A stretch of DNA of 64,000 nucleotides, taken from the NCBI RefSeq assembly GCF_900110085.1, contig NZ_FOCK01000004.1, positions 62,001 through 126,000 of the forward strand. The letters are read 5' to 3'. Under the pieces are notes generated by a model that saw only the letters and a list, made by a program, of their open reading frames with translations, was not told where the DNA came from and did no database searches. Numbering within the stretch: the stretch's first letter is position 1; every line of letters starts with the position of its first letter. Of this stretch, positions 1 through 64,000 are shown piece by piece. The position numbers and the translations under genes were made by a program. The DNA comes from Prevotella sp. ne3005. GTDB lineage: Bacteria > Bacteroidota > Bacteroidia > Bacteroidales > Bacteroidaceae.

Positions 1-68
1 CATTGAATATTGAACTTTTTTAGTGCACGAAAGTTAATAATCCTTAAATGTGACCATATTATTCATTC

Positions 69-89
69 TTCAATGTTCAATGTTCAATA
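69..89. repeat. TTCAATG-type short tandem repeat
   Basis: The unit TTCAATG is repeated in tandem just upstream of the tRNA-Glu promoter, and a related inverted copy (CATTGAATATTGAAC) lies at 1-15. A similar AATTGA/AAATTGA run occurs at 11010-11044. The runs are intergenic and AT-rich; their function is unknown. Confidence 0.5.
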
Positions 90-96
90 AAATTTG

Positions 97-104
97 TACC
101 TTTG
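97..104 (+). promoter_or_regulatory. -7 box TACCTTTG for tRNA-Glu/rpsT
   Basis: A TACCTTTG box lies about 20 bases before tRNA-Glu. No second TAnnTTTG box is visible between the tRNA and rpsT, so both may be read from this promoter. Confidence 0.7.
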
Positions 105-124
105 CACCCGCTTAAAAAGGCAAT

Positions 125-199
125 GGTCCGTTCGTCTATCGGTTAGGACGAGAGATTTTCATTCTCTAAAGAGGAGTTCGACTCTCCTACGGACTACCA
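125..199 (+). tRNA. tRNA-Glu (TTC)
   Basis: The cloverleaf has a 7-bp acceptor stem (125-131 with 189-195, first pair G-U), the anticodon loop ATTTTCATT with anticodon TTC, and a T-loop TTCGACT. A 3' CCA is encoded (197-199), unlike the tRNAs of the array at 51.2-51.8 kb. Confidence 0.95.
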
Positions 200-214
200 A
201 ATTAAATCTGTCAT

Positions 215-330
215 CTGCACAGCCAGGTGCTACTGAAGATCTTCAGGAACGGTGACAGAGGCTCCTCCGGGAGCTGCCCAGGGCAGTCATAGCGGCGTAA
301 GACCCATAAGCTTTAAATTAACAATTAAAA
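215..330 (+). promoter_or_regulatory. Structured leader of rpsT
   Basis: The stretch between tRNA-Glu and rpsT is GC-richer than normal spacer. It holds the perfect palindrome CTGAAGATCTTCAG (233-246) and a GCTCC/GGAGC hairpin (near 261-275). Ribosomal protein S20 is autoregulated in some bacteria, so a leader bound by S20 is a reasonable inference. I do not recognise an exact known motif. A GTG-started extension of the rpsT frame from 252 runs through it but is not a plausible S20 N-terminus. Confidence 0.45.
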
Positions 331-344
331 AATTAAAATTAAAA

Positions 345-596
345 ATGGCAAATCACAAATCATCAGTGAAGAGAATCCGCCAGGACAAGAAAAAGGCGCT
401 TCACAATCACTACTACGCAAAAACCATGCGTAACGCTGTGCGCAAGCTGCGCGCTATGACCAACAAGGACGAGGCTGTTGCTCTCTACCCGAAAGTTCAG
501 AAGATGCTTGACAAGCTCGCTAAGACTAACATCATCCACAAGAACAAGGCAGCCAACCTGAAGTCAAGCCTGGCACAGCACATCAATAAGCTTTAA
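345..596 (+). CDS. rpsT: 30S ribosomal protein S20
   Basis: The 83-residue product starts [16 protein letters not shown] and is rich in Lys, Arg and Ala, with the S20 helical-bundle pattern ([10 protein letters not shown], then [13 protein letters not shown] near the end). S20 binds the 5' domain of 16S rRNA in the small subunit. The ATG at 345 follows an A-rich stretch typical of Bacteroidota start regions and gives the usual family length; the longer frame back to 252 would add about 31 unrelated residues. The gene follows tRNA-Glu without a visible promoter of its own and ends before a strong hairpin terminator. Confidence 0.96.
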
Positions 597-623
597 GAAT
601 AAAGTTTAGGGAAATAAACAAAG

Positions 624-657
624 AAACCGCAACCCTTAGGGGCTGCGGTTATTTTTT
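624..657 (+). terminator. Intrinsic terminator of rpsT
   Basis: AACCGCA and TGCGGTT arms enclose a short GC-rich loop and are followed by ATTTTTT. Confidence 0.85.
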
Positions 658-670
658 GTAGTTTTTTAGC

Positions 671-689
671 AGATAAACTATGTTTATCT
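671..689. promoter_or_regulatory. Palindrome in the gyrB promoter region
   Basis: AGATAAAC-TAT-GTTTATCT is a perfect inverted repeat with 8-bp arms about 14 bases upstream of the -7 box. Its place suggests an operator, but no regulator is identified. Confidence 0.4.
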
Positions 690-702
690 GAGTTTTTTTT
701 CG

Positions 703-710
703 TACCTTTG
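703..710 (+). promoter_or_regulatory. -7 box TACCTTTG for gyrB
   Basis: TACCTTTG lies 26 bases before the gyrB ATG. Confidence 0.75.
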
Positions 711-736
711 CACACAAAATGAGCAAATAGAAGAAA

Positions 737-2713
737 ATGACAGAAGAACAACTGATTCAAGAACAGAATTATTCCGCGAGTAACATTCAGGTACTCGAGG
801 GTTTGGAAGCCGTACGTAAGCGCCCCGCCATGTATATTGGCGACATCAGCGAGAAGGGTCTTCACCATCTGGTCAACGAGACCGTCGACAACTCTATCGA
901 CGAGGCGATGGCTGGCTTTTGTACGCATATCGAAGTAACCATTAATGAAGATAACTCCATCACCGTACAGGATAACGGACGTGGTATCCCTGTCGATGAG
1001 CACGAGAAGATGCACAAGAGCGCCCTTGAGGTGGTTATGACTGTACTCCATGCCGGTGGTAAGTTCGACAAGGGCTCCTACAAGGTGTCTGGTGGTCTCC
1101 ATGGCGTGGGTGTCAGCTGTGTAAACGCGCTCTCCACCCACATGATGTCACAGGTATTCCGCAATGGCCATATCTACCAGCAGGAATACGAGAAGGGTAA
1201 GCCCCTCTACGACGTGAAGATTGTGGGCGACACCGACAAGACCGGTACCCGCCAGCAGTTCTGGCCCGATGGCTCCATCTTCACCACGACAGAATACAAA
1301 TACGATATCATCGCCAAGCGTATGCGTGAGCTGGCCTATCTGAATGCAGGCATCACCATCACGCTGACCGACCTGCGTCCTGACGAGGAAGGAAATCTCC
1401 GTCAGCCCGAGGTGTTCCACGCCAAGGAAGGTCTGAAGGAGTTCGTGCGCTACGTCGACCGTCACCGCACCTCTATCATTGGCGAGCCCATCTGTCTGAA
1501 GACGGAGAAGGACGGTGTGCCCATCGAGATTGCCCTGCTCTACAACAGCGACTATTCTGAAAACATCCACTCCTACGTCAACAATATCAACACCATCGAG
1601 GGTGGTACCCACCTGACTGGTTTCCGTATCGCCCTGGCACGTTCTCTGAAGAAATATTCTGATGAAGACGACCAGCTGCGCAAGCAGATTGAGAAAGCCA
1701 AGATCGAGGTGGCTCAGGACGACTTCCGCGAAGGCCTGACGGCCATCATCTCCGTCAAGGTGGCCGAGCCCCAGTTCGAGGGTCAGACCAAGACCAAGCT
1801 GGGTAACAGCGAGGTGAACGGTGCCGTACAGAAGGCCGTTGGTGAGGCGATGACCAACTATCTGGAGGAACACCCGAAAGAGGCTCACACCATCTGTGAG
1901 AAAGTGATTCTGGCCGCTACGGCCCGTATTGCAGCCCGCAAGGCCCGTGAGAGCGTACAGCGTAAGAACCCGATGACGGGTGGTGGTCTGCCTGGTAAGC
2001 TGGCCGACTGCTCCAACAAGGATCCCAAGGAGTGTGAGATCTTCCTCGTCGAGGGTGACTCCGCAGGTGGTTCTGCCAAGCAGGGCCGCGACCGCCACTT
2101 CCAGGCCATCCTGCCTTTGCGTGGTAAGATCCTGAACGTGGAAAAGGTTCAGTGGCACCGTGTGTTCGAGGCAGAGTCTGTGATGAACATCATCCAGAGT
2201 ATCGGCGTACGCTTCGGCGTTGACGGTGAAGACTCTAAGGATGCCAACATCGACAAGCTGCGCTACGATAAGATCATCATCATGACCGATGCCGACGTCG
2301 ATGGTTCTCACATCGACACGCTGATCATGACACTCTTCTATCGCTTCATGCCTCAGGTGATCCAGGGTGGCCACCTCTATATCGCTACCCCACCGCTCTA
2401 TAAGTGTACCTACAAGAAGACCTCCGAATACTGCTACACCGAGCAGCAGCGTCAGGCCTTTATCGATAAGTACGTAGCTGGTAATGGCGATGACAAGGCC
2501 CTGCACACACAGCGCTACAAAGGTCTTGGTGAGATGAACCCCGAGCAGCTCTGGGAGACCACCATGAATCCCGAGAACCGCTTGCTCAAGCAGGTGACCA
2601 TCGAGAACGCCGCCGAGGCCGACGAGATCTTCTCCATGCTGATGGGCGACGACGTAGAGCCACGCCGTGAGTTCATCGAGAAGAACGCCACCTACGCCAA
2701 CATCGACGCGTAA
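737..2713 (+). CDS. gyrB: DNA gyrase subunit B
   Basis: GyrB carries the ATPase of DNA gyrase, which introduces negative supercoils with GyrA. The 658-residue protein opens with EGLEAVRKRPAMYIGD (about residues 21-36), the GHKL ATPase start, followed by DNGRGIPV and a glycine-rich GGLHGVGVSCVNAL lid. The TOPRIM domain shows EGDSAGGSAKQGRDR (about 435) and MTDADVDGSHI (about 515), and the C-terminal tail has QRYKGLGEMNPEQLWETTM. The length fits GyrB forms without the large insertion. ParE is the main alternative, but the TOPRIM and tail signatures favour GyrB. It is a single-gene unit with its own promoter and terminator. Confidence 0.95.
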   Translation: MTEEQLIQEQNYSASNIQVLEGLEAVRKRPAMYIGDISEKGLHHLVNETVDNSIDEAMAGFCTHIEVTINEDNSITVQDNGRGIPVDEHEKMHKSALEVVMTVLHAGGKFDKGSYKVSGGLHGVGVSCVNALSTHMMSQVFRNGHIYQQEYEKGKPLYDVKIVGDTDKTGTRQQFWPDGSIFTTTEYKYDIIAKRMRELAYLNAGITITLTDLRPDEEGNLRQPEVFHAKEGLKEFVRYVDRHRTSIIGEPICLKTEKDGVPIEIALLYNSDYSENIHSYVNNINTIEGGTHLTGFRIALARSLKKYSDEDDQLRKQIEKAKIEVAQDDFREGLTAIISVKVAEPQFEGQTKTKLGNSEVNGAVQKAVGEAMTNYLEEHPKEAHTICEKVILAATARIAARKARESVQRKNPMTGGGLPGKLADCSNKDPKECEIFLVEGDSAGGSAKQGRDRHFQAILPLRGKILNVEKVQWHRVFEAESVMNIIQSIGVRFGVDGEDSKDANIDKLRYDKIIIMTDADVDGSHIDTLIMTLFYRFMPQVIQGGHLYIATPPLYKCTYKKTSEYCYTEQQRQAFIDKYVAGNGDDKALHTQRYKGLGEMNPEQLWETTMNPENRLLKQVTIENAAEADEIFSMLMGDDVEPRREFIEKNATYANIDA

Positions 2714-2738
2714 GATACCATTAATTATTTCTCATACG

Positions 2739-2779
2739 CCCCATCCGTATAGGCTAATGCCTCCACGGGTGGGGTTTTT
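2739..2779 (+). terminator. Terminator after gyrB
   Basis: CCCCATCCGT and ACGGGTGGGG pair across a 16-base loop and are followed by TTTTT. Confidence 0.75.
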
Positions 2780-2789
2780 CATGAATTAG

Positions 2790-2918
2790 CTGCTCTACCT
2801 CCTGTTAAAGGAGATGGGCAAGACCGACAAGGAAGTCTGCGACATCATGGGCCTCTCCGATGCCGGCCTCAGGAGCATCCGCAACCGCACAAAACCGCTG
2901 AAAGACTCTGCGGGTTAA
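2790..2918 (+). pseudogene. C-terminal fragment of a helix-turn-helix protein
   Basis: A 42-codon open stretch bounded by a TAG at 2787 reads LLYLLLKEMGKTDKEVCDIM and continues GLSDAGLRSIRNRTKPL, which looks like a C-terminal HTH (K-T-D-x-E-V, then a recognition helix) of a regulator. There is no usable upstream start, so it is most likely a remnant. Its stop codon lies two bases from the left inverted repeat of the VirE element, which suggests that the insertion or a deletion removed its partner sequence. The parent family cannot be named. Confidence 0.4.
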
Positions 2919-2919
2919 A

Positions 2920-3028
2920 CAAACACCCCACACCCCACCAAAATCTCTCGGAAGCCCTTTGTTTACTAGGGGTTGAGCATGGTGGGGTGTTCGCAAACAC
3001 CCCACCAACACTACACCAACACCCCACC
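2920..3028. repeat. Left inverted repeat of the VirE element
   Basis: This ~109-bp stretch is the reverse complement of 4475-4583 with only a handful of differences. It begins CAAACACCCCACACCCCACC. It contains 11-bp units of the type AACACCCCACC and AACACTACACC, plus a near-perfect 26-bp palindrome at 2981-3006 (arms GGTGGGGTGTT; one mismatched position). Confidence 0.9.
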
Positions 3029-3143
3029 CTATCACCTCTGACATTGAAAATGTCGTTGAAGTACGATTCGCAAAGTTTTGTTAATTTTGGAATGTTTTGC
3101 CCAGATTTATTAGGAAATATTTGCAAATCGCGAAAAAATGTTG

Positions 3144-3151
3144 TATCTTTG
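3144..3151 (+). promoter_or_regulatory. -7 box TATCTTTG for the VirE/VapE gene
   Basis: TATCTTTG followed by CA lies 69 bases before the ATG, inside the inverted-repeat-bounded unit. Confidence 0.7.
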
Positions 3152-3219
3152 CACATTGAAAAACAGAGCTATGAGAAGCATGGCCTGAAACAGTAACCAA
3201 TTTAAAAATCTTTTAGTTA

Positions 3220-4458
3220 ATGAGTCAGGATTTGACAATCAATGGCGTAGCTGTATCAGCTTCGCAGCAGGGACCTCTCGCAGTTGAGGAGTTCCTTCAG
3301 GAGAACTACCTTTTTCGTAACAATGTGCTGAGCGGAAAGGTGGAATTCTTGGCTAAGCCAAGCGGCGAAGCCGAGCGTGCAATCGTGCCCTCTGAGGACG
3401 AGCCCCACTATCGTGTGCTCACTCAGGAGGCACTGAACAGTATCATTATCCGTGCCCGCAAGGAGCCGGCCTTCGAGAAGGTCAACCCCAAGCCGCTGAT
3501 CATGGAGTTGGTACATTCTGAAGAGGTACGCGCGTATGACCCCATACGCGACTATCTCGAGAAACTACCCAAGTGGGACGGCGAGAACCGCATTGCAAAG
3601 CTTTTCGGGCGCTTGCCTGGTATCAGCTCTGAGATGCAGAACTTCCTCACCATCTGGTTGCGCTCTGCTGTGGCCCACTGGCAGCAGATGGATACGCTTC
3701 ATGGAAACGAGTGTGTGCCTACGTTCATCGGAAGTCAGGGTTGTGGAAAGACCACTTTTGTGACCCGTTTGCTCCCTCTAGAGTTGCGCATGTACTTTCT
3801 GGACCATCTGAACCTTTCGAACAAGTTCGACAAGGAGATGGCCTTGACGAGCAACCTCCTTGTGAACCTCGACGAACTCGAGGCTATCCGCCCCAGCCAG
3901 CATGCGGCCTTGAAGCAGACGCTCTCTAAGAGTAAGGTGAATGGACGCCCCATCTATGGTTGTGCCCAGGAGGATCGACCCCGTTATGCCTCGTTTGTGG
4001 CAACCACCAACAATCCCCATCCATTGACGGATGCTACAGGCTCTCGTCGCTACATCTGCATCCAGATTCCAGACGGTATGTTGATAGACAATACGGGCGA
4101 GATTGATTATGAGCAGCTTTATGCCCAGGTGGTCTACGAGATTCGTGAACTGAAAGCCCCCTACTGGTTTAACCCCAACGAGGTGGCCCGTATTCAGGAA
4201 TTGAACCTCAACTACATGGAGCAGAAGGACATCGCTGAAGTCATTGAGGTCTGTATCCGCAAGCCCAAAGAGGGAGAGCAGGGAATCCGAATGAAGAGCG
4301 GGGATATCCTGAAGCTGATTCAGAAGGAATACCCCTCCATCAAGAGCGACCATAGCACGAAGGTGCATCTGGGATTGGCCTTGAAGGAACTGGGATTTGA
4401 GTGTAAGAACCATAGTAACCAGTCGTATTACAAGGTTGTCCCTGTGAAAGTAGCCTGA
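3220..4458 (+). CDS. VirE/VapE-family AAA+ ATPase (primase-helicase type)
   Basis: The 412-residue protein has a short N-terminal region, then a virulence-associated E type P-loop ATPase core. The core shows YLEKLPKWDGENRI before the Walker A motif GSQGCGKTTF (about residue 170), a Walker B-like LLVNLDEL (about 213), sensor TTNNPHPLTDATGSRRY with the arginine pair (about 262-275), and a C-terminal winged-helix-like tail. Proteins of this family occur in phages, satellites and Bacteroidetes genomes and resemble the helicase part of primase-helicases. It lacks the N-terminal BT4734-like domain that often precedes the ATPase. It sits alone between the inverted repeats 2920-3028 and 4475-4583, which makes it the only gene of that unit. 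A role in replication or transposition of the unit is inferred. Confidence 0.85.
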   Translation: MSQDLTINGVAVSASQQGPLAVEEFLQENYLFRNNVLSGKVEFLAKPSGEAERAIVPSEDEPHYRVLTQEALNSIIIRARKEPAFEKVNPKPLIMELVHSEEVRAYDPIRDYLEKLPKWDGENRIAKLFGRLPGISSEMQNFLTIWLRSAVAHWQQMDTLHGNECVPTFIGSQGCGKTTFVTRLLPLELRMYFLDHLNLSNKFDKEMALTSNLLVNLDELEAIRPSQHAALKQTLSKSKVNGRPIYGCAQEDRPRYASFVATTNNPHPLTDATGSRRYICIQIPDGMLIDNTGEIDYEQLYAQVVYEIRELKAPYWFNPNEVARIQELNLNYMEQKDIAEVIEVCIRKPKEGEQGIRMKSGDILKLIQKEYPSIKSDHSTKVHLGLALKELGFECKNHSNQSYYKVVPVKVA

Positions 4459-4474
4459 TTCTTTGGAATGAGAG

Positions 4475-4583
4475 TGGTGGGGTGTTGGTGTAGTGTTGGT
4501 GGGGTGTTTGCAAACACCCCACCATGCTCAACCCCAGTAAACAAAGGCCTTCCGAGAGATTTGGGTGGGGTGTGGGGTGTTTG
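4475..4583. repeat. Right inverted repeat of the VirE element
   Basis: This is the mirror copy of 2920-3028. It starts with three exact 11-bp units, GTGGGGTGTTG (4477-4487), GTGTAGTGTTG (4488-4498) and GTGGGGTGTTT (4499-4509), and contains a perfect 26-bp palindrome at 4498-4523 centred between 4510 and 4511. Confidence 0.9.
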
Positions 4584-4616
4584 AGGCGTTTTGTTTTTAT
4601 TTATAGCCTAGCAAAC

Positions 4617-4951
4617 TGTCCGTTTACAGGGAGTAAACCCAGAGTTCCCACGTTGGGAACTCAGAGAAACTCCTAGGCAAACTCCCAGTAATCCCGTAGC
4701 GGACTCAAGAGATTCTCCATCGGTTGTTCAGATAGTCTCTACGAGCTGTCCGAATAGTCTCTTACTCGTGTTCAGATAATCCCTATAGGGGTATGGAGAT
4801 AGTCTGAATGAACCGTTCGGAACGTCTGGACGAACCATAGATTACAGTGTGTGAAGAACTTCACAGCCATAACCCCTTCTATTCAAGACTTTTCATATTT
4901 ACCATTATGCAATTTGAATTATTTAACTTGAATTATGCGATTTGCATAATG
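4617..4951. repeat. Palindrome and 22-bp repeat block beside the VirE element
   Basis: No gene is visible here. The block holds GTTTAC-N5-GTAAAC (4622-4638), GAGTTCCCA-CGT-TGGGAACTC (4642-4662), three direct repeats at exact 22-bp spacing of the form GTTCAGATAGTCTCT (starts 4726, 4748, 4770), a GTTCG/CGAAC pair (4814-4834), GTGAAG-AA-CTTCAC (4851-4864), and CATTATGCAA/TTGCATAATG (4903-4951). Comparable blocks occur at 19.34-19.48 and 60.8-61.0 kb. Confidence 0.8.
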
Positions 4952-4965
4952 AATACTGAATAAAA

Positions 4966-5035
4966 GGTAGGCTGCATCTCGGAAATGAAAGAAAAACTTC
5001 TTTTTTCTTTGTATTTCGCTCGATTTGCACTATCT
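4966..5035 (+). repeat. GGTAGGCTGCATCTCG repeat, copy 1
   Basis: The unit starts GGTAGGCTGCATCTCG and ends TTTCGCTCGATTTGCACTAT. A second copy at 5050-5113 carries the buk promoter. In this copy the -7 position reads TATCTCTG, a damaged box. Confidence 0.75.
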
Positions 5036-5049
5036 CTGGCTTTGCCGAA

Positions 5050-5113
5050 GGTAGGCTGCATCTCGAAAAAACTCAAATAAATTTGGTTTTTCGCTCGATT
5101 TGCACTATCTTTG
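5050..5113 (+). repeat. GGTAGGCTGCATCTCG repeat, copy 2, with buk promoter
   Basis: This is the same unit as 4966-5035, with a shorter interior. Its end forms the -7 box TATCTTTG (5106-5113), so the repeat delivers the promoter of butyrate kinase 17 bases before the ATG. Confidence 0.8.
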
Positions 5114-5130
5114 CAGAAAAATTGACTATT

Positions 5131-6192
5131 ATGAAGATATTAGCTATTAACCCTGGGATGATCTCAACCAAGGTGGGAATCTTCCAAGACGAGGAACTGC
5201 TGATGCACGCCACACTCAACCACCCGTTTGAAGAACTGTGCCGTTATCCGTTCATCATGGACGAGTTTGACTACCGCAAAGAGAAGATACTGGAGGAGAT
5301 CAAACGCCAAGGCTATACGATGGACTTCGATGTAATAGTTGGTCGCGGCGGACTGGTGAAACCCATCGAAAGCGGTGTCTACGAACTGAATGAGAAGGTG
5401 ATTGAAGACACCAAGAACCCACGTCTGCACCATGCCTGCAACCTGGGCTCGCTGATAGCTCTGAGCATCGCCCGCGAGATTAAGGGTTGCCGCGCCTTCA
5501 CCGTTGACCCAGGCGTCGTGGATGAGCTCGACGATGTGGCACGCATCACTGGTCTGCCTGAGTTGCCACACCAGACTATCTGGCACGCCTTGAACCAGCG
5601 TGAGATTGCGAAGCGTTATTGTCGTGAGCACAACCTCAAGTACGAGGAGCAGGATCTCATCGTCTGCCACATGGGTAGCGGTATCTCCTTCGCCATGCAC
5701 CACCACGGGCGGGCCATCGAATGCAGCGATGCGCTGAGTGGCGACGGCCCTTTCTCACCCTCGCGGGCAGGCATGTTGCCTACTGCGGCCTTAGTGAAAC
5801 TCTGCTATAGTGGACAATACACCGAGGCAGAGATGCTGCGCAAGATCAATGGTCATAGCGGACTAACGGCCCACTTAGGCACAAACGATGTCCGGGAGGT
5901 AGAGAGGCGTATCGCCGAGGGCGATCAGAAGGCCAAACTGGTGCTCGACGCCATGATTTACAGCATTGCGCGGTGGTTGGCCTCATTGGCTCCGTCAACT
6001 AACGGACATGTGGATGCCGTCATTCTCACTGGTGCCATTGCCCACAGCCAGTATGTGACTGACGGGTTACGCCAAAGAGTGAGCTTCCTCGCCCCGGTAT
6101 TCGTTTATCCTGGCGAAGACGAACTGACGGCATTGGCCATGAATGTGCTCAGAGCCATGCGCGGAGAGCAGGAAATCAATGTCTATTCCTAA
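5131..6192 (+). CDS. buk: Butyrate kinase
   Basis: Butyrate kinase converts butyryl phosphate and ADP to butyrate and ATP, or acts on branched-chain analogues. The 353-residue protein has the acetate/butyrate kinase (ASKHA) start ILAINPGMISTKVGIF, a central HMGSGISFAMHHHGRAI and SDALSGDGPFSPSRAG, and a C-terminal VILTGAIAHSQYV. The ATG at 5131 follows the TATCTTTG box by 17 bases; the in-frame extension to 5083 runs through the promoter and is rejected. The phosphate-1 loop reads NPGMIST where many relatives have NPGSTST. The partner phosphate butyryltransferase lies on the opposite strand 22 bases downstream instead of in one operon. Confidence 0.93.
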   Translation: MKILAINPGMISTKVGIFQDEELLMHATLNHPFEELCRYPFIMDEFDYRKEKILEEIKRQGYTMDFDVIVGRGGLVKPIESGVYELNEKVIEDTKNPRLHHACNLGSLIALSIAREIKGCRAFTVDPGVVDELDDVARITGLPELPHQTIWHALNQREIAKRYCREHNLKYEEQDLIVCHMGSGISFAMHHHGRAIECSDALSGDGPFSPSRAGMLPTAALVKLCYSGQYTEAEMLRKINGHSGLTAHLGTNDVREVERRIAEGDQKAKLVLDAMIYSIARWLASLAPSTNGHVDAVILTGAIAHSQYVTDGLRQRVSFLAPVFVYPGEDELTALAMNVLRAMRGEQEINVYS

Positions 6193-6214
6193 AAAGACTC
6201 AGAACCCACCTTAA

Positions 6215-7051
6215 TTATATAGCGGCGAGGGCGAGAGAGTAGTACTTCGACTCAGGACTGTCGGCACGTGAGGGCAGCACACAGCAGCACTGGGTGCCCT
6301 GAAGCACACCAGCCGTCTTGGCATAGCCGAAGAGGGTGATGGTCTTATAGAAGACGTTACCCGCCACGATATCCGGGAAGATCAGGGCATCTGCCTGTCC
6401 GTCGATGACAGAGCGGATGCCTTTCTCACGAAGGCTCACGGAGTCGAGCGAGGTCTTCAGGTCCAGCGGGCCGTCGATGATACAGCGCCCGAACTTTCCC
6501 GTCTGGGCCTCGGCAATGATCTCAAGATAGTCGACAGTATAAGGGAACGCCTTCGCGCTGACTTTCTCGGCACAGTGGATGAGCGAGATGCGTGGCTCCT
6601 CGATGCCCAGGGCGTGGCAGACGTAGTTGACATAGTGGATCTGCTGACGGCGCTGGGCCTCAGTGGGTACGGGGATGACAGCCGCATCGGTGAAGAAGAG
6701 CAGCTTCTCGTATTTGGGAATCTCGGCCATCGCCACATGGGTGAGCACATGCCCGGGGCGGATGATACCTTTCTCCTTATCTAATATCGCGCGCAGGAGA
6801 ACGTCGGTATTGATGAGTCCTTTCATCAGGATGTCGGCCTCACCGTTCTTACAGAGGGCAACAGCCCTACGGGCACACTCTTCCTTGTCGTCGCCATCCA
6901 CATAGATAGGCTCGATGAATCCCATCTCCACACCTTTCTCAATGGCATAACGGGTACTGGCATCATTGGCACAAACGACGGCCACACGCTTCTTGTCGCC
7001 CCGCTGCTGGAGGAAGACAATCATATCGTTTAGGGTTCTAATTGATTGCAT
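6215..7051 (-). CDS. ptb: Phosphate butyryltransferase (PTA/PTB family)
   Basis: The enzyme exchanges CoA for phosphate on butyryl-CoA, supplying butyrate kinase. The 278-residue product shows the family pattern: KRVAVVCANDASTRYAIEKG at the N-terminus, ADILMKGLINTDVLLRAIL, the conserved LTHVAMAEIP and FTDAAVIPVPT, then IIDGPLDLKTSLD and the C-terminal DALIFPDIVAGNVFYKTI with a PSRADSPESKY-type end. A plain phosphate acetyltransferase is possible but would be longer, and the buk neighbour supports the butyryl form. Its promoter is divergent from that of the fucosidase gene. Confidence 0.88.
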   Translation of the reverse strand: MQSIRTLNDMIVFLQQRGDKKRVAVVCANDASTRYAIEKGVEMGFIEPIYVDGDDKEECARRAVALCKNGEADILMKGLINTDVLLRAILDKEKGIIRPGHVLTHVAMAEIPKYEKLLFFTDAAVIPVPTEAQRRQQIHYVNYVCHALGIEEPRISLIHCAEKVSAKAFPYTVDYLEIIAEAQTGKFGRCIIDGPLDLKTSLDSVSLREKGIRSVIDGQADALIFPDIVAGNVFYKTITLFGYAKTAGVLQGTQCCCVLPSRADSPESKYYSLALAAI

Positions 7052-7079
7052 TGGTAATTAATTTTTTGGTTTTATGCTG

Positions 7080-7087
7080 CAAATATA
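7080..7087 (-). promoter_or_regulatory. -7 box TATATTTG for ptb
   Basis: On the minus strand TATATTTGCA lies 28 bases before the ptb start. Confidence 0.65.
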
Positions 7088-7099
7088 CAAAAACTTTTG

Positions 7100-7107
7100 T
7101 ATCTTTG
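7100..7107 (+). promoter_or_regulatory. -7 box TATCTTTG for the GH95 gene
   Basis: TATCTTTGCA lies 28 bases before the ATG, back to back with the ptb promoter. Confidence 0.75.
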
Positions 7108-7135
7108 CAAGCGGAAACAACTAAAAACAGCAATT

Positions 7136-9511
7136 ATGGGGAAATATCTGCTAATTACAGCGGTCCTAATAGGGAACTTTACCTTTAGTAAAGCTCAGAC
7201 AGAACAAGCGCCTATGGTTCTGGAGTACGACAAGCCAGCCACCTTCTTCGAGGAGTCGTTGCCCATCGGCAACGGTAAGTTGGGTGCCCTGGTCTATGGA
7301 GGTACCGACGATAACCTGATCTACCTGAACGACATCACCCTGTGGACGGGAAAGCCCGTAGACCGCAACCTCGATGCCGATGCCCACCAATGGATACCCG
7401 CCATCCGCAAGGCACTGTTTAATGAGGATTATGCACTGGCCGACTCTCTGCAGCTCCACGTTCAGGGACCGAACTCACAGTTCTACCAACCCCTGGGCAC
7501 ACTCCACATCAAGGATCTGGGCTTAGGTGTCATCACCGACTATCGCCGCACGCTGAACCTCGACTCTGCCATCGTTCGCGACAGTTACAAGCGAGACGGG
7601 CGCCTCATCACAAGAGAATACTTTGCCTCGAACCCCGACAAACTGATTGCCATCCGACTGCAGGGCGACATCAACTGTCAGATAGCCCTCACGGCTCAGG
7701 TGCCCCACCAGGTGAAGAGCTGCCTGGGACAACTCACCATGACGGGCCACGCCACCGGCGACCCTCAGGAGAGTACCCACTTCTGCACCATGCTCCGTGT
7801 GAAGACGGATGGTGAGATGGCAGCCAGCGACTCGTTGCTCACCATCACCAAGGCCAAGGAGGCCATCATCTATATCGTCAACGAGACCAGCTTCAACGGT
7901 TTCGACAAGCATCCTGTCAAGGAAGGTGCGCCCTATCTGGAGCAGGCAGCCAACGACCTGTGGCACACGCAGAACATGAGTTACGATGAGTTCTATGCCC
8001 GTCATCTGGCTGACTACAAAACCATCTACGACCGTGTGAAGATCTGCCTCAACAAAGAGGGCCGCAACCCCAGCGACCTGCCTGGTGCCAAGAATCGCAG
8101 AACGACGAACCAGCTGTTGCTCGATTATACCAACGGGGGCGAACAGACCGCCTATCTTGAAGAGCTCTTCTTCCAGTTCGGACGCTATCTGCTCATCTCG
8201 TCGTCGAGAACAAAGGGTGTGCCTGCCAACCTGCAGGGCCTCTGGGCACCGCAGCTATGGTCGCCCTGGCGGGGCAACTATACCGTCAACATCAACCTCG
8301 AAGAGAACTACTGGCCTGCCTTTGTGGCCAATATGGCCGAGATGGCCGAGCCCCTCGATGGATTCATCGCCGGACTTGCCGCCAATGGAAAGCATACGGC
8401 TAAGAACTATTATAATATAGGTGAAGGATGGTGCTCAAGTCATAACTCCGACATCTGGGCGATGACCAACCCTGTAGGCGAGAAAAACGAGAAACCCGAA
8501 TGGGCTAACTGGAACCTCGGAGGGGCCTGGCTCGTCAATACCCTCTGGGAGCGCTATCAGTTTACACAGGACAAGGCTTACCTGAAGACGGTGGCCTATC
8601 CCCTGATGAAGGGGGCCGCCATGTTCTGCCTGCGTTGGCTTATCGACAATCCCAAACAGCCAGGAGAGCTGATTACCGCCCCTTCGACATCGCCGGAGAA
8701 CGAGTACAAGACGGACCAAGGCTACCATGGCATGACCTGCTATGGTGGTACTGCCGACCTCGCCATCATCCGCGAACTCTTCATCAACACCATCGCTGCA
8801 GGAAAGATAGTTGGTGAGAGAAATAAGGAGATGGAGCAGGCGTTAGCCAAGCTACACCCCTATACCATCGGCCACATGGGCGACCTCAACGAGTGGTATT
8901 ACGACTGGGACGACTGGGATTTCCAGCATCGTCATCAGAGCCACCTCATCGGCCTCTATCCAGGCAACCACCTCACGGATGCCACCCTGCAGAAGGCTGC
9001 TGAGCGCTCTTTGGAGATCAAGGGCGACCAGACCACTGGTTGGAGCACTGGCTGGCGCATCAACCTCTGGGCCCGACTGCATAACGCCAAACAGGCCTAT
9101 CATATCTATCAGGTATTGCTCACCCCCATCGCCCCACGAGGCTCGAAGAGCTCTGACTGGAAAGAATGGCACAAGGGTGGCGGCACCTACCCCAACCTCT
9201 TCGATGCCCACCCGCCATTCCAGATCGACGGCAACTTCGGAGGTACGGCAGGTGTCTGCGAGATGCTGATGCAGAGTGGAAACGGACAGATAGAGCTCCT
9301 CCCCGCTGCACCTGAGGCCTGGAAGGAAGGAAGCGTCAGCGGACTCTGTGCCCGTGGCGGCTACGAGGTGTCGTTCGAATGGAAGGGCGGCTATGTACGC
9401 AACTGCACCCTCAAGGCCAAGCAGAAGGGTACCGTCACCTTATTATATAATGGTCAGCAGAAGACCATCCAGATGAAAGCAGGTCAAACTCAAAATATCA
9501 AGACGTGGTGA
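7136..9511 (+). CDS. Alpha-L-fucosidase, glycoside hydrolase family 95
   Basis: GH95 enzymes remove alpha-1,2-linked L-fucose (some act on galactose) from glycans by inversion. The 791-residue protein has a cleavable signal peptide ([20 protein letters not shown]), the N-terminal beta-sandwich start [20 protein letters not shown], the N-I-N motif [10 protein letters not shown] (about residue 384), [13 protein letters not shown] (about 597) and [15 protein letters not shown] (about 692), matching the catalytic barrel of GH95. It is probably periplasmic. No susC/susD pair is adjacent, so it is an orphan enzyme. It overlaps the following AraC-type regulator by a few bases, so the two are co-translated. 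The ATG at 7136 follows the -7 box; the upstream extension to 7097 is rejected. Confidence 0.92.
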
Positions 9512-10380
9512 AACTAGAAATCAAAGAAACCGACATCAACAAGGCCAAGTCGTGGAGTGAATCTGTCTACCTCGACGACGACCTCTTACTGACAGAACAC
9601 ATCAACAAGGCGCCCATGCCTACCGAGCCGCGTAAGATGAACTTTATCCTCATCGGACTCTGTATGAAAGGGCAGATTGAGTATCGACTCGACACCCAGG
9701 AAATAAATATCAACCCTGGGGATATGCTCATCGTCAGCGATAAACACATTGTAGACAAATACAAGCCTTCGCCCGACATGGAGGGACTGTGTATGATTCT
9801 GAGTGTCAACTTCTTCCACGAGATCATCAAGAACGTGAGAGACGTCAACAGCTTGTTCATTTTTTCTCGCAGTCACCCCGTCATCGGTCTGACAACGAAG
9901 GAACAGGAGACGTTCAAGGAGTATTTCCATGTGATCAAGCACAAGATTGGCGACCAAGACAACTTCTTCCGCAAGGATCTGATACGGACGCTGCTGCTGG
10001 CCATGTTCTACGATGTGGGCAACATCATCTACCGCTTCAAGGAAACCGACAAGCCCCAGACGCGTGCCGAGGCCATCCTGACCAAGTATATCAAGATGGT
10101 GGAGGCCAACTTCCGTCAAGAGCGTCGTGTGGGATGGTATGCCCAACAGCTCTGCATCACCCCCAAGTACCTCTCGGAGATGGTGAAGGCCGCCAGTAAC
10201 AAAACGCCCAATGAGTGGATCGACAACTACGTCACGATGGAGCTGCGCGTCCTCCTGAAAAACTCGTCGAAGAGCATCAAGGCGATTACTGAGGAGATGA
10301 ACTTCCCCAACCAGAGTTTCTTAGGCAAATACTTTAAGGAGCATGTGGGCATGTCGCCCTCGAAATACCGCAAGCTATAG
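9505..10380 (+). CDS. AraC-family transcriptional regulator
   Basis: The 291-residue protein has an N-terminal cupin-like sensor (LIGLCMKGQIEYRLDTQEI, then NPGDMLIVSDKHIVD) and a C-terminal double HTH (VGWYAQQLCITPKYLSEMVK; NFPNQSFLGKYFKEHVGMSP). The start is GTG at 9505 or 9508, overlapping the GH95 stop, which implies translational coupling. A role in controlling the fucosidase or a linked glycan response is inferred from the coupling. It ends in a 6-base convergent overlap with the DUF3109 gene. Confidence 0.88.
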   Translation: MVKLEIKETDINKAKSWSESVYLDDDLLLTEHINKAPMPTEPRKMNFILIGLCMKGQIEYRLDTQEININPGDMLIVSDKHIVDKYKPSPDMEGLCMILSVNFFHEIIKNVRDVNSLFIFSRSHPVIGLTTKEQETFKEYFHVIKHKIGDQDNFFRKDLIRTLLLAMFYDVGNIIYRFKETDKPQTRAEAILTKYIKMVEANFRQERRVGWYAQQLCITPKYLSEMVKAASNKTPNEWIDNYVTMELRVLLKNSSKSIKAITEEMNFPNQSFLGKYFKEHVGMSPSKYRKL

Positions 10381-11001
10381 GTAGCCTTGCTTCTTGAGTT
10401 CCTCCACCATGTTGAGCAACTCCTGATACCACGCCTCGCCAAAACGGCGAACCAGTGGATCGCGCAGGAACTCATACAGTCGGAGGTTCTCCTCAATACC
10501 TTTGGCTACAGCCATCTTGCACACAGCCCAGCGGTTGTAGTTCAGGCCAATGAGTCCCTCGCCAAGCCGCTTCTCACGGATGGGATACAGCGCACAACTG
10601 ACAGGCTTGCAGAATCGGGTCTTCCCGGCTCTGTAAGCCTTTTCCAATGCACAAAGGCAACAGTTCCTGATAGGCAGATGGCTATGCCAGTCTTCAATAT
10701 CACCATAATAGGTAAACACACAATCCTTACCCCTGACGATGCTCGTCACCAGGTCGCCCTCCTGATCGGTATAGGCCACGCCCTGCTTGTCGATGACGGC
10801 CTGTGCCGAGGCAGAGAGGTCGCCCCAGACAGCATCCAGACAATCCTCGATCTCGCCGATCTCCTCCACCGTCACAGGTGCCCCGGCATCACCCTCCACA
10901 CAACATTCGCCCTTGCAGACACTGAGGTCACAACAGAATTTCTCCGTCAGTATCTCTGACGAAAGCAGCACATCGCCGACTTGGAGGATAGGGGGAAGCA
11001 T
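10375..11001 (-). CDS. DUF3109 family cysteine-rich protein
   Basis: The 208-residue protein begins LPPILQVGDVLLSSEILTEK and carries clustered cysteines (FCCDLSVCKGECCVEGDAGAP; RNCCLCALE; FCKPVSCALYPIR), the pattern of the DUF3109/YkgJ-like putative zinc or iron-sulfur proteins common in Bacteroidota. The function is unknown. No signal peptide is visible, so it is probably cytoplasmic. It lies upstream of ung on the same strand only in the sense of order; a low-complexity repeat separates them. Confidence 0.8.
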   Translation of the reverse strand: MLPPILQVGDVLLSSEILTEKFCCDLSVCKGECCVEGDAGAPVTVEEIGEIEDCLDAVWGDLSASAQAVIDKQGVAYTDQEGDLVTSIVRGKDCVFTYYGDIEDWHSHLPIRNCCLCALEKAYRAGKTRFCKPVSCALYPIREKRLGEGLIGLNYNRWAVCKMAVAKGIEENLRLYEFLRDPLVRRFGEAWYQELLNMVEELKKQGYL

Positions 11002-11009
11002 ATTCAGTG

Positions 11010-11044
11010 AAAATTGAGAATTGAAAATTGAAGATTGAAAATAT
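11010..11044. repeat. AATTGAAA-type low-complexity repeat
   Basis: Four imperfect copies of AAAATTGA/AAGATTGA separate ung from the DUF3109 gene. It resembles the TTCAATG run near 69-89 in reverse orientation. Confidence 0.6.
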
Positions 11045-11046
11045 GA

Positions 11047-11712
11047 TTACCACTGGATGGGTGACATTCCGTTCTGCTCTAAGTAAGCATTACAACGAGA
11101 GAACTGATGCTGACCAAACCAGCCACCACGATTCGCACTCAAGGGCGAGGGGTGGACACTCTCCAGCACGAGGTTCTTCTGCTTGTCAATCATATAAGCC
11201 TTAGAGCGGGCATAGCCTCCCCAGAGCATATACACCAGATGCTCACGATGGGTGGCCAAAGCCAGAATAGCCGCATCGGTAAACTTCTGCCATCCCAGCG
11301 AAGAGTGACTGTTAGCCTGATGCGCCCTGACTGTCAGCGAGGCATTCAGAAGCAGCACCCCCTGTTCAGCCCAGCGCGTCAGGTTGCCGGTAGTGGGGAT
11401 GGGTTTCCCAAGGTCGGCCTGTATCTCCTTGAAGATGTTTTGCAAGGAAGGGGGAAACTGGATGCCATCTTGTACGGAGAAGCTCAACCCGTGAGCCTGA
11501 CCCGGCTCATGATACGGATCCTGTCCGATGATCACCACCTTCACCTTGTCAAACGGGCACAGGTTGAAGGCATTGAATATCAGCTTACCTGGCGGATAGC
11601 AGGTGGTCTGCATATACTCCTGTCTCACCGCTTCAGTCAGCTGTGAGAAGTAAGGTTTTTCAAATTCACCGTTAAGATGCGCCTTCCAACTCTCTTCAAT
11701 TTGAACGCTCAT
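11047..11712 (-). CDS. ung: Uracil-DNA glycosylase, family 1
   Basis: Ung removes uracil from DNA to start base-excision repair. The 221-residue protein has the catalytic water-activating motif GQDPYHEPGQAHGLSFSV (Asp near residue 65), the uracil-binding LLLNASLTV region, and the HPSPLSANRGGWFG leucine-loop motif with the catalytic His (about 187). Length and motifs match the family closely. Its promoter is divergent from the SpoIIE phosphatase gene. Confidence 0.95.
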   Translation of the reverse strand: MSVQIEESWKAHLNGEFEKPYFSQLTEAVRQEYMQTTCYPPGKLIFNAFNLCPFDKVKVVIIGQDPYHEPGQAHGLSFSVQDGIQFPPSLQNIFKEIQADLGKPIPTTGNLTRWAEQGVLLLNASLTVRAHQANSHSSLGWQKFTDAAILALATHREHLVYMLWGGYARSKAYMIDKQKNLVLESVHPSPLSANRGGWFGQHQFSRCNAYLEQNGMSPIQW

Positions 11713-11737
11713 ATACGCTTTTTTTTATTTTTGCTTG

Positions 11738-11745
11738 CAAAGGTA
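11738..11745 (-). promoter_or_regulatory. -7 box TACCTTTG for ung
   Basis: Minus-strand TTACCTTTGCA lies 25 bases before the ung start and is divergent from the box at 11758. Confidence 0.7.
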
Positions 11746-11757
11746 AGATAAAAAATG

Positions 11758-11765
11758 TATCTTTG
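11758..11765 (+). promoter_or_regulatory. -7 box TATCTTTG for the phosphatase gene
   Basis: TATCTTTGCA lies 18 bases before the ATG at 11784. Confidence 0.75.
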
Positions 11766-11783
11766 CAAACAAATTAAGAAAAT

Positions 11784-13739
11784 ATGAGGCCTTTTTTCAA
11801 GAAAAAACAAACAAACGCCTATCCGAGATCTTTTGCCAAACGACTCACATGGCGTATCATGCTCAGGATGATCATCATCATGGGCGTTCCCGTATTCCTG
11901 CTCTTCTGGCTGACTTACGCCATCGTGGCTTTAGGTGCATTAGGCATCAGCGAACGTATCTTGAAAGGAAAGAGCGAACAGGTGAAGGGGATCACGTCCG
12001 ACCTCTACATGGCGGCCATCAACACGGCACCTTTCATTGAAGAAGACCTGGACAAGCCCGACAGGATGTATGAAATCATCAACCGGATAGTCAAGTTGAA
12101 TCCATACATCCGCAGCAGTGGCATCTATTTCATTGAAAACTATTATCCCCAGAAAGGACGCTTGTTCGCACCCTACGCCTTGCGTCGTGACAGTATCATC
12201 AAGGAGTCGCAAGACGCAACCGATCTGGGCTATGACTATTTGAAGGATGAGTGGTTCAAGGAAGCCATCAGCAGGGGGGAAGGCTACTGGGCCAAGTCAT
12301 TCCTCGACAATGACAGCGCAAAGACACCATTGGTATCCTACCTGTTGCCCATCCGAGATCGCCAGCATCGCACAGTGGCCATCCTGGGAGTCGATCTGTC
12401 TCTTTCATGGTTGAACGAGGAGATTCAGCCATTCGTCTCGCACTCTAAGGAATGGGATCCGGATAAAAAGGCCTATTACTTTATGACCGACAGTACGGGC
12501 ACCCTGTTGGCTCATCCTTATGCGAAGCGTATCGTCAACGAGAACATACTATCCTATGTAGACAAGGAGGTACATGAGAATCTGGGTAGTCTGACCATCG
12601 AGGATAGCCGAGAAGACGAGAGAGTGGTAGAAGGTGTGGAGGCCCTCGTCTGCTCGCAGGGCGTCACAAACAGTGGCTGGACCATTTCTATGGTGTTACC
12701 CAAATTCTATATCAACGTCGCAGGTTACGTGATAGCGGGCATCGCCATCATGTTTATCCTCATAGGCCTGCTGGTGGTTTACTTCTTTGGCCGCCGATCC
12801 ATCAAGAAGGCCGTCAACCCACTGAAGCAGTTGGCCACCACAGCCGACGAGGTGGCAAAGGGTAACTTCAAGACAGAACTGCCTGCATTGAAGAGTCGTG
12901 ATGAGATTCACCATCTGCGCGACTCGTTTGCCCAGATGCAGCAGTCGCTGACCCGCTATGTTGAAGACCTGCGTACTGCCACAGCCCAGAAGGCAACCAT
13001 CGAGAATGAGATGAAGGTGGCCCACAACATCCAGATGTCTATGCTGCCCAAGACGTTCCCTCCCTACCCTGAGCGTCATGACCTGGACATCTATGGCACA
13101 CTGACACCTGCCAAGGGTGTTGGTGGCGACTTGTTCGACTTCTACATTCGCGACGAGCAGCTGTTCTTCTGTATCGGTGATGTCTCTGGCAAGGGAATCC
13201 CCGCCTCCCTTTTCATGGCCGTTACGCGATCGCTGTTCCGCAATATCTCCCAGCATATAACAGAGCCCAATCCCGTCCATATCGTCAGCGCCTTGAATCA
13301 GGCACAGTCGGAGGGCAACGACACCAATATGTTCGTCACACTCTTTGTGGGTGTGCTCGACCTGAAGACTGGCAAGCTGAACTACTGTAATGCGGGGCAT
13401 TGTTCACCGCTGCTCTTAGGCAGCGAGGTCTCGCTGCTGCCTTGTGAATGCAACCTGCCTATCGGTGCCTACGCCCATTTCAACTTCAAGCTACAGGAGA
13501 CCACCCTTGAGCGCCCCACTACCATCTTCCTCTATACCGATGGACTGAACGAAGCTGAGAATATCAATCAGGACCGGTTTGGCGATCATCGCGTCATGGA
13601 CATTGCCAAGTCGCTGGTAGCCAATGGCCAACAAGAGCCCTTACAGGTTATCAGGCACATGTCGGATGCCGTCCACACCTTTGTGGGCACAGCTGAACAG
13701 AGCGACGACCTCACCTTGCTGGCAATACAGATAAAATAA
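11784..13739 (+). CDS. Membrane SpoIIE/PP2C-type phosphatase with Cache-like sensor and HAMP
   Basis: The 651-residue protein has a basic N-terminus, a first membrane helix (about 29-52), a periplasmic PDC/Cache-like sensor (about 60-310, with SGIYFIENYYPQKGRLFAPY), a second helix (about 312-337), HAMP (about 335-395), a short coiled coil, and a SpoIIE domain with KGVGGDLFDFYI, FCIGDVSGKGIPASLF, YCNAGHCSPLLL and LYTDGLNEAEN, whose Asp/Gly residues bind the metals. Such proteins dephosphorylate STAS anti-anti-sigma factors in partner-switching pathways. Domain order and wording match the protein at 36226, but no STAS or kinase gene is adjacent here. Confidence 0.9.
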   Translation: MRPFFKKKQTNAYPRSFAKRLTWRIMLRMIIIMGVPVFLLFWLTYAIVALGALGISERILKGKSEQVKGITSDLYMAAINTAPFIEEDLDKPDRMYEIINRIVKLNPYIRSSGIYFIENYYPQKGRLFAPYALRRDSIIKESQDATDLGYDYLKDEWFKEAISRGEGYWAKSFLDNDSAKTPLVSYLLPIRDRQHRTVAILGVDLSLSWLNEEIQPFVSHSKEWDPDKKAYYFMTDSTGTLLAHPYAKRIVNENILSYVDKEVHENLGSLTIEDSREDERVVEGVEALVCSQGVTNSGWTISMVLPKFYINVAGYVIAGIAIMFILIGLLVVYFFGRRSIKKAVNPLKQLATTADEVAKGNFKTELPALKSRDEIHHLRDSFAQMQQSLTRYVEDLRTATAQKATIENEMKVAHNIQMSMLPKTFPPYPERHDLDIYGTLTPAKGVGGDLFDFYIRDEQLFFCIGDVSGKGIPASLFMAVTRSLFRNISQHITEPNPVHIVSALNQAQSEGNDTNMFVTLFVGVLDLKTGKLNYCNAGHCSPLLLGSEVSLLPCECNLPIGAYAHFNFKLQETTLERPTTIFLYTDGLNEAENINQDRFGDHRVMDIAKSLVANGQQEPLQVIRHMSDAVHTFVGTAEQSDDLTLLAIQIK

Positions 13740-13744
13740 ACAGA

Positions 13745-13774
13745 AACGGGGAGCCGATTGGCTCCCCGTTCTTC
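13745..13774. terminator. Bidirectional terminator between the phosphatase gene and gpmI
   Basis: AACGGGGAGCC-GATT-GGCTCCCCGTT is a perfect 11-bp stem with a tetraloop, flanked by A-rich and T-rich sides. Confidence 0.9.
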
Positions 13775-13789
13775 TTGCATTCTATCGGA

Positions 13790-15310
13790 TTAGTCTGTAA
13801 TCAGATTCTCACCCGTCATGTCAGCAGGCTGCTCCAATCCCATGATATGCAGGATAGAGGGAGCCACGTCAGCCAGACGACCGTCCTTCACCGTAGCGCT
13901 ATTGTTATTCGTTACATAGATGAAGGGCACTGGGTTCAGCGAGTGGGCTGTGTTAGGCGTACCGTCGGGGTTGATGGCATTGTCGGCATTACCGTGGTCG
14001 GCAATGATGATAGCCTCGTAGTCGTTGGCCTTGGCAGCCTCGATTACCTCCTTCACGCAATTGTCCACGGCCCATACAGCCTTGGCGATAGCGTTGTAGA
14101 TACCCGTGTGACCCACCATGTCACCATTGGCGAAGTTCACCACGATGAAATCATACTCCTGTGTGTTGATGGCACCCACCAACTTATCCTTCACCTCGTA
14201 GGCACTCATCTCGGGCTTCAGGTCGTAGGTGGCCACCTTCGGAGAGGGTACCAGGATACGGTCTTCGTTCTCGAATGGGGCCTCACGGCCACCGTTGAAG
14301 AAGAACGTCACGTGAGCATACTTCTCAGTCTCAGCGGTATGGAGCTGCTTCTTGCCCTGCTTGGAGAGATACTCACCTAAGGTGTCCTCCACGTTCTCCT
14401 TGGGGAAGAGGATGTGAACCCCCTTGAAGTTAGCGTCGTATGGGGTCATGCAGTAGTACTGCAGGCCGGGGATGGTCTTCATACCCTGCTCAGGCATATC
14501 CTGCTGGGTCAGAGCGATGGTCATCTCCTTGGCACGGTCGTTACGGAAGTTGATGAAGATCACCACGTCGCCCTCCTCGATGCAGCCATTGACGCTGGCA
14601 TTATGGATAGGCTTGATGAACTCGTCGGTGACACCCTCATCGTAGCTCTCCTGCATGGCCTTCACCATATCAGTAGCCTGCTTACCAGTACCGTTCACAA
14701 TCAGGTCGTAACCCTCCTTCACGCGCTCCCAGCGCTTATCACGGTCCATAGCGTAGAAACGGCCTACGATAGAGGCGATGGCGGCATCGTTGTCAGCACA
14801 AACCTTGCTCACCTGCTCGATGAAGCCCTTACCACTCTTCGGGTCGGTATCACGACCGTCCATATAACAATGTACAAACACCTGATTCTTCAAGCCGTAA
14901 GCCTTACCAATCTCGATGAGCTTGTAGAGGTGGTCGAGGCTGGAGTGCACACCACCGTCAGAGGTCAGACCCATCAGGTGCAGCTTCTTACCCTTCTCCT
15001 TGGCGTAGGTATAGGCAGCCTTCACCTGGGGATTCTCCATGATAGAGCCGTCTTTGCAGGCGCGGTTAATCTTCACAAGATCCTGATACACAATGCGTCC
15101 GGCACCGATATTGAGGTGGCCCACCTCCGAGTTACCCATCTGTCCGTCGGGCAGACCAACGTCCTCACCTGAGGCCTGGAGCTGAGAGTGAGCTGAAGTA
15201 GCTGTCAACAAATCGAGATACGGGGTGGGCGTGTTGAAGATCACGTCACCCTTACCATGCTTACCGATTCCCCATCCATCGAGAATCATCAAAAGTGCTT
15301 TCTTTGCCAT
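13790..15310 (-). CDS. gpmI: 2,3-bisphosphoglycerate-independent phosphoglycerate mutase
   Basis: The enzyme interconverts 3- and 2-phosphoglycerate in glycolysis using two Mn ions. The 506-residue product starts [16 protein letters not shown], has the catalytic serine in [14 protein letters not shown] (Ser near 61), [40 protein letters not shown] and the metal-binding [10 protein letters not shown] with the C-terminal [14 protein letters not shown]. The ATG at 15310 matches the family start; the TTG-started extension to 15364 overlaps the promoter and is rejected. Confidence 0.96.
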
Positions 15311-15353
15311 AAATCTATCTATTTTTACGATATAAATCCAATCTTTGCGGCTG

Positions 15354-15361
15354 CAAAGATA
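15354..15361 (-). promoter_or_regulatory. -7 box TATCTTTG for gpmI
   Basis: Minus-strand TTGTATCTTTGCA lies 43 bases before the gpmI start. Confidence 0.75.
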
Positions 15362-15458
15362 CAAAAAATGTCGGATATGGAGACACTGAGGCTGAGAGAA
15401 TTAATCTAAAAAAATTAAAAACGGAGGCGAGATTTGCAATAAGTTCAATTAATTATAT

Positions 15459-15466
15459 TACCTTTG
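15459..15466 (+). promoter_or_regulatory. Upstream -7 box TACCTTTG before the C11 peptidase gene
   Basis: TACCTTTG with a TTTG about 22 bases upstream (15433) fits the Bacteroidota -33/-7 pair. It is the more distant of two boxes in a 349-bp AT-rich intergenic region that otherwise shows nothing. Confidence 0.5.
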
Positions 15467-15589
15467 CAATATCAATATATCAAAAACCATTATAACCTAT
15501 CAACTTATTTTTTTATTAAAATCCAACCTGATTCAGAGGATTATTACGCAAAAAAATGCCTTTTTGTTTCATTTATGCTGATTTTTTCC

Positions 15590-15597
15590 TATATTTG
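15590..15597 (+). promoter_or_regulatory. -7 box TATATTTG before the C11 peptidase gene
   Basis: TATATTTGCAC lies 62 bases before the ATG at 15660. Confidence 0.6.
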
Positions 15598-15659
15598 CAC
15601 CATGAATAATTAAAACGAATAATTATCTACAACGAAATTCTATTAACAAAACTAATTCA

Positions 15660-17663
15660 ATGATGAGAAAAAACTATCTATGGATGCTGGCAGCGCTCCT
15701 ACTCTGCTGCCTTTCGTTCACAGCTTGTACCGACGAAATGACGGACAATGCTATAGAACCTGGTACCGACACACCCACTGAGGATCTGGCCGACTATACG
15801 GTGATGCTCTATACATGTGGTGGCAGTAATCTCGACAACGCTATCGAAGCCGACATCATAAAGGCTGCCAAAGCCATCAAGGCCGACAACAAGAAGGTGC
15901 GCTACATGGTGCAGTACAAATACTCGCGCGAAGACAACATCAGTAAAAATCTGACGAATTTCACGCCCAGCGGCAAAGAAAGCCATCTCTATCGCTTTGA
16001 GGCTACGCCAGCAAAGCTTAAGAAGCTCGAAAATCATGAGAAGATCAATCTGACCAATGCCGATATCTATGGCACCCAGAACGAGAAGGCAGAGCTCTTC
16101 CAGCCCGACTCCATTGCCAACTTCCTGAAGTACTGCCAGAAGGTGGCTCCTGCCAAGAACTACATCCTCGTGCTGAGCGATCACGGAGGCGGCTATACCG
16201 TTTACGAAGACTACGACAAGAGCCTTCAAGCCAAGACACGTGGTGTCGTCATGGACGACAACCTGGAGATGCAGTCTATCTCCTGCAAAGAACTCAGTGC
16301 CGGTATCGAGCAGAGCGGCATGCATCTGACGCTTCTCAACTTTGACTGCTGCCTGATGAACAATATGGAGGTGCTCTCCGAATTTGTGGATCTCACCGAC
16401 TATGTGCTGGCATCAGGCCACACCATCGCAGGCGAAGACCATAAGGCGTTCATAGAACTGCTCTATGAAGCAGCGGAGAAAGACAACTTCGTAGAGGCAA
16501 TGACGAAATTTGCCAAGGTCAATGCTGAGTATAATCATAAGATTTACGAGAACAACAAATTGAGCACTTGGGCGCGCAATGTCGATTTTGTGCTGACCGA
16601 CATGAAGAAATTCCCCGCAGTGCTCACTGCACTCAAGGAGTTTACCAACTTCACCATCAAGGATTATAAAGCTGATTACGCTGATGAGTATCAGTTTGCC
16701 GCTGCCAGCTGCTATCAATATACACCTAATCTTCCCCTCTACGACCTGAGAAACTATTGTGAGCAAGTGGATCAATACATTCATCATGTCAAGCTCGACG
16801 GTGAATGGGTGTATATCGACAACCTGATTGATGCCATCGAAGCAGCCCAGCTAGCCCACACCTACGCCATCAGCTCAGAAGGCTATGAGGAAGGCTCGTT
16901 CCACCTCAGCTATTCTGTCAGCGTTGGCGGTAAGGGATTCATCGGCGCATCAAGGACCAAGGATGCTCCCAACATCATAAAAGGCTATACCAAGGATGGC
17001 AAATATGCAGAACTGAACATGGAGACGCTGAAGCTGGAGGCGAAGGGCGTAGCTGCCAATCACCTGACCTGGGCAAACACCTACAACAGACTCAAGTTTG
17101 ACATTGCAACGGGCTGGAGCACCTGGCTGGAGAAGAACCCAGGCTTCCCCGTAAACAATCCGCCTTACGACAATAAAAACGACATGCTGCCAACCGGTAT
17201 GCCCCTAAGCGCTGCCGACTGGGATATTGCTATCAAAGCATACTATGAAACCGATTTCCCGACGTTCAAGAACTTCAAGTTTAAAAATACGTTTTATATC
17301 CTTGGCCGCGAGATGGTAAATCCGCCTGTTTACCCAAAGATATTCACTTGGCAGCAGTTTGCTCTTCCAGCCCCAGTCAAGGGTCAGTTTATCGTAGAGG
17401 TAACACCGAAAGAGGGTAAGACAGGACCTTGGGAGTTAAATGTATCTGAAATAATATACAGTGCCCTCATCTGTTATAAGGGTAAGTACCAACCTGTAAA
17501 GGCTTTCAAGCTCGATGGTGTCAAGCTGAGCGGAACATCCATAGAGACCGAAGGTGCCGAGGCCGCTAAGAAAGCCTACATCAATTTAGACATCGACATC
17601 GATAAAGACGGTAATGTGAAATTCACCCAGCATAAGCAGGATGAGAATTTCATCCTGAAGTAA
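15660..17663 (+). CDS. Clostripain-family (C11) cysteine peptidase lipoprotein
   Basis: The 667-residue protein has a lipoprotein signal ending at a lipobox (CLSFTACTDE), so it is expected at the cell surface or periplasm. The C11-type caspase-like fold is shown by YTVMLYTCGGSNLD (about residue 47), the catalytic His in LVLSDHGGGY (about 172) and the catalytic Cys in LLNFDCCLMNNMEVLSEF (about 228). C11 peptidases cleave after basic residues and often self-process. The C-terminal half is not recognised beyond beta-rich content. It is a single-gene unit with its own promoters and terminator. Confidence 0.87.
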   Translation: MMRKNYLWMLAALLLCCLSFTACTDEMTDNAIEPGTDTPTEDLADYTVMLYTCGGSNLDNAIEADIIKAAKAIKADNKKVRYMVQYKYSREDNISKNLTNFTPSGKESHLYRFEATPAKLKKLENHEKINLTNADIYGTQNEKAELFQPDSIANFLKYCQKVAPAKNYILVLSDHGGGYTVYEDYDKSLQAKTRGVVMDDNLEMQSISCKELSAGIEQSGMHLTLLNFDCCLMNNMEVLSEFVDLTDYVLASGHTIAGEDHKAFIELLYEAAEKDNFVEAMTKFAKVNAEYNHKIYENNKLSTWARNVDFVLTDMKKFPAVLTALKEFTNFTIKDYKADYADEYQFAAASCYQYTPNLPLYDLRNYCEQVDQYIHHVKLDGEWVYIDNLIDAIEAAQLAHTYAISSEGYEEGSFHLSYSVSVGGKGFIGASRTKDAPNIIKGYTKDGKYAELNMETLKLEAKGVAANHLTWANTYNRLKFDIATGWSTWLEKNPGFPVNNPPYDNKNDMLPTGMPLSAADWDIAIKAYYETDFPTFKNFKFKNTFYILGREMVNPPVYPKIFTWQQFALPAPVKGQFIVEVTPKEGKTGPWELNVSEIIYSALICYKGKYQPVKAFKLDGVKLSGTSIETEGAEAAKKAYINLDIDIDKDGNVKFTQHKQDENFILK

Positions 17664-17679
17664 GCAGAATAACGATTAA

Positions 17680-17717
17680 AAAAGAGGTGGAGCCATTGTG
17701 AAGTTCCACCTCTTTTA
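17680..17717 (+). terminator. Terminator after the C11 peptidase gene
   Basis: AAAGAGGTGGA and TCCACCTCTTT arms enclose a 13-base loop and are followed by TATTT. Confidence 0.8.
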
Positions 17718-17828
17718 TTTCTTAATGAGTAGCCTAATATTTCTTACCAGAAACAGAGCCCTTATTCCATTCGATGTTGGGATTTAGCGAAAAGTCTGGA
17801 TTTTCTTGGAAAATCCAGAATAATTGCT

Positions 17829-17836
17829 TATATTTG
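17829..17836 (+). promoter_or_regulatory. -7 box TATATTTG for the small secreted protein gene
   Basis: TATATTTGCAGCAG lies 28 bases before the ATG at 17864. Confidence 0.65.
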
Positions 17837-17863
17837 CAGCAGAAACAACTAAAAACCAAGCTT

Positions 17864-18382
17864 ATGGAAATGAAAAAAGTATTTATGACATGGGTGCTTC
17901 TGGCTGTTGTAGGCAGCGGAATGGCACAAAAGAAGTATCACGACATGGAGGTAAATGAGGTGAAGGGACCCGTGAAGTCGGTTACGATGAAGAACTGGGG
18001 CAAGCCCATCGTCACGTATATCTCACCAGAGGGAAAGATGGAGTGTGAGAAGATGTCGGATGCCGTCTACGACGAGAACGGCTATCTGCAGTCGATCGTT
18101 ACGCAAATAGGAGGTAAGAGGACCATCACCCATACTACTTTCATCTGGGAGAATGGACGCGTGAAGACACAGATTGCCACTAGAAAGAATAAGAAGGTGA
18201 TCACGAATAACGTGTATGACGACAGGGGCATCCTGGTGCGCCAGATTATCGAAACGGACGGCAACGAGGTGACGTATGACTTTTATGACATCCAGCTCGA
18301 CGACCACGGCAATTGGACATCGCGCAAAACGAAGGTGGCTGGCATTGAGATCATTTACCCCCGCACCATCCAATATTATTAA
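17864..18382 (+). CDS. Small secreted protein with YD-like repeats
   Basis: The 172-residue product has a signal peptide (MKKVFMTWVLLAVVGSGMAQ). The mature part has imperfect repeats of the form VYDENGYLQSIVTQIGG / FIWENGRVKTQIATRKN / VYDDRGILVRQIIETDG / IQLDDHGNWTSRKTKV, reminiscent of the YD repeats of RHS-like and YwqK-type proteins. No enzyme motif is visible. Its first ~66 bases are nearly the same as those of the hydrolase gene at 23706, while the mature regions are unrelated. The start at 17864 follows the -7 box; the extension to 17774 is rejected. The function is unknown. Confidence 0.7.
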   Translation: MEMKKVFMTWVLLAVVGSGMAQKKYHDMEVNEVKGPVKSVTMKNWGKPIVTYISPEGKMECEKMSDAVYDENGYLQSIVTQIGGKRTITHTTFIWENGRVKTQIATRKNKKVITNNVYDDRGILVRQIIETDGNEVTYDFYDIQLDDHGNWTSRKTKVAGIEIIYPRTIQYY

Positions 18383-18450
18383 ATCTTATCATCTGACGGG
18401 CTATATGTCAGGTTGTAGTATGACACTATTGATTTTAATTTGCAGCAGCT

Positions 18451-19065
18451 ATGGATGAAACTATAGGTAATAGGGTGACGTTGTTTCCTGACGGGAATTA
18501 TAGGTGGGTGTATGAAGTAAAAATGCTCACCAACCCAACGATATTGTTTGATGTCTACAAGGTACTGGGCATCAGCTTTGGTGTAGTGTGGCTATTCATG
18601 CTGCTGATCAATGGCTGTGAAGGTAACCTGACGCTGGGTTCCATCTGGGAGTTTAGTTATGGATTCCTGGTACTGATGGCGGTATTCGTGGTCATCGGCA
18701 TTGTGGCCTATTTCATTGTGGCATGGGTTTACGACTGGAAATACGTGGTGCTCTATACACTCAACGAGAAGGAGGTGATACACCAGCAGATGCCACGACA
18801 GGCGAAGAAGGCCCAAGTGCTTGGAGCCCTCACGGCGATGGTTGGTGGTTTGGCAGGTAAGTCTGGTGTCGTTGGAGCGGGATTGCTGACGGCTTCAAAG
18901 ACTTCATCGATCTCCAAACTGGCCGACGTGGCGCACCTGATTCCTAATCGCCGTCGGAACCTCATCAAGGTGAACCAGCTGTTTAACAGAAATCGCATAT
19001 ACGTCCCTGACGAAGATTTCGACTTCGTTTACGATTTCCTCCGTAAGCATTGCACCAAAGCCTAG
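18451..19065 (+). CDS. Uncharacterised membrane protein
   Basis: The 204-residue protein has two hydrophobic segments (about 35-56, GISFGVVWLFMLLING, and about 70-95, FLVLMAVFVVIGIVAYFIVAW) and a cytoplasmic C-terminal region containing a glycine-rich GALTAMVGGLAGKSGVVGAG. An aromatic WVYDWKYVVLYTLNEKEV follows the second helix. I recognise no family. It lies 68 bases after the small secreted protein gene with no clear promoter, so the two may be co-transcribed. Confidence 0.65.
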   Translation: MDETIGNRVTLFPDGNYRWVYEVKMLTNPTILFDVYKVLGISFGVVWLFMLLINGCEGNLTLGSIWEFSYGFLVLMAVFVVIGIVAYFIVAWVYDWKYVVLYTLNEKEVIHQQMPRQAKKAQVLGALTAMVGGLAGKSGVVGAGLLTASKTSSISKLADVAHLIPNRRRNLIKVNQLFNRNRIYVPDEDFDFVYDFLRKHCTKA

Positions 19066-19237
19066 TTGTTTTACTTTAGCAGTCAACAACTCGACAATCC
19101 AAAGTTTGCATTCTTTATTGCGGTCTACTCTGTTGTAACTGTCCAGGAAGGCGTTCCCGACTGTGGCACAATTTCTGTACTATTTGTCCAAAGGGAGGCT
19201 AATATACTGATAACAAGCTGGTTGTACAAAGAACGAA

Positions 19238-19336
19238 CCCTACTTAAGCTCTACTTATGTTCTACATAAGTTCTACTTAAGTTCTACACAAGTTCTACTT
19301 AGGCTCTACTTAAGCCCTACCTGAACCCTACTAGAC
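19238..19336 (+). repeat. Iteron array A: nine 11-bp units, CTAC core
   Basis: Nine consecutive 11-bp units tile this stretch exactly: CCCTACTTAAG, CTCTACTTATG, TTCTACATAAG, TTCTACTTAAG, TTCTACACAAG, TTCTACTTAGG, CTCTACTTAAG, CCCTACCTGAA, CCCTACTAGAC. Each has CTAC at positions 3-6. The period of 11 bp is about one helical turn. An opposed array lies at 19546-19608. Confidence 0.9.
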
Positions 19337-19355
19337 ATTCAGTACTTCTTCGTAA

Positions 19356-19481
19356 CTTTAGACCGACTAAAGCCTAACTTAACTCGGAGTAAAGTCGGAC
19401 TTTACTCCGAGTAAACCTCTGAATTCTCTAGAGAATTGACGAGTTATATACCGACTAACTGGTAATCAACCGGTATATAAC
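19356..19481. repeat. Palindrome block between opposed iteron arrays
   Basis: The block holds CTTTAG-ACCGA-CTAAAG (19356-19372), a 31-bp palindrome with 15-bp perfect arms starting ACTCGGAGTAAAGTC (19382-19412), AATTCTCTAGAGAATT (19422-19437) and GTTATATACCG/CGGTATATAAC (19443-19481). No gene is visible from 19066 to 19763. Confidence 0.9.
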
Positions 19482-19545
19482 TATGACTTTAAACGTATAT
19501 AACAGGCAGTAAGCTGTAGTTTTGTTGGACTCAAACAGCGTTTTT

Positions 19546-19608
19546 GTAGGGTTTAAGTAGAACTTAAGTAGAGCCTAAGTAGAACTTAAGTAGAACTTTT
19601 AGTAGAAT
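19546..19608 (-). repeat. Iteron array B: opposed 11-bp units
   Basis: On the minus strand the units are TTCTACTTAAG, TTCTACTTAGG, CTCTACTTAAG, TTCTACTTAAA and CCCTACAAAAA, preceded by a slightly longer ATTCTACTAAAAG. The 22-bp pair at 19563-19584 is the exact reverse complement of 19293-19314 in array A. A further lone unit (GTAGGGTTC) lies at 19657-19665. Confidence 0.88.
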
Positions 19609-19763
19609 TTAAAAACCACACAAAAACCTGATTATAAACAAGATAACTTAATTTTTGTAGGGTTCAATCCGAGATTCCCAAAATTCACTACGGCTGATCT
19701 TTAGTGAGTGTCCATGCAGGGGTTGAAGGTACATACTTGATAGGTTGGGAAAGGGTTACTTAT

Positions 19764-19883
19764 TCACTCCCAGCACTCGAGGTCGGACTCCAGCTCGGGG
19801 AGCTGGCTACGGTGGAAGGTGGGCTCCTTGATGCCTTGGCGCTTCTGGCGGCGATAGTCGTCAAGCAGTCGGCAACGCCTGAA
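19764..19883 (-). pseudogene. Unidentified C-terminal coding remnant
   Basis: A 39-codon open stretch after an in-frame stop reads RLLDDYRRQKRQGIKEPTFH and ends LPELESDLECWE. Its hydrophilic, codon-like composition and GC content look like the tail of a deleted gene, but I cannot name the family. It lies directly downstream of the AraC gene on the same strand, next to iteron array B. Confidence 0.3.
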
Positions 19884-19899
19884 TCAGGCTCAGCCGCCG

Positions 19900-21033
19900 T
19901 TACCTGGTGCGTCTAGCGGTTGGCGTGATACCTTTGAATTTCTTAAAATTACGGTAGAAGGCACTGGTAGAAGTAAAGCCTGACTTAAACATCACATCGT
20001 TGATTGACAACTCGGGATGCGCTTTGAGCAACTGCGAAGCATAATCGACGCGCTGACTGTTGATGTAATCAGAAAATGAGATGCCCATCTCTACATTGAT
20101 GGCATTGTAGATGTAGTTGCGGTTGCTGTTCAGCAGTCTGGCCAAGTCGCTGACCTTCAGGTTCGGATAAAGATACAGTTTCTCTTCGCTCATCAGCTTG
20201 CGGATCTTCTCCAAGAGTTCGCTATAGGCGCAGTCCTCTGGAATCGGCTCTGATTCCAAGAACACCTCGGCTTCAATATCCTGCACAGAAAAGCGCTGGT
20301 TCAGGCCCACGTGTCCTATCAGAAGGAGCAGCATGGAGAACAACACGGCAGGTATGGCAAGGGGCACAGCCTCGTCTATAAAGCGCTGACGTCCTATCAG
20401 GTTGAAGACAAAGGAAACGAGCGACGTGACAGCAAAGAGCACCAATAGGGTCTTCACCCAGACAATCCGTTTACCCTCAATATCCGAATAATTCGTTTCG
20501 ACAACGGCATTATAAGCCGTAATCCGGCGGAACCCGAAATAGAGCACTAAAGGAACCTGAAGTGCAAACACGATCCTGACTGCGACATGAATCATGGCCT
20601 GCCAGAAAGTAAGCCCGGAAAGGGAGGCGAACTCATTGCCATATAGATAATGCTCAATGAAGAGGGTCATCTCCTGACGATCCATCAGGATATAGAGCAG
20701 ACCTACGGCCACGCCGCCAAGCAGCGACGGCAGCAGGCAGAGGGCCTGTCGCCAGCGATTGGGACGATAATCCGTCAACTCCTCTATATACAGGTAATAA
20801 AGTGGGAACACCGCCAGATTACAGAAGCAGTAGATGGCATCCGTCAAGGGAATCACGGCCATCAGACGATTGAAGTAGATGAAATGGGCCAGATAGAGCA
20901 GCGTTGCCGTTGCCATGAAAAACAGCAATCTCGTCTTTGCCATATTCCGACAATCGTAGAGGCTCAGGACTATCAATACCGAGAGAACGCCACATACAAT
21001 CATGGGCAAGGAGGACACCAGAATTGCTAACAT
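19900..21033 (-). CDS. Membrane-bound AraC-family regulator
   Basis: The 377-residue protein has about seven hydrophobic helices in its first 245 residues and a C-terminal AraC HTH pair (LKVSDLARLLNSNRNYIYNA; SINDVMFKSGFTSTSAFYRNFKKFKGITP). This receptor-like architecture is common in Bacteroidota. The -7 box lies only 5 bases before the first ATG, so the mRNA would be nearly leaderless. A start at the internal ATG (21003, MIVCGVL) is also possible. Its target may be the exported-protein genes on the other side of the shared intergenic region, by inference only. Confidence 0.85.
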   Translation of the reverse strand: MLAILVSSLPMIVCGVLSVLIVLSLYDCRNMAKTRLLFFMATATLLYLAHFIYFNRLMAVIPLTDAIYCFCNLAVFPLYYLYIEELTDYRPNRWRQALCLLPSLLGGVAVGLLYILMDRQEMTLFIEHYLYGNEFASLSGLTFWQAMIHVAVRIVFALQVPLVLYFGFRRITAYNAVVETNYSDIEGKRIVWVKTLLVLFAVTSLVSFVFNLIGRQRFIDEAVPLAIPAVLFSMLLLLIGHVGLNQRFSVQDIEAEVFLESEPIPEDCAYSELLEKIRKLMSEEKLYLYPNLKVSDLARLLNSNRNYIYNAINVEMGISFSDYINSQRVDYASQLLKAHPELSINDVMFKSGFTSTSAFYRNFKKFKGITPTARRTR

Positions 21034-21038
21034 GGTTG

Positions 21039-21046
21039 CAAAAGTA
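21039..21046 (-). promoter_or_regulatory. -7 box TACTTTTG for the membrane AraC gene
   Basis: Minus-strand TACTTTTGCA lies 5 bases before the annotated start. Confidence 0.55.
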
Positions 21047-21267
21047 ATGCAAATTCTTCAATTATGCAAATAAAAAAGACGTAAAGGTTATAAAAAAGCA
21101 AATAAGTGTAGAATGACACCTGCCAAATACGGAAAACCCTGTAGAATAAGGGGAATTGGACTATAGAGATGCAGATTGGGGAAGAAATCGAATCATCTGA
21201 TAACGGAAATTTGCGAATTCGGGAAAACTTTCTAAGAATAAGAAATCGTAAATTCACCTCTTTTTTA

Positions 21268-21275
21268 TATCTTTG
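21268..21275 (+). promoter_or_regulatory. -7 box TATCTTTG for the exported-protein operon
   Basis: TATCTTTGCAA lies 31 bases before the ATG at 21307. No other clear box appears up to 31 kb, so the five genes 21307-31042 may form one unit. Confidence 0.7.
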
Positions 21276-21306
21276 CAATAATTAGACAACTATAAATGAT
21301 TAATCT

Positions 21307-23703
21307 ATGGGAAAGTATCTATTATTTTTGGCATTTATAACGATGGGCCTGATGGCTTGTTCAACAAAGGAAGATGTGGCAGATGAGCGCGAGCCTCTAA
21401 AGCCCGAGACCCCAGTAGAGAAAGACGAATGGGAGACTATCCAGCCTGATGGCGGTGTGATAGAAAGAGATGATATCACCATCCAATTCCCCAAAGGAAC
21501 GTTCAGCAGCGAGACGAAAGTGGCTGTGACTGAAGTGAGCAAAGGTCAGATCTTGGGAGAGGATGAGGTGTCGAAGTTCTATCAGATTACATTGCCTTAT
21601 TCTTGTGCGAAAGAATTTAAGGTAAAAATCAAATGTGACAAGAATGGCGATGATATCAATGCCGTTGTACATGCACCTTCAATGGCCATTGGTCCTTACA
21701 AAAAGAAATATTCTGACATTACCTTAGAAAGCACTTATTCTAATGGGGAGTATACTTTTACCATTCCTGCTTCCAGCAATGAAGGGGTGTCAGACAATGC
21801 CAACCTTTCTGTAGGAATAGCAAAAAGAAACAGGATCGCTGGCGAGTCAGCTGGGACAAGAGCCGTGGGTGGCATCTCATGGCATTACGACATTGGTACT
21901 TTTCATCAGCAAAAGTATCTTGCAAATTGGACTAAGGCTGATTATCCAGGTACAATAAAAAGTGCTCTTCAACAATTACAGGAACTTGGGTTCAAAATAG
22001 ATGGGACGCGCAACCTGCCTGTCTCTTTTGAGGTAATGGATGAAGGGACGAGCGGTTATCTGGATCAAGATGGATGGAGTGATATATGGAATGGTATCGT
22101 TTTGAATGATCGGTATATAACTGACTTTGATAATTACAATGCCAAATACCCCGTCAAACGCACGTGTATACATGAACTATTACATTATTATCAGTCATAT
22201 TATGACCCACGATGGCCCAGTGTAAAAATGGCTACTGATGGGGATGAGAGAATGATTTATGAATGCGCTGCTGTTTGGTCGGAAAAGTTTAATGACGGAG
22301 GGAGCCCTTCTCTTGATTTTGTATCTCAATATCTTCCTAGATTCCTGACGAGTTTAACGGAAGTAAAAAAAGCTCACGAGGATGACAAGGAGTCCAAGAA
22401 CTATTATGCAGACCATGGCTATGGTATGGCAGCATTGATAGAATATTTAACGACCCAGCGAAAATCAGAAGGTATTGATGACAACTCGGTTGTAGAACTC
22501 TATGAGATCATAAAGAGTAGTTCTGCCAAAATAGGTTTTTCACTATCAGGGACTACGTTTGATTTCCTAAAGTCGTGGGTAAAAAAACACAATTCCACTT
22601 TCTTTGAGAATGATGGCTACGATGACTTCATCTTAAAGCTGATGACTGGAAAAGTGTATACTGAGATAAAACCTTCTCAAGCAGTTAACGGTAGCACCAA
22701 CCAACTAAAAACAGATGGAGAGGTTTCTTTTAATGGTACGTGCTATCCATATGGTGGTTACATCTGCAGGACTCAGTTATTAGCAAATGGTGAAGAGGAT
22801 CAATTCAAAGAAAAAGGTTCGCTAACAAACAAGCAACTCGTTATTGAGCAAAATCAAGATGGGGTTAAGACTTACGTAGTGGCCCAATACCAGGGCGGAT
22901 TAATGCAAATTGACGGAAAGGCTACCAAGGGCTCTCCTATAATTATTGATGGTAAAACTCTGGAGTCGTTCCGCAAAAACGAGAATTACAACGTTAACTT
23001 CTATACAATTAGTACCAATAGTAATAATCAATCTACATTACCAACGGAGGTAAAAGTAGAATTGAAGGATATGGAAGAAACAGACATTAAGATTACGAAT
23101 GTTAACAGTGTCTATTTTTACTGTCATCTTAATTCCAAGATAAAGCGTAACAACATGGATCTCAGCACCAATCTGGGGTTCTATTCTGATTATTATAAAG
23201 ATGTTAAGTTTACTGTATCACAATCAAAAGAGACCGTTCATGTAGAGGGTAGTCATAAAAGCCAATATTCTGCTGACAAGGGAGAGAAGGGCGAATCTGA
23301 GACGTATATTTCATTCGATATCACAGGTTTTACCGACAACTTAGCAAAATGCAAGATAGAAAACTTTACATACACCTATTCTTCTGAATTAGTATATCCA
23401 AACGATTGGGATTACGATATTTCAAGGGATATTGACAACATAAAGTGTACTCTTACCGATATTCCTGCATCAGAAGTTAATCTGTTACCCAACGTCTGGA
23501 CGGAGGATGGTATTAAAAGTATGGGGATATTGTCATTTGACGGTAAGGGGGAAAAAGCGTTTAAAGTTGTGGAATTCGAGCATACGGATACTATGTATGA
23601 TAAAAAAGGTAATCCTGTTACTGACGAATATGAATTAACTCCATCAGCTAACGATGAGATCGAGTTTTCTATCACATTCTATTATACTAGCAAAAAGAAA
23701 TAA
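21307..23703 (+). CDS. Lipoprotein with ZU5-like region and HExxH metallopeptidase motif
   Basis: The 798-residue protein has a lipobox (FITMGLMACSTKE). An N-terminal beta domain resembles ZU5 (GGVIERDDITIQFPKGTFSS). A central region has CIHELLHYYQSYYDPRW (about residue 286), a zincin HExxH motif, followed by MIYECAAVWSEKF, where a Glu could be the third ligand. The C-terminal ~350 residues are beta-rich and not recognised. A surface metallopeptidase is the likely role. It is the first gene of a run of exported proteins; only 2 bases separate it from the next gene. Confidence 0.7.
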   Translation: MGKYLLFLAFITMGLMACSTKEDVADEREPLKPETPVEKDEWETIQPDGGVIERDDITIQFPKGTFSSETKVAVTEVSKGQILGEDEVSKFYQITLPYSCAKEFKVKIKCDKNGDDINAVVHAPSMAIGPYKKKYSDITLESTYSNGEYTFTIPASSNEGVSDNANLSVGIAKRNRIAGESAGTRAVGGISWHYDIGTFHQQKYLANWTKADYPGTIKSALQQLQELGFKIDGTRNLPVSFEVMDEGTSGYLDQDGWSDIWNGIVLNDRYITDFDNYNAKYPVKRTCIHELLHYYQSYYDPRWPSVKMATDGDERMIYECAAVWSEKFNDGGSPSLDFVSQYLPRFLTSLTEVKKAHEDDKESKNYYADHGYGMAALIEYLTTQRKSEGIDDNSVVELYEIIKSSSAKIGFSLSGTTFDFLKSWVKKHNSTFFENDGYDDFILKLMTGKVYTEIKPSQAVNGSTNQLKTDGEVSFNGTCYPYGGYICRTQLLANGEEDQFKEKGSLTNKQLVIEQNQDGVKTYVVAQYQGGLMQIDGKATKGSPIIIDGKTLESFRKNENYNVNFYTISTNSNNQSTLPTEVKVELKDMEETDIKITNVNSVYFYCHLNSKIKRNNMDLSTNLGFYSDYYKDVKFTVSQSKETVHVEGSHKSQYSADKGEKGESETYISFDITGFTDNLAKCKIENFTYTYSSELVYPNDWDYDISRDIDNIKCTLTDIPASEVNLLPNVWTEDGIKSMGILSFDGKGEKAFKVVEFEHTDTMYDKKGNPVTDEYELTPSANDEIEFSITFYYTSKKK

Positions 23704-23705
23704 TT

Positions 23706-25733
23706 ATGGATATGAAAAAAGCATTTATAACATGGGTATTTCTGGCTGTGGTAGGCAGCGGAATGGCACAGATCGCGTCGCAAGCCTCTGACAATTTCCC
23801 TACGGAGGGAAATATGTTTTACATGGAGAATGGGAAAACGACCAGGGGAGACAGTGAGGTCAAGTGGTCATTCAATTCGGTTGTCGAGCATTGTTTTGAT
23901 AAAAACAAGGAAGGCCAAGAAGCATGGTTGATGACAGCTGACGGAGAAACACAGCTGAAGGTAACATTTGAATACAATACCGACGATGAACGCTATAAAA
24001 TCGAGTCGTCAGATGTTCAGTTCTGCTTCTATGAAGGCAATGACCTTTTTCATGACAACAAAGAGTTGATCAATGATCCGGAAATCATCGGTACTTATAA
24101 AAAGACAGTATCAGGGAAATCGGTCACTTTGTATATGACGGCACCTCAAGCGTTCCAGGATCCCACCATTTCGTGGTACAAATTCTATGTGATTCTAAAA
24201 ATGAAACTCAAGGGTATAGGAGACGCTTCTGTCGCCAGGCAAATCGGCGTCAGCCGTAATGGTCTTTTCCTGTTGCATGGACTGAACAGTAGCAGAGAAT
24301 GTTTCTTCCCGTTTAGAGAATACTTGCTGAATACAGCCCAAAATTATTTTGTGAACCAGATATATCTGGGAGACTATAGTTCAACGAACACCAGTTCATT
24401 CTCTGACAACACACATGTGAATCGTGTCGTGGAGAAAGGCTTGCACCAGCTCTGTGAGAATTTGCTCAAAGCCGGTATTGCAAGTACCAAGTATGATATG
24501 ATAGGTCATAGCATGGGGGGTATCCTGGAGCGTCTTTACATCCAGGAAATCGACGAGGGGCACACGAACAGGCTGATTACCCTGAACACGCCTCACTTCG
24601 GATCGATATTGGGTAATATATTCGTAGAGTATGATGAATTCCGAAAGACTCCAGGAGTGGAATACTACAGGGCTATAGAATTGTTCAACGGGCTATTGAA
24701 TGATGCCTTTTCAAAAGATCACAGCATGCAAGCTGTGAAAGACCTTGCCAAAAACAGTCCAGCCATTAAGAAGTTGGCGTCGAAAAGGAATAACATCATA
24801 GGAATACCCGTGTGTGCTGTAGGCTCCGAAATTAATGACCTGACTTTCAAAATGGTTGCCAAGGAGAGCTTCTACGCCATTTTCCCCAAAATAGCCTCTT
24901 TCCTTTTTGACGCGAAAGCCGGAACGGGGAAAGCCTATCTTGACAAGGAAGCGGAAAAGGGGTCGGACTATGTGGTCTCAGTGGAAAGCCAAAAAGGCGG
25001 ATGTGAGAAAACCTATATTTACAAGGGAGATTATTCCCAGGCTATGCATTGTAAAGTTACCGAATGGAATATTATACACGAGGAACTGAACAAGCTGCTG
25101 ACAGCTACCAGTTACTACGGCATCTTTTCCTCTGATTCGTTTGGGGATGTACCGGCACCCGCAAGTACCAGAGCAGAGGAGGGCGACATAGAATTCGTTA
25201 CAAGGTTTGAGGAACCGAAGCCAACCTCTTTTATTAAGATTGAGGCCAAGAAAGTTAACGATCAAGACTATACCCATGAGATCAAGCTTACCAACAGCGA
25301 CGATATGATGGCGAAGGTGGCCTTCTGTCTGTTGAGCCCAGACGACATGATTGCCGACTACGAGAAAGATGTGATGTATTTCGATATGAGTGGCTTTGAA
25401 GGCGAGAAGTGGATCTATGCTTTCGGCCGCACCAACTACAATGCGTTGGTGGTAGATTCTGTGAAAGTGACACTGGGAGAAGCCGGAAGTGGAATCAAGT
25501 CGGTGGAAAACAGTTCTGATCTTCGCTATGCTTTAGCGGGCAACATCCTGACGATTAAGAATGTGACCGGGCCTTACAGCGTTGCCGTATACAACTATGC
25601 CGGCCAGATGCTGACTGAAATGAACAGTAATCCGTCACACACGTATGCACTTCCCTATAGGAAGGGTCTCTTGATTATTGGTATCCGTTCGAATAAAGAC
25701 GAGCGGTTCATCAAAGTTGTGACAAAACATTAG
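23706..25733 (+). CDS. Secreted alpha/beta-hydrolase (lipase-like) with C-terminal sorting domain
   Basis: The 675-residue protein has a signal peptide (MKKAFITWVFLAVVGSGMAQ), an N-terminal domain of ~180 residues, and an alpha/beta-hydrolase core with the oxyanion LFLLHGLNSSRE (about 190), the nucleophile elbow MIGHSMGGILERLY (Ser about 268) and LITLNTPHFGS, as in PGAP1-like and triacylglycerol lipases. The last ~75 residues (NILTIKNVTGPYSVAVYNYA then KGLLIIGI and a Lys-rich end) look like a type IX secretion sorting domain. A secreted esterase or lipase is likely; the substrate is unknown. Its signal-peptide DNA is shared with 17864. Confidence 0.8.
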   Translation: MDMKKAFITWVFLAVVGSGMAQIASQASDNFPTEGNMFYMENGKTTRGDSEVKWSFNSVVEHCFDKNKEGQEAWLMTADGETQLKVTFEYNTDDERYKIESSDVQFCFYEGNDLFHDNKELINDPEIIGTYKKTVSGKSVTLYMTAPQAFQDPTISWYKFYVILKMKLKGIGDASVARQIGVSRNGLFLLHGLNSSRECFFPFREYLLNTAQNYFVNQIYLGDYSSTNTSSFSDNTHVNRVVEKGLHQLCENLLKAGIASTKYDMIGHSMGGILERLYIQEIDEGHTNRLITLNTPHFGSILGNIFVEYDEFRKTPGVEYYRAIELFNGLLNDAFSKDHSMQAVKDLAKNSPAIKKLASKRNNIIGIPVCAVGSEINDLTFKMVAKESFYAIFPKIASFLFDAKAGTGKAYLDKEAEKGSDYVVSVESQKGGCEKTYIYKGDYSQAMHCKVTEWNIIHEELNKLLTATSYYGIFSSDSFGDVPAPASTRAEEGDIEFVTRFEEPKPTSFIKIEAKKVNDQDYTHEIKLTNSDDMMAKVAFCLLSPDDMIADYEKDVMYFDMSGFEGEKWIYAFGRTNYNALVVDSVKVTLGEAGSGIKSVENSSDLRYALAGNILTIKNVTGPYSVAVYNYAGQMLTEMNSNPSHTYALPYRKGLLIIGIRSNKDERFIKVVTKH

Positions 25734-25759
25734 TATTCACCATCAATAATGATACAACA

Positions 25760-26962
25760 ATGAAAAAGTATGTTTATCTTCTGATAATGGCTTTCCTCGC
25801 CATCCAGTTCCAGTCATGCTCAAATGGTGATGAATCTGAAGAGATGTCTGATGACATTAACGCAAGTACGAGGCTTTCCCAAGGGAATAAGATCAATGGT
25901 GGTCATAATACTCCGCCTGTTGAGGGTCCCATGTTCTACTTGGAATCCCCTTCCGATATGAAGGTCGTGCCAGAGGAACTCACCATTAAGGCTGAGGGCG
26001 GAACCGATAGCATCACCATTTACGTGAGTTTCGATATTAATGATAATGCTTATGAGCGGACTGTATCTTTCGACTTCGCCGACAAGAAGGCAAAACCTTG
26101 GCTTACTGGCGAATGGGTTGACAACAAATATTTGGTAACTGCCGAGAAGAATGACAGCGGTGATCCAAGGACAGTCATCCTCACCTTTAACATTTTCAAT
26201 GGAGACAAGAGTGTCAATCTTGAAGCGAAGGCCCTTGTCATCCAAGAGGCAGTAGACGTAGCAAGCGTAGAGCCGACGTTGCTCGAATTCCCTGCCGAAG
26301 GCGGCGCCAAGTATGTTAAATATACTTGGGGAGGATTTAAGTGGATGAACAGACAGTTGACAGATGCTGGAAAGGAATGGATCAAGCCGGCTTGGTCGTA
26401 TGATTATTATGATGAAAACAGATTCCCTCGGGAGATGTATGTGCATATAGGTCCTAACACGACAGACAAGGCACGTCAGGATACAATTAAAATGGGATTC
26501 ACCCTCGAAGAGGGTTCTGATTTTGATACTCGTTTCATTATTCCTGTTGTCATCAAACAGGCGGCTGGTCCATATAGCCCAAAGGATGCCAAGAGCATCA
26601 TCGTCGGCAAATGGCACCACTATATCATAGGAACCAATGCACTAACAGGCAAACCGTATACAGAATGTAACTATGATGTGGTATTCAATGTCGATGGCTC
26701 CTACAGGGAGGACAAGCATGAAGTTGGCATCAATAGAGACTATAAGTTTGAAGGATGGGAGCAAGGCACTTACGAAATAACCAAGGTTTTAATAGATGAC
26801 AAGAACTGCCTCAGAGTATATCTAAACCAAACCTATACATATGGTCCAACTACGGCAGAAGCTGGTTATTCATCAGGTTCCAGGGAGACATACTTCGTAG
26901 TCTATCCACATTTCATGATGTGGGCTACTGGACGATCAAGGTATTACGACCGAGTAGAATAA
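25760..26962 (+). CDS. BACON-type lipoprotein
   Basis: The 400-residue protein has a lipobox (AIQFQSCSNGDE) and two beta-sandwich segments of the BACON/Ig type (PEELTIKAEGGTDSITIYVS; PTLLEFPAEGGAKYVKYTWG), each opening with the usual F-x-A-x-G-G signature. The C-terminal region contains SIIVGKWHHYIIGTNALTGK and a lipocalin-like end. BACON domains are thought to bind glycans or mucin; no enzyme motif is present. It lies 26 bases after the hydrolase gene. Confidence 0.75.
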   Translation: MKKYVYLLIMAFLAIQFQSCSNGDESEEMSDDINASTRLSQGNKINGGHNTPPVEGPMFYLESPSDMKVVPEELTIKAEGGTDSITIYVSFDINDNAYERTVSFDFADKKAKPWLTGEWVDNKYLVTAEKNDSGDPRTVILTFNIFNGDKSVNLEAKALVIQEAVDVASVEPTLLEFPAEGGAKYVKYTWGGFKWMNRQLTDAGKEWIKPAWSYDYYDENRFPREMYVHIGPNTTDKARQDTIKMGFTLEEGSDFDTRFIIPVVIKQAAGPYSPKDAKSIIVGKWHHYIIGTNALTGKPYTECNYDVVFNVDGSYREDKHEVGINRDYKFEGWEQGTYEITKVLIDDKNCLRVYLNQTYTYGPTTAEAGYSSGSRETYFVVYPHFMMWATGRSRYYDRVE

Positions 26963-26975
26963 AAACAAATAGCTT

Positions 26976-27470
26976 ATGGACATGTTATCAACAAAACTAA
27001 ACAATGTACTTGCCCTTTTGGTGTTTCTGACAGTCTTTTGCGTCGGAACAAGGGCAGCACAGGTAGAGACGCTCGTCGTTAAGTTGAAAAATGGTTCAGA
27101 GACAGCGTTTTTCCTAAAAGACAAGCCCCAAGTTAAATTTGAGGGCACCAATCTCAAAGTGACCTCCTCTGCAGGTGATACTACATTTGCCCTTGCAGAT
27201 GTGCTGCAATTCACCTACGACAAGAGGGACACCTCAGGTATCAACGAAACAGTGACAGAACCTACTGGCGTCATTTTCAAAGACGATGTTCTGGTCGTAA
27301 GTCAGTTGAAGGTCAATGCCGTCGTGAGTGTCTATGGGCTTGACGGCATACTGGTGCGCCAGTGGAAAGCCCCTCATGCAGGCACTTTCCGCCTTAGTCT
27401 ATCCGAACTGCCTTCTGGGCTGTATCTTGTAAAAGTCGACAATATCACCTATAAGATCATGAAGCGATGA
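26976..27470 (+). CDS. Small exported protein with type IX-like C-terminal domain
   Basis: The 164-residue protein has a signal segment (NVLALLVFLTVFCVGTRA), an N-terminal ~70-residue module (ETLVVKLKNGSETAFFLKDK, then VLQFTY) and a C-terminal domain (VNAVVSVYGLDGILVRQWKA, then LPSGLYLVKVDNITYKIMKR) of the type that guides secretion or anchors to the surface. Its stop overlaps the ATG of the next gene (ATGA), so the two are translationally coupled and may form a complex. Confidence 0.7.
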   Translation: MDMLSTKLNNVLALLVFLTVFCVGTRAAQVETLVVKLKNGSETAFFLKDKPQVKFEGTNLKVTSSAGDTTFALADVLQFTYDKRDTSGINETVTEPTGVIFKDDVLVVSQLKVNAVVSVYGLDGILVRQWKAPHAGTFRLSLSELPSGLYLVKVDNITYKIMKR

Positions 27471-30400
27471 AACAATACCAATACATGTTCTTTAGCCTGT
27501 TGTTGGCGCTCGTCGCACAAACAACCTTGGCACAGATAACTCAGGATGCGCTTTACGTATTCCGTAACGACGGGAGATTCAATGCCTTCTTTTACAAGGA
27601 TATCGACCACATAGAGTATAGCAAGATTGACACCCTCGGCGTGGAGCAAGCCGACTACGTGGTACAGGAGGTCTATGCGCTCGACTCTGTCTTCCGTATT
27701 CCCCTATCGGCAATTGATTCCGTATCTTTTGTCACCCCAGAGATCAAATATAAGGCTGATGTGATTCTGCTCGACAAGAGCATTGCCGACTATATCACGG
27801 CTTCCGATACAATCAATTGGATCCGTTTGGCTAGCAATACGCCTGAGAACCTGATACCCCATAAGGGCGACAAGATTCTGATTGAACAAAGCAGCAAGTT
27901 CATACCCGAAGGCTTCGGAGGACGAGTGACGGAGGTGACAAAGGGTAGCGACGGCATTACCATCAGTACCGAATCACTAGCGCCTGAGGAGGCCTTCGAA
28001 CGGGCCATCTTCAAGGGTTCGTTCGGCACCCAGCCCGAAGGTGGGGCCTCAACCCGTGGTTCAGCTATCGGAGGGGAAGAGACCATCGAAATGGGACCCT
28101 ATACTGGCCGTGCAGCCCTCGGAGGCTCGAAGGACCTGATCAATATCGTCGACCTCTTTGCTGTAACGGCATCGCCTGAGGGAGAAATCAGTTATAGCAT
28201 CAAGCCAACCATACAAGTACGTTCTTTCATGTCCATCGATGGGCTGGCTGGCGTTCACCTCGACAGCTATGCGGGTTTAGAGGCCGATGTGGAACTCTAT
28301 GCTAAGGTGGCTGGAACACTGGCAGCCAGACTCGACGCTCCATTCCCCAAGATAGGTTTCTTCAAGGGGCAGTTAGGTGAGAAAGATCAGCCCTTCTACC
28401 TCAAGGGGCTTCTCAAACTCGGTCTCTTCATTGAAGGTACGGGTGAAGCTCATCTGGAAGGAGGCGTAAAAGGCCGACTCAACATGTCGCTATCAATGAA
28501 GGCCGACAAGCCTCTCCTCGGCATCGGATCTGTAAGTATCGAAAGGGATGCTACGTTCACACCACCCTCGTTTGATGCCGACTATGGTATCGGAGAATTC
28601 TCCATTGCAGATGGCCTTTTCTTCGAGGCAGCACTGGAGTTTAACAACCCCTTGACAAAGGAAGGCCAGCTAGGTTTTGGTCACCGTGCAGAGTTCGCCC
28701 CCAGAATTCTGATGAAGTCAGTGGCACTGACCCAAATCCCCGACGATCTGGTGATGACCCTCTATGGATTTGATGAAGGTGACGGCATCTACGCAAGACT
28801 TGACAGGGATGATATCTTCACATATAAAATCTATGCCAGTTGGGATCCCTATGTGAATATTCATGGATGGCAGTTCTCAGTCGACAAGACCGTTGTCGAC
28901 CTGATGACTCGCTATATCGGTGTGGTGCCCGACATCAACGTCTTCAACTGTTACCCCGATCCAGCCAGACCTTTCGAGGGTATAGCCAAATACGAGATGC
29001 AGCGTCCACTGGCCTTCCCCTGTAGGGCAGGCTTAATCATGTACGACTGGAAGTATGACGAGGTGGAGACCTACTGGCGTCCAGAAAGCTATTGGAATCA
29101 ATTTAGCAATACTTCCGTTGAGCATATCTTCACGTTTGATCCTTTAGTAGGCGATTCCACCTACTATTTCATCCATCCTGTGATAGAATATGCAAAGAGG
29201 CCCATCCTTTACTACGAGGACTACTATACATTAGTGAAGCCAGCATATGCAAATACACCAGAGAAAATTGTGCTCAACGATAAGAAGGAAGATAAAGAAT
29301 TGTTTATCGACACAAACATCCCCAACGTGGAGTTTACGGCCGATGCCGACTGGGTAGAGGTCGTTTGGTCGCAGTATATTTGTCTGCTTACCTTGAAACA
29401 TGACGTGGTGCCACCTGGCGAAGCGGGGCGTACCTGCACCCTCCACATGAAGGCCATGAACTCAAAGGGCGAAGTGCTCATCGAGCGCGACATCCCTGTG
29501 GTTCAGGAGGCTGATGAGAAGGAAGAGTTTACCGTGACACCCACCTCCTTGAGTGTACCTGGCTACAGCAAAGAGTTCCAAGGCGGCAATCTCACCCAAC
29601 AGATTACCGTTACCTATCCGAAGAGTGCCAAGAGCATCCAGCTGACCAGTAGCGACGAAACGTGGTTGACGGTGGACAAAGAGAGTGCCGGCACTACTCC
29701 CACAGCTGTGAATCAGAAAGCCACCTACAATGTATACATTGCACCAAACACCAGTCTCAAGAAAGCCCGAGATGCCAAGATCACCATCGAACTAACAAAG
29801 GCTGACGGCTCTACTGCCACAAAGACTGTAACAGTCAATCAGGCTGCGATGGAAATCAAAGTGGAGATAAAACCCGAAGGTGTCATCCTCGAGGCTGAGG
29901 AAAAGGAAGGTGCCCAATACAGTGACACCAAGTCGGTCACTGTAGAAATTACGCCTTACGATGATTACGTTGCCTCACTCATCCAAAAGCAAGAAGTGAA
30001 ACCCGATGCAGAATGGATAGAGGCTGTTCTCAACGGCTCGATTATCAATATTCGCGGAGAGGCCAATCCCGTCAATGAGGATCGTGAGAATACAGTAACT
30101 TATACCCTGACGCTGACCTCCGGCGATGTCATCACCAAGACCATCAAGGTGACCCAGCTGAAAAAGGCCAGCAACGAGGCATTCACCATCAGCACTAGTC
30201 CACTGCGTTTCAAGGCTGAGGGAGGTGAGATTACAGTGGTGATTCAAGGCGATAACGTAGATCATGTTAAGAGCGTTGACTTCCGAGGTCGTACGTGGCT
30301 GGGTGGTGCAGGCATGAATAAGAGCATCACCGTCTTGTGCCAGCCGAATGATAATCCAGAAGAGCGCGTAGGCGACTTCTACGTCACCGTGGTCATGAAG

Positions 30401-31042
30401 GACGGTAGCGAGGCAACGCAATATTTCATGGTCTACCAGGATGGATCAGGAGAAACGCCCGTCAATGAGGCTAAGGTCTCAGCTGTCACGATGATAGGCA
30501 AATGGTATCTCTCCGTCAATGGCGAGCCAGTGGAGAGCTCTGGTGAGGGCATCGGATTCGGTTTCACCAAGGAAAATTCAACCTTCTCCACCAGAATGAA
30601 TGGCGACAATCTGCACGTCACATGTAAAGGTCACGCCGAATATGATATCCAAGATACAAAGATAGATGCGACATTGTCGTTTGATATCATCGATTTCAAG
30701 CATCTCGACAGTGATAAAGCGAAGATAGCCAATGTGGTCATCAGGACAAATTCTTCCAATAAGATAGAGATGAACTTCATGGGTGTCAAGATTGTTGACA
30801 GTGCAACCAGCATCGTCAATGTCGATTGTACCGATATCCCACTTACATCGGCCTCCTACAGCTATATCCGAGCTTATGGCACTGTCGGCGATGGCGTGAA
30901 GATTACCAACTACCAAGCAACGTCAGATCAGCATGCAACCTATAGCGACCCAGAGATGGAGCCTGTCGATGTCCATACCACCTATGACATTATCCCCAGT
31001 TCTGCCAACAGCATGGAGATCGACATATGGTTTGACGAATAA
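27467..31042 (+). CDS. Large exported BACON-repeat protein
   Basis: The 1191-residue protein has a signal peptide (FSLLLALVAQTTLAQ) and an N-terminal module resembling that of the preceding small protein (ALYVFRNDGRFNAFFYKDID). A large middle region (about 220-600) has no recognised domain. At least three BACON-like domains follow (VTPTSLSVPGYSKEF; a middle one near 800-900; ISTSPLRFKAEGGEITVV), then a lipocalin-like end (TMIGKWYLSVNGEP). No catalytic motif is visible; adhesion or glycan binding is the most likely role. It ends before a bidirectional terminator shared with rnhB. Confidence 0.72.
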   Translation: MKQYQYMFFSLLLALVAQTTLAQITQDALYVFRNDGRFNAFFYKDIDHIEYSKIDTLGVEQADYVVQEVYALDSVFRIPLSAIDSVSFVTPEIKYKADVILLDKSIADYITASDTINWIRLASNTPENLIPHKGDKILIEQSSKFIPEGFGGRVTEVTKGSDGITISTESLAPEEAFERAIFKGSFGTQPEGGASTRGSAIGGEETIEMGPYTGRAALGGSKDLINIVDLFAVTASPEGEISYSIKPTIQVRSFMSIDGLAGVHLDSYAGLEADVELYAKVAGTLAARLDAPFPKIGFFKGQLGEKDQPFYLKGLLKLGLFIEGTGEAHLEGGVKGRLNMSLSMKADKPLLGIGSVSIERDATFTPPSFDADYGIGEFSIADGLFFEAALEFNNPLTKEGQLGFGHRAEFAPRILMKSVALTQIPDDLVMTLYGFDEGDGIYARLDRDDIFTYKIYASWDPYVNIHGWQFSVDKTVVDLMTRYIGVVPDINVFNCYPDPARPFEGIAKYEMQRPLAFPCRAGLIMYDWKYDEVETYWRPESYWNQFSNTSVEHIFTFDPLVGDSTYYFIHPVIEYAKRPILYYEDYYTLVKPAYANTPEKIVLNDKKEDKELFIDTNIPNVEFTADADWVEVVWSQYICLLTLKHDVVPPGEAGRTCTLHMKAMNSKGEVLIERDIPVVQEADEKEEFTVTPTSLSVPGYSKEFQGGNLTQQITVTYPKSAKSIQLTSSDETWLTVDKESAGTTPTAVNQKATYNVYIAPNTSLKKARDAKITIELTKADGSTATKTVTVNQAAMEIKVEIKPEGVILEAEEKEGAQYSDTKSVTVEITPYDDYVASLIQKQEVKPDAEWIEAVLNGSIINIRGEANPVNEDRENTVTYTLTLTSGDVITKTIKVTQLKKASNEAFTISTSPLRFKAEGGEITVVIQGDNVDHVKSVDFRGRTWLGGAGMNKSITVLCQPNDNPEERVGDFYVTVVMKDGSEATQYFMVYQDGSGETPVNEAKVSAVTMIGKWYLSVNGEPVESSGEGIGFGFTKENSTFSTRMNGDNLHVTCKGHAEYDIQDTKIDATLSFDIIDFKHLDSDKAKIANVVIRTNSSNKIEMNFMGVKIVDSATSIVNVDCTDIPLTSASYSYIRAYGTVGDGVKITNYQATSDQHATYSDPEMEPVDVHTTYDIIPSSANSMEIDIWFDE

Positions 31043-31054
31043 AATGGGATAAGT

Positions 31055-31085
31055 AAAGGGGACTCTTACGATGAGTCCTCTTTTT
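31055..31085. terminator. Bidirectional terminator, exported-protein operon and rnhB
   Basis: AGGGGACTC-N7-GAGTCCTCT is a near-perfect stem followed by TTTTT on the plus strand and bordered by A-rich sequence on the other. Confidence 0.8.
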
Positions 31086-31710
31086 ATTCCCCGAAGTCGA
31101 GGGAAAGTTCTTCTGTGCCGAGGAGGTTGTAGCTCTTGCGGTGGTAGGGGGTGATGCCATATTGGCGGATGGCATCACGATGTTTCTTGGTGGGGTAACC
31201 CTTGTTGGATAGCCAGTCGTATTGAGGGTATTCCTCGGCCAATTGATTCATGTAATCGTCACGATAGGTCTTGGCGAGGATTGAGGCCGCTGCAATGGAG
31301 AGGTATTTGCCGTCGCCCTTGACGATGGTGGTCGAGGGCAGGGCTTTGCCATCAGCAGGATCCTTGTAGGGTTTGAAACGATTGCCGTCGACGATGATGG
31401 CCTCTGGGCGCACCTTCAACTGATCAAGTGCCCGATGCATGGCGAGAATCGAGGCGTTGAGGATGTTGATTTTGTCAATCTCTTCGGGGGTGACAATGCC
31501 CACAGCCCAGGCTACGGCATCGCGCTGGATGATCTCACGGAGTTGGTAGCGACGTTTCTCCGTCAATTGCTTCGAGTCGTTAAGGAGCTCGTTTTGGTAA
31601 TTATCTGGCAGGATCACAGCAGCAGCATAGACGCTACCAGCCAAACAGCCACGACCAGCTTCGTCGCAACCTGCCTCAACCTTTCCTTCGTAGAAATGAC
31701 TTGCCAGCAT
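31084..31710 (-). CDS. rnhB: Ribonuclease HII
   Basis: RNase HII removes single ribonucleotides and RNA from RNA-DNA hybrids. The 208-residue product carries the catalytic acidic start EAGCDEAGRGCLAGSVYAAA, DSKQLTEKRR, AIIVDGNRF and KGDGKYLSIAAASILAKTYRD, which complete the DEDD-type site. It lies 31 bases downstream of sufS on the same strand, separated by a TTTTACC-rich spacer, so it is probably the last gene of the sufCDS-rnhB unit. Confidence 0.95.
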   Translation of the reverse strand: MLASHFYEGKVEAGCDEAGRGCLAGSVYAAAVILPDNYQNELLNDSKQLTEKRRYQLREIIQRDAVAWAVGIVTPEEIDKINILNASILAMHRALDQLKVRPEAIIVDGNRFKPYKDPADGKALPSTTIVKGDGKYLSIAAASILAKTYRDDYMNQLAEEYPQYDWLSNKGYPTKKHRDAIRQYGITPYHRKSYNLLGTEELSLDFGE

Positions 31711-31741
31711 ATTACCTTTTTACTTTTTTACCTTTTTACCT

Positions 31742-32959
31742 TTAGAACATCTGAGCCACGCGACGGATACCAGCCACAAGGGTATCAATCTCGGCCTTTG
31801 TATTGTAGAGGGCAAACGAGGCACGAACAGTGCCTGAGATGCCCAGGCGGTCCATCAGGGGTTGGGCGCAGTGATGACCCGTACGAACGGCTATGCCCAG
31901 ACGATCCAAGAGCGTACCCATATCCAAGTGGTGGATGTCGCCCACGTTGAAGCTGACAACCGCATCGCGGCTTTCGGCTCCAGAGCCATAGATGTGCATA
32001 CCTTCGATGGTCATCAATTGCTCCATGCAGTAGCGCGTGAGCTCCTGCTCATGCTGTTGGATGGCGTCGAAGCCCAGCGACTCGATGTATTCGATGGCCT
32101 TGGCAAGTCCGTGGGTGGCTACATAGTCGGGGGTACCAGCCTCAAACTTAAAGGGCAGGCGCTCGAAGGTGGTCTTCTCCCACGTCACCTTGTCGATCAT
32201 CTCTCCCCCACCCTGATACGGAGGCAGTTTCTCGAGCCACTCTTCTTTGCCATAGAGTACGCCAATGCCCGTAGGTCCATACATCTTATGACCACTGAAG
32301 GCGAAGAAGTCGCAATCCATGGTCTGAACATCGACCTTGAAGTGGGGTGCACTCTGGGCTCCGTCCACCAAGACGGGGATGCCATGCGCGTGGGCTATCT
32401 TGACGATCTCTTCAACAGGGTTGATCGTGCCCAGCACATTGCTGACATGGGCGACGCTTACTAACTTCGTCTTTGTTGAGAGCTGAGAGTTGAGGGTTGA
32501 GAGATCGAGGAAGCCATCGTCGGTGATGGAGATATGCTTAACGACGATGCCACGCTTCATGGCCTGCAGTTGCCACGAGACAATGTTGGAGTGGTGTTCC
32601 ATCTCAGTGACAAGCACTTCGTCACCAGCCTGCATCTGCGATTCGCAGAACGACGAGGCTACGAGGTTAATAGCCTCTGTGGTGCCTCGTGTAAAGACAA
32701 TCTCCTCCGTCTTACGAGCATTGATAAACGCACGCACTTTTTCACGCGCTGCCTCATGGAGGTCGGTGGCCTGTTGAGAGAGGTAGTGTACCCCACGATG
32801 CACATTGGCATTCACGTTGAGGTATTCATCCCTCATGGCATCGAGCACCATAAGCGGCTTCTGCGTGGTAGCAGCATTGTCGAGGTAAACCAAGGGCTTA
32901 CCATACACCTCGCGAGACAAAATCGGGAAGTCGACCCGTACCTTATTTATATCGTACAT
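31742..32959 (-). CDS. sufS: Cysteine desulfurase, SufS type
   Basis: SufS is a PLP enzyme that takes sulfur from cysteine as a persulfide for Fe-S assembly. The 405-residue product starts MYDINKVRVDFPILSREVYG, then has YLDNAATTQKP, TEAINLVASSF, the PLP lysine in FAFSGHKMYGPTG and the active cysteine in RTGHHCAQPLM. The ATG at 32959 gives a one-base gap after the sufD stop; the extension to 33004 overlaps sufD and is rejected. A surface segment reads LSTLNSQLST, encoded by a CTCTCAAC-type DNA repeat, at a place where relatives have unrelated sequence of the same length. Confidence 0.94.
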   Translation of the reverse strand: MYDINKVRVDFPILSREVYGKPLVYLDNAATTQKPLMVLDAMRDEYLNVNANVHRGVHYLSQQATDLHEAAREKVRAFINARKTEEIVFTRGTTEAINLVASSFCESQMQAGDEVLVTEMEHHSNIVSWQLQAMKRGIVVKHISITDDGFLDLSTLNSQLSTKTKLVSVAHVSNVLGTINPVEEIVKIAHAHGIPVLVDGAQSAPHFKVDVQTMDCDFFAFSGHKMYGPTGIGVLYGKEEWLEKLPPYQGGGEMIDKVTWEKTTFERLPFKFEAGTPDYVATHGLAKAIEYIESLGFDAIQQHEQELTRYCMEQLMTIEGMHIYGSGAESRDAVVSFNVGDIHHLDMGTLLDRLGIAVRTGHHCAQPLMDRLGISGTVRASFALYNTKAEIDTLVAGIRRVAQMF

Positions 32960-32960
32960 A

Positions 32961-34361
32961 TCACTTACAGAGTTTACAGCCGTCGCACTTGTTGAGCTCG
33001 CCACGGAAACGCTTCTCTACAAGATAGTGGAGACGATCGCGAAGGGGTTCGAGCTGCATGTGGTCAATGACCTCGTTGATAAAGGCATTCTGCAACAACA
33101 GTTTGGCCTCCTGCAATGAGATACCACGCTGACGCATATAGAAAAGGGCTGCATCGTTGAGCTGTCCAACGGTAGAGCCATGGGCACACTTCACGTCGTC
33201 GGCATAGATCTCAAGCATGGGCTGGGTATACATACGTGCCTCCTTGGTGGCCGTCAGGTTCTGATTGGTCATCTGAGAGACGGTCTTCTGGGCACCATGT
33301 TCCACCAGCACACGACCAGCAAAAGCCCCAACAGCCTTATCATCGAGCACATACTTATAAAGTTCGTTCGAGGTGCAATGGGGCACCTTGTGGGTGATCA
33401 GCGTATTATTGTCCACATGCTGCTGCTTGTCGGCAATCACACAACCAAAGCACTGGCACTCGGCTCCCTCACCAGAGAAGGTAAGATCGAGTTTGTTACG
33501 GGTGGTGCCATTGTGGAGGGTGATGACGTTGTGGTTCACACGACTATCGCGCCCCTGATCAATATAGACATTGCTCACTCGGACATTCTTATGATGGGTC
33601 TCTTCAAGACAATAGAGGTCGAGCGAGGCATTATTGCCTACGTAGGCCTCGATGACCTGAGTGGTCAGGAAGTGACGATCGTCAGCCGCATGGTCACAGA
33701 AGAGCATCTTGATTTCGGCACCCTCCTCGAGGATGATAAGCACACGACGGTTCACCATCAGATCGGCCACCTGGCGCTGAGCATTGCTGGGAGTAGCCTT
33801 TAAGATATTGATGACCTGAATAGCACGATCGACCTTCACATTCTTGGGCACATAGACCAGCATACCGTCCTGAGCCAGCATGGTGTTAAGGGCGGTCACA
33901 GCATCCTCGCTGGTCTTGGCAAGACGAGCGTAGTATTTCGAGATGAGTTCAGGATAATCGCGTAACGACCCCACGATAACACCCTCAGGTAAGGAGGGGT
34001 GGAAATTGCTCCTCAGCTCCTTATTCCTCAACTCCTTATTGCTCAACTCCTCTCCTCCTTTATAAAACATATCGTTCACCACGAAATAGAGGCTCGTGGA
34101 AAGGTTGGGCACATCACAGCGGAAGGCCTCATAAGGATCGACGGGAATCTGCAGACGACTCAGGTTCACACCATAGTCGGGGGCGAAGAGCTTCTGTATG
34201 TCCGTATACTTATAGCGCTCCACCTTTTTCGAGGGGAAGCCCTGACGACAGAAGTCCTCGAATGCCTCATCGCGAACGGCATTCATAGACTCAGGGGCAT
34301 GGTCGAAGATGACTTGCCGGGCTTGCTCGTAGAGTTCTATATACTGTTGCTCACTACTCAT
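32961..34361 (-). CDS. sufD: Fe-S cluster assembly protein SufD
   Basis: SufD works with SufB and the ATPase SufC as scaffold. The 466-residue product has the typical RYKYTDIQKLF N-terminal region, the beta-helix core (RRVLIILEEGAEIKMLFCDH; GRDSRVNHNVITLHNG; CFGCVIADKQQHVDNNTLI) and the C-terminal GSTVGQLNDAALFYMRQRGI. It ends with a cysteine-rich tail (KCDGCKLCK). A segment near residue 110 reads EELSNKELRNKELRS and comes from a short DNA repeat (AGGAGTTGAGNAATA). It overlaps sufC by 4 bases (ATGA). Confidence 0.93.
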   Translation of the reverse strand: MSSEQQYIELYEQARQVIFDHAPESMNAVRDEAFEDFCRQGFPSKKVERYKYTDIQKLFAPDYGVNLSRLQIPVDPYEAFRCDVPNLSTSLYFVVNDMFYKGGEELSNKELRNKELRSNFHPSLPEGVIVGSLRDYPELISKYYARLAKTSEDAVTALNTMLAQDGMLVYVPKNVKVDRAIQVINILKATPSNAQRQVADLMVNRRVLIILEEGAEIKMLFCDHAADDRHFLTTQVIEAYVGNNASLDLYCLEETHHKNVRVSNVYIDQGRDSRVNHNVITLHNGTTRNKLDLTFSGEGAECQCFGCVIADKQQHVDNNTLITHKVPHCTSNELYKYVLDDKAVGAFAGRVLVEHGAQKTVSQMTNQNLTATKEARMYTQPMLEIYADDVKCAHGSTVGQLNDAALFYMRQRGISLQEAKLLLQNAFINEVIDHMQLEPLRDRLHYLVEKRFRGELNKCDGCKLCK

Positions 34362-35116
34362 TCTTCTCCGATTTCTTCTTTAATCCAATCGTAGCCATGC
34401 TCCTGAATCTGAACGGCCAGCTCTGGACCACCAGTCTTCACGATGCGACCCTTATAAAGCACATGCACATACTGGGGACGGATCATCTCCAACAGACGGT
34501 CGTAATGGGTGATGACAATACAGGAGGTCTCAGGAGTCTGGAGTTTGTTGACACCCTCGGCCACGATACGCATGGCATCGACATCGAGACCAGAGTCCGT
34601 CTCGTCGAGGATAGAGAGCTTTGGCTCAAGCATCGCCATCTGGAATATCTCGTTGCGTTTTTTCTCACCTCCACTAAAACCCTCATTCACAGAGCGATTG
34701 GCGAGTTTGGAGTCTAGTTCCACAATCTTCCGTTTCTCGCGCTGGAGTTTCAAGAACTCAGCAGCATTCATGGGCTCCAAGCCCTGATACTTACGCTTCT
34801 CATTGATGGCAGCCTTCATGAAGTTGGTCATCGAGACGCCAGGAATCTCTACAGGATACTGGAATGAGAGAAACAATCCCTCATGAGCCCTGTCCTCAGG
34901 CTTCATCTCCAACAGATTCTTCCCATTGAACCAAGCCTCGCCCTCTGTGACCTCATAGAGCGGATTGCCCACAAGCACAGCACTCAGCGTACTCTTACCT
35001 GAGCCGTTAGGCCCCATAATGGCATGCGTCTCACCATCGTTGATCACGAGGTCGATGCCCTTCAGTATTTCTTTCTCGCCAATCTTGGCATGCAAATTTT
35101 TAACTTCTAACATCAT
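34358..35116 (-). CDS. sufC: Fe-S cluster assembly ATPase SufC
   Basis: SufC is the ABC-type ATPase of the SufBCD scaffold. The 252-residue protein shows Walker A GPNGSGKST (about 35), the Q-loop SFQYPVEIPGVS, the signature NEGFSGGEKKRNEIFQ (about 145), Walker B LSILDETDSGLDVDA and the switch His in VITHYDRLL. Start is one of two adjacent ATGs (35116 or 35113). Its own promoter is needed because the upstream sufB gene is separated by three opposite-strand genes. Confidence 0.95.
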   Translation of the reverse strand: MMLEVKNLHAKIGEKEILKGIDLVINDGETHAIMGPNGSGKSTLSAVLVGNPLYEVTEGEAWFNGKNLLEMKPEDRAHEGLFLSFQYPVEIPGVSMTNFMKAAINEKRKYQGLEPMNAAEFLKLQREKRKIVELDSKLANRSVNEGFSGGEKKRNEIFQMAMLEPKLSILDETDSGLDVDAMRIVAEGVNKLQTPETSCIVITHYDRLLEMIRPQYVHVLYKGRIVKTGGPELAVQIQEHGYDWIKEEIGEE

Positions 35117-35134
35117 CTATCTGTTTTCAGGGTG

Positions 35135-35142
35135 CAAAGTTA
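35135..35142 (-). promoter_or_regulatory. -7 box TAACTTTG for sufCDS-rnhB
   Basis: Minus-strand GATAACTTTGCACCC lies 18 bases before sufC, giving the split half of the suf genes its own promoter. Confidence 0.6.
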
Positions 35143-35247
35143 TCAAAAAAAGCGTAGATAACGAAATTTTTCCGATTAAAAGGAGGCTTTTTTCTATAGG
35201 AAACAAAAAAGTTGCCTAAAAATGAAAGGTAAATAGATTTTTTTTCG

Positions 35248-35255
35248 TATTTTTG
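35248..35255 (+). promoter_or_regulatory. -7 box TATTTTTG for the binding-protein/phosphatase/STAS trio
   Basis: TATTTTTGCC lies 23 bases before the ATG at 35279. Confidence 0.65.
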
Positions 35256-35278
35256 CCAACGAAATAAAACAAGGACCT

Positions 35279-36229
35279 ATGAGAAGGATATATTTGATGG
35301 CAACCGTTCTGATGTTTTCTCTATTCAGAATGTCTGTCTGCGCCCAGGAGAAATTGGTGTACACCCCCACCTGGACGGCTCAGGCACAGTTTGCCGGTTT
35401 CTATGTGGCTGACGCAATGGGCTTCTTTAAGGATGCAGGACTGAATGTGGAGATTAAGCATCCGACAGCCTCAAGCACAAACGCCAATCGTCTGGAGAGT
35501 GGAGAGAGCCAGCTTGTGTCGCTTCAGCTGGCATCGGCTTTGGAGATGATAAATGAGGGAAGCCAACTGGTGAATGTGCTGCAGTATTTCCAACAGAGTG
35601 GGTTGATGATTATCTCCCATCAGCCAATGAAGGGTCTTAATAGCCTGAACGGCAAGCGCGTTGGTCATTTCAGGACAGGCGCTTCCATGGTGCCCATCGC
35701 GATAGGGCGAAAAGCTAAGCTCAATATTGACTGGGTGCCCTTTATATCCCATGCCAATCTTTATCTTTCTGGTGCCATTGATGCCACACTGGCCATGAGC
35801 TATAATGAATATTTCCAATTGAAAACCGCTGGACAGCGACTGAAAAAAGAACAGATGTTGTACCTGCGGGATATTGGTTATAATGTGCCAGAGGACGGGC
35901 TTTATGTGACGAAGGATTTTTTTAAGAAGCATCGGGAGGAAGTCTTGAAGTTTGCTGAAGCCACTCGTAAAGGCTGGGAATGGGCTGCCCAGCACCCTAA
36001 GGAAACGCTTGACCTCGTGATGCTATATATGCGTCAGAGTAATGTTCCCTCTAACGTCTATGCTCAGCGATGGATGTTGGAGGAGTGTCTCAGATTGCTT
36101 ACAGATCCAAAGACAGGCAAGCGTACTTACCGACTGGATCCCCAGGCGTTTGACCTTACGAGCCGCATTCTCTGTGAGGGAGGTATCATAAAGAATCGTA
36201 TTACTTATCAGCAAATTACACAGCCATGA
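35279..36229 (+). CDS. NMT1/THI5-like periplasmic substrate-binding protein
   Basis: The 316-residue protein has a signal peptide (MATVLMFSLFRMSVCAQ) and the NMT1/THI5 (SsuA-like) fold: WTAQAQFAGFYVADAMGFFK, then NVEIKHPTASSTNANRLESG, GKRVGHFRTGASM and VTKDFFKKHREEVLKFAEAT. Relatives feed ABC transporters for pyrimidine precursors, nitrate or sulfonates. Here there is no permease or ATPase. Its stop overlaps the ATG of a membrane SpoIIE phosphatase (ATGA), so the likely role is ligand sensing for that protein. The ligand is unknown. Confidence 0.85.
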   Translation: MRRIYLMATVLMFSLFRMSVCAQEKLVYTPTWTAQAQFAGFYVADAMGFFKDAGLNVEIKHPTASSTNANRLESGESQLVSLQLASALEMINEGSQLVNVLQYFQQSGLMIISHQPMKGLNSLNGKRVGHFRTGASMVPIAIGRKAKLNIDWVPFISHANLYLSGAIDATLAMSYNEYFQLKTAGQRLKKEQMLYLRDIGYNVPEDGLYVTKDFFKKHREEVLKFAEATRKGWEWAAQHPKETLDLVMLYMRQSNVPSNVYAQRWMLEECLRLLTDPKTGKRTYRLDPQAFDLTSRILCEGGIIKNRITYQQITQP

Positions 36230-38238
36230 GTTCATTCCGTTTTTCACTCCCCACTTTCCACTCCCTTTACGCCAGACTTACCGTTTGGGTGATGCTTACG
36301 GTGATGACTGTTACAATTATTACCGCATTGATTGTGTCGTATATCAGTTCGTCGGCTGTTCTGTTGGGAACGAAAGAAAACGTGCAAAGCCGCATGGAGA
36401 TAGCTAATCAGCATATCAACAGTGTCCTTGTAAGTGTGGAAGTCGCCGTGGCGAATACTATACCGGAGGTGGAGAACTCACTCTCAAATCCAGATAAGAT
36501 GTATAGTGTTGTCCGTCGTTTGCTGGAGTTGAACCCCAATATCATTGGCTCCACGGTGGCTTTCGAGCCCAACTACTATCCTTCGAAGGGTAAGCAGTTT
36601 TCTCCATATGCCTATCGTGATATCGACTCAACAGTTCTCACCAAGCAGCTCGGCAGCAATAACTATGAGTATCATTATATGGATTGGTATCTCATTCCCA
36701 AGCTCTTAAAGCGTAATTATTGGAGTGAGCCTTATTATGACAAAGGGGGTGGTGAGCAGATGATGACCACGTATTCGCGTCCGCTCTTTGATGCTTCGGG
36801 CAACATCTATGCCATCATCACCGCTGACGTGTCATTAGAGTGGCTTACAGAGCTCGTGACGGAAAGTGACGCTGACTTCAATCAGCGGGTGCTGAATATT
36901 AAAGATAAAGAGGAAGAGGCAATGCGGGCTGTCATGGAGGGCGACAGCTCCTTCTTCTATCATCATGCATATACCTATATTATGGGTAAGGGCGGCACTT
37001 ATATTACCCATCCTATGCGTGACCGTATCCTGAACGAGACCTATTTTGTCCATTCAGAGGCAACTTCCGACACGATTGATGACCATATAGGCTATGAGAT
37101 GATTGACGGCAAAACGGGTATGGAAGCCGTCAATCGAGACGGTACCAAGTTCTACATCAACTATGCTCCAATAGAGCGTACGGGCTGGTCGATGGCGACT
37201 GTAATCCCTGCAAAGCTCATCTTCTCTCGCTCGATGATCTTTGGAGGTATTGTCGTGGCCATTATGCTGATAGGACTGGTGATACTGTTCTTTGTATGTC
37301 GTCATATCTTAAAACGAGTCACCAAGCCATTGGCCCTTTTTGCCAAGTCTGCCGATGAGATTGCCCAAGGCAACCTGAATGCCTCACTGCCCCAGATCGT
37401 ATCACAGGACGAGATGAAGCGCCTGCACGACTCGTTTGCGCTGATGCAGACTTCGCTGATGGAGCAGATGGAGGAACTGAAAAATGTGAATGCAGCCAAG
37501 GGACGCATTGAGGGAGAATTGAATGCTGCCAAGGATATACAGATGTCGATGTTGCCGAAGTTCTTCCCGGCCTATCCTGACCGTGACGATATCGACATTT
37601 ATGGACAATTGACATCAGCCAAAGAGGTAGGCGGTGACCTTTTCGATTTCTTCATACGTGACGAAAAGCTGTTCTTCTGTATCGGTGACGTCTCGGGCAA
37701 GGGTATACCCGCCTCATTGGTGATGGCCATGACACGTAGCTTATTCCGTAACGTGGCTAGTCATGAGAGTAGTCCGGAAAAGATTGTTTCACTCATCAAT
37801 GAGGCAATGGCCGATGGTAACGACTCGAATATGTTCGTGACATTCTTCCTTGGAGTACTCGACCTGCATACAGGACAATTATACTATTGTAATGCCGGAC
37901 ACGATAAGCCTTATCTCGTAGGTAATGGTATCACAGAACTGACCAGCAATCCTGACCTGCCCGTAGGTACGTTTAGCGATACTGTTTATCATCTTCAGGA
38001 GTATCAGGTGCCAGAAGACACGCTACTCTTCATGTATACCGATGGTCTGACGGAAGCACAAGACGGCCAGGGAAAGCAATTTGAAGAACAGCGAATCGTG
38101 GATGTGCTGAAAACTGGTGGCAGTTGTAAGGAGAGCATCGCCAAGATGACAGAGGCTGTCCATAAGTTCGTGGGGGATGCCGAGCAGAGTGATGACCTGA
38201 CCATGCTGGCCATCCACTATAAGTTTAAAACAAAATAA
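36226..38238 (+). CDS. Membrane SpoIIE/PP2C-type phosphatase with Cache-like sensor and HAMP
   Basis: The 670-residue protein has membrane helices near 20-45 and 330-352, a periplasmic Cache-like sensor (GSTVAFEPNYYPSKGKQFSP), HAMP (RVTKPLALFAKSADEIAQGN), a coiled coil and a SpoIIE domain (KEVGGDLFDFFIRDE, FCIGDVSGKGIPASLV, YYCNAGHDKPYL, MYTDGLTEAQDG). It is coupled upstream to the binding protein and followed after 22 bases by a STAS protein. The trio suggests: ligand-loaded binding protein, then phosphatase, then STAS dephosphorylation and release of a sigma factor or other target. No RsbW-like kinase is in view. It is a close paralogue of 11784. Confidence 0.9.
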   Translation: MSSFRFSLPTFHSLYARLTVWVMLTVMTVTIITALIVSYISSSAVLLGTKENVQSRMEIANQHINSVLVSVEVAVANTIPEVENSLSNPDKMYSVVRRLLELNPNIIGSTVAFEPNYYPSKGKQFSPYAYRDIDSTVLTKQLGSNNYEYHYMDWYLIPKLLKRNYWSEPYYDKGGGEQMMTTYSRPLFDASGNIYAIITADVSLEWLTELVTESDADFNQRVLNIKDKEEEAMRAVMEGDSSFFYHHAYTYIMGKGGTYITHPMRDRILNETYFVHSEATSDTIDDHIGYEMIDGKTGMEAVNRDGTKFYINYAPIERTGWSMATVIPAKLIFSRSMIFGGIVVAIMLIGLVILFFVCRHILKRVTKPLALFAKSADEIAQGNLNASLPQIVSQDEMKRLHDSFALMQTSLMEQMEELKNVNAAKGRIEGELNAAKDIQMSMLPKFFPAYPDRDDIDIYGQLTSAKEVGGDLFDFFIRDEKLFFCIGDVSGKGIPASLVMAMTRSLFRNVASHESSPEKIVSLINEAMADGNDSNMFVTFFLGVLDLHTGQLYYCNAGHDKPYLVGNGITELTSNPDLPVGTFSDTVYHLQEYQVPEDTLLFMYTDGLTEAQDGQGKQFEEQRIVDVLKTGGSCKESIAKMTEAVHKFVGDAEQSDDLTMLAIHYKFKTK

Positions 38239-38260
38239 TCACAAAATCAAAATATCAACA

Positions 38261-38563
38261 ATGAAAACAACGATTGAGCAATTGGAAGACTGTACTCTTG
38301 TAACTCTTGAAGGAGAACTGAATACGGCAGCTTCTGCAGAAGTGAACACTATTTTAGCACCCCTCATTGAGAATGGGAGTGGACGTATTGTCATCGAATG
38401 TAAAGATCTGACGTATATTGCATCCAGTGGTCTACGTATCCTGCTCAGTATTCTGAAGAGTACGAAGTCGAATGGCGGTACATTGAAACTGCGGAATGTC
38501 AACGACAATGTCAAGAAGATATTCGCCTTGACAGGATTCGTAAAAATCTTCGATTTTGAATAA
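38261..38563 (+). CDS. STAS-domain anti-anti-sigma-like protein
   Basis: The 100-residue protein is a single STAS domain (EDCTLVTLEGELNTAASAEV; RIVIECKDLTYIASSGLRIL; SNGGTLKLRNVNDNVKKIF). The SSG at residues 55-57 holds the serine phosphorylated in SpoIIAA/RsbV proteins. It follows the SpoIIE phosphatase by 22 bases and is its probable substrate. It ends 6 bases from the convergent sufB stop. Confidence 0.9.
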   Translation: MKTTIEQLEDCTLVTLEGELNTAASAEVNTILAPLIENGSGRIVIECKDLTYIASSGLRILLSILKSTKSNGGTLKLRNVNDNVKKIFALTGFVKIFDFE

Positions 38564-38569
38564 ATACCA

Positions 38570-40018
38570 TCATCCCACTGTGCCTTCAAGAGAGACAGAG
38601 AGCAGTTTCTGAGCCTCGACGGCGAACTCCATGGGCAGTTTCTGAAGCACCTCCTTCGCATAGCCGTTGACGATGAGTCCGACAGCCTGTTCAGTAGGAA
38701 TGCCACGCTGATTGCAATAGAACAGCTGGTCTTCCGAGATCTTGGAGGTGGTTGCCTCATGCTCAAAAATGGCTGTATCGTTGTGGACATCCATATAGGG
38801 GAAGGTATGCGCACCACAGTCGGAACCCAGCAACAGCGAGTCACATGACGAATAATTACGGGCATTATCAGCTGTAGAGGCTGCCCGTACCAATCCACGA
38901 TAAGAGTTCTGAGAATGACCCGCCGAGATGCCCTTCGAGATGATGGTTGACTTGGTATTCTTACCCAGATGAATCATCTTCGTACCTGTATCAGCCTCCT
39001 GATAGTTATTGGTAACAGCAACGGAATAGAACTCTGCTTGCGAATTGTCGCCACGCAGAATACAAGAGGGATATTTCCAAGTGATGGCACTTCCCGTCTC
39101 TACCTGCGTCCACGAAAGTTTGGAGTCGACACCTCGCAAATCGCCACGTTTCGTAACCAGATTTAGCACACCACCCTTACCATTCTCATCACCTGGATAC
39201 CAATTCTGAACGGTGGAGTACTTCACCTCTGCCCTATTCATCACAATGATCTCGACAATGGCGGCATGCAACTGGTTCTCATCACGCATCGGAGCCGTAC
39301 AGCCTTCAAGATACGACACATAGGCATCGTCGTCGGCAATGATCAATGTTCGTTCAAACTGGCCTGTATTGCGAGCATTGATACGGAAATACGAACTTAA
39401 CTCCATAGGACAACGAACACCCTTAGGGATATAGACAAACGAGCCATCGGAGAATACAGCCGAGTTCAGGGCAGCAAAGAAGTTATCCTTATAGGGCACA
39501 ACAGTTCCCAAATACTGGCGCACGAGGTCGCCATGTTCCTTGATGGCTTCACCGATAGAGCAGAAGATGACGCCTTTCTCACGCAATTTCTCCTTGAAGG
39601 TGGTCTTCACACTCACTGAGTCCATGATGGCATCAACGGCCGTATTGCCACTCAAAGCCAAACGTTCTTCAAGTGGAATGCCCAGTTTATCGAACGTCTT
39701 TTCGAGCTCAGGGTCTATCTTCCCGTCGCCCTCAGGTTTCTTGGCCAAAGGGTCGGCATAGTAGCTAATAGACTGATAGTCAATCTCCGGAACATGTACA
39801 TGTCCCCATTTAGGCTCCTGCTGCTCTTTCCAATAGCGAAAAGCCTTCAGGCGGAACTCGAGCATCCACTCAGGTTCACCCTTCTTGGCAGAAATGAGCC
39901 GAACGATATCTTCGTTCAGCCCCTTCTCTATGATTTCCGTATGTACGTCCGTGGTGAAACCGAACTCATACTTCTGTTCGGCCACCTGACGGACAAACTC
40001 ATTTTTCTTTTCTTCCAT
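38570..40018 (-). CDS. sufB: Fe-S cluster assembly protein SufB
   Basis: SufB is the main scaffold of the SufBCD complex. The 482-residue product has the N-terminal [36 protein letters not shown], the beta-helix with [20 protein letters not shown] and [19 protein letters not shown], and the C-terminal [20 protein letters not shown]. Its ATG overlaps the infB stop (TAATG), so it is read with the rimP-nusA-infB operon. The rest of the suf genes lie 3.4 kb further on behind a plus-strand insertion. Confidence 0.95.
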
Positions 40019-42834
40019 TAAAGCTTCTGTTCAACCTCAATCTCTGTGAAGGTCTCAATGATATCGCCCACCTGGATGTCGTTGAAGTTAACGAGCGAGA
40101 TACCACACTCCAGACCTGTCGCCACTTCCTTAGCATCATCCTTATAACGCTTCAAGGCATCGATAGGAGCAGTATGGATCACGATACCATCTCGGATTAT
40201 GCGGGCCTTGTCCTTGTTGTGTACCTTACCCTCGGTAACCAGACCACCAGCCACAGTACCCACCTTGGAAATCTTGAATACCTGCTTCACCTCAATCTCA
40301 CCAGAGATAACCTCCTTCTTCACCTTATCAAGCATACCCTGCATGGTCTGCTTCACATCGTCAATGGCATCGTAGATGATGGAGTAGGTGTTAATCTCAA
40401 CGCCCTCACGATCAGCAGCACGACGAGCATCGGCAGAAGGACGCACCTGGAAGCCGATGATGATAGCCTCAGAGGCAGAAGCCAGCATAACATCGTTCTC
40501 TGAGATCTGACCCACAGCCTTCGAGATTACATTCACCTGCACCTTCTCTGTAGAGAGTTTGATGAACGAGTCGGAGAGAGCCTCGATAGATCCGTCGGTA
40601 TCACCCTTCACGATGATGTTCAGCTCATGGAACTCACCCAGAGCGATACGGTGTGACAACTCGTCGAGACCCAGTTTCGTGGTGGTACGCAGACTCTGCT
40701 CACGCTGGAGCTGGATACGCTTGTTGGTGATTTCGCGCGCTTCCTGCTCCGTTTCCATGATATGGAAGGAGTCACCAGCGGTAGGTGCACCATTCAGACC
40801 TAAGATGATGGCGGGCTCTGCAGGACCAGCTTTCTCAATACGCTGGTTACGCTCGTTAAACATTGCCTTTACCTTACCCCAGGCAGTTCCAGCAATAACC
40901 ACATCGCCCACCTTCAGCGTACCATTCGATACGAGAACAGTAGAGACATAGCCACGACCCTTGTCGAGTGAAGACTCGATAATGGAACCAGTAGCCTTAC
41001 GGTTAGGATTAGCTTTCAGGTCGAGCATCTCGGCCTCGAGGAGCACTTTCTCCAGTAGCTCGTCGACACCAATGCCCTTTTTGGCACTGATCTCCTGGCA
41101 CTGGTACTTTCCACCCCAGTCCTCAACCAACAGGTTCATGTTGGCAAGATCCTCTCGGATCTTATCGGGATTGGCACCCGGCTTATCAATCTTGTTGATG
41201 GCGAATACCATTGGTACATTAGCAGCCTGGGCATGGGCGATAGCCTCCTTAGTAGTAGGCATCACAGAGTCATCGGCAGCAACGATGATGATGGCAATAT
41301 CCGTCACCTGAGCACCACGAGCACGCATAGCGGTGAAGGCCTCATGACCAGGAGTGTCGAGGAAGGTAATCTGACGGCCATCCTTCAGCTTCACATTATA
41401 GGCACCGATGTGCTGGGTGATACCTCCTGCCTCACCAGCAATCACGTTCGTATTACGGATATGGTCGAGCAGAGAGGTCTTACCATGGTCAACATGACCC
41501 ATCACCGTCACAATCGGAGCACGAGTAACGAGATCGTTCTCATCGTCCTCCTCCTCAGTAATGGCGTTCTGTACCTCAGCACTTACATATTCTGTTGTGA
41601 ATCCAAACTCTTCGGCAACGATATTGATCGTCTCAGCATCCAGACGTTGGTTAATGGAAACCATGATACCAATGCTCATACAAGTACCGATGACCTGATT
41701 CACGCCTACGTTCATCATGGTGGCGAGCTCGGAAACAGTCACAAACTCTGTCAACTTCAGCACCTTGCTTTCTGCTGCCTGCGACTCCATCTCCTCCTGC
41801 ATGCGCTCTGCAACGGCATCACGCTTCTCACGACGGTATTTGGCACCCTTCTTATTCTGGTTCTTGGAAGTCAGACGGGCCAGTGTCTCCTTCACCTGAC
41901 GGGCTACAGCCTCATCGTCAACCTCAAGAGGCTTCTGGATGGGGCGGTTCTTCTTATTCTTCTTACCACCCTGCTGGTTGCCACCATCCTGGAAGTTCTG
42001 GTTGCCGCCTTTATTCTTATTCTTCTTATTGTTCTGAGCCTTGTCCTGATTGGCAGCAGCCTCGATATCCACGCGTTCCTTACCACCACGGATACGCTCG
42101 CGCTTCTTCTTTTCACCATTGCCATTGCCTCCGTGCATCTGGGCCTGCTTTTCCTCACGCTCCTTACGACGCTCCTCCTTAGACTTCTTCTTCGGACGGG
42201 TGCTCTGGTTCAGTGAGTCGAGATCAATTTTACCCACAACGTTCAGGTTGGGCATCGCTTTCTGCTCTATCTTCAGTTTGTAGACACTCGGTTCCTCGGC
42301 GACCTCTTCTTCGGGGGTATCGTCATCAACAGGCTCAACCTTGGGTTCTGGCTTGCTCTCGGGCTCTGCCTTTACCTCTGGCTTAACCTCATTCACGGGC
42401 TCTGCTTTGGGCTCTTCAACCTTTTTCTCCACAGGAGCATCTGGCTGCTGGACCTTGACATCCTCCACGGTTTCCACCTTCGGAGACTTGATTTCCTGAG
42501 GCTTAGCAGGCTTCCCGATGCTTTCCAAATCAATCTTTCCTAAAGGAGTGAAAGTCTGGCGCGGCTCTTCACGAACCTCAACAACAGGCTCAGGCCTCAC
42601 CTCTTTCTTGGGTTTCTTCTCCTTTTTGGGGAACATCATGCTGGCCTGGGTCTTCACGACCTTGTCACCCTTGAACTTATCGACCAATGCCTTATACTGC
42701 TCGTCGGTAATCTTGGTGTTGACATTCGCGTCATCTCTGATCTCACCCAGATCCTTATTGTTCTTCAGAAAGTCTACTGCCGTCTGAAGACCGATATTCA
42801 ACTCTGTTAGTACTTTATTTAATCTGACACCCAT
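40018..42834 (-). CDS. infB: Translation initiation factor IF-2
   Basis: IF-2 is the GTPase that brings initiator tRNA to the 30S subunit. The 938-residue protein starts [20 protein letters not shown] (IF2N-like), has a ~350-residue Lys/Glu/Pro/Asn-rich linker with [20 protein letters not shown], then the G domain ([20 protein letters not shown] near 445; [18 protein letters not shown]), the EF-Tu-like domain 2 and the C-terminal IF-2 domains. The long, low-complexity linker is usual for Bacteroidota. It lies 35 bases after nusA and overlaps sufB by one base. Confidence 0.97.
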
Positions 42835-42869
42835 TCTTTACTTCTTTACTTTTTTACCTCTTTTCATTA

Positions 42870-44129
42870 TTACTCAAACTCCGAGCGGAGTACTTCCAAC
42901 AGATGGTCTACAGTCTCCTCCTCGAGGTCGGCCTTCTCAATCAGCATCTCACGCGGCGCATTGAGCACAGCCTTGGCCGTATCCAGACCGATAGCCTTAA
43001 TAGAGTCGATGACCCACTGGTCGATCTCATCAGAGAACTCATCCAAATAGATATCCTCATCAGCCTCGTTCTCATTGACAACACGGAAGACGTCGATGGT
43101 GTACTCTGTCAGCATAGAAGCCAGTTTGATGTTCATACCGCCACGACCAATGGCCAGCGATACCTCCTCAGGCTGCAGATATACCTCAGCCTTGTGGTTT
43201 TCCTGATCAAGCACGATGCTAGAAACCTTTGCAGGACTCAAAGCGCGCTGGATATAGAGCTGAACATTGCTGGAATAGTTGATCACATCGATGTTCTCAT
43301 TGCAAAGCTCACGAACAATACCATGTACACGGCTACCCTTCACACCTACGCAAGCTCCTACCGGATCGATACGCTCATCGTAACTCTCAACGGCCACCTT
43401 CGCACGATCACCAGGCATACGGGCAACTTTCTTAATGGTAATCAGGCCATCATTGATTTCAGGCACCTCAGCCTCAAGCAGACGCTCTAAGAACACAGGA
43501 CTAGTACGAGAGAGGATGATGCGGGGATTGTTGTTCTCGTTCTGAACCTCCTTAACAATGGCACGAACAGTCTCACCTTTATGGTAGTTGTCCGAAGGAA
43601 TCTGTTCCTGCTTGGGCAAATGAAGCTCATTACCCTCATCGTCCATCAGCAGCACCTCACGCTTCCAAATCTGATAAACCTCACCACTGACAACAGTGTT
43701 CACCTTGTCCTTGTATTTCTGATAGAGAGAGTCATGCTCCAGTTCCAGAATCTTAGAGGCAAGGGTCTGACGCAGGTTCAGGATAGCACGACGGCCGAAC
43801 TTCTGGAAGTTCACCTCCTCACTCACCTCCTCACCAATCTCATAGTCTGGCTCAATTTTCTGTGCCTCGCTCAGGGCGATTTCCTTATTCTCATCCTGCA
43901 CCTCACCATCGGCAACCACCACACGGTTACGGTGAATCTCAAAGTCCCCCTTGTCGGGGTTCACAATCACATCAAAGTTCTCATCCGAACCAAACATTTT
44001 GGCAATCACGTTACGGAAGCTTTCTTCCAGCACGCTTACCAATGTGGTACGATCGATGTTCTTCGTCTCCTTGAATTCCTGAAAGGTCTCAATCATTGAG
44101 GGGCCTTTCGCATCTTTCTTAATAGCCAT
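42870..44129 (-). CDS. nusA: Transcription termination/antitermination factor NusA
   Basis: NusA binds RNA polymerase and nascent RNA. The 419-residue product has the N-terminal domain (NIDRTTLVSVLEESFRNVIA), an S1 domain (VVSGEVYQIWKREVLLMDDE) and two KH domains (DRAKVAVESYDERIDPVGAC, GVKGSRVHGIVRELCNENID; LAIGRGGMNIKLASML), ending with a short acidic helix tail. It lacks the C-terminal acidic repeats of enterobacterial NusA, as expected. It follows rimP after 36 bases of T-rich spacer. Confidence 0.96.
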   Translation of the reverse strand: MAIKKDAKGPSMIETFQEFKETKNIDRTTLVSVLEESFRNVIAKMFGSDENFDVIVNPDKGDFEIHRNRVVVADGEVQDENKEIALSEAQKIEPDYEIGEEVSEEVNFQKFGRRAILNLRQTLASKILELEHDSLYQKYKDKVNTVVSGEVYQIWKREVLLMDDEGNELHLPKQEQIPSDNYHKGETVRAIVKEVQNENNNPRIILSRTSPVFLERLLEAEVPEINDGLITIKKVARMPGDRAKVAVESYDERIDPVGACVGVKGSRVHGIVRELCNENIDVINYSSNVQLYIQRALSPAKVSSIVLDQENHKAEVYLQPEEVSLAIGRGGMNIKLASMLTEYTIDVFRVVNENEADEDIYLDEFSDEIDQWVIDSIKAIGLDTAKAVLNAPREMLIEKADLEEETVDHLLEVLRSEFE

Positions 44130-44165
44130 TACTCTTTATTATTTAACTTTTTTACTTTTTCTCTT

Positions 44166-44633
44166 TTATTTGAAGGCCAACAGATATTTGGCATACTTGA
44201 TATGATCCATCGAGTATGTCTTGTCAACATCGACCAACACAGGACGCTTCTTACCTTCCTGCTTCTGCTTCTCACGGATGGTCAGGGTAAAATCACGGCC
44301 TTCTACTGACTTCAGCACGCCCTGCACCTTCTTTCCATCAGCGCCCAACACTTCGAGGGTATCGCCAATATGGTTCTGATATTGCTGAGCCACCTTGAAC
44401 GGCTGTCCAAGGCCGGCACTGCCCACCTCCAGTTCGTATTCGCCAAGTTCATCACCAAGTTTCTCCTGAAGGAAACGGCTCAACTCAGCACAGTCTTCAA
44501 TCCACACACCATCGGCATGGTCAATCTCGATGACAATTCTGTCATCAGCACCAAAAATAACGTCTACCAGAAAATAGTCGTTGCCCTGCAACCACTCTTC
44601 CGTCAATGTTTGAATAATTTCCTTATTTATCAT
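44166..44633 (-). CDS. rimP: Ribosome maturation factor RimP
   Basis: RimP assists 30S assembly. The 155-residue protein shows the family pattern: a short N-terminal helix, YFLVDVIFGADDRIVIEIDH, VWIEDCAELSRFLQEKL, then YELEVGSAGLGQPFK (where many relatives have E-V-S-S-P-G-L) and a C-terminal SH3-like domain. It heads the conserved rimP-nusA-infB operon, which continues here into sufB. Confidence 0.93.
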   Translation of the reverse strand: MINKEIIQTLTEEWLQGNDYFLVDVIFGADDRIVIEIDHADGVWIEDCAELSRFLQEKLGDELGEYELEVGSAGLGQPFKVAQQYQNHIGDTLEVLGADGKKVQGVLKSVEGRDFTLTIREKQKQEGKKRPVLVDVDKTYSMDHIKYAKYLLAFK

Positions 44634-44654
44634 CTAACATTTATTAATATCGAA

Positions 44655-44682
44655 AATGAGAGACTCTTTCGAGCCTCTCATT
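44655..44682 (-). promoter_or_regulatory. Hairpin in the rimP-nusA-infB leader
   Basis: AATGAGAG and CTCTCATT form perfect 8-bp arms around a 12-base loop, between the -7 box and the rimP ATG. NusA autoregulates this operon in E. coli, so a regulatory role is plausible; no T-run follows. Confidence 0.5.
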
Positions 44683-44696
44683 CCGCTGAACGGGTG

Positions 44697-44704
44697 CAAA
44701 ATTA
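44697..44704 (-). promoter_or_regulatory. -7 box TAATTTTG for rimP-nusA-infB-sufB
   Basis: Minus-strand TAATTTTGCACCC lies 63 bases before the rimP start. Confidence 0.65.
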
Positions 44705-44798
44705 CAACTTTTTCTATTAACTTCCAAACTTTTAGGCAAAAAACTATCGAAGAAATGCCATTTTCACCTATTTACACTTGCAAAGTCATATAAAACCT

Positions 44799-45542
44799 TC
44801 ATTTTTGCTTCACGGCATCCTCAGTAGCATTGGTAGCTGCATCAATGACGTTACCATACTCTACTAACGAGTAGAAGATAAAGCAGAACACGGCGGTACC
44901 CGCTAGCATTAAGGGGATATAAGGCCAGATATCGTGAGGGAAAGCTGCCGTAATGGCAACACTACCCAATCCAAAAAGCACAATCAGATGACACCCGATG
45001 ACAAACGAATGGTGGAATCCCAATACCGTACGCTTCGCCTCTGCTGTCCACCAGCTAGGTGCATTCCCATCGGCCGGCATCTTGACAATATTACGTCTTA
45101 CCTTATAATAAGTCAGATAGAAATTATAGACAATATATGAGGCATGAACGAAGAAAATCGAGAAAACCCAATCGGACATGACAGTCCAATAGACAACAAG
45201 GCCTATGGCAAGTATTGTGAGGTCGCGAATAACAACTCGTCTAGACATATAGTCAGGCCGCATCAGCGAGATATGGCTCCAACCAAAGAGCACGCCGCCA
45301 GAATGGAAGTAACTAACCGTAAGTGCCGAGGCAGCCTCTGGCCACGTTGTACGCCAACCAAGCCATGCATGAAGCAGGAAGCCGATGCCGAAGATGGCAT
45401 AATTGAGTGCCACCAGCGAACGGGAGCGATGGTAGACATCATAGATACGGAAGTCGACATTGTTATGCAACAAGGCGAGGGCAATCAACAAATTGACCAC
45501 TCCTCCCAGTATCAACACAGTTCGGTATAGTTCGAATTCCAT
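44799..45542 (-). CDS. Receptor-like seven-helix membrane protein
   Basis: The 247-residue protein is hydrophobic with about seven helices (for example TVLILGGVVNLLIALALLHN and IPLMLAGTAVFCFIFYSLVE). Size and helix layout resemble the membrane part of the AraC-type regulators at 19900 and 47734, but it ends with a short polar tail and no HTH. The function is unknown. It has its own promoter. Confidence 0.65.
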   Translation of the reverse strand: MEFELYRTVLILGGVVNLLIALALLHNNVDFRIYDVYHRSRSLVALNYAIFGIGFLLHAWLGWRTTWPEAASALTVSYFHSGGVLFGWSHISLMRPDYMSRRVVIRDLTILAIGLVVYWTVMSDWVFSIFFVHASYIVYNFYLTYYKVRRNIVKMPADGNAPSWWTAEAKRTVLGFHHSFVIGCHLIVLFGLGSVAITAAFPHDIWPYIPLMLAGTAVFCFIFYSLVEYGNVIDAATNATEDAVKQK

Positions 45543-45564
45543 TTACTTGGTCTTAATTTGGTTA

Positions 45565-45572
45565 CAAAGGTA
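45565..45572 (-). promoter_or_regulatory. -7 box TACCTTTG for the seven-helix protein gene
   Basis: Minus-strand GTTACCTTTGTAACC lies 22 bases before the start. Confidence 0.65.
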
Positions 45573-45684
45573 ACACTTTTTATTTGAAACAATCTCATTA
45601 TATGTATCACGGTGTTGAAAAAATACTAAAAAGGTGTGCAAATTAACAAGAATTCACACACCTACCCATAAACTGTATCAGGAT

Positions 45685-47556
45685 TTAGTTTTTGTAGACT
45701 TTACTTTGGTCAGGACTCATATACCACCATGTGGAATTGATGGGATTTTGGCCCCAATTATTGAATTGTGGATAAGCATCCCTAATGCAAATACGCTCCA
45801 GAGGATACAGGAAGTCGCAGGCGACCATAATACCATGAGGATCTTGTCCTGCTTTCGACAAATAGATATTCTTGTTCTTTGTTTTATTGAAAATATATGG
45901 TTTCTCATTATCGGGCTCTTCTGAGAGCTTGAAGTCTTTGTCGACAGTTCTGGTACCAACGACAAACGTATAAGAGTCGCCGTTTTGGGTATTGACAAAG
46001 TTCTGAGGCGTTGTGCCAAAGAGTTCGTGCACCTCCTTACTGTCGCTGATAGCACCATAATTGAGGTTCTTCACATAGAGTTCGTCGTGGGCTCCACAGG
46101 CAACAATACGATATTCAATGGTGGTCTCGTTCAGGCGCAGAGCCTTGATGACAACGTCGTTCATATCATAGTCGCCCAATTCTGTATCCTCAAAGCAATA
46201 GGTAAACACCTGAGGGAAAACGAAAGGAGGTGGCACAATAATGTCCTCAATACCGCCTTCTATCTCAAGAATAATGTCATTAAAGTCGGCATCGGTACCT
46301 GACTCCCAGGTAAGCATCATCTTCTTATTAATGTTCAACCAAGCAGCACGGGGGTCATTGGCAGCCAATTTGGAGCTACTGAAATTATAGTTCTTGTCTG
46401 TATTGATATGGCCATTGAGACGGCCGTCACCATAAACCTCACCCTGTTTCTTATTGTTGTCAGCAGTGGTCTTGGCACGTATCATAAAACCAATTTTGTA
46501 ACCCTTGGGGAACATAAAAGATCCAACAGAGCCATTTTCACCAACCTCAGGGGTTCCATCTCCAAAATAGAGGAGCGCAAAAGATCCATGCTTGGCGATG
46601 ATGTCATCTTCTGTTTTGTCGAAAGACTTTTCAAAAGGAATGGCTTTATATTTCGGAAGAGACATAAAGTAGGCAGCAGCCTCATCATCAGTCATTCTAT
46701 TAACAGCATCAGCCTTATAATAATAATAGTATAAATCGGAATTCCAGACTTCGTAACCGTACTTCGAGGGGTTATCGCACTTATAGGTGGGAGTTACGAT
46801 GATTGGCTCATCGCCAGTGGTAATCGGATAAATCTTATCATTAAAGAAATTACTCTCTTTCACAAGATCGATATTACGGTGGCTTCTTCCGTTAGGGAAA
46901 ATGTCAAACACGATATCTCTGAAAGTAGTCTTAAATTCATCGGAGTAATCAGGCGATATCATCTTCAACCTATCATAGTCATCATCACTCAAATCATAGA
47001 GCATCTCACCTTCCACCCAACCACGTTGATTAGCATAGGATTCGATGGCTTTTGCAAGTCTGAATTCTCCTGAAGGCAGGACATAGTCTGCAGATAGAGT
47101 ACGCGTCCGTGCCGGTTCCTCAACAGAAACGGTATTACCCTTAACTTTCTTATAAACATTACCCTTATCAGTAATAAAGGCAACATAGAAACCAAGATTC
47201 TCCTTCGGAGCATCATAACTCATCTTGATAGTGGTCTGACCTTTAACCTCGGCCTCATTCAGCAGTTTTACAGCATCGCGCGTCACATACGAGGGTACAT
47301 CATCATATACCTCACGAACCTTTACCAATAACTGTACCTTGCTGACAGAGGCATCTGCCAGAATCGTCAATTCACCAGAAGTGGTAGTGCACCAATCTTG
47401 ATTGGAAGCAAAATCGACACCGAAGACACCTTTTACATTATTATTAATGTCTTCCTCACTTGTCTTGTTCTCGGGATCCTGATACAAATCCACACCCCGA
47501 GAACAACTTGCCAATAACATAAGACTTGCTAATGCAAATAATACATTTATTTTCAT
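45685..47556 (-). CDS. LruC-domain lipoprotein
   Basis: The 623-residue protein has a lipobox (SLMLLASCSRGVD). After an unrecognised N-terminal half, a DUF4114-like segment (LTWESGTDADFNDIILEIEG) is followed by the LruC/DUF4842 signature (YCFEDTELGDYDMNDVVIKA), with conserved acidic residues likely to bind calcium. LruC proteins are surface lipoproteins of Bacteroidota and Leptospira with no defined function. The gene is divergent from a membrane AraC-type regulator, which may control it. Confidence 0.85.
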   Translation of the reverse strand: MKINVLFALASLMLLASCSRGVDLYQDPENKTSEEDINNNVKGVFGVDFASNQDWCTTTSGELTILADASVSKVQLLVKVREVYDDVPSYVTRDAVKLLNEAEVKGQTTIKMSYDAPKENLGFYVAFITDKGNVYKKVKGNTVSVEEPARTRTLSADYVLPSGEFRLAKAIESYANQRGWVEGEMLYDLSDDDYDRLKMISPDYSDEFKTTFRDIVFDIFPNGRSHRNIDLVKESNFFNDKIYPITTGDEPIIVTPTYKCDNPSKYGYEVWNSDLYYYYYKADAVNRMTDDEAAAYFMSLPKYKAIPFEKSFDKTEDDIIAKHGSFALLYFGDGTPEVGENGSVGSFMFPKGYKIGFMIRAKTTADNNKKQGEVYGDGRLNGHINTDKNYNFSSSKLAANDPRAAWLNINKKMMLTWESGTDADFNDIILEIEGGIEDIIVPPPFVFPQVFTYCFEDTELGDYDMNDVVIKALRLNETTIEYRIVACGAHDELYVKNLNYGAISDSKEVHELFGTTPQNFVNTQNGDSYTFVVGTRTVDKDFKLSEEPDNEKPYIFNKTKNKNIYLSKAGQDPHGIMVACDFLYPLERICIRDAYPQFNNWGQNPINSTWWYMSPDQSKVYKN

Positions 47557-47589
47557 CGGTTGATTTATTTAGTTTTTTAAATACGGGTG

Positions 47590-47597
47590 CAAAGGTA
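47590..47597 (-). promoter_or_regulatory. -7 box TACCTTTG for the LruC gene
   Basis: Minus-strand GTATACCTTTGCACCC lies 33 bases before the start. Confidence 0.7.
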
Positions 47598-47660
47598 TAC
47601 ACAAGAAATCACATAAAGTGTGAAAAATACAGCAATCATGTGTAAATTCTCACTAAAAGG

Positions 47661-47687
47661 TGTGGATTTTGTTCAAATATCCACACT
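47661..47687. promoter_or_regulatory. Inverted repeat in the LruC/AraC intergenic region
   Basis: GTGTGGAT and ATCCACAC form 8-bp arms around an 11-base spacer, 18 bases upstream of the AraC -7 box; TCACA-N5-TGTGA lies at 47606-47620. Both fit operators for the divergent pair. Confidence 0.4.
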
Positions 47688-47704
47688 TTTTCGCAAATTT
47701 TTAG

Positions 47705-47712
47705 TACTTTTG
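47705..47712 (+). promoter_or_regulatory. -7 box TACTTTTG for the AraC-type gene
   Basis: TACTTTTGCC lies 21 bases before the ATG at 47734. Confidence 0.65.
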
Positions 47713-47733
47713 CCACCGAATAATATTAACGAG

Positions 47734-48843
47734 ATGAAACTTTTTCAGTTCACAGCCATCGTTATAATGGTTTTACTGGCGATGAAATTACTGATTCTGC
47801 CCAGGCGGGCAGTAAGCAGTTATGCAGCAAGCAGATCCCGTTGGCTGATGGTCGGCGGCACGGGGCTACTGGGGACACAGTTCCTGTTGCAATACATGCT
47901 GGGGCTACGTGAACTGGGAGTGACACAGGCTGCCATGCTTAATCTGTCATTGTTCGTCCCAAGCTCTTGGATGATGTCATTAGCTGTACTCTTCATACAA
48001 AAGGGGCGCATCACCAAAATCGATAAGTACATCGGGCTGATGGCATGGGCGGTGGTTCTGGTACTGCTCTTTGTGGCTGCCATCACTGATAATCGACCAT
48101 TATTAAGCGACACACCAGAACTGCGATGGGCAGAAATCGCCGGATCAAGCTGCTATCTAGCAATGCAAGGATATTACACATGGCGCCAAATGATAAACCT
48201 TCGTGGTATGCGCCAGACTCTGGCCAATTACTACGATAGCGATATGGGCTCTATGCTCAACTGGATGCAGATTAGCATCATCACACTGGGCATCATGGCC
48301 ATGATGGTTCCACTTCTTATTTTCATTTCCGGTCCTGTACTTGCACTTTTCGGCCTACTGTTCTTTGTCGGCATCTTCTATCTTGTAGACAGTTTCTGCC
48401 TCTATACTGTCAGCACTACTGCCGCCCAAATGACGGAAGCAGAACAAAACGAGCAAGAAGTGGAGATGGAGGAAGTCAGCGAAGAGGGAAACAATTCAAA
48501 TGCTATTTCTGACGATAATCTACAACGAGTGGAACAAGCCGTAAAGAAATGGACTGCAGAAGGAGGACATCTGAGGAACGGCCTCAAATTGCCAAATGCT
48601 GCCGAAGAGATGCAAATACCACGTTACCTGCTATCTGTATGGCTGAAACAGTCAGGACGGCATTATAGCGAATGGATCAATGATCTACGTATTGAAGAAG
48701 CCAAACACACCATGAATGAACACCCAGACTGGAGCAATGAAGCCATTGCCCAACACTGCGGCTTCAGCGACCGCTGCTATTTCCAAAAGAGATTCAAAGA
48801 GAGTACAGGCATGACACCCGCACAATTCATTGCAAACAAGTAG
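47734..48843 (+). CDS. Membrane-bound AraC-family regulator
   Basis: The 369-residue protein has about seven membrane helices (1-235), an acidic linker (QEVEMEEVSEEGNN) and a C-terminal HTH (LKLPNAAEEMQIPRYLLSVW; SNEAIAQHCGFSDRCYFQKR, FKESTGMTPAQF). The ATG at 47734 is chosen because the longer frame back to 47620 crosses the -7 box. It is divergent from the LruC lipoprotein gene. Confidence 0.87.
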   Translation: MKLFQFTAIVIMVLLAMKLLILPRRAVSSYAASRSRWLMVGGTGLLGTQFLLQYMLGLRELGVTQAAMLNLSLFVPSSWMMSLAVLFIQKGRITKIDKYIGLMAWAVVLVLLFVAAITDNRPLLSDTPELRWAEIAGSSCYLAMQGYYTWRQMINLRGMRQTLANYYDSDMGSMLNWMQISIITLGIMAMMVPLLIFISGPVLALFGLLFFVGIFYLVDSFCLYTVSTTAAQMTEAEQNEQEVEMEEVSEEGNNSNAISDDNLQRVEQAVKKWTAEGGHLRNGLKLPNAAEEMQIPRYLLSVWLKQSGRHYSEWINDLRIEEAKHTMNEHPDWSNEAIAQHCGFSDRCYFQKRFKESTGMTPAQFIANK

Positions 48844-48849
48844 ATAGCA

Positions 48850-50622
48850 TCAGGCAATAGCACCAAAAAGCGCTTCCTTTTTCTGTTTTTTCGCAATAGG
48901 AGCCAACGTCTTAGCCTTCAATTGGATGATTGAAGAAGTCTCTTTCGGCTTTTGGGGAGCAAGAATCTTCTTATACTCCTCAGGATTCTTCAGCAGACGG
49001 ACGGCCTCATCCAATTGTCTGTCATGGCCAAGACCCGACTCAATGGCTCCAGCTTGAAAATAGTAGGCTGCGATGATATCTGTCTCAAGAATATGCATGA
49101 GCACCGCCTTATGTTTCTCCAAGTCAAATGCCACATTATGGCTCAACTTTGCCTCAAGGCTATCGAAGGCAGCCTTCGATTCCTCATAATAACCCTCAAA
49201 CTTAGCCGTCTTCACCAAATCGGCAAACTGCTTTTTGCTTACTGGATCATAAGTAAAACCACTCCTGATAACACGCTCCTTGAACTCCTGCCAATCAGCA
49301 TCCGTCAGATGGAACTCTGCTACAGGGGCGATTGTCGGATGCTTCGCAATGTAGTCGACCACCCAGTCAAACATTACCTCCGTTGAATCCTGCCCGCTGG
49401 CAGAGAGGTAGAAAGCAATATTGGGAATCGTATCGGCCTTAACCTCCACATCGGGCTTGATACCACCACCATCTCTCACCTCACGGCCATGACGGGTGTA
49501 GAACACCTTCGTCAACGAGTCAGGGATATACTCCCTGTATCCACTGCCGTCATGCTTATAGTTGATGGCCTGGATACAACGTCCGCTAGGAATATAGTAT
49601 TTCGAGGTCGTTACCTTCATATTCGTATTGTATGGCAGATCGATGGGAATCTGCACCAAACCCTTTCCATACGTGCGCGTACCTAATATTATACCTCTAT
49701 CCAAGTCCTGGATGGCACCACTGGTAATCTCACTGGCACTAGCCGTCTCACCATTGACAAGCACCACAATCGGCATCACCGTATCCACAGGTTCCACACT
49801 GGTCTTATACTCTTTATTCGACTGCTTGAACTTACCACGATTCTCCACCACAGTGATACCCTTTTGTAACCAGATGTTCAGGATATCCACAGCCTCCTGC
49901 TCAGAGCCGCCGCCATTGCCTCGCAAGTCCAGGATCAACGAGGTGGCTCCCTGCTTCTTCAGGTCAACGAAAACACGACGCATCTCCTTGGCGCACCCTT
50001 CGGTGAACTGATTCAGGTTGATATAGCCAATATTACCTTCACGAATGCCATAGTAGGGCATCTCAGGCAACTTGATATTCCTACGTGTAATCTTAAAGCT
50101 CATCAGCTTTCCTGTGGAAGGTCGCATCACCTTCAGCAAGAAGCTCGTGCCAGGCTCTCCACGCAGATGGTCGCTCACATAGCCCACGGGCTTTGTCGTC
50201 ATCATGGAGTCGTCAATACTCAGAATGACATCACCTTTCTTCAAGCCAGCCTCAGCAGCAGGCATATTGGCATAGGGCTCATCGATTACTACACGATCCA
50301 ACTTCTGGTGCTTCCTTATAAGGGCTCCAATACCTGCATACTTACCAGTAAGCATCATCCTCAGGTCCTTTGTCTCATCCTGAGCATAATACTCTGTATA
50401 GGGGTCCAGACTCCTGAGCATGGCTGTGATACCCACACCAATAGTCTCCTTCGGCTTCAAGGTATCCACATACAGCAATTCCAGATTCTTATACACATTA
50501 TTGAAGATATCGAGATGTTTGGCCACCTCAAAGTTGTGGTCACTAGTTTTCTGAGCCCGTGCCGTCAGCGACAAGCTCAAGAACATGAACAGCGGTACGA
50601 TATATCTTTTCATATTTCCCAT
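48850..50622 (-). CDS. S41-family C-terminal processing peptidase
   Basis: The 590-residue protein has a signal peptide (IVPLFMFLSLSLTARA), an N-terminal helical part, a PDZ domain (AGLKKGDVILSIDDSMMTTK) and the S41 core (SLILDLRGNGGGSEQEAVDI; catalytic Ser in NGETASASEITSGA; Lys in RTYGKGLVQIPIDL). It is a periplasmic CtpA-like protease that cleaves near protein C-termini. The C-terminal ~200 residues form the extension typical of Bacteroidota. Start is 50622 or the internal ATG at 50613 (MKRYIV). Confidence 0.92.
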   Translation of the reverse strand: MGNMKRYIVPLFMFLSLSLTARAQKTSDHNFEVAKHLDIFNNVYKNLELLYVDTLKPKETIGVGITAMLRSLDPYTEYYAQDETKDLRMMLTGKYAGIGALIRKHQKLDRVVIDEPYANMPAAEAGLKKGDVILSIDDSMMTTKPVGYVSDHLRGEPGTSFLLKVMRPSTGKLMSFKITRRNIKLPEMPYYGIREGNIGYINLNQFTEGCAKEMRRVFVDLKKQGATSLILDLRGNGGGSEQEAVDILNIWLQKGITVVENRGKFKQSNKEYKTSVEPVDTVMPIVVLVNGETASASEITSGAIQDLDRGIILGTRTYGKGLVQIPIDLPYNTNMKVTTSKYYIPSGRCIQAINYKHDGSGYREYIPDSLTKVFYTRHGREVRDGGGIKPDVEVKADTIPNIAFYLSASGQDSTEVMFDWVVDYIAKHPTIAPVAEFHLTDADWQEFKERVIRSGFTYDPVSKKQFADLVKTAKFEGYYEESKAAFDSLEAKLSHNVAFDLEKHKAVLMHILETDIIAAYYFQAGAIESGLGHDRQLDEAVRLLKNPEEYKKILAPQKPKETSSIIQLKAKTLAPIAKKQKKEALFGAIA

Positions 50623-50650
50623 TTAACTCTTTTACCTTAATTTGCTGCTG

Positions 50651-50658
50651 CAAAATTA
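50651..50658 (-). promoter_or_regulatory. -7 box TAATTTTG for the S41 peptidase gene
   Basis: Minus-strand TAATTTTGCAGC lies 28 bases before the start. Confidence 0.6.
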
Positions 50659-50763
50659 CATGATTCTCTCAACAAAACACTCTTTTTACCCGCTTTTTTG
50701 CAAAAAATTTAAGATTCCTTGAAATTTTTCGCTTAAAAGTTTGGTAGTTTCAAAAATTCGCCG

Positions 50764-50771
50764 TACTTTTG
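50764..50771 (+). promoter_or_regulatory. -7 box TACTTTTG for tRNA-Asn
   Basis: TACTTTTGCACCCGC lies 22 bases before the tRNA. Confidence 0.7.
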
Positions 50772-50793
50772 CACCCGCTTAACAGCAATACTT

Positions 50794-50867
50794 GCTTCAG
50801 TAGCTCAGTTGGTTAGAGCACCTGACTGTTAATCAGGGGGTCGTTGGTTCAAGCCCATCCTGAAGCG
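50794..50867 (+). tRNA. tRNA-Asn (GTT)
   Basis: The acceptor stem is GCTTCAG/CTGAAGC, the D-arm GCTC/GAGC, the anticodon loop CTGTTAA with GTT. No CCA is encoded. Its last ~18 bases plus the downstream flank recur exactly at 63024. Confidence 0.95.
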
Positions 50868-50892
50868 CCTTAGAAAGAGTCCTGTAGGTCAA
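50850..50892 (+). repeat. 43-bp direct repeat, left copy (candidate attL)
   Basis: The 43 bases from CAAGCCCATCCTGAAGCGCC to GTAGGTCAA are identical to 63024-63066. They cover the 3' end of tRNA-Asn and the start of a hairpin that continues differently in the two copies. Confidence 0.85.
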
Positions 50893-50929
50893 TGACTTAC
50901 AGGATTTTTCTTTTTTATACATTTCAAAA

Positions 50930-50971
50930 TTGTAGCCAATTTGTAGCCAATTCTGTTTCGTTGTAGCCAAT
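50930..50971 (+). repeat. TTGTAGCCAAT repeats beside tRNA-Asn
   Basis: TTGTAGCCAAT occurs at 50930-50940, 50941-50951 (in tandem at 11 bp) and 50961-50971. Short direct repeats next to an attachment site are typical of integrase arm sites. The 11-bp spacing and GTAG core also echo the iterons at 19.2 and 60.7 kb. Confidence 0.65.
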
Positions 50972-51050
50972 CCGTGTTTCTCCTTTGCAGAATTAACAAT
51001 CCAAGATCCTGCAAAGAATAATTATTGCGACCGTTGTCAAGTTCTAACGT

Positions 51051-51094
51051 TGACAAGTTGAAAATCATTAGGGTATTTCAACTGTCAACAACCT
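51051..51094. promoter_or_regulatory. Long inverted repeat before the tRNA array
   Basis: GTTGACAAGTTGAAA and TTTCAACTGTCAAC pair with one bulged base around ~15 bases. No gene is visible from 50868 to 51177. Confidence 0.5.
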
Positions 51095-51154
51095 TTTTTG
51101 ATGATTTCTTGCAAAATAATTCTTGCTACGCAGAAAGGCTGCATAGGGCTATTG

Positions 51155-51162
51155 TACCTTTG
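51155..51162 (+). promoter_or_regulatory. -7 box TACCTTTG for the tRNA array
   Basis: TACCTTTGCACCCG lies 15 bases before the first tRNA of the array; no further box follows within it. Confidence 0.75.
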
Positions 51163-51177
51163 CACCCGAAATCCAAC

Positions 51178-51262
51178 GGAAGTATGGGTGAGCGGTCGAT
51201 ACCAGCACATTGCTAACGTGCCGAGCCGCAAGGCTCCGAAGGTTCGAATCCTTCTGCTTCCG
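51178..51262 (+). tRNA. tRNA-Ser (GCT)
   Basis: A class II tRNA with acceptor GGAAGTA/TGCTTCC, anticodon loop TTGCTAA and a long variable arm CGAGCCGCAAGGCTCCG. It is the first of seven closely packed tRNAs. CCA is not encoded. Confidence 0.92.
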
Positions 51263-51270
51263 CACAAATT

Positions 51271-51358
51271 GGAGGTTTGGCAGAGTTGGTCTATTGCACT
51301 AGTCTTGAAAACTAGAGGGCGGTCAAACGTCCCAAGGGTTCGAATCCCTTAGCCTCCT
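51271..51358 (+). tRNA. tRNA-Ser (TGA)
   Basis: A class II tRNA with acceptor GGAGGTT/AGCCTCC, anticodon loop CTTGAAA and a long variable arm. CCA is not encoded. Confidence 0.92.
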
Positions 51359-51363
51359 CTGAT

Positions 51364-51436
51364 GGAACTTTGGCAGACTTGGTGTATGCGCAGGACTGAA
51401 AATCCTGAGAACGTGGTTCGACTCCACGAGGTTCCA
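51364..51436 (+). tRNA. tRNA-Phe (GAA)
   Basis: The acceptor is GGAACTT/AGGTTCC and the anticodon stem CAGGA/TCCTG with loop CTGAAAA (GAA). The D-stem is only three clear pairs (GCA/TGC), and the D-loop resembles that of class II tRNAs. It is an atypical tRNA-Phe. Confidence 0.85.
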
Positions 51437-51447
51437 CAAGAATATAA

Positions 51448-51529
51448 TGAGGTGTTCTCCAGCGGCAACGAGAGCTGACTGTAAATCTGTCGCCATTCGG
51501 CTTCGTGGGTTCGAGTCCCGCCACCTCAA
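51448..51529 (+). tRNA. tRNA-Tyr (GTA)
   Basis: The acceptor is TGAGGTG/CACCTCA, the anticodon loop CTGTAAA (GTA), with a long variable arm. The anticodon stem GCTGA/TCTGT has a T-T mismatch and G-U pairs, so it is atypical. Confidence 0.85.
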
Positions 51530-51533
51530 CGAT

Positions 51534-51606
51534 GGGAGCATAGTTCAGTTGGTAGAATGTCGGTCTCCAAAACCGAAGGTCGGAGGTTCGAGCCCTTCTG
51601 CTTCTG
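51534..51606 (+). tRNA. tRNA-Trp (CCA)
   Basis: The anticodon loop is CTCCAAA (CCA) on a TCGGT/ACCGA stem. The acceptor GGGAGCA/TGCTTCT contains two G-U pairs. Confidence 0.9.
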
Positions 51607-51616
51607 CTAAATAAAT

Positions 51617-51690
51617 GGAGTTTGTAGCTCAGTAGGTAGAGCACCAGATTGTGGCTCTGGTGGTCACAGGTTCGAAACCTGTCAAACTCC
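51617..51690 (+). tRNA. tRNA-His (GTG)
   Basis: The acceptor GAGTTTG/CAAACTC has an extra 5' G opposite C73, as required for tRNA-His. The anticodon loop is ATTGTGG (GTG). Confidence 0.93.
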
Positions 51691-51697
51691 CTACAAT

Positions 51698-51771
51698 GTG
51701 AGGATGTCCGAGTGGTTTAAGGGGGCGGTCTGCAAAACCGTCATTCATCGGTTCGAATCCGATTCCTCACT
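51698..51771 (+). tRNA. tRNA-Cys (GCA)
   Basis: The acceptor is a perfect GTGAGGA/TCCTCAC. The anticodon loop is TCTGCAAAA (GCA). It is the last tRNA of the array, 12 bases before a terminator. Confidence 0.92.
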
Positions 51772-51782
51772 CAATCATTAAA

Positions 51783-51815
51783 GACTCCGATTTCCCCAAA
51801 CAGGAAACCGGAGTC
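51783..51815. terminator. Bidirectional terminator of the tRNA array and HTH operon
   Basis: GACTCCG and CGGAGTC form the outer stem, with TTTCC/GGAAA inside. It is followed by TTCCTTT on the plus strand and AATGATTG on the other. Confidence 0.75.
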
Positions 51816-51821
51816 CTTCCT

Positions 51822-52238
51822 TTATCCATAGTTCAGAATGGCTGTTAGCCTTTTCTTAACTCTCGCAAGTACTCTGCCCATCTGCTGAAGTTCAGGTTTC
51901 CCCTCTGTCTTTTCTAACATCTTTACTGCCTTCGTGATAAGTTTGAAATCATCAGCTGTCAGAGGCAGTTCAGTGATAGAGTAGTCAGGATCAGCGTACC
52001 TGTAGTACTTCTGATCGTAAACCTCTATGGGCGCATTGTATCCGAGTTTGTCAGAACGCATAATCTGAATATCGTTCTGAACTGTTCTAAGAGAGATCCC
52101 TTTGCGAATCCCTTCCATATCGTACAGCGCATCAGATACTTCATCAACCAGGTCCTCTATCGTCCATCTTCTGTACCTGTTGCGCAGGCTTCTGTCTATT
52201 ATCTTGTAACGCAATAATGCGTTTTTGTTTACTGGCAT
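51822..52238 (-). CDS. HTH region of a WYL-type regulator, truncated
   Basis: The 138-residue protein (MPVNKNALLRYKIIDRSLRN, RRWTIEDLVDEVSDALYDME, SLRTVQNDIQIMRSDKLGY) matches the N-terminal winged-helix part of Bacteroidota WYL regulators, which are normally about 330 residues. The WYL ligand-binding domain is absent: after a short linker it ends with VKKRLTAILNYG. Either it is a free-standing HTH or a shortened gene. It is last in a six-gene minus-strand unit. Confidence 0.75.
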   Translation of the reverse strand: MPVNKNALLRYKIIDRSLRNRYRRWTIEDLVDEVSDALYDMEGIRKGISLRTVQNDIQIMRSDKLGYNAPIEVYDQKYYRYADPDYSITELPLTADDFKLITKAVKMLEKTEGKPELQQMGRVLARVKKRLTAILNYG

Positions 52239-52268
52239 GTTTGTATTTATAATCTAAAGAGTCCATAA

Positions 52269-52559
52269 TCAATTTTTATCGCTATTAAATGGTTCATAAT
52301 GAAAACTGTGCAGAAAACAATCTACATCTTTCTGCGTATACCAATACTTGTCGCCCTCCCTTGAAAAGCCAAGGTAGCCGTTATCTCTCAACTTCTTGAG
52401 ATATTTATCCTTAACTCCCAATAATTCCATGATTTCCTTATTGTTGTATATCCTCAAAGGATTTGGAACTATCATTTCTAGAGTCTTTTTCTGTTCAGTT
52501 AGGGTCTGCAGAATTTCTTCCAAGATTTCCCTTTCGCTTTGCTTCTTGTTATTGTTCAT
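52269..52559 (-). CDS. Excisionase/MerR-like small HTH protein
   Basis: The 96-residue protein has a polar coiled N-terminus (SEREILEEILQTLTEQKK) and a winged-helix DNA-binding motif (IYNNKEIMELLGVKDKYLKK, YLGFSREGDKYWYTQKDVD), as in the HTH_17 proteins common on Bacteroidota mobile elements. Its ATG overlaps the stop of the upstream phosphoesterase gene. Confidence 0.8.
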   Translation of the reverse strand: MNNNKKQSEREILEEILQTLTEQKKTLEMIVPNPLRIYNNKEIMELLGVKDKYLKKLRDNGYLGFSREGDKYWYTQKDVDCFLHSFHYEPFNSDKN

Positions 52560-53326
52560 TCTATTACAATTGTTTTGTTTGGTTCAAATCCGTTTGTCAG
52601 ATGTTCATTGTAGTATATATATCCCATCTGGTTACATATTATTTTTGTATTGCCTATCATGGTGTCAATGTTGGTATGCGAGTGCCCATAAATCCAGGCA
52701 TCAATGCGACTGTCGGCAATATAGTTTCCCAGTTCTGTAGCAAAGGCTCCGTTTAGAACGGAACCCATGTGCTGGGCTGCCACCACTGATAATGTCGGAA
52801 GATGATGTGTAACCACAACGATATGCTTGGCGGTACTCTCCTTTACTGCTTGTTTCAAGAAAGTCAGGCATTTCTCATGCTCCAGATTGAAATCATCAGG
52901 TGTGAAGCGTCTGCCATCATACATTATTTGGCGGAAGTCGTTCATGCCACGCTGAACATGGAACATATCCTGCTCTGGTATTCTCGACCACAGCGTAGTC
53001 AGAATGAAGTCCGTATCGTCTATGCGCACCACCTTATTATAATAATAGCCCACATTCTCACGTATCATCCATTGCCAACTGTCGCCACGTGCTGTTACGT
53101 CGCCATTGCTGTAGAACTCGTGATTACCAGGTACTAATAGCACTTGCTGGAAGTTCTTTGATGCCCAGTTCCAAAATCGCTTCTGAGGGGCAATGATGTC
53201 CCGCAGGTAGAACGTGTCACCTGCGAGCACCAGAACATCGCCCACAACTTCAAACTCATTCGCTTTTATATACCGCGAATTGTCATATAACTCCATATGG
53301 AGATCACTCATGTATTGTATTCTCAT
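52556..53326 (-). CDS. Calcineurin-like metallophosphoesterase
   Basis: The protein (256 residues from the chosen start MRIQYMSDLHMELYD) carries the full metallophosphoesterase set: D-x-H (SDLHMEL), GD (LVLAGDTFYL), GNHE (LLVPGNHEFYSNGD), H (VVVTHHLPT) and GHSH (YGHSHTNID). The start at 53326 fits relatives; the frame is open to 53350. It is the fourth gene of the RNA ligase operon. The substrate is unknown; an RNA-end phosphate is an inference from the neighbours. Confidence 0.88.
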   Translation of the reverse strand: MRIQYMSDLHMELYDNSRYIKANEFEVVGDVLVLAGDTFYLRDIIAPQKRFWNWASKNFQQVLLVPGNHEFYSNGDVTARGDSWQWMIRENVGYYYNKVVRIDDTDFILTTLWSRIPEQDMFHVQRGMNDFRQIMYDGRRFTPDDFNLEHEKCLTFLKQAVKESTAKHIVVVTHHLPTLSVVAAQHMGSVLNGAFATELGNYIADSRIDAWIYGHSHTNIDTMIGNTKIICNQMGYIYYNEHLTNGFEPNKTIVIE

Positions 53327-53377
53327 TGCTCTTAAATATACGTTGTTCATATCAAATCAGTTAATTATTCGTATGGC

Positions 53378-54079
53378 CTAACAGGCATAAAATACGAGTC
53401 GGATAGAATCCTCTGAGCACCATTCATCAGTCAAAAACTCATGGATGAGGGCGATGCCTGCAGCAAATTCCTTCAACCAGATGATTTCGTTCAGTTCTTC
53501 CCCCAAGTAATACTCCAGCATTTCTCCCTGGTCAATGTAGTCGTCCTCGTCTTCCTGCTGCTTCTTTTTAGTTTCAATCTTTTTCCCATTGACAGCCGCA
53601 AGAATCGTATCGAGTTTCTCTGAGATGCCATAAGAGAGTTGTTTGGAGTGCTCCGTCAGTATAGCCGACTTACATTTCTCCAACTGCTCATCCAAATATG
53701 ACTGCAGTTCTGTCAAGTAGCACCACGACTTGCCCCATCGCCAGTCTCCGCCAAATACGCCGACATCCTTCTTCGAATCTATTCTTTCCTGAACCTTGTC
53801 AAACATCTCTTTCAACTCAGGGCTCAAGTCGTTTGGAAAGCCCCTGTCATTGAATGGCGCATCGTGACCAACCAACAGGTCTCTAACGCATCCTTGGCGT
53901 ACAAGAGTAAACATACAACCCATCTTCACTCCGCCAATCTCTATGGGGTGATTATCGTCGGGAGAGGGGCCTTCGCCAAAATATCTCCATTCTTTATAAT
54001 CGAGGGGCACAATTCCTTCAAGCAAATGCCACTGATCCTTTTTCATGAATTCGATAAAAATACTGCTATAAGTTCCCAT
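53378..54079 (-). CDS. Uncharacterised protein of the RNA ligase operon
   Basis: The 233-residue acidic protein starts MGTYSSIFIEFMKKDQWHLL and has a WRYFGEGPSPDDNHP segment, a charged KKIETKKKQQEDEDDYIDQG stretch and no signal peptide or known motif. The style is that of phage or mobile-element proteins. It lies 27 and 34 bases from its neighbours, both phosphoesterases. Confidence 0.65.
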   Translation of the reverse strand: MGTYSSIFIEFMKKDQWHLLEGIVPLDYKEWRYFGEGPSPDDNHPIEIGGVKMGCMFTLVRQGCVRDLLVGHDAPFNDRGFPNDLSPELKEMFDKVQERIDSKKDVGVFGGDWRWGKSWCYLTELQSYLDEQLEKCKSAILTEHSKQLSYGISEKLDTILAAVNGKKIETKKKQQEDEDDYIDQGEMLEYYLGEELNEIIWLKEFAAGIALIHEFLTDEWCSEDSIRLVFYAC

Positions 54080-54113
54080 ATTGTTTGTTTTTTGTTAATT
54101 CATTACCATTTGT

Positions 54114-54743
54114 TTACCTCACTTCACTACGATAGTTGTTCTGTGCATACTCAGCAAAGGTGTTGCAATCGTACTGCTTAATCTTCTCTGTGGCAGCGTT
54201 GTAGATATCTTCTAGCGTCAAGAAACGCAGATTGGCGAGAGACCCGTCTATTCCCACGTCAAAGCGGAGGTCCATTAACAAAGCATTATAGTCGTCAAGT
54301 TTGCCGTGACTATGCCCATGCAGCATTATAGATCCTCGAGGTTTCTGGTTCCATGTCACCATCGGGTAGTGGCACATCACCACGCATAGATCCTCTTTTA
54401 GGAACGGTGCCACAGAAGGCTTGAAGCGCATCTCCTTAATCTGATAGACCTCCTTGAAATAGTTCTTGTACGCTCGAATCGAACCATCGTGGTTTCCCTC
54501 AATCAGAAACTTCTGCCCAGGCAGTTTCTCCAACAGATGGCGGGCATTCTCACTCTTCAGGAATGTCAAATCACCCAGAATATATACCGTATCACGCTTG
54601 TCAACCGTGCTCTTCCAAAGGTCAAGCAACCATTCGTCGTGTGCCACGATATCCACCGTATCCGAAAACGGGCGCTTAGGTGAATGTTTCAATATGTTCG
54701 AATGGCCGAAATGCAAGTCGGCTGTAAAATAAATCTTGTTCAT
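54114..54743 (-). CDS. Metallophosphoesterase (phosphodiesterase type)
   Basis: The 209-residue protein begins NKIYFTADLHFGHSNILKHS and has YILGDLTF, FLIEGNHDG, VMCHYPMVTW and LHGHSHGKLDD, the dinuclear-metal motifs of small phage-type phosphoesterases. It is a different subfamily from the one at 52556. It is the second gene of the unit that begins with the RNA ligase, and a hairpin (54826-54854) lies in the 119-base gap between them. Confidence 0.88.
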   Translation of the reverse strand: MNKIYFTADLHFGHSNILKHSPKRPFSDTVDIVAHDEWLLDLWKSTVDKRDTVYILGDLTFLKSENARHLLEKLPGQKFLIEGNHDGSIRAYKNYFKEVYQIKEMRFKPSVAPFLKEDLCVVMCHYPMVTWNQKPRGSIMLHGHSHGKLDDYNALLMDLRFDVGIDGSLANLRFLTLEDIYNAATEKIKQYDCNTFAEYAQNNYRSEVR

Positions 54744-54862
54744 TGTTCTATTCTTTTGAATTTTCTACCTATAAGTAGGGATAAATATGAAATGTTACAT
54801 TGCAGAAGAGAATAGATCTTTCTTTATGTCTCCCCCAGCCTTTAACTGGGAGAGACGAATTA

Positions 54863-55900
54863 CTATTCCATGATATAAGCCTGGCTCATATAGACCTGCT
54901 TCACAAGGGCAGTACAGAATTTGTTGAGTTCCTTGTTCAATAGTTTCTGCTCGCTCTTTTCAAGTGCAGTATACAAATTGCCATGCTCCTTGAGGAAGTC
55001 TTCGAGTACATCCTTGGAGAACAAACCCATCACCTTGCCGAAGTCCTTGGGGAAGTGCACCTCACCGATATGGCTCACCACGTTTGCCAGACGGTTCTCA
55101 GTGACGTAGGTTTCACCCTCGACAATCAGGGCCTTCAATTCATCACTATAAGGCACTGGCTCGACAAAGAGCTTGGTACGGCGCTTGGCGCTCTTCCGCT
55201 CTGCGAACCGCTCGTTCTTACTCTTGATAAGCACTCGAGAGCCGTTCCTTAGATACATTGGAGTGACAGGACGGATAACGATACCCTCGCAGATGTTGTC
55301 CTCGATAGCAGGAAGTTCAAGCCACTCGGCAATCTTGCTTTGGAAAGCGTTAGGCTGCTTCAGGCACTCGGCCAAAGTCCCTCTGAAGAGAGTCTTGGCA
55401 TAAAAGAAACCACAGGTCTCAAAGATCTCGTTAACCTCATCAACAGGGAGGAACCTTCCACCCTCCTCAGTGAAGAGGTAGATGTCGAAGCCATAAAACT
55501 CATGGTCAGGAGTATAACAGACACCTCTTTGGATTAGGCCGACTTTCTGTTTTGCTTTAACCCCATCATGAGGATAAAGACCGCCGAACATCTCACCGAA
55601 TACGGAGATGTGAGTTACCTCTGGATACTTAGCCTTGATGTCACCGAAGAGTTTCAGCACTCTGTCCCTGTATCTCTCGAGCAACTCAGGGTAGTCATAG
55701 AACTGCTCTCCGTCCTCCAGCATCGACGTACGCTTGGCAAACCTCACGGTCTCACCATCGCAGAGGAAGCTGGTGTTGGCACCATGTACCTTCTCCTGTA
55801 CCACATATTCCAAATCCTGTGGCATCTCTGCCACTACGTGCTCCATAAACTCACGGCTAAAGGAGTTCTCGATAGAGCTGTACTTCTTGAATTCTAACAT
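54863..55900 (-). CDS. RNA ligase, T4 Rnl2-like
   Basis: RNA ligases of this group seal nicks in RNA through an adenylated lysine. The 345-residue protein starts MLEFKKYSSIENSFSREFME, has nucleotidyltransferase motif I VQEKVHGANTSF (Lys near 33), motif III-like SVFGEMFGGLY, motif IV EGIVIRPVTP and motif V RVLIKSKNERFAE. Length and the C-terminal helical domain fit Rnl2. The ATG at 55900 is the family start; the frame open to 56047 runs through the upstream terminator and is rejected. It heads a unit with two phosphoesterases and lies near a tRNA array. Confidence 0.9.
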   Translation of the reverse strand: MLEFKKYSSIENSFSREFMEHVVAEMPQDLEYVVQEKVHGANTSFLCDGETVRFAKRTSMLEDGEQFYDYPELLERYRDRVLKLFGDIKAKYPEVTHISVFGEMFGGLYPHDGVKAKQKVGLIQRGVCYTPDHEFYGFDIYLFTEEGGRFLPVDEVNEIFETCGFFYAKTLFRGTLAECLKQPNAFQSKIAEWLELPAIEDNICEGIVIRPVTPMYLRNGSRVLIKSKNERFAERKSAKRRTKLFVEPVPYSDELKALIVEGETYVTENRLANVVSHIGEVHFPKDFGKVMGLFSKDVLEDFLKEHGNLYTALEKSEQKLLNKELNKFCTALVKQVYMSQAYIME

Positions 55901-56011
55901 TTTCTTTTTCTTCTTTTGTGCGCATCGCGGCGCGGTTAATACTGTTGTGATTAGCGTATGCCCAGCTGCTAAGGCCGTGGAGAAGTACGGGAAATGGACA
56001 CACAAATAACG

Positions 56012-56050
56012 AAAAAACCGTTGGAAAGTTTGGTAAACTCTTTCCAACGG
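56012..56050 (-). terminator. Terminator or attenuator between the 57-codon gene and the RNA ligase
   Basis: CCGTTGGAAAG and CTTTCCAACGG are perfect 11-bp arms, followed on the minus strand by TTTTTT. It ends the small transcript from 56295 and may attenuate the RNA ligase unit, for which no other promoter box is obvious. Confidence 0.85.
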
Positions 56051-56086
56051 TCTCGCTATCTTCTATGCTCTGATGGTCGGCTGCAT

Positions 56087-56260
56087 CTATGCCGTCCGGT
56101 CAGATTCTCTATCTAATGATGTTCGTTGGAAATTTGGCGTGTACCAGTCACGTGCTGCAATACTCATCGAGTCGTTCGTATGAACATAGCAGAAGCCTCC
56201 AAAGCTCTCTTTGCCCTGGAGTGGTAACAGTGTTGATATGTTCATTCTTTGTTGCAGCAT
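56087..56260 (-). CDS. Small unrecognised protein, 57 residues
   Basis: A 58-codon frame reads MLQQRMNISTLLPLQGKESF and continues to IAARDWYTPNFQRTSLDRE and SDRTA. It has its own -7 box (56295-56302) and is followed after 37 bases by a strong terminator, so the unit is well formed for a small gene or a leader peptide. No family is recognised. It could instead be part of an untranslated leader of the RNA ligase operon. Confidence 0.5.
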   Translation of the reverse strand: MLQQRMNISTLLPLQGKESFGGFCYVHTNDSMSIAARDWYTPNFQRTSLDRESDRTA

Positions 56261-56294
56261 TGCTCTTAATTTACATAAATTTGAAAAACGGCGG

Positions 56295-56302
56295 CAAAAA
56301 TA
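56295..56302 (-). promoter_or_regulatory. -7 box TATTTTTG, minus strand
   Basis: Minus-strand TATTTTTGCCGCC lies 35 bases before the 57-codon frame and is the only visible promoter upstream of the RNA ligase operon. Confidence 0.55.
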
Positions 56303-56397
56303 TACATTTTTTCACAAACCACCAAACTTTTTCGTATCTTTTTTGCATTTTTAGTCAATTTCACCCAAGAAAGATTGGATATTTCGCATAATCTTAG

Positions 56398-56405
56398 TAT
56401 TTTTG
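56398..56405 (+). promoter_or_regulatory. -7 box TATTTTTG, plus strand
   Basis: TATTTTTGCACCCG lies 116 bases before the ATG at 56521, leaving a long untranslated leader that shows a GAGCAAAACGTAGCC-type GC-rich stretch but no clear hairpin. Confidence 0.6.
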
Positions 56406-56520
56406 CACCCGAAAGCATCAAGAGCAGTCATCTTCGGATGGACTCGCCAACCGAGCAAAACGTAGCCACGGTGGTTAGTACGATGCGGAAGCAATAGTAT
56501 TCACTTCAAAACAAAACGTT

Positions 56521-56778
56521 ATGCAACAGCACATTTATTACATCAAGTTTGCTCTGCGCTTCGCAGATATGCAGATTCTCGAGTTAGTAACAGTATTCAA
56601 CGCTCACGTGCAAAGCCGAAACTGGTCTAGTATGCGTTCTTATCATGATAAGGCGTTAGTGGATGAGTTCCTACAGAGAGGCATCGACGTATCATCAGTT
56701 TATGATGGCAAGGTTCTCTCCTTCGCCCATCCAGTCAAGTATGACCTACCCGACAACAAATTAATAGCCATCGGGTAA
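56521..56778 (+). CDS. Small uncharacterised protein, 85 residues
   Basis: The protein reads MQQHIYYIKFALRFADMQIL and VTVFNAHVQSRNWSSMRSYH, ending VKYDLPDNKLIAIG. It has no signal peptide, membrane helix or known motif. The clear promoter and codon use suggest a real gene of the mobile-element type. It converges with the HNH endonuclease gene 60 bases away. Confidence 0.65.
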   Translation: MQQHIYYIKFALRFADMQILELVTVFNAHVQSRNWSSMRSYHDKALVDEFLQRGIDVSSVYDGKVLSFAHPVKYDLPDNKLIAIG

Positions 56779-56838
56779 CCCTATTCAATACACTCTGTCC
56801 CTGCCGTCTGCTCTTGGCTGTGGCAGAATTTACAATTA

Positions 56839-57834
56839 TTATCCCTTGAATACTGTACTACGATGATATTCTAAATATTTTGCGCGAGAATCATTTATGG
56901 GCAGGAATTGAAATAATTGATTCTCCTTTATACCTATGCGTTCTTTCACTTGGCGTGACAGCCAATTGGAAATTGTTACTCGCTTGTCAACTGTGAAAGT
57001 GATATAACCTCGATCAAACAATTTGTCATATAGTGGTGAAAGTATGAAGCCATTGTTGGGATCTATACGTTCCTGAGAGTCAGAGACCGCCCAAGGCTTA
57101 ATGTGGCTAGCAATTAACAAAGACTCTTCGTTAATCATGGTGATAGGACAAAACGGGCATTCTTCCAGTAATTTCCTGCGGTATTCATCCTGACCTTCAC
57201 GGCTATATCTTATTTGAGGTCTTGGTTCTACATAATCTTCTCGCACACCATAGAAAGGATCTTCATTTTCCTGTTTAATTGTCCCGTAGTTTTCGATAAA
57301 CGCTTTACGTTTCTCTATTTCTTCAAAATCAGCAAACAATTTCAGATAGAACATTGGTTGCCCGTTGTAATCAAGACGCATAGCAGAAATATAAGATACT
57401 AATGGCAGGGATATCTCACGTATCAGCTTATAGACTTTATCTGTTGAATTGACATATCCTCGCGAACCTGTAATTTGCGATTGTTCTTTGACCGTGAAAA
57501 CAACAATGCCTGATGGCAGCGCGTTAATCTTCTCCATTCGTTCTGACCACAACATCCGCATTTCATCTTTTCCTCTGTATTCTTGTGAGGGAGTTAAGTA
57601 TTCTGATTTAATGGCCAGCATATAGGCTTGTAAGTCTTGACGAAGCACAAAACATGTAGCTGTAAATCCAATCTCTCCAAAGAAACTCTCCATTTTGTCA
57701 CGAGATCCTACATACAGCTTTGCTTCACCATTACCATCACCCAATTTGTTTTTGGGCATTACCCAACTATCAGCAACGGTAATGGGCGTTTCGAAAGTAT
57801 CTTCAAACTTAAAGTTCTCCCCCTCAATAATCAT
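56839..57834 (-). CDS. HNH restriction endonuclease
   Basis: The 331-residue protein has an N-terminal recognition-type region and a C-terminal HNH domain: CPFCPITMINEESLLIASHI (Cys pair, His), KPWAVSDSQERIDPNNGFIL and SPLYDKLFDRGYITFT, as in HNH_2-type type II endonucleases. Its ATG overlaps the stop of the cytosine methyltransferase gene, so the two form a translationally coupled restriction-modification pair. The recognition site cannot be deduced. Confidence 0.87.
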   Translation of the reverse strand: MIIEGENFKFEDTFETPITVADSWVMPKNKLGDGNGEAKLYVGSRDKMESFFGEIGFTATCFVLRQDLQAYMLAIKSEYLTPSQEYRGKDEMRMLWSERMEKINALPSGIVVFTVKEQSQITGSRGYVNSTDKVYKLIREISLPLVSYISAMRLDYNGQPMFYLKLFADFEEIEKRKAFIENYGTIKQENEDPFYGVREDYVEPRPQIRYSREGQDEYRRKLLEECPFCPITMINEESLLIASHIKPWAVSDSQERIDPNNGFILSPLYDKLFDRGYITFTVDKRVTISNWLSRQVKERIGIKENQLFQFLPINDSRAKYLEYHRSTVFKG

Positions 57835-59138
57835 AATTGAATTCCGTATTTAGTAATGTCCATCTGTTTCAAAATAGCAATCAGCACATCGACAACTATA
57901 CTATTGCCTGCCTGTTGGTACATAGAGGTGTCCGAAACGACAATCTTGAATGTATCTTTGAAGCCCATCAGACGCAAACATTCCCTTGGAGTCAACTTAC
58001 GGATACGCCCTTTATGAGTAACATAGTTGTCTACGCCAGCCCTATGCATTTTGTGCATGGATTGCAGTAGCGGACGAGCTACATCTAGATCTGTTTCTGT
58101 CGAAGTTTTAAAGTTTTTGGTACCTCCTGCCAACACATAGCGTGCCACCTTATCCGACAAATAATACTTTTCTTCCACATCGTGTACATCGAAAACGAAT
58201 TCATCAAAAGCCTCGTCGGTAGGTGTCAATTCAGAATCTGGATGATACACAAAGTCACCATGCCAATTAAATTGCTGATTACGTTTCTGGCAAAGTTGAA
58301 TTTCTCCATTTATCTGAGTGTAGAACTTGTCATGGTTCTTATGGCTGGTCACAAACTTGATACCTTTCTCCTTAAGAAAATACTTAGTGTCAATATAGTC
58401 TTCTAAAAAATCGTACATCTTATATTCTAACTCAATCGGTGCGGGGAACTCAAACTTCGTCTTTTTCTTGAAGCCAAGACAATAAACGCGTTCACGATGC
58501 TGTGGTATGCCATAATCACAACTGTTCAACACACGGAACTTTACGTCGTATCCCAATTCATTGAAGATGTCGTACATTACATGCCAGGTACGTCCTTTAT
58601 CGTGATTAAGCAATCCACGTACATTTTCAAACAAGAACACCTTCGGCTGCGTTTCTTTTACCACACGGGCAAACTCATAAAACAACGTTCCACGAGCATC
58701 TTCAAAACCAAGGCGGTGACCCACCATAGAGAATGCTTGACAGGGCGCACCACCGATGACGAAATCTACATTTCCCTTATATCGGCGGGCATCGAAGTTG
58801 CGTATATCAGTAAACCAATCTTCCTCTTTAATGTCATAGTTTGCAAAATAGCTTTCCTTACATTTGGGTTCGATATCGCCAGCAAACATAATCCGATGCT
58901 TTAGCCCAAGGCGCTGGAAAGCGTGTTCAATAGCACCTATACCACTGAACACAGTCCCTATCCTAACAATGTTTCTTGGTTGAGAGAATTGTAAATCCTT
59001 CCACGATGGTCCTTCTGAAATCGGTGTTTGTGGTATCTGCTTTTTGTATTCCAGTGCCAACGCACGATCTTTTACGATGCGCTTTACTTCGTCTATCTTC
59101 TCTGAACTTTCGTTGATATCCTTTACTACTGTTGACAT
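57831..59138 (-). CDS. DNA (cytosine-5) methyltransferase
   Basis: The 435-residue enzyme methylates cytosine to protect the site cut by the downstream HNH nuclease. Motifs in order: SAM-binding GTVFSGIGAIEHAFQRLG, FAGDIEPKCKESY, FVIGGAPCQAFSMVG (catalytic Cys), KVFLFENVRGLLNHDKG (ENV), NSCDYGIPQHRERVYCLGF, and the C-terminal RKLTPRECLRLMGF and QQAGNSIVVDVL. The ATG at 59138 is preferred; the frame open to 59192 runs through an RNA stem. Confidence 0.93.
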   Translation of the reverse strand: MSTVVKDINESSEKIDEVKRIVKDRALALEYKKQIPQTPISEGPSWKDLQFSQPRNIVRIGTVFSGIGAIEHAFQRLGLKHRIMFAGDIEPKCKESYFANYDIKEEDWFTDIRNFDARRYKGNVDFVIGGAPCQAFSMVGHRLGFEDARGTLFYEFARVVKETQPKVFLFENVRGLLNHDKGRTWHVMYDIFNELGYDVKFRVLNSCDYGIPQHRERVYCLGFKKKTKFEFPAPIELEYKMYDFLEDYIDTKYFLKEKGIKFVTSHKNHDKFYTQINGEIQLCQKRNQQFNWHGDFVYHPDSELTPTDEAFDEFVFDVHDVEEKYYLSDKVARYVLAGGTKNFKTSTETDLDVARPLLQSMHKMHRAGVDNYVTHKGRIRKLTPRECLRLMGFKDTFKIVVSDTSMYQQAGNSIVVDVLIAILKQMDITKYGIQL

Positions 59139-59166
59139 AAAAAGCCCTCTCCTCGTTTCGAAAAGG

Positions 59167-59277
59167 GGGCGTGGAGAGATTGGTAGAAGCAAGGCTTAGG
59201 ACGGCCTACATCAGGCAACAATCGTATAGTCCACGCCCGTATGAGCGTAAACATCCGTTGCCTTGTCTGACTGATGT
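59167..59277 (-). promoter_or_regulatory. Candidate pseudoknotted leader of the methyltransferase gene
   Basis: Two stems interleave. Stem A pairs 59167-59175 (GGGCGTGGA) with 59230-59238. Stem B pairs 59208-59219 (ACATCAGGCAAC) with GTTGC at 59257-59261 plus CTGATGT at 59271-59277. A small AGGC/GCCT hairpin (59192-59207) lies inside. The order is that of an H-type pseudoknot or two alternative stems, about 30 bases before the methyltransferase ATG. Confidence 0.5.
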
Positions 59278-59418
59278 GTTTCCAGAGGTCCTAATTCTGC
59301 TTCTTCAGCCTAATCAAGGATGTCAAAGACTCTTATTACTATTCCTTTATCGTTAGTTCGTTCTTTTATAGTTGTTCGCCTTCACCCATACGAACAAGTA
59401 TCACATTCGGTTAACTAC

Positions 59419-59752
59419 AAAAGAAAAAACGTGGGTGCTTAACTCATGCCTGTTCGCTGTTCGAGGCCTTCCACAGCCATAGCAAGTAAACAGACAGAGT
59501 AAACACCCACGCAGGAGTATATAGACACCCGTAAAGTGTGCTAGTGAGGACATGATTAGCCCTCGCAGCACACTACGGAGAGTATATACTACACCCCGTG
59601 GAGTTACATCTGCATTTGTCTTGACTTGCTATTTCGATTGTGGAAGTTTCGAACAGCCAAAAACAAAGCGTCAGTAACGCCTTTCAATATGTAGTGCTCC
59701 GCCCATCGGCTCCGTCATCCTCAGATGACATCACAGCCCTATGGGCAGATAG
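59419..59752 (-). ncRNA. Candidate structured noncoding RNA, ~330 nt
   Basis: On the minus strand a TATCTTTG box (59759-59766) is followed by a strong nested 5' hairpin (GCCCAT/ATGGGC, GGCT/AGCC, GTCATC/GATGAC; 59701-59746), an AAAG-GCGT/ACG-CTTT hairpin (59669-59690), a nested GTGTGCT/AGCACAC hairpin (59537-59574) and an extended CGTGGGTG/CACCCACG stem (59430-59511) followed by TTTTTTCTTTT. No convincing reading frame is present. It matches none of the RNAs I know (tmRNA, RNase P, 6S, SRP). Confidence 0.6.
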
Positions 59753-59758
59753 CATTTG

Positions 59759-59766
59759 CAAAGATA
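59759..59766 (-). promoter_or_regulatory. -7 box TATCTTTG for the candidate RNA
   Basis: Minus-strand TTGTATCTTTGCAA lies about 7 bases before the first predicted hairpin. Confidence 0.75.
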
Positions 59767-59852
59767 CAAAAAATTCTATTATCTTATTAAAATAAGGTGT
59801 AATTTAAATCAATTTTAACCGTCTGAGGCATATAATCCCACCTAAACGGCAA

Positions 59853-60647
59853 TTATTTCTCGCAGAGCCAGTATTCCGAGCAGCCGTTCACCATGCGATG
59901 CTTGAAGCCGAAACGATAATTATTCATCGACTTGCCCAAGACAGTGGGTGTCGCCCTTTTCGCATCAAAGTAGGCATAGCGGCTGGCAAAAGTAGAAAGG
60001 ATCTCCGTGGTTCCCCACCAACGGCCCTCGCCGTCTTTCGGCTTGCGGAAGGTCTCGTTGATCATCTCCACCAGATCGACGGTACGCTGGTAAGGCACGT
60101 TCTCCTCTATCAGCGTCTGTATCTCGTCATCTTCCAGCCAGAACCGTTCCCCATTATTAAACAGATGCAAGGCCTGGGCATAGAGCTGGCGATGGTTCAG
60201 ATTGTCAGTGAAGTCGATGTTCTTGCCAGCAGGAATGCCCACGCAGACGAATCGGCGGGAGCCAGTAGGATCAACCAGCGGTTGCAACTGATTGGTGGTT
60301 CCGATGAACGAGGTATAGCGCCTGTACTGCTTGATGGTCTTGCCGTAAGGCGGACGGAACTTCACATCGCTCGACGATAACAGGTACTTCAGCCCTTTCT
60401 GCATCTCCTTATAGTTCATGCATTCTGCGGCAAAGAGCAGACAAGGCAGGTTCACCGTATGCTTCGAGTCATCAAGGGTAATCTGTCCGTCAGGCAACCT
60501 CTGGGACTTATAGAACTGATAGTTCAAGCGAAGATCGAACACTTTGTCTTTTTCAGGATTCTCACGGATCATCTTTGCAATCTCCCTTAATTCAACGCGC
60601 TTTATGACCTCCTTCTTTCGCGCTATTTTCAACAAACTTACTTTCAA
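59853..60647 (-). pseudogene. Internally deleted BT4734-like/VapE gene
   Basis: The 264-residue frame begins, from a TTG start, with the BT4734-type N-terminus (MKVSLLKIARKKEVIKRVEL, REIAKMIRENPEKDKVFDLR). Near residue 75 it jumps to the late part of the VapE ATPase (MNYKEMQKGLKYLLSSSDVK, TSFIGTTNQLQPLVDPTGSR with the Arg pair) and the C-terminal winged helix. Walker A and Walker B are missing; the protein at 3220 has both. An in-frame internal deletion is the simplest reading, so ATPase activity is unlikely. It lies beside an iteron/palindrome block. Confidence 0.7.
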
Positions 60648-60696
60648 ATAAACGTTATTTTAGTTCTACCTCTACTAAATAATCACAAACTGCCTG

Positions 60697-60704
60697 CAAA
60701 TATA
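60697..60704 (-). promoter_or_regulatory. -7 box TATATTTG for the deleted VapE gene
   Basis: Minus-strand TATATTTGCAGG lies 50 bases before the TTG start, between two stray iterons (60662-60679) and the array at 60746. Confidence 0.6.
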
Positions 60705-60745
60705 CTGATTTTACTTGGTATTTGCAAGTTTTTCATTAGATTTTT

Positions 60746-60800
60746 ACCTCTACTTTACTTCTACTAAAGTTCTACTAAACCTCTACTAAACCTCTACTAT
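60746..60800 (+). repeat. Iteron array C: five 11-bp units
   Basis: ACCTCTACTTT, ACTTCTACTAA, AGTTCTACTAA, ACCTCTACTAA and ACCTCTACTAT tile 60746-60800 exactly. Two more CTAC units lie at 60662-60679 next to the gene. The opposed array D is at 61022-61076. Confidence 0.9.
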
Positions 60801-60814
60801 ATCTCTTCAAACTG

Positions 60815-60898
60815 AATAAGCGTTCCTTAACCAGCAATAAGGGCACCTTATTCTGCAATAAGGATGCCTTACTTGTCAATAAGTGCCTCTTATTCTTC
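60815..60898 (+). repeat. Four tandem 21-bp hairpin units
   Basis: Units start AATAAG at 60815, 60836, 60857 and 60878, exactly 21 bp apart. Each folds on itself (for example AATAAGG-GCA-CCTTATT), with the middle trinucleotides differing. Confidence 0.88.
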
Positions 60899-60926
60899 AG
60901 GTCATAAAGCCTCTGGCTCAGTATTT

Positions 60927-60987
60927 ATTCCCACCTTGGGAATGTTTTATTCCCAGGCTGGGAACATTTCATTCCCAAGGTGGGAAT
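60927..60987. repeat. Three TTCCCA-N3-TGGGAA palindromes
   Basis: ATTCCCA-CCT-TGGGAAT (60927-60943), ATTCCCA-GGC-TGGGAAC (60949-60965) and ATTCCCA-AGG-TGGGAAT (60971-60987). The first and third are exact reverse complements of each other. The same core occurs at 4645-4659 and 63120-63134. Confidence 0.92.
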
Positions 60988-61021
60988 AATTGTTACCTTT
61001 ACTATAAAAGTACACAAAGCA

Positions 61022-61076
61022 GTAGAGGTTTGGTAGAGGATAAGTAGAGGATAAGTAGATGATTAGTAGATGTATA
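61022..61076 (-). repeat. Iteron array D: five opposed 11-bp units
   Basis: GTAGAGGTTTG, GTAGAGGATAA, GTAGAGGATAA, GTAGATGATTA and GTAGATGTATA tile 61022-61076 exactly, in the opposite orientation to array C. Confidence 0.9.
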
Positions 61077-61147
61077 ATTTCATCCAAACTACTAATATAC
61101 ATCAACTTACGCAGTATTTGTAGATGTAAACTGTATTCTCCATTATA

Positions 61148-61597
61148 TTATACCAGCTCTAACTGTTCACGGACTACGTAGATTGACTCATTCAGCAACT
61201 CTGATGCCTTGGAAAAGCTTATCAGTTCAGATGCCAAGGCACGATAAACCAGGCTACTAAAACGATTAAACTTTTCTTCGTGGAAGGTGCTCTTCTCAAC
61301 CTGTTCCCTGAATGCTTGATTCTTGTTCTTTGTAATACAAAAATACTTATAGCGCGACTCGCTAATTATGCCCAGCTGCTTTGCTTTGAACATCTGAGCT
61401 TCTACTGATATACCATAATTAGATTGAATAGCCCGAAGTTCGTTCAAAGAAATGTCGTGGCGAGATACACCCAACAACTTCTTAAATACATCCTGAGATA
61501 TCAGCATTTCGTTGGCAAATAGATTGCAGAAGCGCTCAACATCCTTTTGTGGGAGAGTGTCATCAAAGTCAAGCAACAAATGTCCCAGTTCATGCAT
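61148..61597 (-). pseudogene. ImmA/IrrE metallopeptidase, 5'-truncated
   Basis: The 149-residue frame from ATG begins MHELGHLLLDFDD (HExxH zinc site) and continues CNLFANEMLISQDVFKKLLG and GISVEAQMFKAKQLGIISES, the C-terminal half of an ImmA/IrrE-type peptidase. Homologous residues continue upstream of the ATG (FPVERKRFTAMHELGH), so translation cannot properly begin there, and an in-frame stop lies near 61650. The N-terminal HTH and start of the domain are lost. Such proteins control mobile elements by cleaving repressors. Confidence 0.7.
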
Positions 61598-61671
61598 AGC
61601 GGTAAAGCGCTTACGCTCAACAGGAAAGCTTAATGGGCGGGAAATAAATCATAAAATAATTGCAGAAATTA

Positions 61672-61704
61672 GAGTTTTCTCTTGGAATTTCGAAAGAAAA
61701 CTCT
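61672..61704. promoter_or_regulatory. Inverted repeat before the AAA_15 ATPase gene
   Basis: GAGTTTTCT and AGAAAACTC arms enclose ~14 bases directly upstream of the -7 box. GCAGAAATT is repeated on both sides. An operator is likely. Confidence 0.5.
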
Positions 61705-61712
61705 TATTTTTG
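61705..61712 (+). promoter_or_regulatory. -7 box TATTTTTG for the AAA_15 ATPase gene
   Basis: TATTTTTGCAG lies 31 bases before the ATG at 61744. Confidence 0.65.
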
Positions 61713-61743
61713 CAGAAATTTCACAAATAAGCGAGTTATCTTT

Positions 61744-62961
61744 ATGATTATCCAATTTTCTGTTGAGAATTTCCGCTCTATTATGGAGCCTGCCACTCTG
61801 TCGTTGGTAGCATCACCACTTAAAGATGCTCGCGTTGCGGCAGAGGATGTGATGTTCGACATTGACGGAATGGATGTCAGTCTCTTAAAGAGTGCTGTCA
61901 TTTTAGGTGCCAACGCTTCAGGCAAGAGTAACGTTATAAAGGCTCTCGATTTCTTCAAGAGCTATATTATTGATTCATTTAAGAATCTGCAAGCTGGGGA
62001 GGAGATTGGCGTTGAAGCGTTTAAACTGAATACAGATAGTGCCAAGGCACCCAGTTCTTTTGAGATGATATTCATTCTGGATGGGTACCAATATCGTTAT
62101 GGCATGGATGTCAGCCGTGAGTCTGTGCATGGCGAATGGCTGTATAGGAAAGCCTGTCGTAAGAGAGCCAAGGAGGTGGAATTGTTTTTCCGTGAAGGAG
62201 AGGAAATGAAAGTCCATACATCTTTCTCAATCGCTACTGACTTAGTGAACAGGAAGATGATACGCAACAATGCCCTCCTGCTTTCTGCCGCAGCTCAGTT
62301 TAACGACCCTACTGCAGTTCAGATTATCAATTGGCTTGGGGAAACAACCATCCTTACATGCTCTGACGAAGAAAGGATGTGGAATATGGCCGTAAATCAT
62401 CTTGACGATGTAGAGATGCGGTCAAGAATCGTGGAATTTTCCAAGTTTGCCGACCTTGGTATTGAGGATATAGAGAAAAGTGACAATCACATCCTTAGCC
62501 GACATCTGCAGTATGACACAAATGGAGCGGCAAAAGGTGAAACCAGCTTCCCATTCCTGAGCATGGAATCGGAAGGAACCATCAAGTACTTCTCTATGGC
62601 TTACCCTATCATCAAGGCTCTTGACAACGGATCGAGACTTGTCATTGATGAGTTCGACTCCAAACTGCATCCGGTTCTGACAAATCGGATTATCTCTCTG
62701 TTTAATTCTCGCGAAACCAATCCACGAAACGCTCAGTTGATACTAACGGCACACGACACCAACATCCTCAGTTCTGGTTTATTCCGTCGTGATCAAATCT
62801 GGTTCACCCAGAAAAATCGATTTGGAGCCACCTCTCTCTATTCTTTGTCAGACTATAAAGTCAGAAGTGATGCTCCTTTCGAAAAGGATTATCTCAGTGG
62901 TAAATATGGAGCCACACCCATTATCGGTAATCTGGAGTCAGTATTAAGGAGGGCAGAGTGA
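61744..62961 (+). CDS. AAA_15/AAA_21-type ATPase (RloA/AriA-like)
   Basis: The 405-residue protein starts MIIQFSVENFRSIMEPATLS and has an ABC/SMC-like ATPase with Walker A ILGANASGKSNVIKAL (about 53), the signature region LSMESEGTIKYFSM, Walker B RLVIDEFDSKLHP and the switch His LTAHDTNIL. The family includes the ATPases of RloAB and PARIS-type defence, usually followed by a TOPRIM or RloB effector. No partner gene follows: the candidate right attachment repeat begins 62 bases downstream. The start at 61744 gives the family N-terminus; the longer frame crosses the promoter. Confidence 0.85.
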   Translation: MIIQFSVENFRSIMEPATLSLVASPLKDARVAAEDVMFDIDGMDVSLLKSAVILGANASGKSNVIKALDFFKSYIIDSFKNLQAGEEIGVEAFKLNTDSAKAPSSFEMIFILDGYQYRYGMDVSRESVHGEWLYRKACRKRAKEVELFFREGEEMKVHTSFSIATDLVNRKMIRNNALLLSAAAQFNDPTAVQIINWLGETTILTCSDEERMWNMAVNHLDDVEMRSRIVEFSKFADLGIEDIEKSDNHILSRHLQYDTNGAAKGETSFPFLSMESEGTIKYFSMAYPIIKALDNGSRLVIDEFDSKLHPVLTNRIISLFNSRETNPRNAQLILTAHDTNILSSGLFRRDQIWFTQKNRFGATSLYSLSDYKVRSDAPFEKDYLSGKYGATPIIGNLESVLRRAE

Positions 62962-63023
62962 TAGTTGAGCAACTCCTACAGTTCATAGAGTAAAGATTTC
63001 TATTGGTTTCATCTTCTTGAATC

Positions 63024-63066
63024 CAAGCCCATCCTGAAGCGCCTTAGAAAGAGTCCTGTAGGTCAA
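63024..63066 (+). repeat. 43-bp direct repeat, right copy (candidate attR)
   Basis: This is identical to 50850-50892, beginning with the last ~18 bases of tRNA-Asn but without the rest of the tRNA. It runs into a diverged hairpin terminator (CCTGTAGGTC...CCTACGGGACTTTTC). Confidence 0.85.
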
Positions 63067-63118
63067 AAACCTACGGGACTTTTCTTTTTCTCACATTTCT
63101 TTTCCTACGGAACTGCGA

Positions 63119-63135
63119 GTTCCCATGGTGGGAAC
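63119..63135. repeat. Lone TTCCCA-N3-TGGGAA palindrome
   Basis: GTTCCCA-TGG-TGGGAAC lies just outside the right 43-bp repeat. It shares its core with the palindromes at 4642 and 60927-60987. Confidence 0.75.
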
Positions 63136-63244
63136 AAAGGGGAACAAACGTCTGAATGATGTACGAATAAGATAGTTTCTGGGTAGAAGAGATGATATAA
63201 ACAAAAATTAGCACCAAATTCATCGTCAATTAAAAAATATGTAT

Positions 63245-63252
63245 TACCTTTG
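63245..63252 (+). promoter_or_regulatory. -7 box TACCTTTG for the sialic acid synthase gene
   Basis: TATTACCTTTGCAG lies 31 bases before the ATG at 63284. Confidence 0.75.
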
Positions 63253-63283
63253 CAGCTGATATCAGAAATTACGATTTGATCAG

Positions 63284-64000
63284 ATGAAAGAAACATATAT
63301 TATTGGTGAGATTGGTCAGAATCACAATGGTTCTGTCGATTTGGCAAAGCTCATTGTTGACCTGGTTTCCCGCCCTATCAAGGAAGAGGCATTCGGCTTG
63401 ACGTTAAAACCCATGAATGCTGTCAAGATGACCAAGCGCGACCTTAAAGAGGAGTTGGCAGATTCGCAGATGAACATGCCCTACGACTCGCCCAACTCTT
63501 TTGGAAAGACTTACGGCGAGCACAGGGCTTTCCTGGAGCTTGACGAGCAGCAGCACTTCGAGGTATATAAATATGCCAAGTCGCTGGGATTGGATTTTGT
63601 TGAGACGCTCTGCGCCAAGAAGTGTCTGGATATGCTGAAGCTGTTTATGCCAGACAAGTTGAAGGTGGCAAGCCGTGATCTGACGAACCTGCCCCTGCTG
63701 GCTGCACTGGCAGAGACGAAGATCCCCATCATCCTCTCGACGGGAATGGCTGGGAAGAAAGAACTAGACGAGGCACTGGATGTGATTACAAGGTATCATT
63801 CGGATATCTCAATCCTGCACTGTGTGTCACAGTATCCCACCCGTCCGGAGAACCTGAACCTGAACACCATCACCTATCTGAAGAAGCACTACGGACAGTA
63901 TAAGATCGGCTTCTCCGACCATACCATTGGCATTTCAGCCCCAGTGGTAGCCGTGGGTATGGGTGCGGAGATTATCGAGAAGCACATTACGATCGACCGT
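63284..64000 (+). CDS. N-acetylneuraminate/pseudaminate synthase, partial
   Basis: The first 239 codons of a NeuB-family gene run off the window edge. Residues ETYIIGEIGQNHNGSVDLAK, PMNAVKMTKRDLKEE, VASRDLTNLPLLAALAETK, PIILSTGMAGKKELDEAL, LHCVSQYPTRPENLNLN and IGFSDHTIGI with EIIEKHITIDR match the TIM-barrel that condenses phosphoenolpyruvate with an N-acetylated hexose to give a nonulosonic acid for surface glycans. Which sugar is made cannot be told. The C-terminal SAF domain lies outside the window. Confidence 0.9.
   Translation, partial: MKETYIIGEIGQNHNGSVDLAKLIVDLVSRPIKEEAFGLTLKPMNAVKMTKRDLKEELADSQMNMPYDSPNSFGKTYGEHRAFLELDEQQHFEVYKYAKSLGLDFVETLCAKKCLDMLKLFMPDKLKVASRDLTNLPLLAALAETKIPIILSTGMAGKKELDEALDVITRYHSDISILHCVSQYPTRPENLNLNTITYLKKHYGQYKIGFSDHTIGISAPVVAVGMGAEIIEKHITIDR

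Follow-up and report, generated by a model that had tools for sequence, protein, structure and literature searches.

Facing 11-bp iteron arrays 5′ of PriRep-type genes in Prevotella: a putative replication-origin module of a small chromosomal element

Facing arrays of 11-bp iterons regularly sit 5′ of PriRep-type genes, and one such array block lies at 60662-61131 of the window (the whole 64-kb stretch of Prevotella DNA that was analyzed). In our judgement, this block is probably the module from which a small element of the chromosome replicates, the sole constant gene of that element encoding a PriRep-type initiator-helicase. By sequence, the element looks like a tiny unit of one gene that has spread among rumen Prevotella. 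Our best reading is that the origin is organized much like PICI origins, yet belongs to an element that has a single gene and carries neither integrase nor packaging genes. With these arrays, a very common Bacteroidota gene family gains a concrete, directly testable DNA partner.

The repeat block and its adjoining gene

A first-pass annotation, made from the sequence alone, had described two facing arrays, C (five units plus two strays) and D (five units), around four 21-bp tandem hairpins and three TTCCCA-N3-TGGGAA palindromes, two of which would be mutual reverse complements. These parts were recovered (Table 1), with some refinement. The CTAC cores of array C (60750, 60761, 60772, 60783, and 60794) follow each other in exact 11-bp steps, and the two strays form a regular outer iteron pair that recurs in several relatives. 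Besides the five GTAG cores of array D (61022, 61033, 61044, 61055, and 61066), a sixth core, overlooked in the annotation, is found at 61120. The four hairpins are imperfect, and, among the palindromes (60928, 60950, and 60972), it is the first and the third that are mutual reverse complements. Two further palindromes of this type occur in the window, at 4645 (approximately 60 bp past an inverted repeat of locus 1) and at 63120 (downstream of an AbiLi-like gene).

The two-strand 11-bp array score of the locus was 7.5, while the maximum among 500 dinucleotide-preserving shuffles was 0. In a lag-11 scan of the whole window, no arrays other than those of this locus and locus 2 rose above the threshold, with locus 1 staying below it. 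Chance repeats as the source of the arrays are ruled out by the shuffles together with the background windows and period controls given below, and a purely local oddity is ruled out by similar arrays upstream of relatives in the same genome and in other genomes.

Table 1. Features of the window and their coordinates.
Feature	Coordinates	Strand	Description
Locus 1 element	2920-4583	+	Short VapE gene between 116-bp inverted repeats
Locus 2, putative solo origin unit	19233-19666	.	Arrays of GTTCTACTTAA units that face each other, with hairpins and a single AATTCTCTAGAGAATT palindrome (19422)
VapE/PriRep remnant, 264 aa	59853-60647	-	Partial PF05272 match and alignment to intact L102
Outer iteron pair, gene side (the former "strays")	60664-60679	+	Cores at 60666 and 60672; counterpart in relatives
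Spacer between outer iterons and array C	60680-60745	.	AT-richness measured in relatives, this locus being outside that set
Array C	60746-60800	+	Five CCTCTACTAAA iterons at a period of 11 bp
Four tandem 21-bp imperfect hairpins	60815-60898	.	AATAAG...CTTATT type
Three TTCCCA-N3-TGGGAA palindromes	60924-60990	.	22-bp spacing
Array D	61021-61076	-	Five iterons at a period of 11 bp, in the opposite orientation to array C
Spacer between array D and far outer iteron	61077-61115	.	Assigned by position
Far outer iteron (core 61120) and end of the horizontally shared segment	61116-61131	-	Homology to L102 ends here

The array block lies directly 5′ of a gene that starts 17 bp from the outer iteron pair. 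Its labeling as a VapE-family remnant was correct, since a partial PF05272 match (E 5.8e-21) covers profile positions 109-212 of 217. Compared with L102, an intact 708-aa initiator-helicase from another species, the remnant consists of the first ~88 and the last ~200 residues; 444 codons, comprising the BT4734-like domain and the Walker A region, are missing in frame, and the alignment to L102 reveals an overlap of ~10 bp at the deletion junction.

The segment common to this locus and L102 corresponds to window positions 59852-61131; one end falls within the stop codon, the other shortly beyond the far outer iteron, and the sequences on either side are unrelated. Identity amounts to 96.1% across 543 bp and 92.1% across 762 bp, the noncoding array block included, while gyrB of the two genomes is 79% identical. 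Because a DNA identity of 92-96% thus links this locus to an element in a species with only 79% gyrB identity, the copy was evidently acquired horizontally; it lost the 444 codons in frame later. A second pair, L084 and L092, shares 88% identity across 3335 bp, a stretch that begins on the HU side and ends precisely at the stop codon. At the level of these alignments, gene and array block are seen to move between species as one segment.

The segment common to L102 and the present locus holds the array block and the gene alone, without an integrase, excision, repressor, or packaging gene, and no integrase was found in a Pfam scan of the genes neighboring the remnant. Defense-type genes surround the locus at 56839-59192 and 61148-62961 (an HNH endonuclease paired with a C5 methyltransferase, a fragment of an IrrE-like peptidase, and an AbiLi-like ATPase), and fall outside the common segment. 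A SAM-I/IV riboswitch is located at 56410-56523 on the + strand (Rfam, 55.4 bits).

Co-occurrence of arrays and genes across genomes

Of 100 genomes sampled from the genus, 62 encode the BT4734-like N-terminal domain (PF08800), with up to 21 matches per genome. For a first set of 38 rows, chosen by the BT4734-like domain or VapE and with one locus counted twice, the upstream kilobase was examined: the best lag (range 7-30) was or included 11 or 22 in 25 rows versus 1 of 38 for coding DNA. Among the 29 rows most similar to L019 (again with one locus counted twice), 24 exhibited facing period-11 arrays, and the same rows passed at periods 9, 10, 12, 13, and 14 in 0, 2, 0, 0, and 0 cases. Background was represented by 546 windows covering 280 kb of the same genome, of which 2 overlapping ones passed at period 11; both correspond to a single low-complexity site, which scores above the cutoff at periods 9 and 12 as well. 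At periods 9, 10, 12, 13, and 14, the numbers of passing background windows were 4, 0, 4, 0, and 10.

A second set comprised at least 80 loci from named genomes, nearly all titled Prevotella, Prevotellaceae, or Xylanibacter and mostly rumen metagenome assemblies; it overlaps the first set, as seen from contigs of equal length in both, and hence is not independent of it. The two-strand period test was applied to the 76 loci with at least 600 bp of upstream sequence. Among the matches listed, 59 of these 76 loci harbored facing period-11 arrays and 17 missed the strict test, while periods 8, 9, 10, 12, 13, and 14 passed in 13, 0, 4, 1, 0, and 0 loci, the 13 passes at period 8 being ascribed to close outer iteron pairs. 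Furthermore, again among the matches listed, a best lag of 11 or 22 was obtained for 65 of the 76 upstream regions versus 6 of 76 coding controls. The question raised by the first-pass annotation, whether VapE genes co-occur with 11-bp arrays, is thus answered positively (59/76 listed loci and 24/29 rows versus 2/546 background windows). By the array test, more distant branches of the family are mostly devoid of 11-bp arrays.

The layout around the arrays recurs as well. In many elements, a close pair of outer iterons with 8-bp spacing lies 55 or 66 bp beyond the array. The mean AT content in 26 relatives, a set that does not include the present locus, amounts to 75% and 74% in the outer spacers, 67% and 68% in the arrays, and 60% in the center, with a background of 51%, so that the AT-richest parts are situated outside the arrays and not between them. 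A AATTCTCTAGAGAATT palindrome is present in 40 of the 80 listed loci and occurs twice in 31 of them, with a spacing of 65 bp in 29 and 66 bp in 2; the center of the present locus is devoid of it and has the TTCCCA type in its place. Beyond the far array, an HU-like gene (PF18291), transcribed away from the unit, was found at 9 of 20 loci (query locus counted). The unit of HU gene, putative origin, and VapE gene adjoins folD in two genomes and is absent from five other folD loci that were fetched.

Searches for a free form covered phage and plasmid records as well as viral contigs. Neither an ordinary prophage origin nor an ordinary plasmid origin matched: full-length relatives in phage records are at best ~31-35% identical and all 459 stay below 60%, as do all 77 relatives in plasmid records. 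A single-protein scan of viral contigs yielded no match, and an alignment scan retained 80 of 126 relatives, among which three align along most of the protein with 35-36% identity. Across these searches, a free circular, phage, or plasmid form was not encountered at more than ~37% identity. Six phage or plasmid loci were examined for periodicity; the best lag included 22 in four of them (L067, tied with 10, as well as L069, L070, and L072), and lag 11 was best in none. It should be noted that some B. finegoldii "plasmid" records look chromosomal from their gene content. Synteny around the loci did not reveal a clean empty site, and is unusable for this purpose because the genes near the loci differ in order from one species to another. 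The multi-copy elements of genome G024 were rejected as a guide to element ends, being embedded in larger repeats (>6 kb) and leaving the ends undefined. An intergenic stretch of ~60-100 bp at L019:5810-5921 is present in many copies in the related genomes searched.

Units without a gene and alternative readings

The genome from which the window derives encodes 11 VapE-domain genes, and the upstream DNA of all 11 was read. Besides the present locus (CCTCTACTAAA), the two-array design is seen at L012 (word AACCCTACTTA), L014 (word GCCTACATAAA), and L019 (CGACATTCATC-like word), while L015 has two units of GCCGTCACCCA per side. At L013, L016, and L021, iteron-like words occur on both sides of a short gene that lacks the BT4734-like domain; at L017, L018, and L020, there is no clear 11-bp array, and inverted repeated words around the gene were recognized by eye only. 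According to Pfam, the intact relatives L012, L014, L015, L019, and L270 carry both PF08800 and PF05272.

In the same genome, the AATTCTCTAGAGAATT palindrome occurs 18 times, and its reversed control 0 times. The 18 sites group into eight pairs, each spaced by exactly 65 bp, plus two single sites, and, therefore, into ten loci, of which three (L012, L014, and L019) carry the gene; the remaining seven, locus 2 included, consist of facing iteron arrays without it. A tblastn search with eight relatives (E up to 1) did not detect a VapE remnant at any of these seven, its matches being short or weak (best E 0.12); likewise, neither a VapE gene nor, in this search, a remnant is present at locus 2 (~19.2-19.7 kb). 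We infer that the solo units are origin-only copies of the gene-bearing kind.

This bears on the earlier proposal that the three loci of the window form one family of VapE-type ATPase, 11-bp iterons, and palindromes. The family is real, and arrays do accompany the gene; however, the gene is absent from the seven solo units including locus 2, and locus 1 is laid out differently, with 116-bp inverted repeats flanking a short VapE gene. That gene (3220-4458, 412 aa) lacks the BT4734-like domain, the inverted repeats (2920-3034 and 4469-4583) are 94.8% identical and carry ACACCCCACCA-type iterons, and the same genome holds a second copy of the element, with 96.9% identity across 985 bp. In this second copy (L021:5503-6735), the 5′ part of the gene is missing and the flanks, judged by eye, look mutually inverted beyond the repeats.

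Pairwise comparisons delimit the solo units. L014 and L118 are 78% identical over 659 bp, L014 and L121 82% over 650 bp, and L118 and L121 81% over 671 bp, with homology beginning and ending at the outer iterons and unrelated flanks. Solo units of the GCCTACAT type have terminal inverted repeats and sharp ends, and the homology between L019 and L120 exceeds one outer iteron by ~90 bp (shared hairpins). Moreover, L117 (3640-4370) is a chimera, the left half of which is L019-type (CGACATTC array) and the right half L014-type (GCCTACAT array), joined in the palindrome-rich center, which suggests an exchange between different elements. For L117, L118, L120, and L121, the iteron words have their match at two intact genes of this genome, L014 and L019. 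Short stretches beside the solo unit of L119 (3412-3772) match another species (G032:C41) at 90-98% with the middle missing, and possibly represent another small mobile repeat.

Comparable units were identified elsewhere. Genome G088 harbors eight palindrome pairs at 65 bp, three of which adjoin the gene (L027, L101, and L106); of the remaining five, three were read, and by eye these display the same solo design. Across the 100 genomes, PF08800 is found in 19 of 20 with the palindrome versus 43 of 80 without it (Fisher p 0.0005). As a stand-alone marker, the palindrome was nonetheless rejected: this 16-bp sequence has 21 copies in G077 and 29 in G038 (L137-L139), and three of the 21 G077 sites were read and lack 11-bp arrays, so that another repeat also appears to use AATTCTCTAGAGAATT.

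The arrays could alternatively be transposon ends, with the outer iterons as termini, the VapE-type protein (together with a host enzyme) moving the unit, and the solo units being MITE-like and moved in trans. Like a DNA transposon or MITE, the GCCTACAT-type solo units and locus 1 have terminal inverted repeats with sharp ends; the ~600-bp units of L014, L118, and L121 (78-82% identity) begin and end at outer iteron pairs within unrelated flanks, the inverted repeats of locus 1 (94.8% identical) and its second copy fit a transposing unit, and L117 combines the left half of one type with the right half of another. However, the main type has its gene outside the symmetric unit and not between the ends, and homology between L019 and L120 overruns one outer iteron. 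Among 10 sites inspected for target duplication, 8 lack a flanking direct repeat of at least 4 bp and the other two have TATTTT and TTTT, with nothing consistent. In addition, Pfam detects no nuclease domain, and hence no transposase with one, as the proteins match only primase-, helicase-, and DUF-type families, and synteny provided no clean empty site. Taken together, we regard transposon ends as an unlikely explanation.

The adjacency of the gene-side outer iterons to the gene start is what autoregulation would predict, and iteron initiators of plasmids are known to autoregulate as well. The array block might, on this account, be a set of operators through which the protein represses its own promoter, with no role in replication. 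Yet seven units of the same genome have no such gene alongside, the far array is hundreds of bases away from the promoter, and a layout of two symmetric arrays with paired palindromes (spaced by 65 bp in 29 of 31 pairs from the listed loci) exceeds what operators need, which makes a purely regulatory role most improbable. Only slightly less remote is the idea that the host keeps solo origins and disabled copies as decoys that, by titrating the initiator of an incoming element whose iterons are the same, confer immunity of the incompatibility type. The present locus does retain both arrays next to a gene with a deleted ATPase motif, and the matches of the L117, L118, L120, and L121 words to intact L014 and L019 would suit this idea, but decay and parasitic copying would leave the same pattern, and we consider decoys highly unlikely.

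The putative origin and its initiator

We favor reading the unit as a replication origin because of its iterons phased to a single helix face, adjoining AT-rich stretches, central hairpins, and the PriRep-type helicase encoded next door. The first-pass annotation knew of no described system with such a layout; a precedent does exist in PICI origins, in which two iteron sets flank an AT-rich central region beside the pri-rep primase-helicase gene and which, according to the accessible part of the report, were shown to drive plasmid replication (PMC6092414). As in PICIs and SaPIs, two iteron sets lie beside a primase-helicase gene (59/76 listed loci and the present locus), the iterons are element-specific, and the closest solved relative of the initiator is PriRep1 (7pds). 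In contrast to the PICI arrangement described there, the AT-rich parts are located outside the arrays (75% and 74% versus 60% in the center) instead of between the iteron sets, and the putative origin lies 5′ of the gene, whereas in Gram-positive PICIs it lies 3′ (PMC6092414, accessible part). Furthermore, the segment common to this locus and L102 has no integrase, attachment site, excision, repressor, or packaging genes, and the element differs in its dispersed, apparently origin-only copies and its hairpin-rich center. Because that segment lacks integrase, repressor, and packaging genes and because of where its AT-rich parts lie, the element is not considered a PICI.

Iteron plasmid origins, including the RSF1010 type with its RepB′ primase, likewise combine tandem iterons, an AT-rich stretch, and hairpins, and the hairpins of RSF1010 serve as primase sites; here, in contrast, the unit is chromosomal, the arrays face each other, and initiator and primase fold are united in one protein. 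The BrickBuilt and PINSR repeats of Porphyromonas and Prevotella are also short, dispersed intergenic units. However, BrickBuilt elements, tandem repeats with inverted ends, are described in the accessible part of PMC4596501 with 23-nt units and 12-bp IS5-like ends, and PINSRs, in that of PMC4755523, without terminal inverted repeats, as opposed to the 11-bp iterons and matching initiator gene here. The BT4734-like archaeo-eukaryotic primase family, to which PF08800 and PF05272 connect the intact relatives (the present remnant keeping part of PF05272), is named in PMC5862659, the accessible part of which makes no mention of an origin, iterons, or solo copies for it. Within the literature searched, which left most subscription papers and preprints outside its scope and in part comprised partial texts, no description of the element or of solo origins was found.

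Replication, iteron binding, and the mode of moving are what we infer from this organization. As proposed, the initiator would comprise a BT4734-like primase fold, a VapE/SF3-type helicase, and a C-terminal winged-helix-like domain. It would bind the iterons through the C-terminal domain, perhaps together with the N-terminal ~85 residues, melt the AT-rich spacers beside the arrays, and load itself as a helicase onto the hairpin-rich center, from which bidirectional synthesis would start; an HU-like protein, encoded beside some copies, may help to bend the DNA. The present locus would be a disabled copy that arrived horizontally with an intact-looking origin and then lost Walker A in frame, and, with this motif deleted, could fire only given a matching initiator from elsewhere. 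It is conceivable, though doubtful, that this is a mobile element new in kind, with the replication origin as the transferable unit, iteron arrays that double as element ends, and a primase-fold/helicase initiator that copies the unit without a recombinase of its own, solo origins being spread in trans by a shared iteron word. Lone chromosomal origins raise the question of whether an initiator made elsewhere could fire chromosomal replication, copy the unit to new sites, or block a competing element.

By both sequence and fold, the closest solved protein is 7pds, PriRep1 with dsDNA (phmmer E 5.4e-9; Foldseek E 4.2e-6), which we take to come from a SaPI, followed by RepB′ primase (E 2.6e-3; Foldseek rank 7) and NrS-1 PrimPol (E 0.08). 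The fold model of the whole protein is of low quality (mean pLDDT 69.6, pTM 0.37, poor helicase core) and was therefore used just for the N-terminal part and, cautiously, the C-terminal end. The latter is predicted, with modest confidence (pLDDT 68-84), to form two helices and a β-hairpin in the manner of a winged helix; the matches to forkhead (winged-helix) structures that the fold search gave had E >1 and were discounted as evidence. At the primase-motif positions, the proteins read E-x-N and S-V-K, invariant in 28 sequences (A2 positions 95-97 and 129-131), and thereby deviate from the canonical AEP motifs I and II, given as D-x-D/E and s-x-H in the accessible part of PMC5862659. Because of these replacements, the ability to prime may be lost, and the primase-fold domain has perhaps turned into a DNA-binding part. 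PADLOC matched an intact relative to a PrimPol and an RT-associated model, which was taken as domain kinship only and not as defense-gene identity.

The iteron word differs from element to element, and iteron distance correlates with whole-protein distance (r=0.61, 31 elements, 0 of 2000 permutations). When whole-protein distance was allowed for in these 31 elements, the correlation stayed positive only for the N-terminal ~100 and the C-terminal ~90 residues and, weakly, for ~255-345. In a second set of 51 elements, which passed the array test, were long enough, and were <95% identical, partial correlations were 0.44 for the C-terminal and 0.34 for the N-terminal columns; among 500 rate-matched sets of middle columns (mean 0.12, sd 0.12, maximum 0.43), none reached the C-terminal value, by a narrow margin. 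The top 100 column pairs included 28 from the C-terminal part (14% expected), 15 from the N-terminal part (21% expected), and 57 from the middle (65% expected). The iteron word thus varies with the C-terminal domain of the protein narrowly beyond rate-matched controls, and element-specific iteron words with their matching C-terminal domains constitute a natural data set for a DNA-recognition code.
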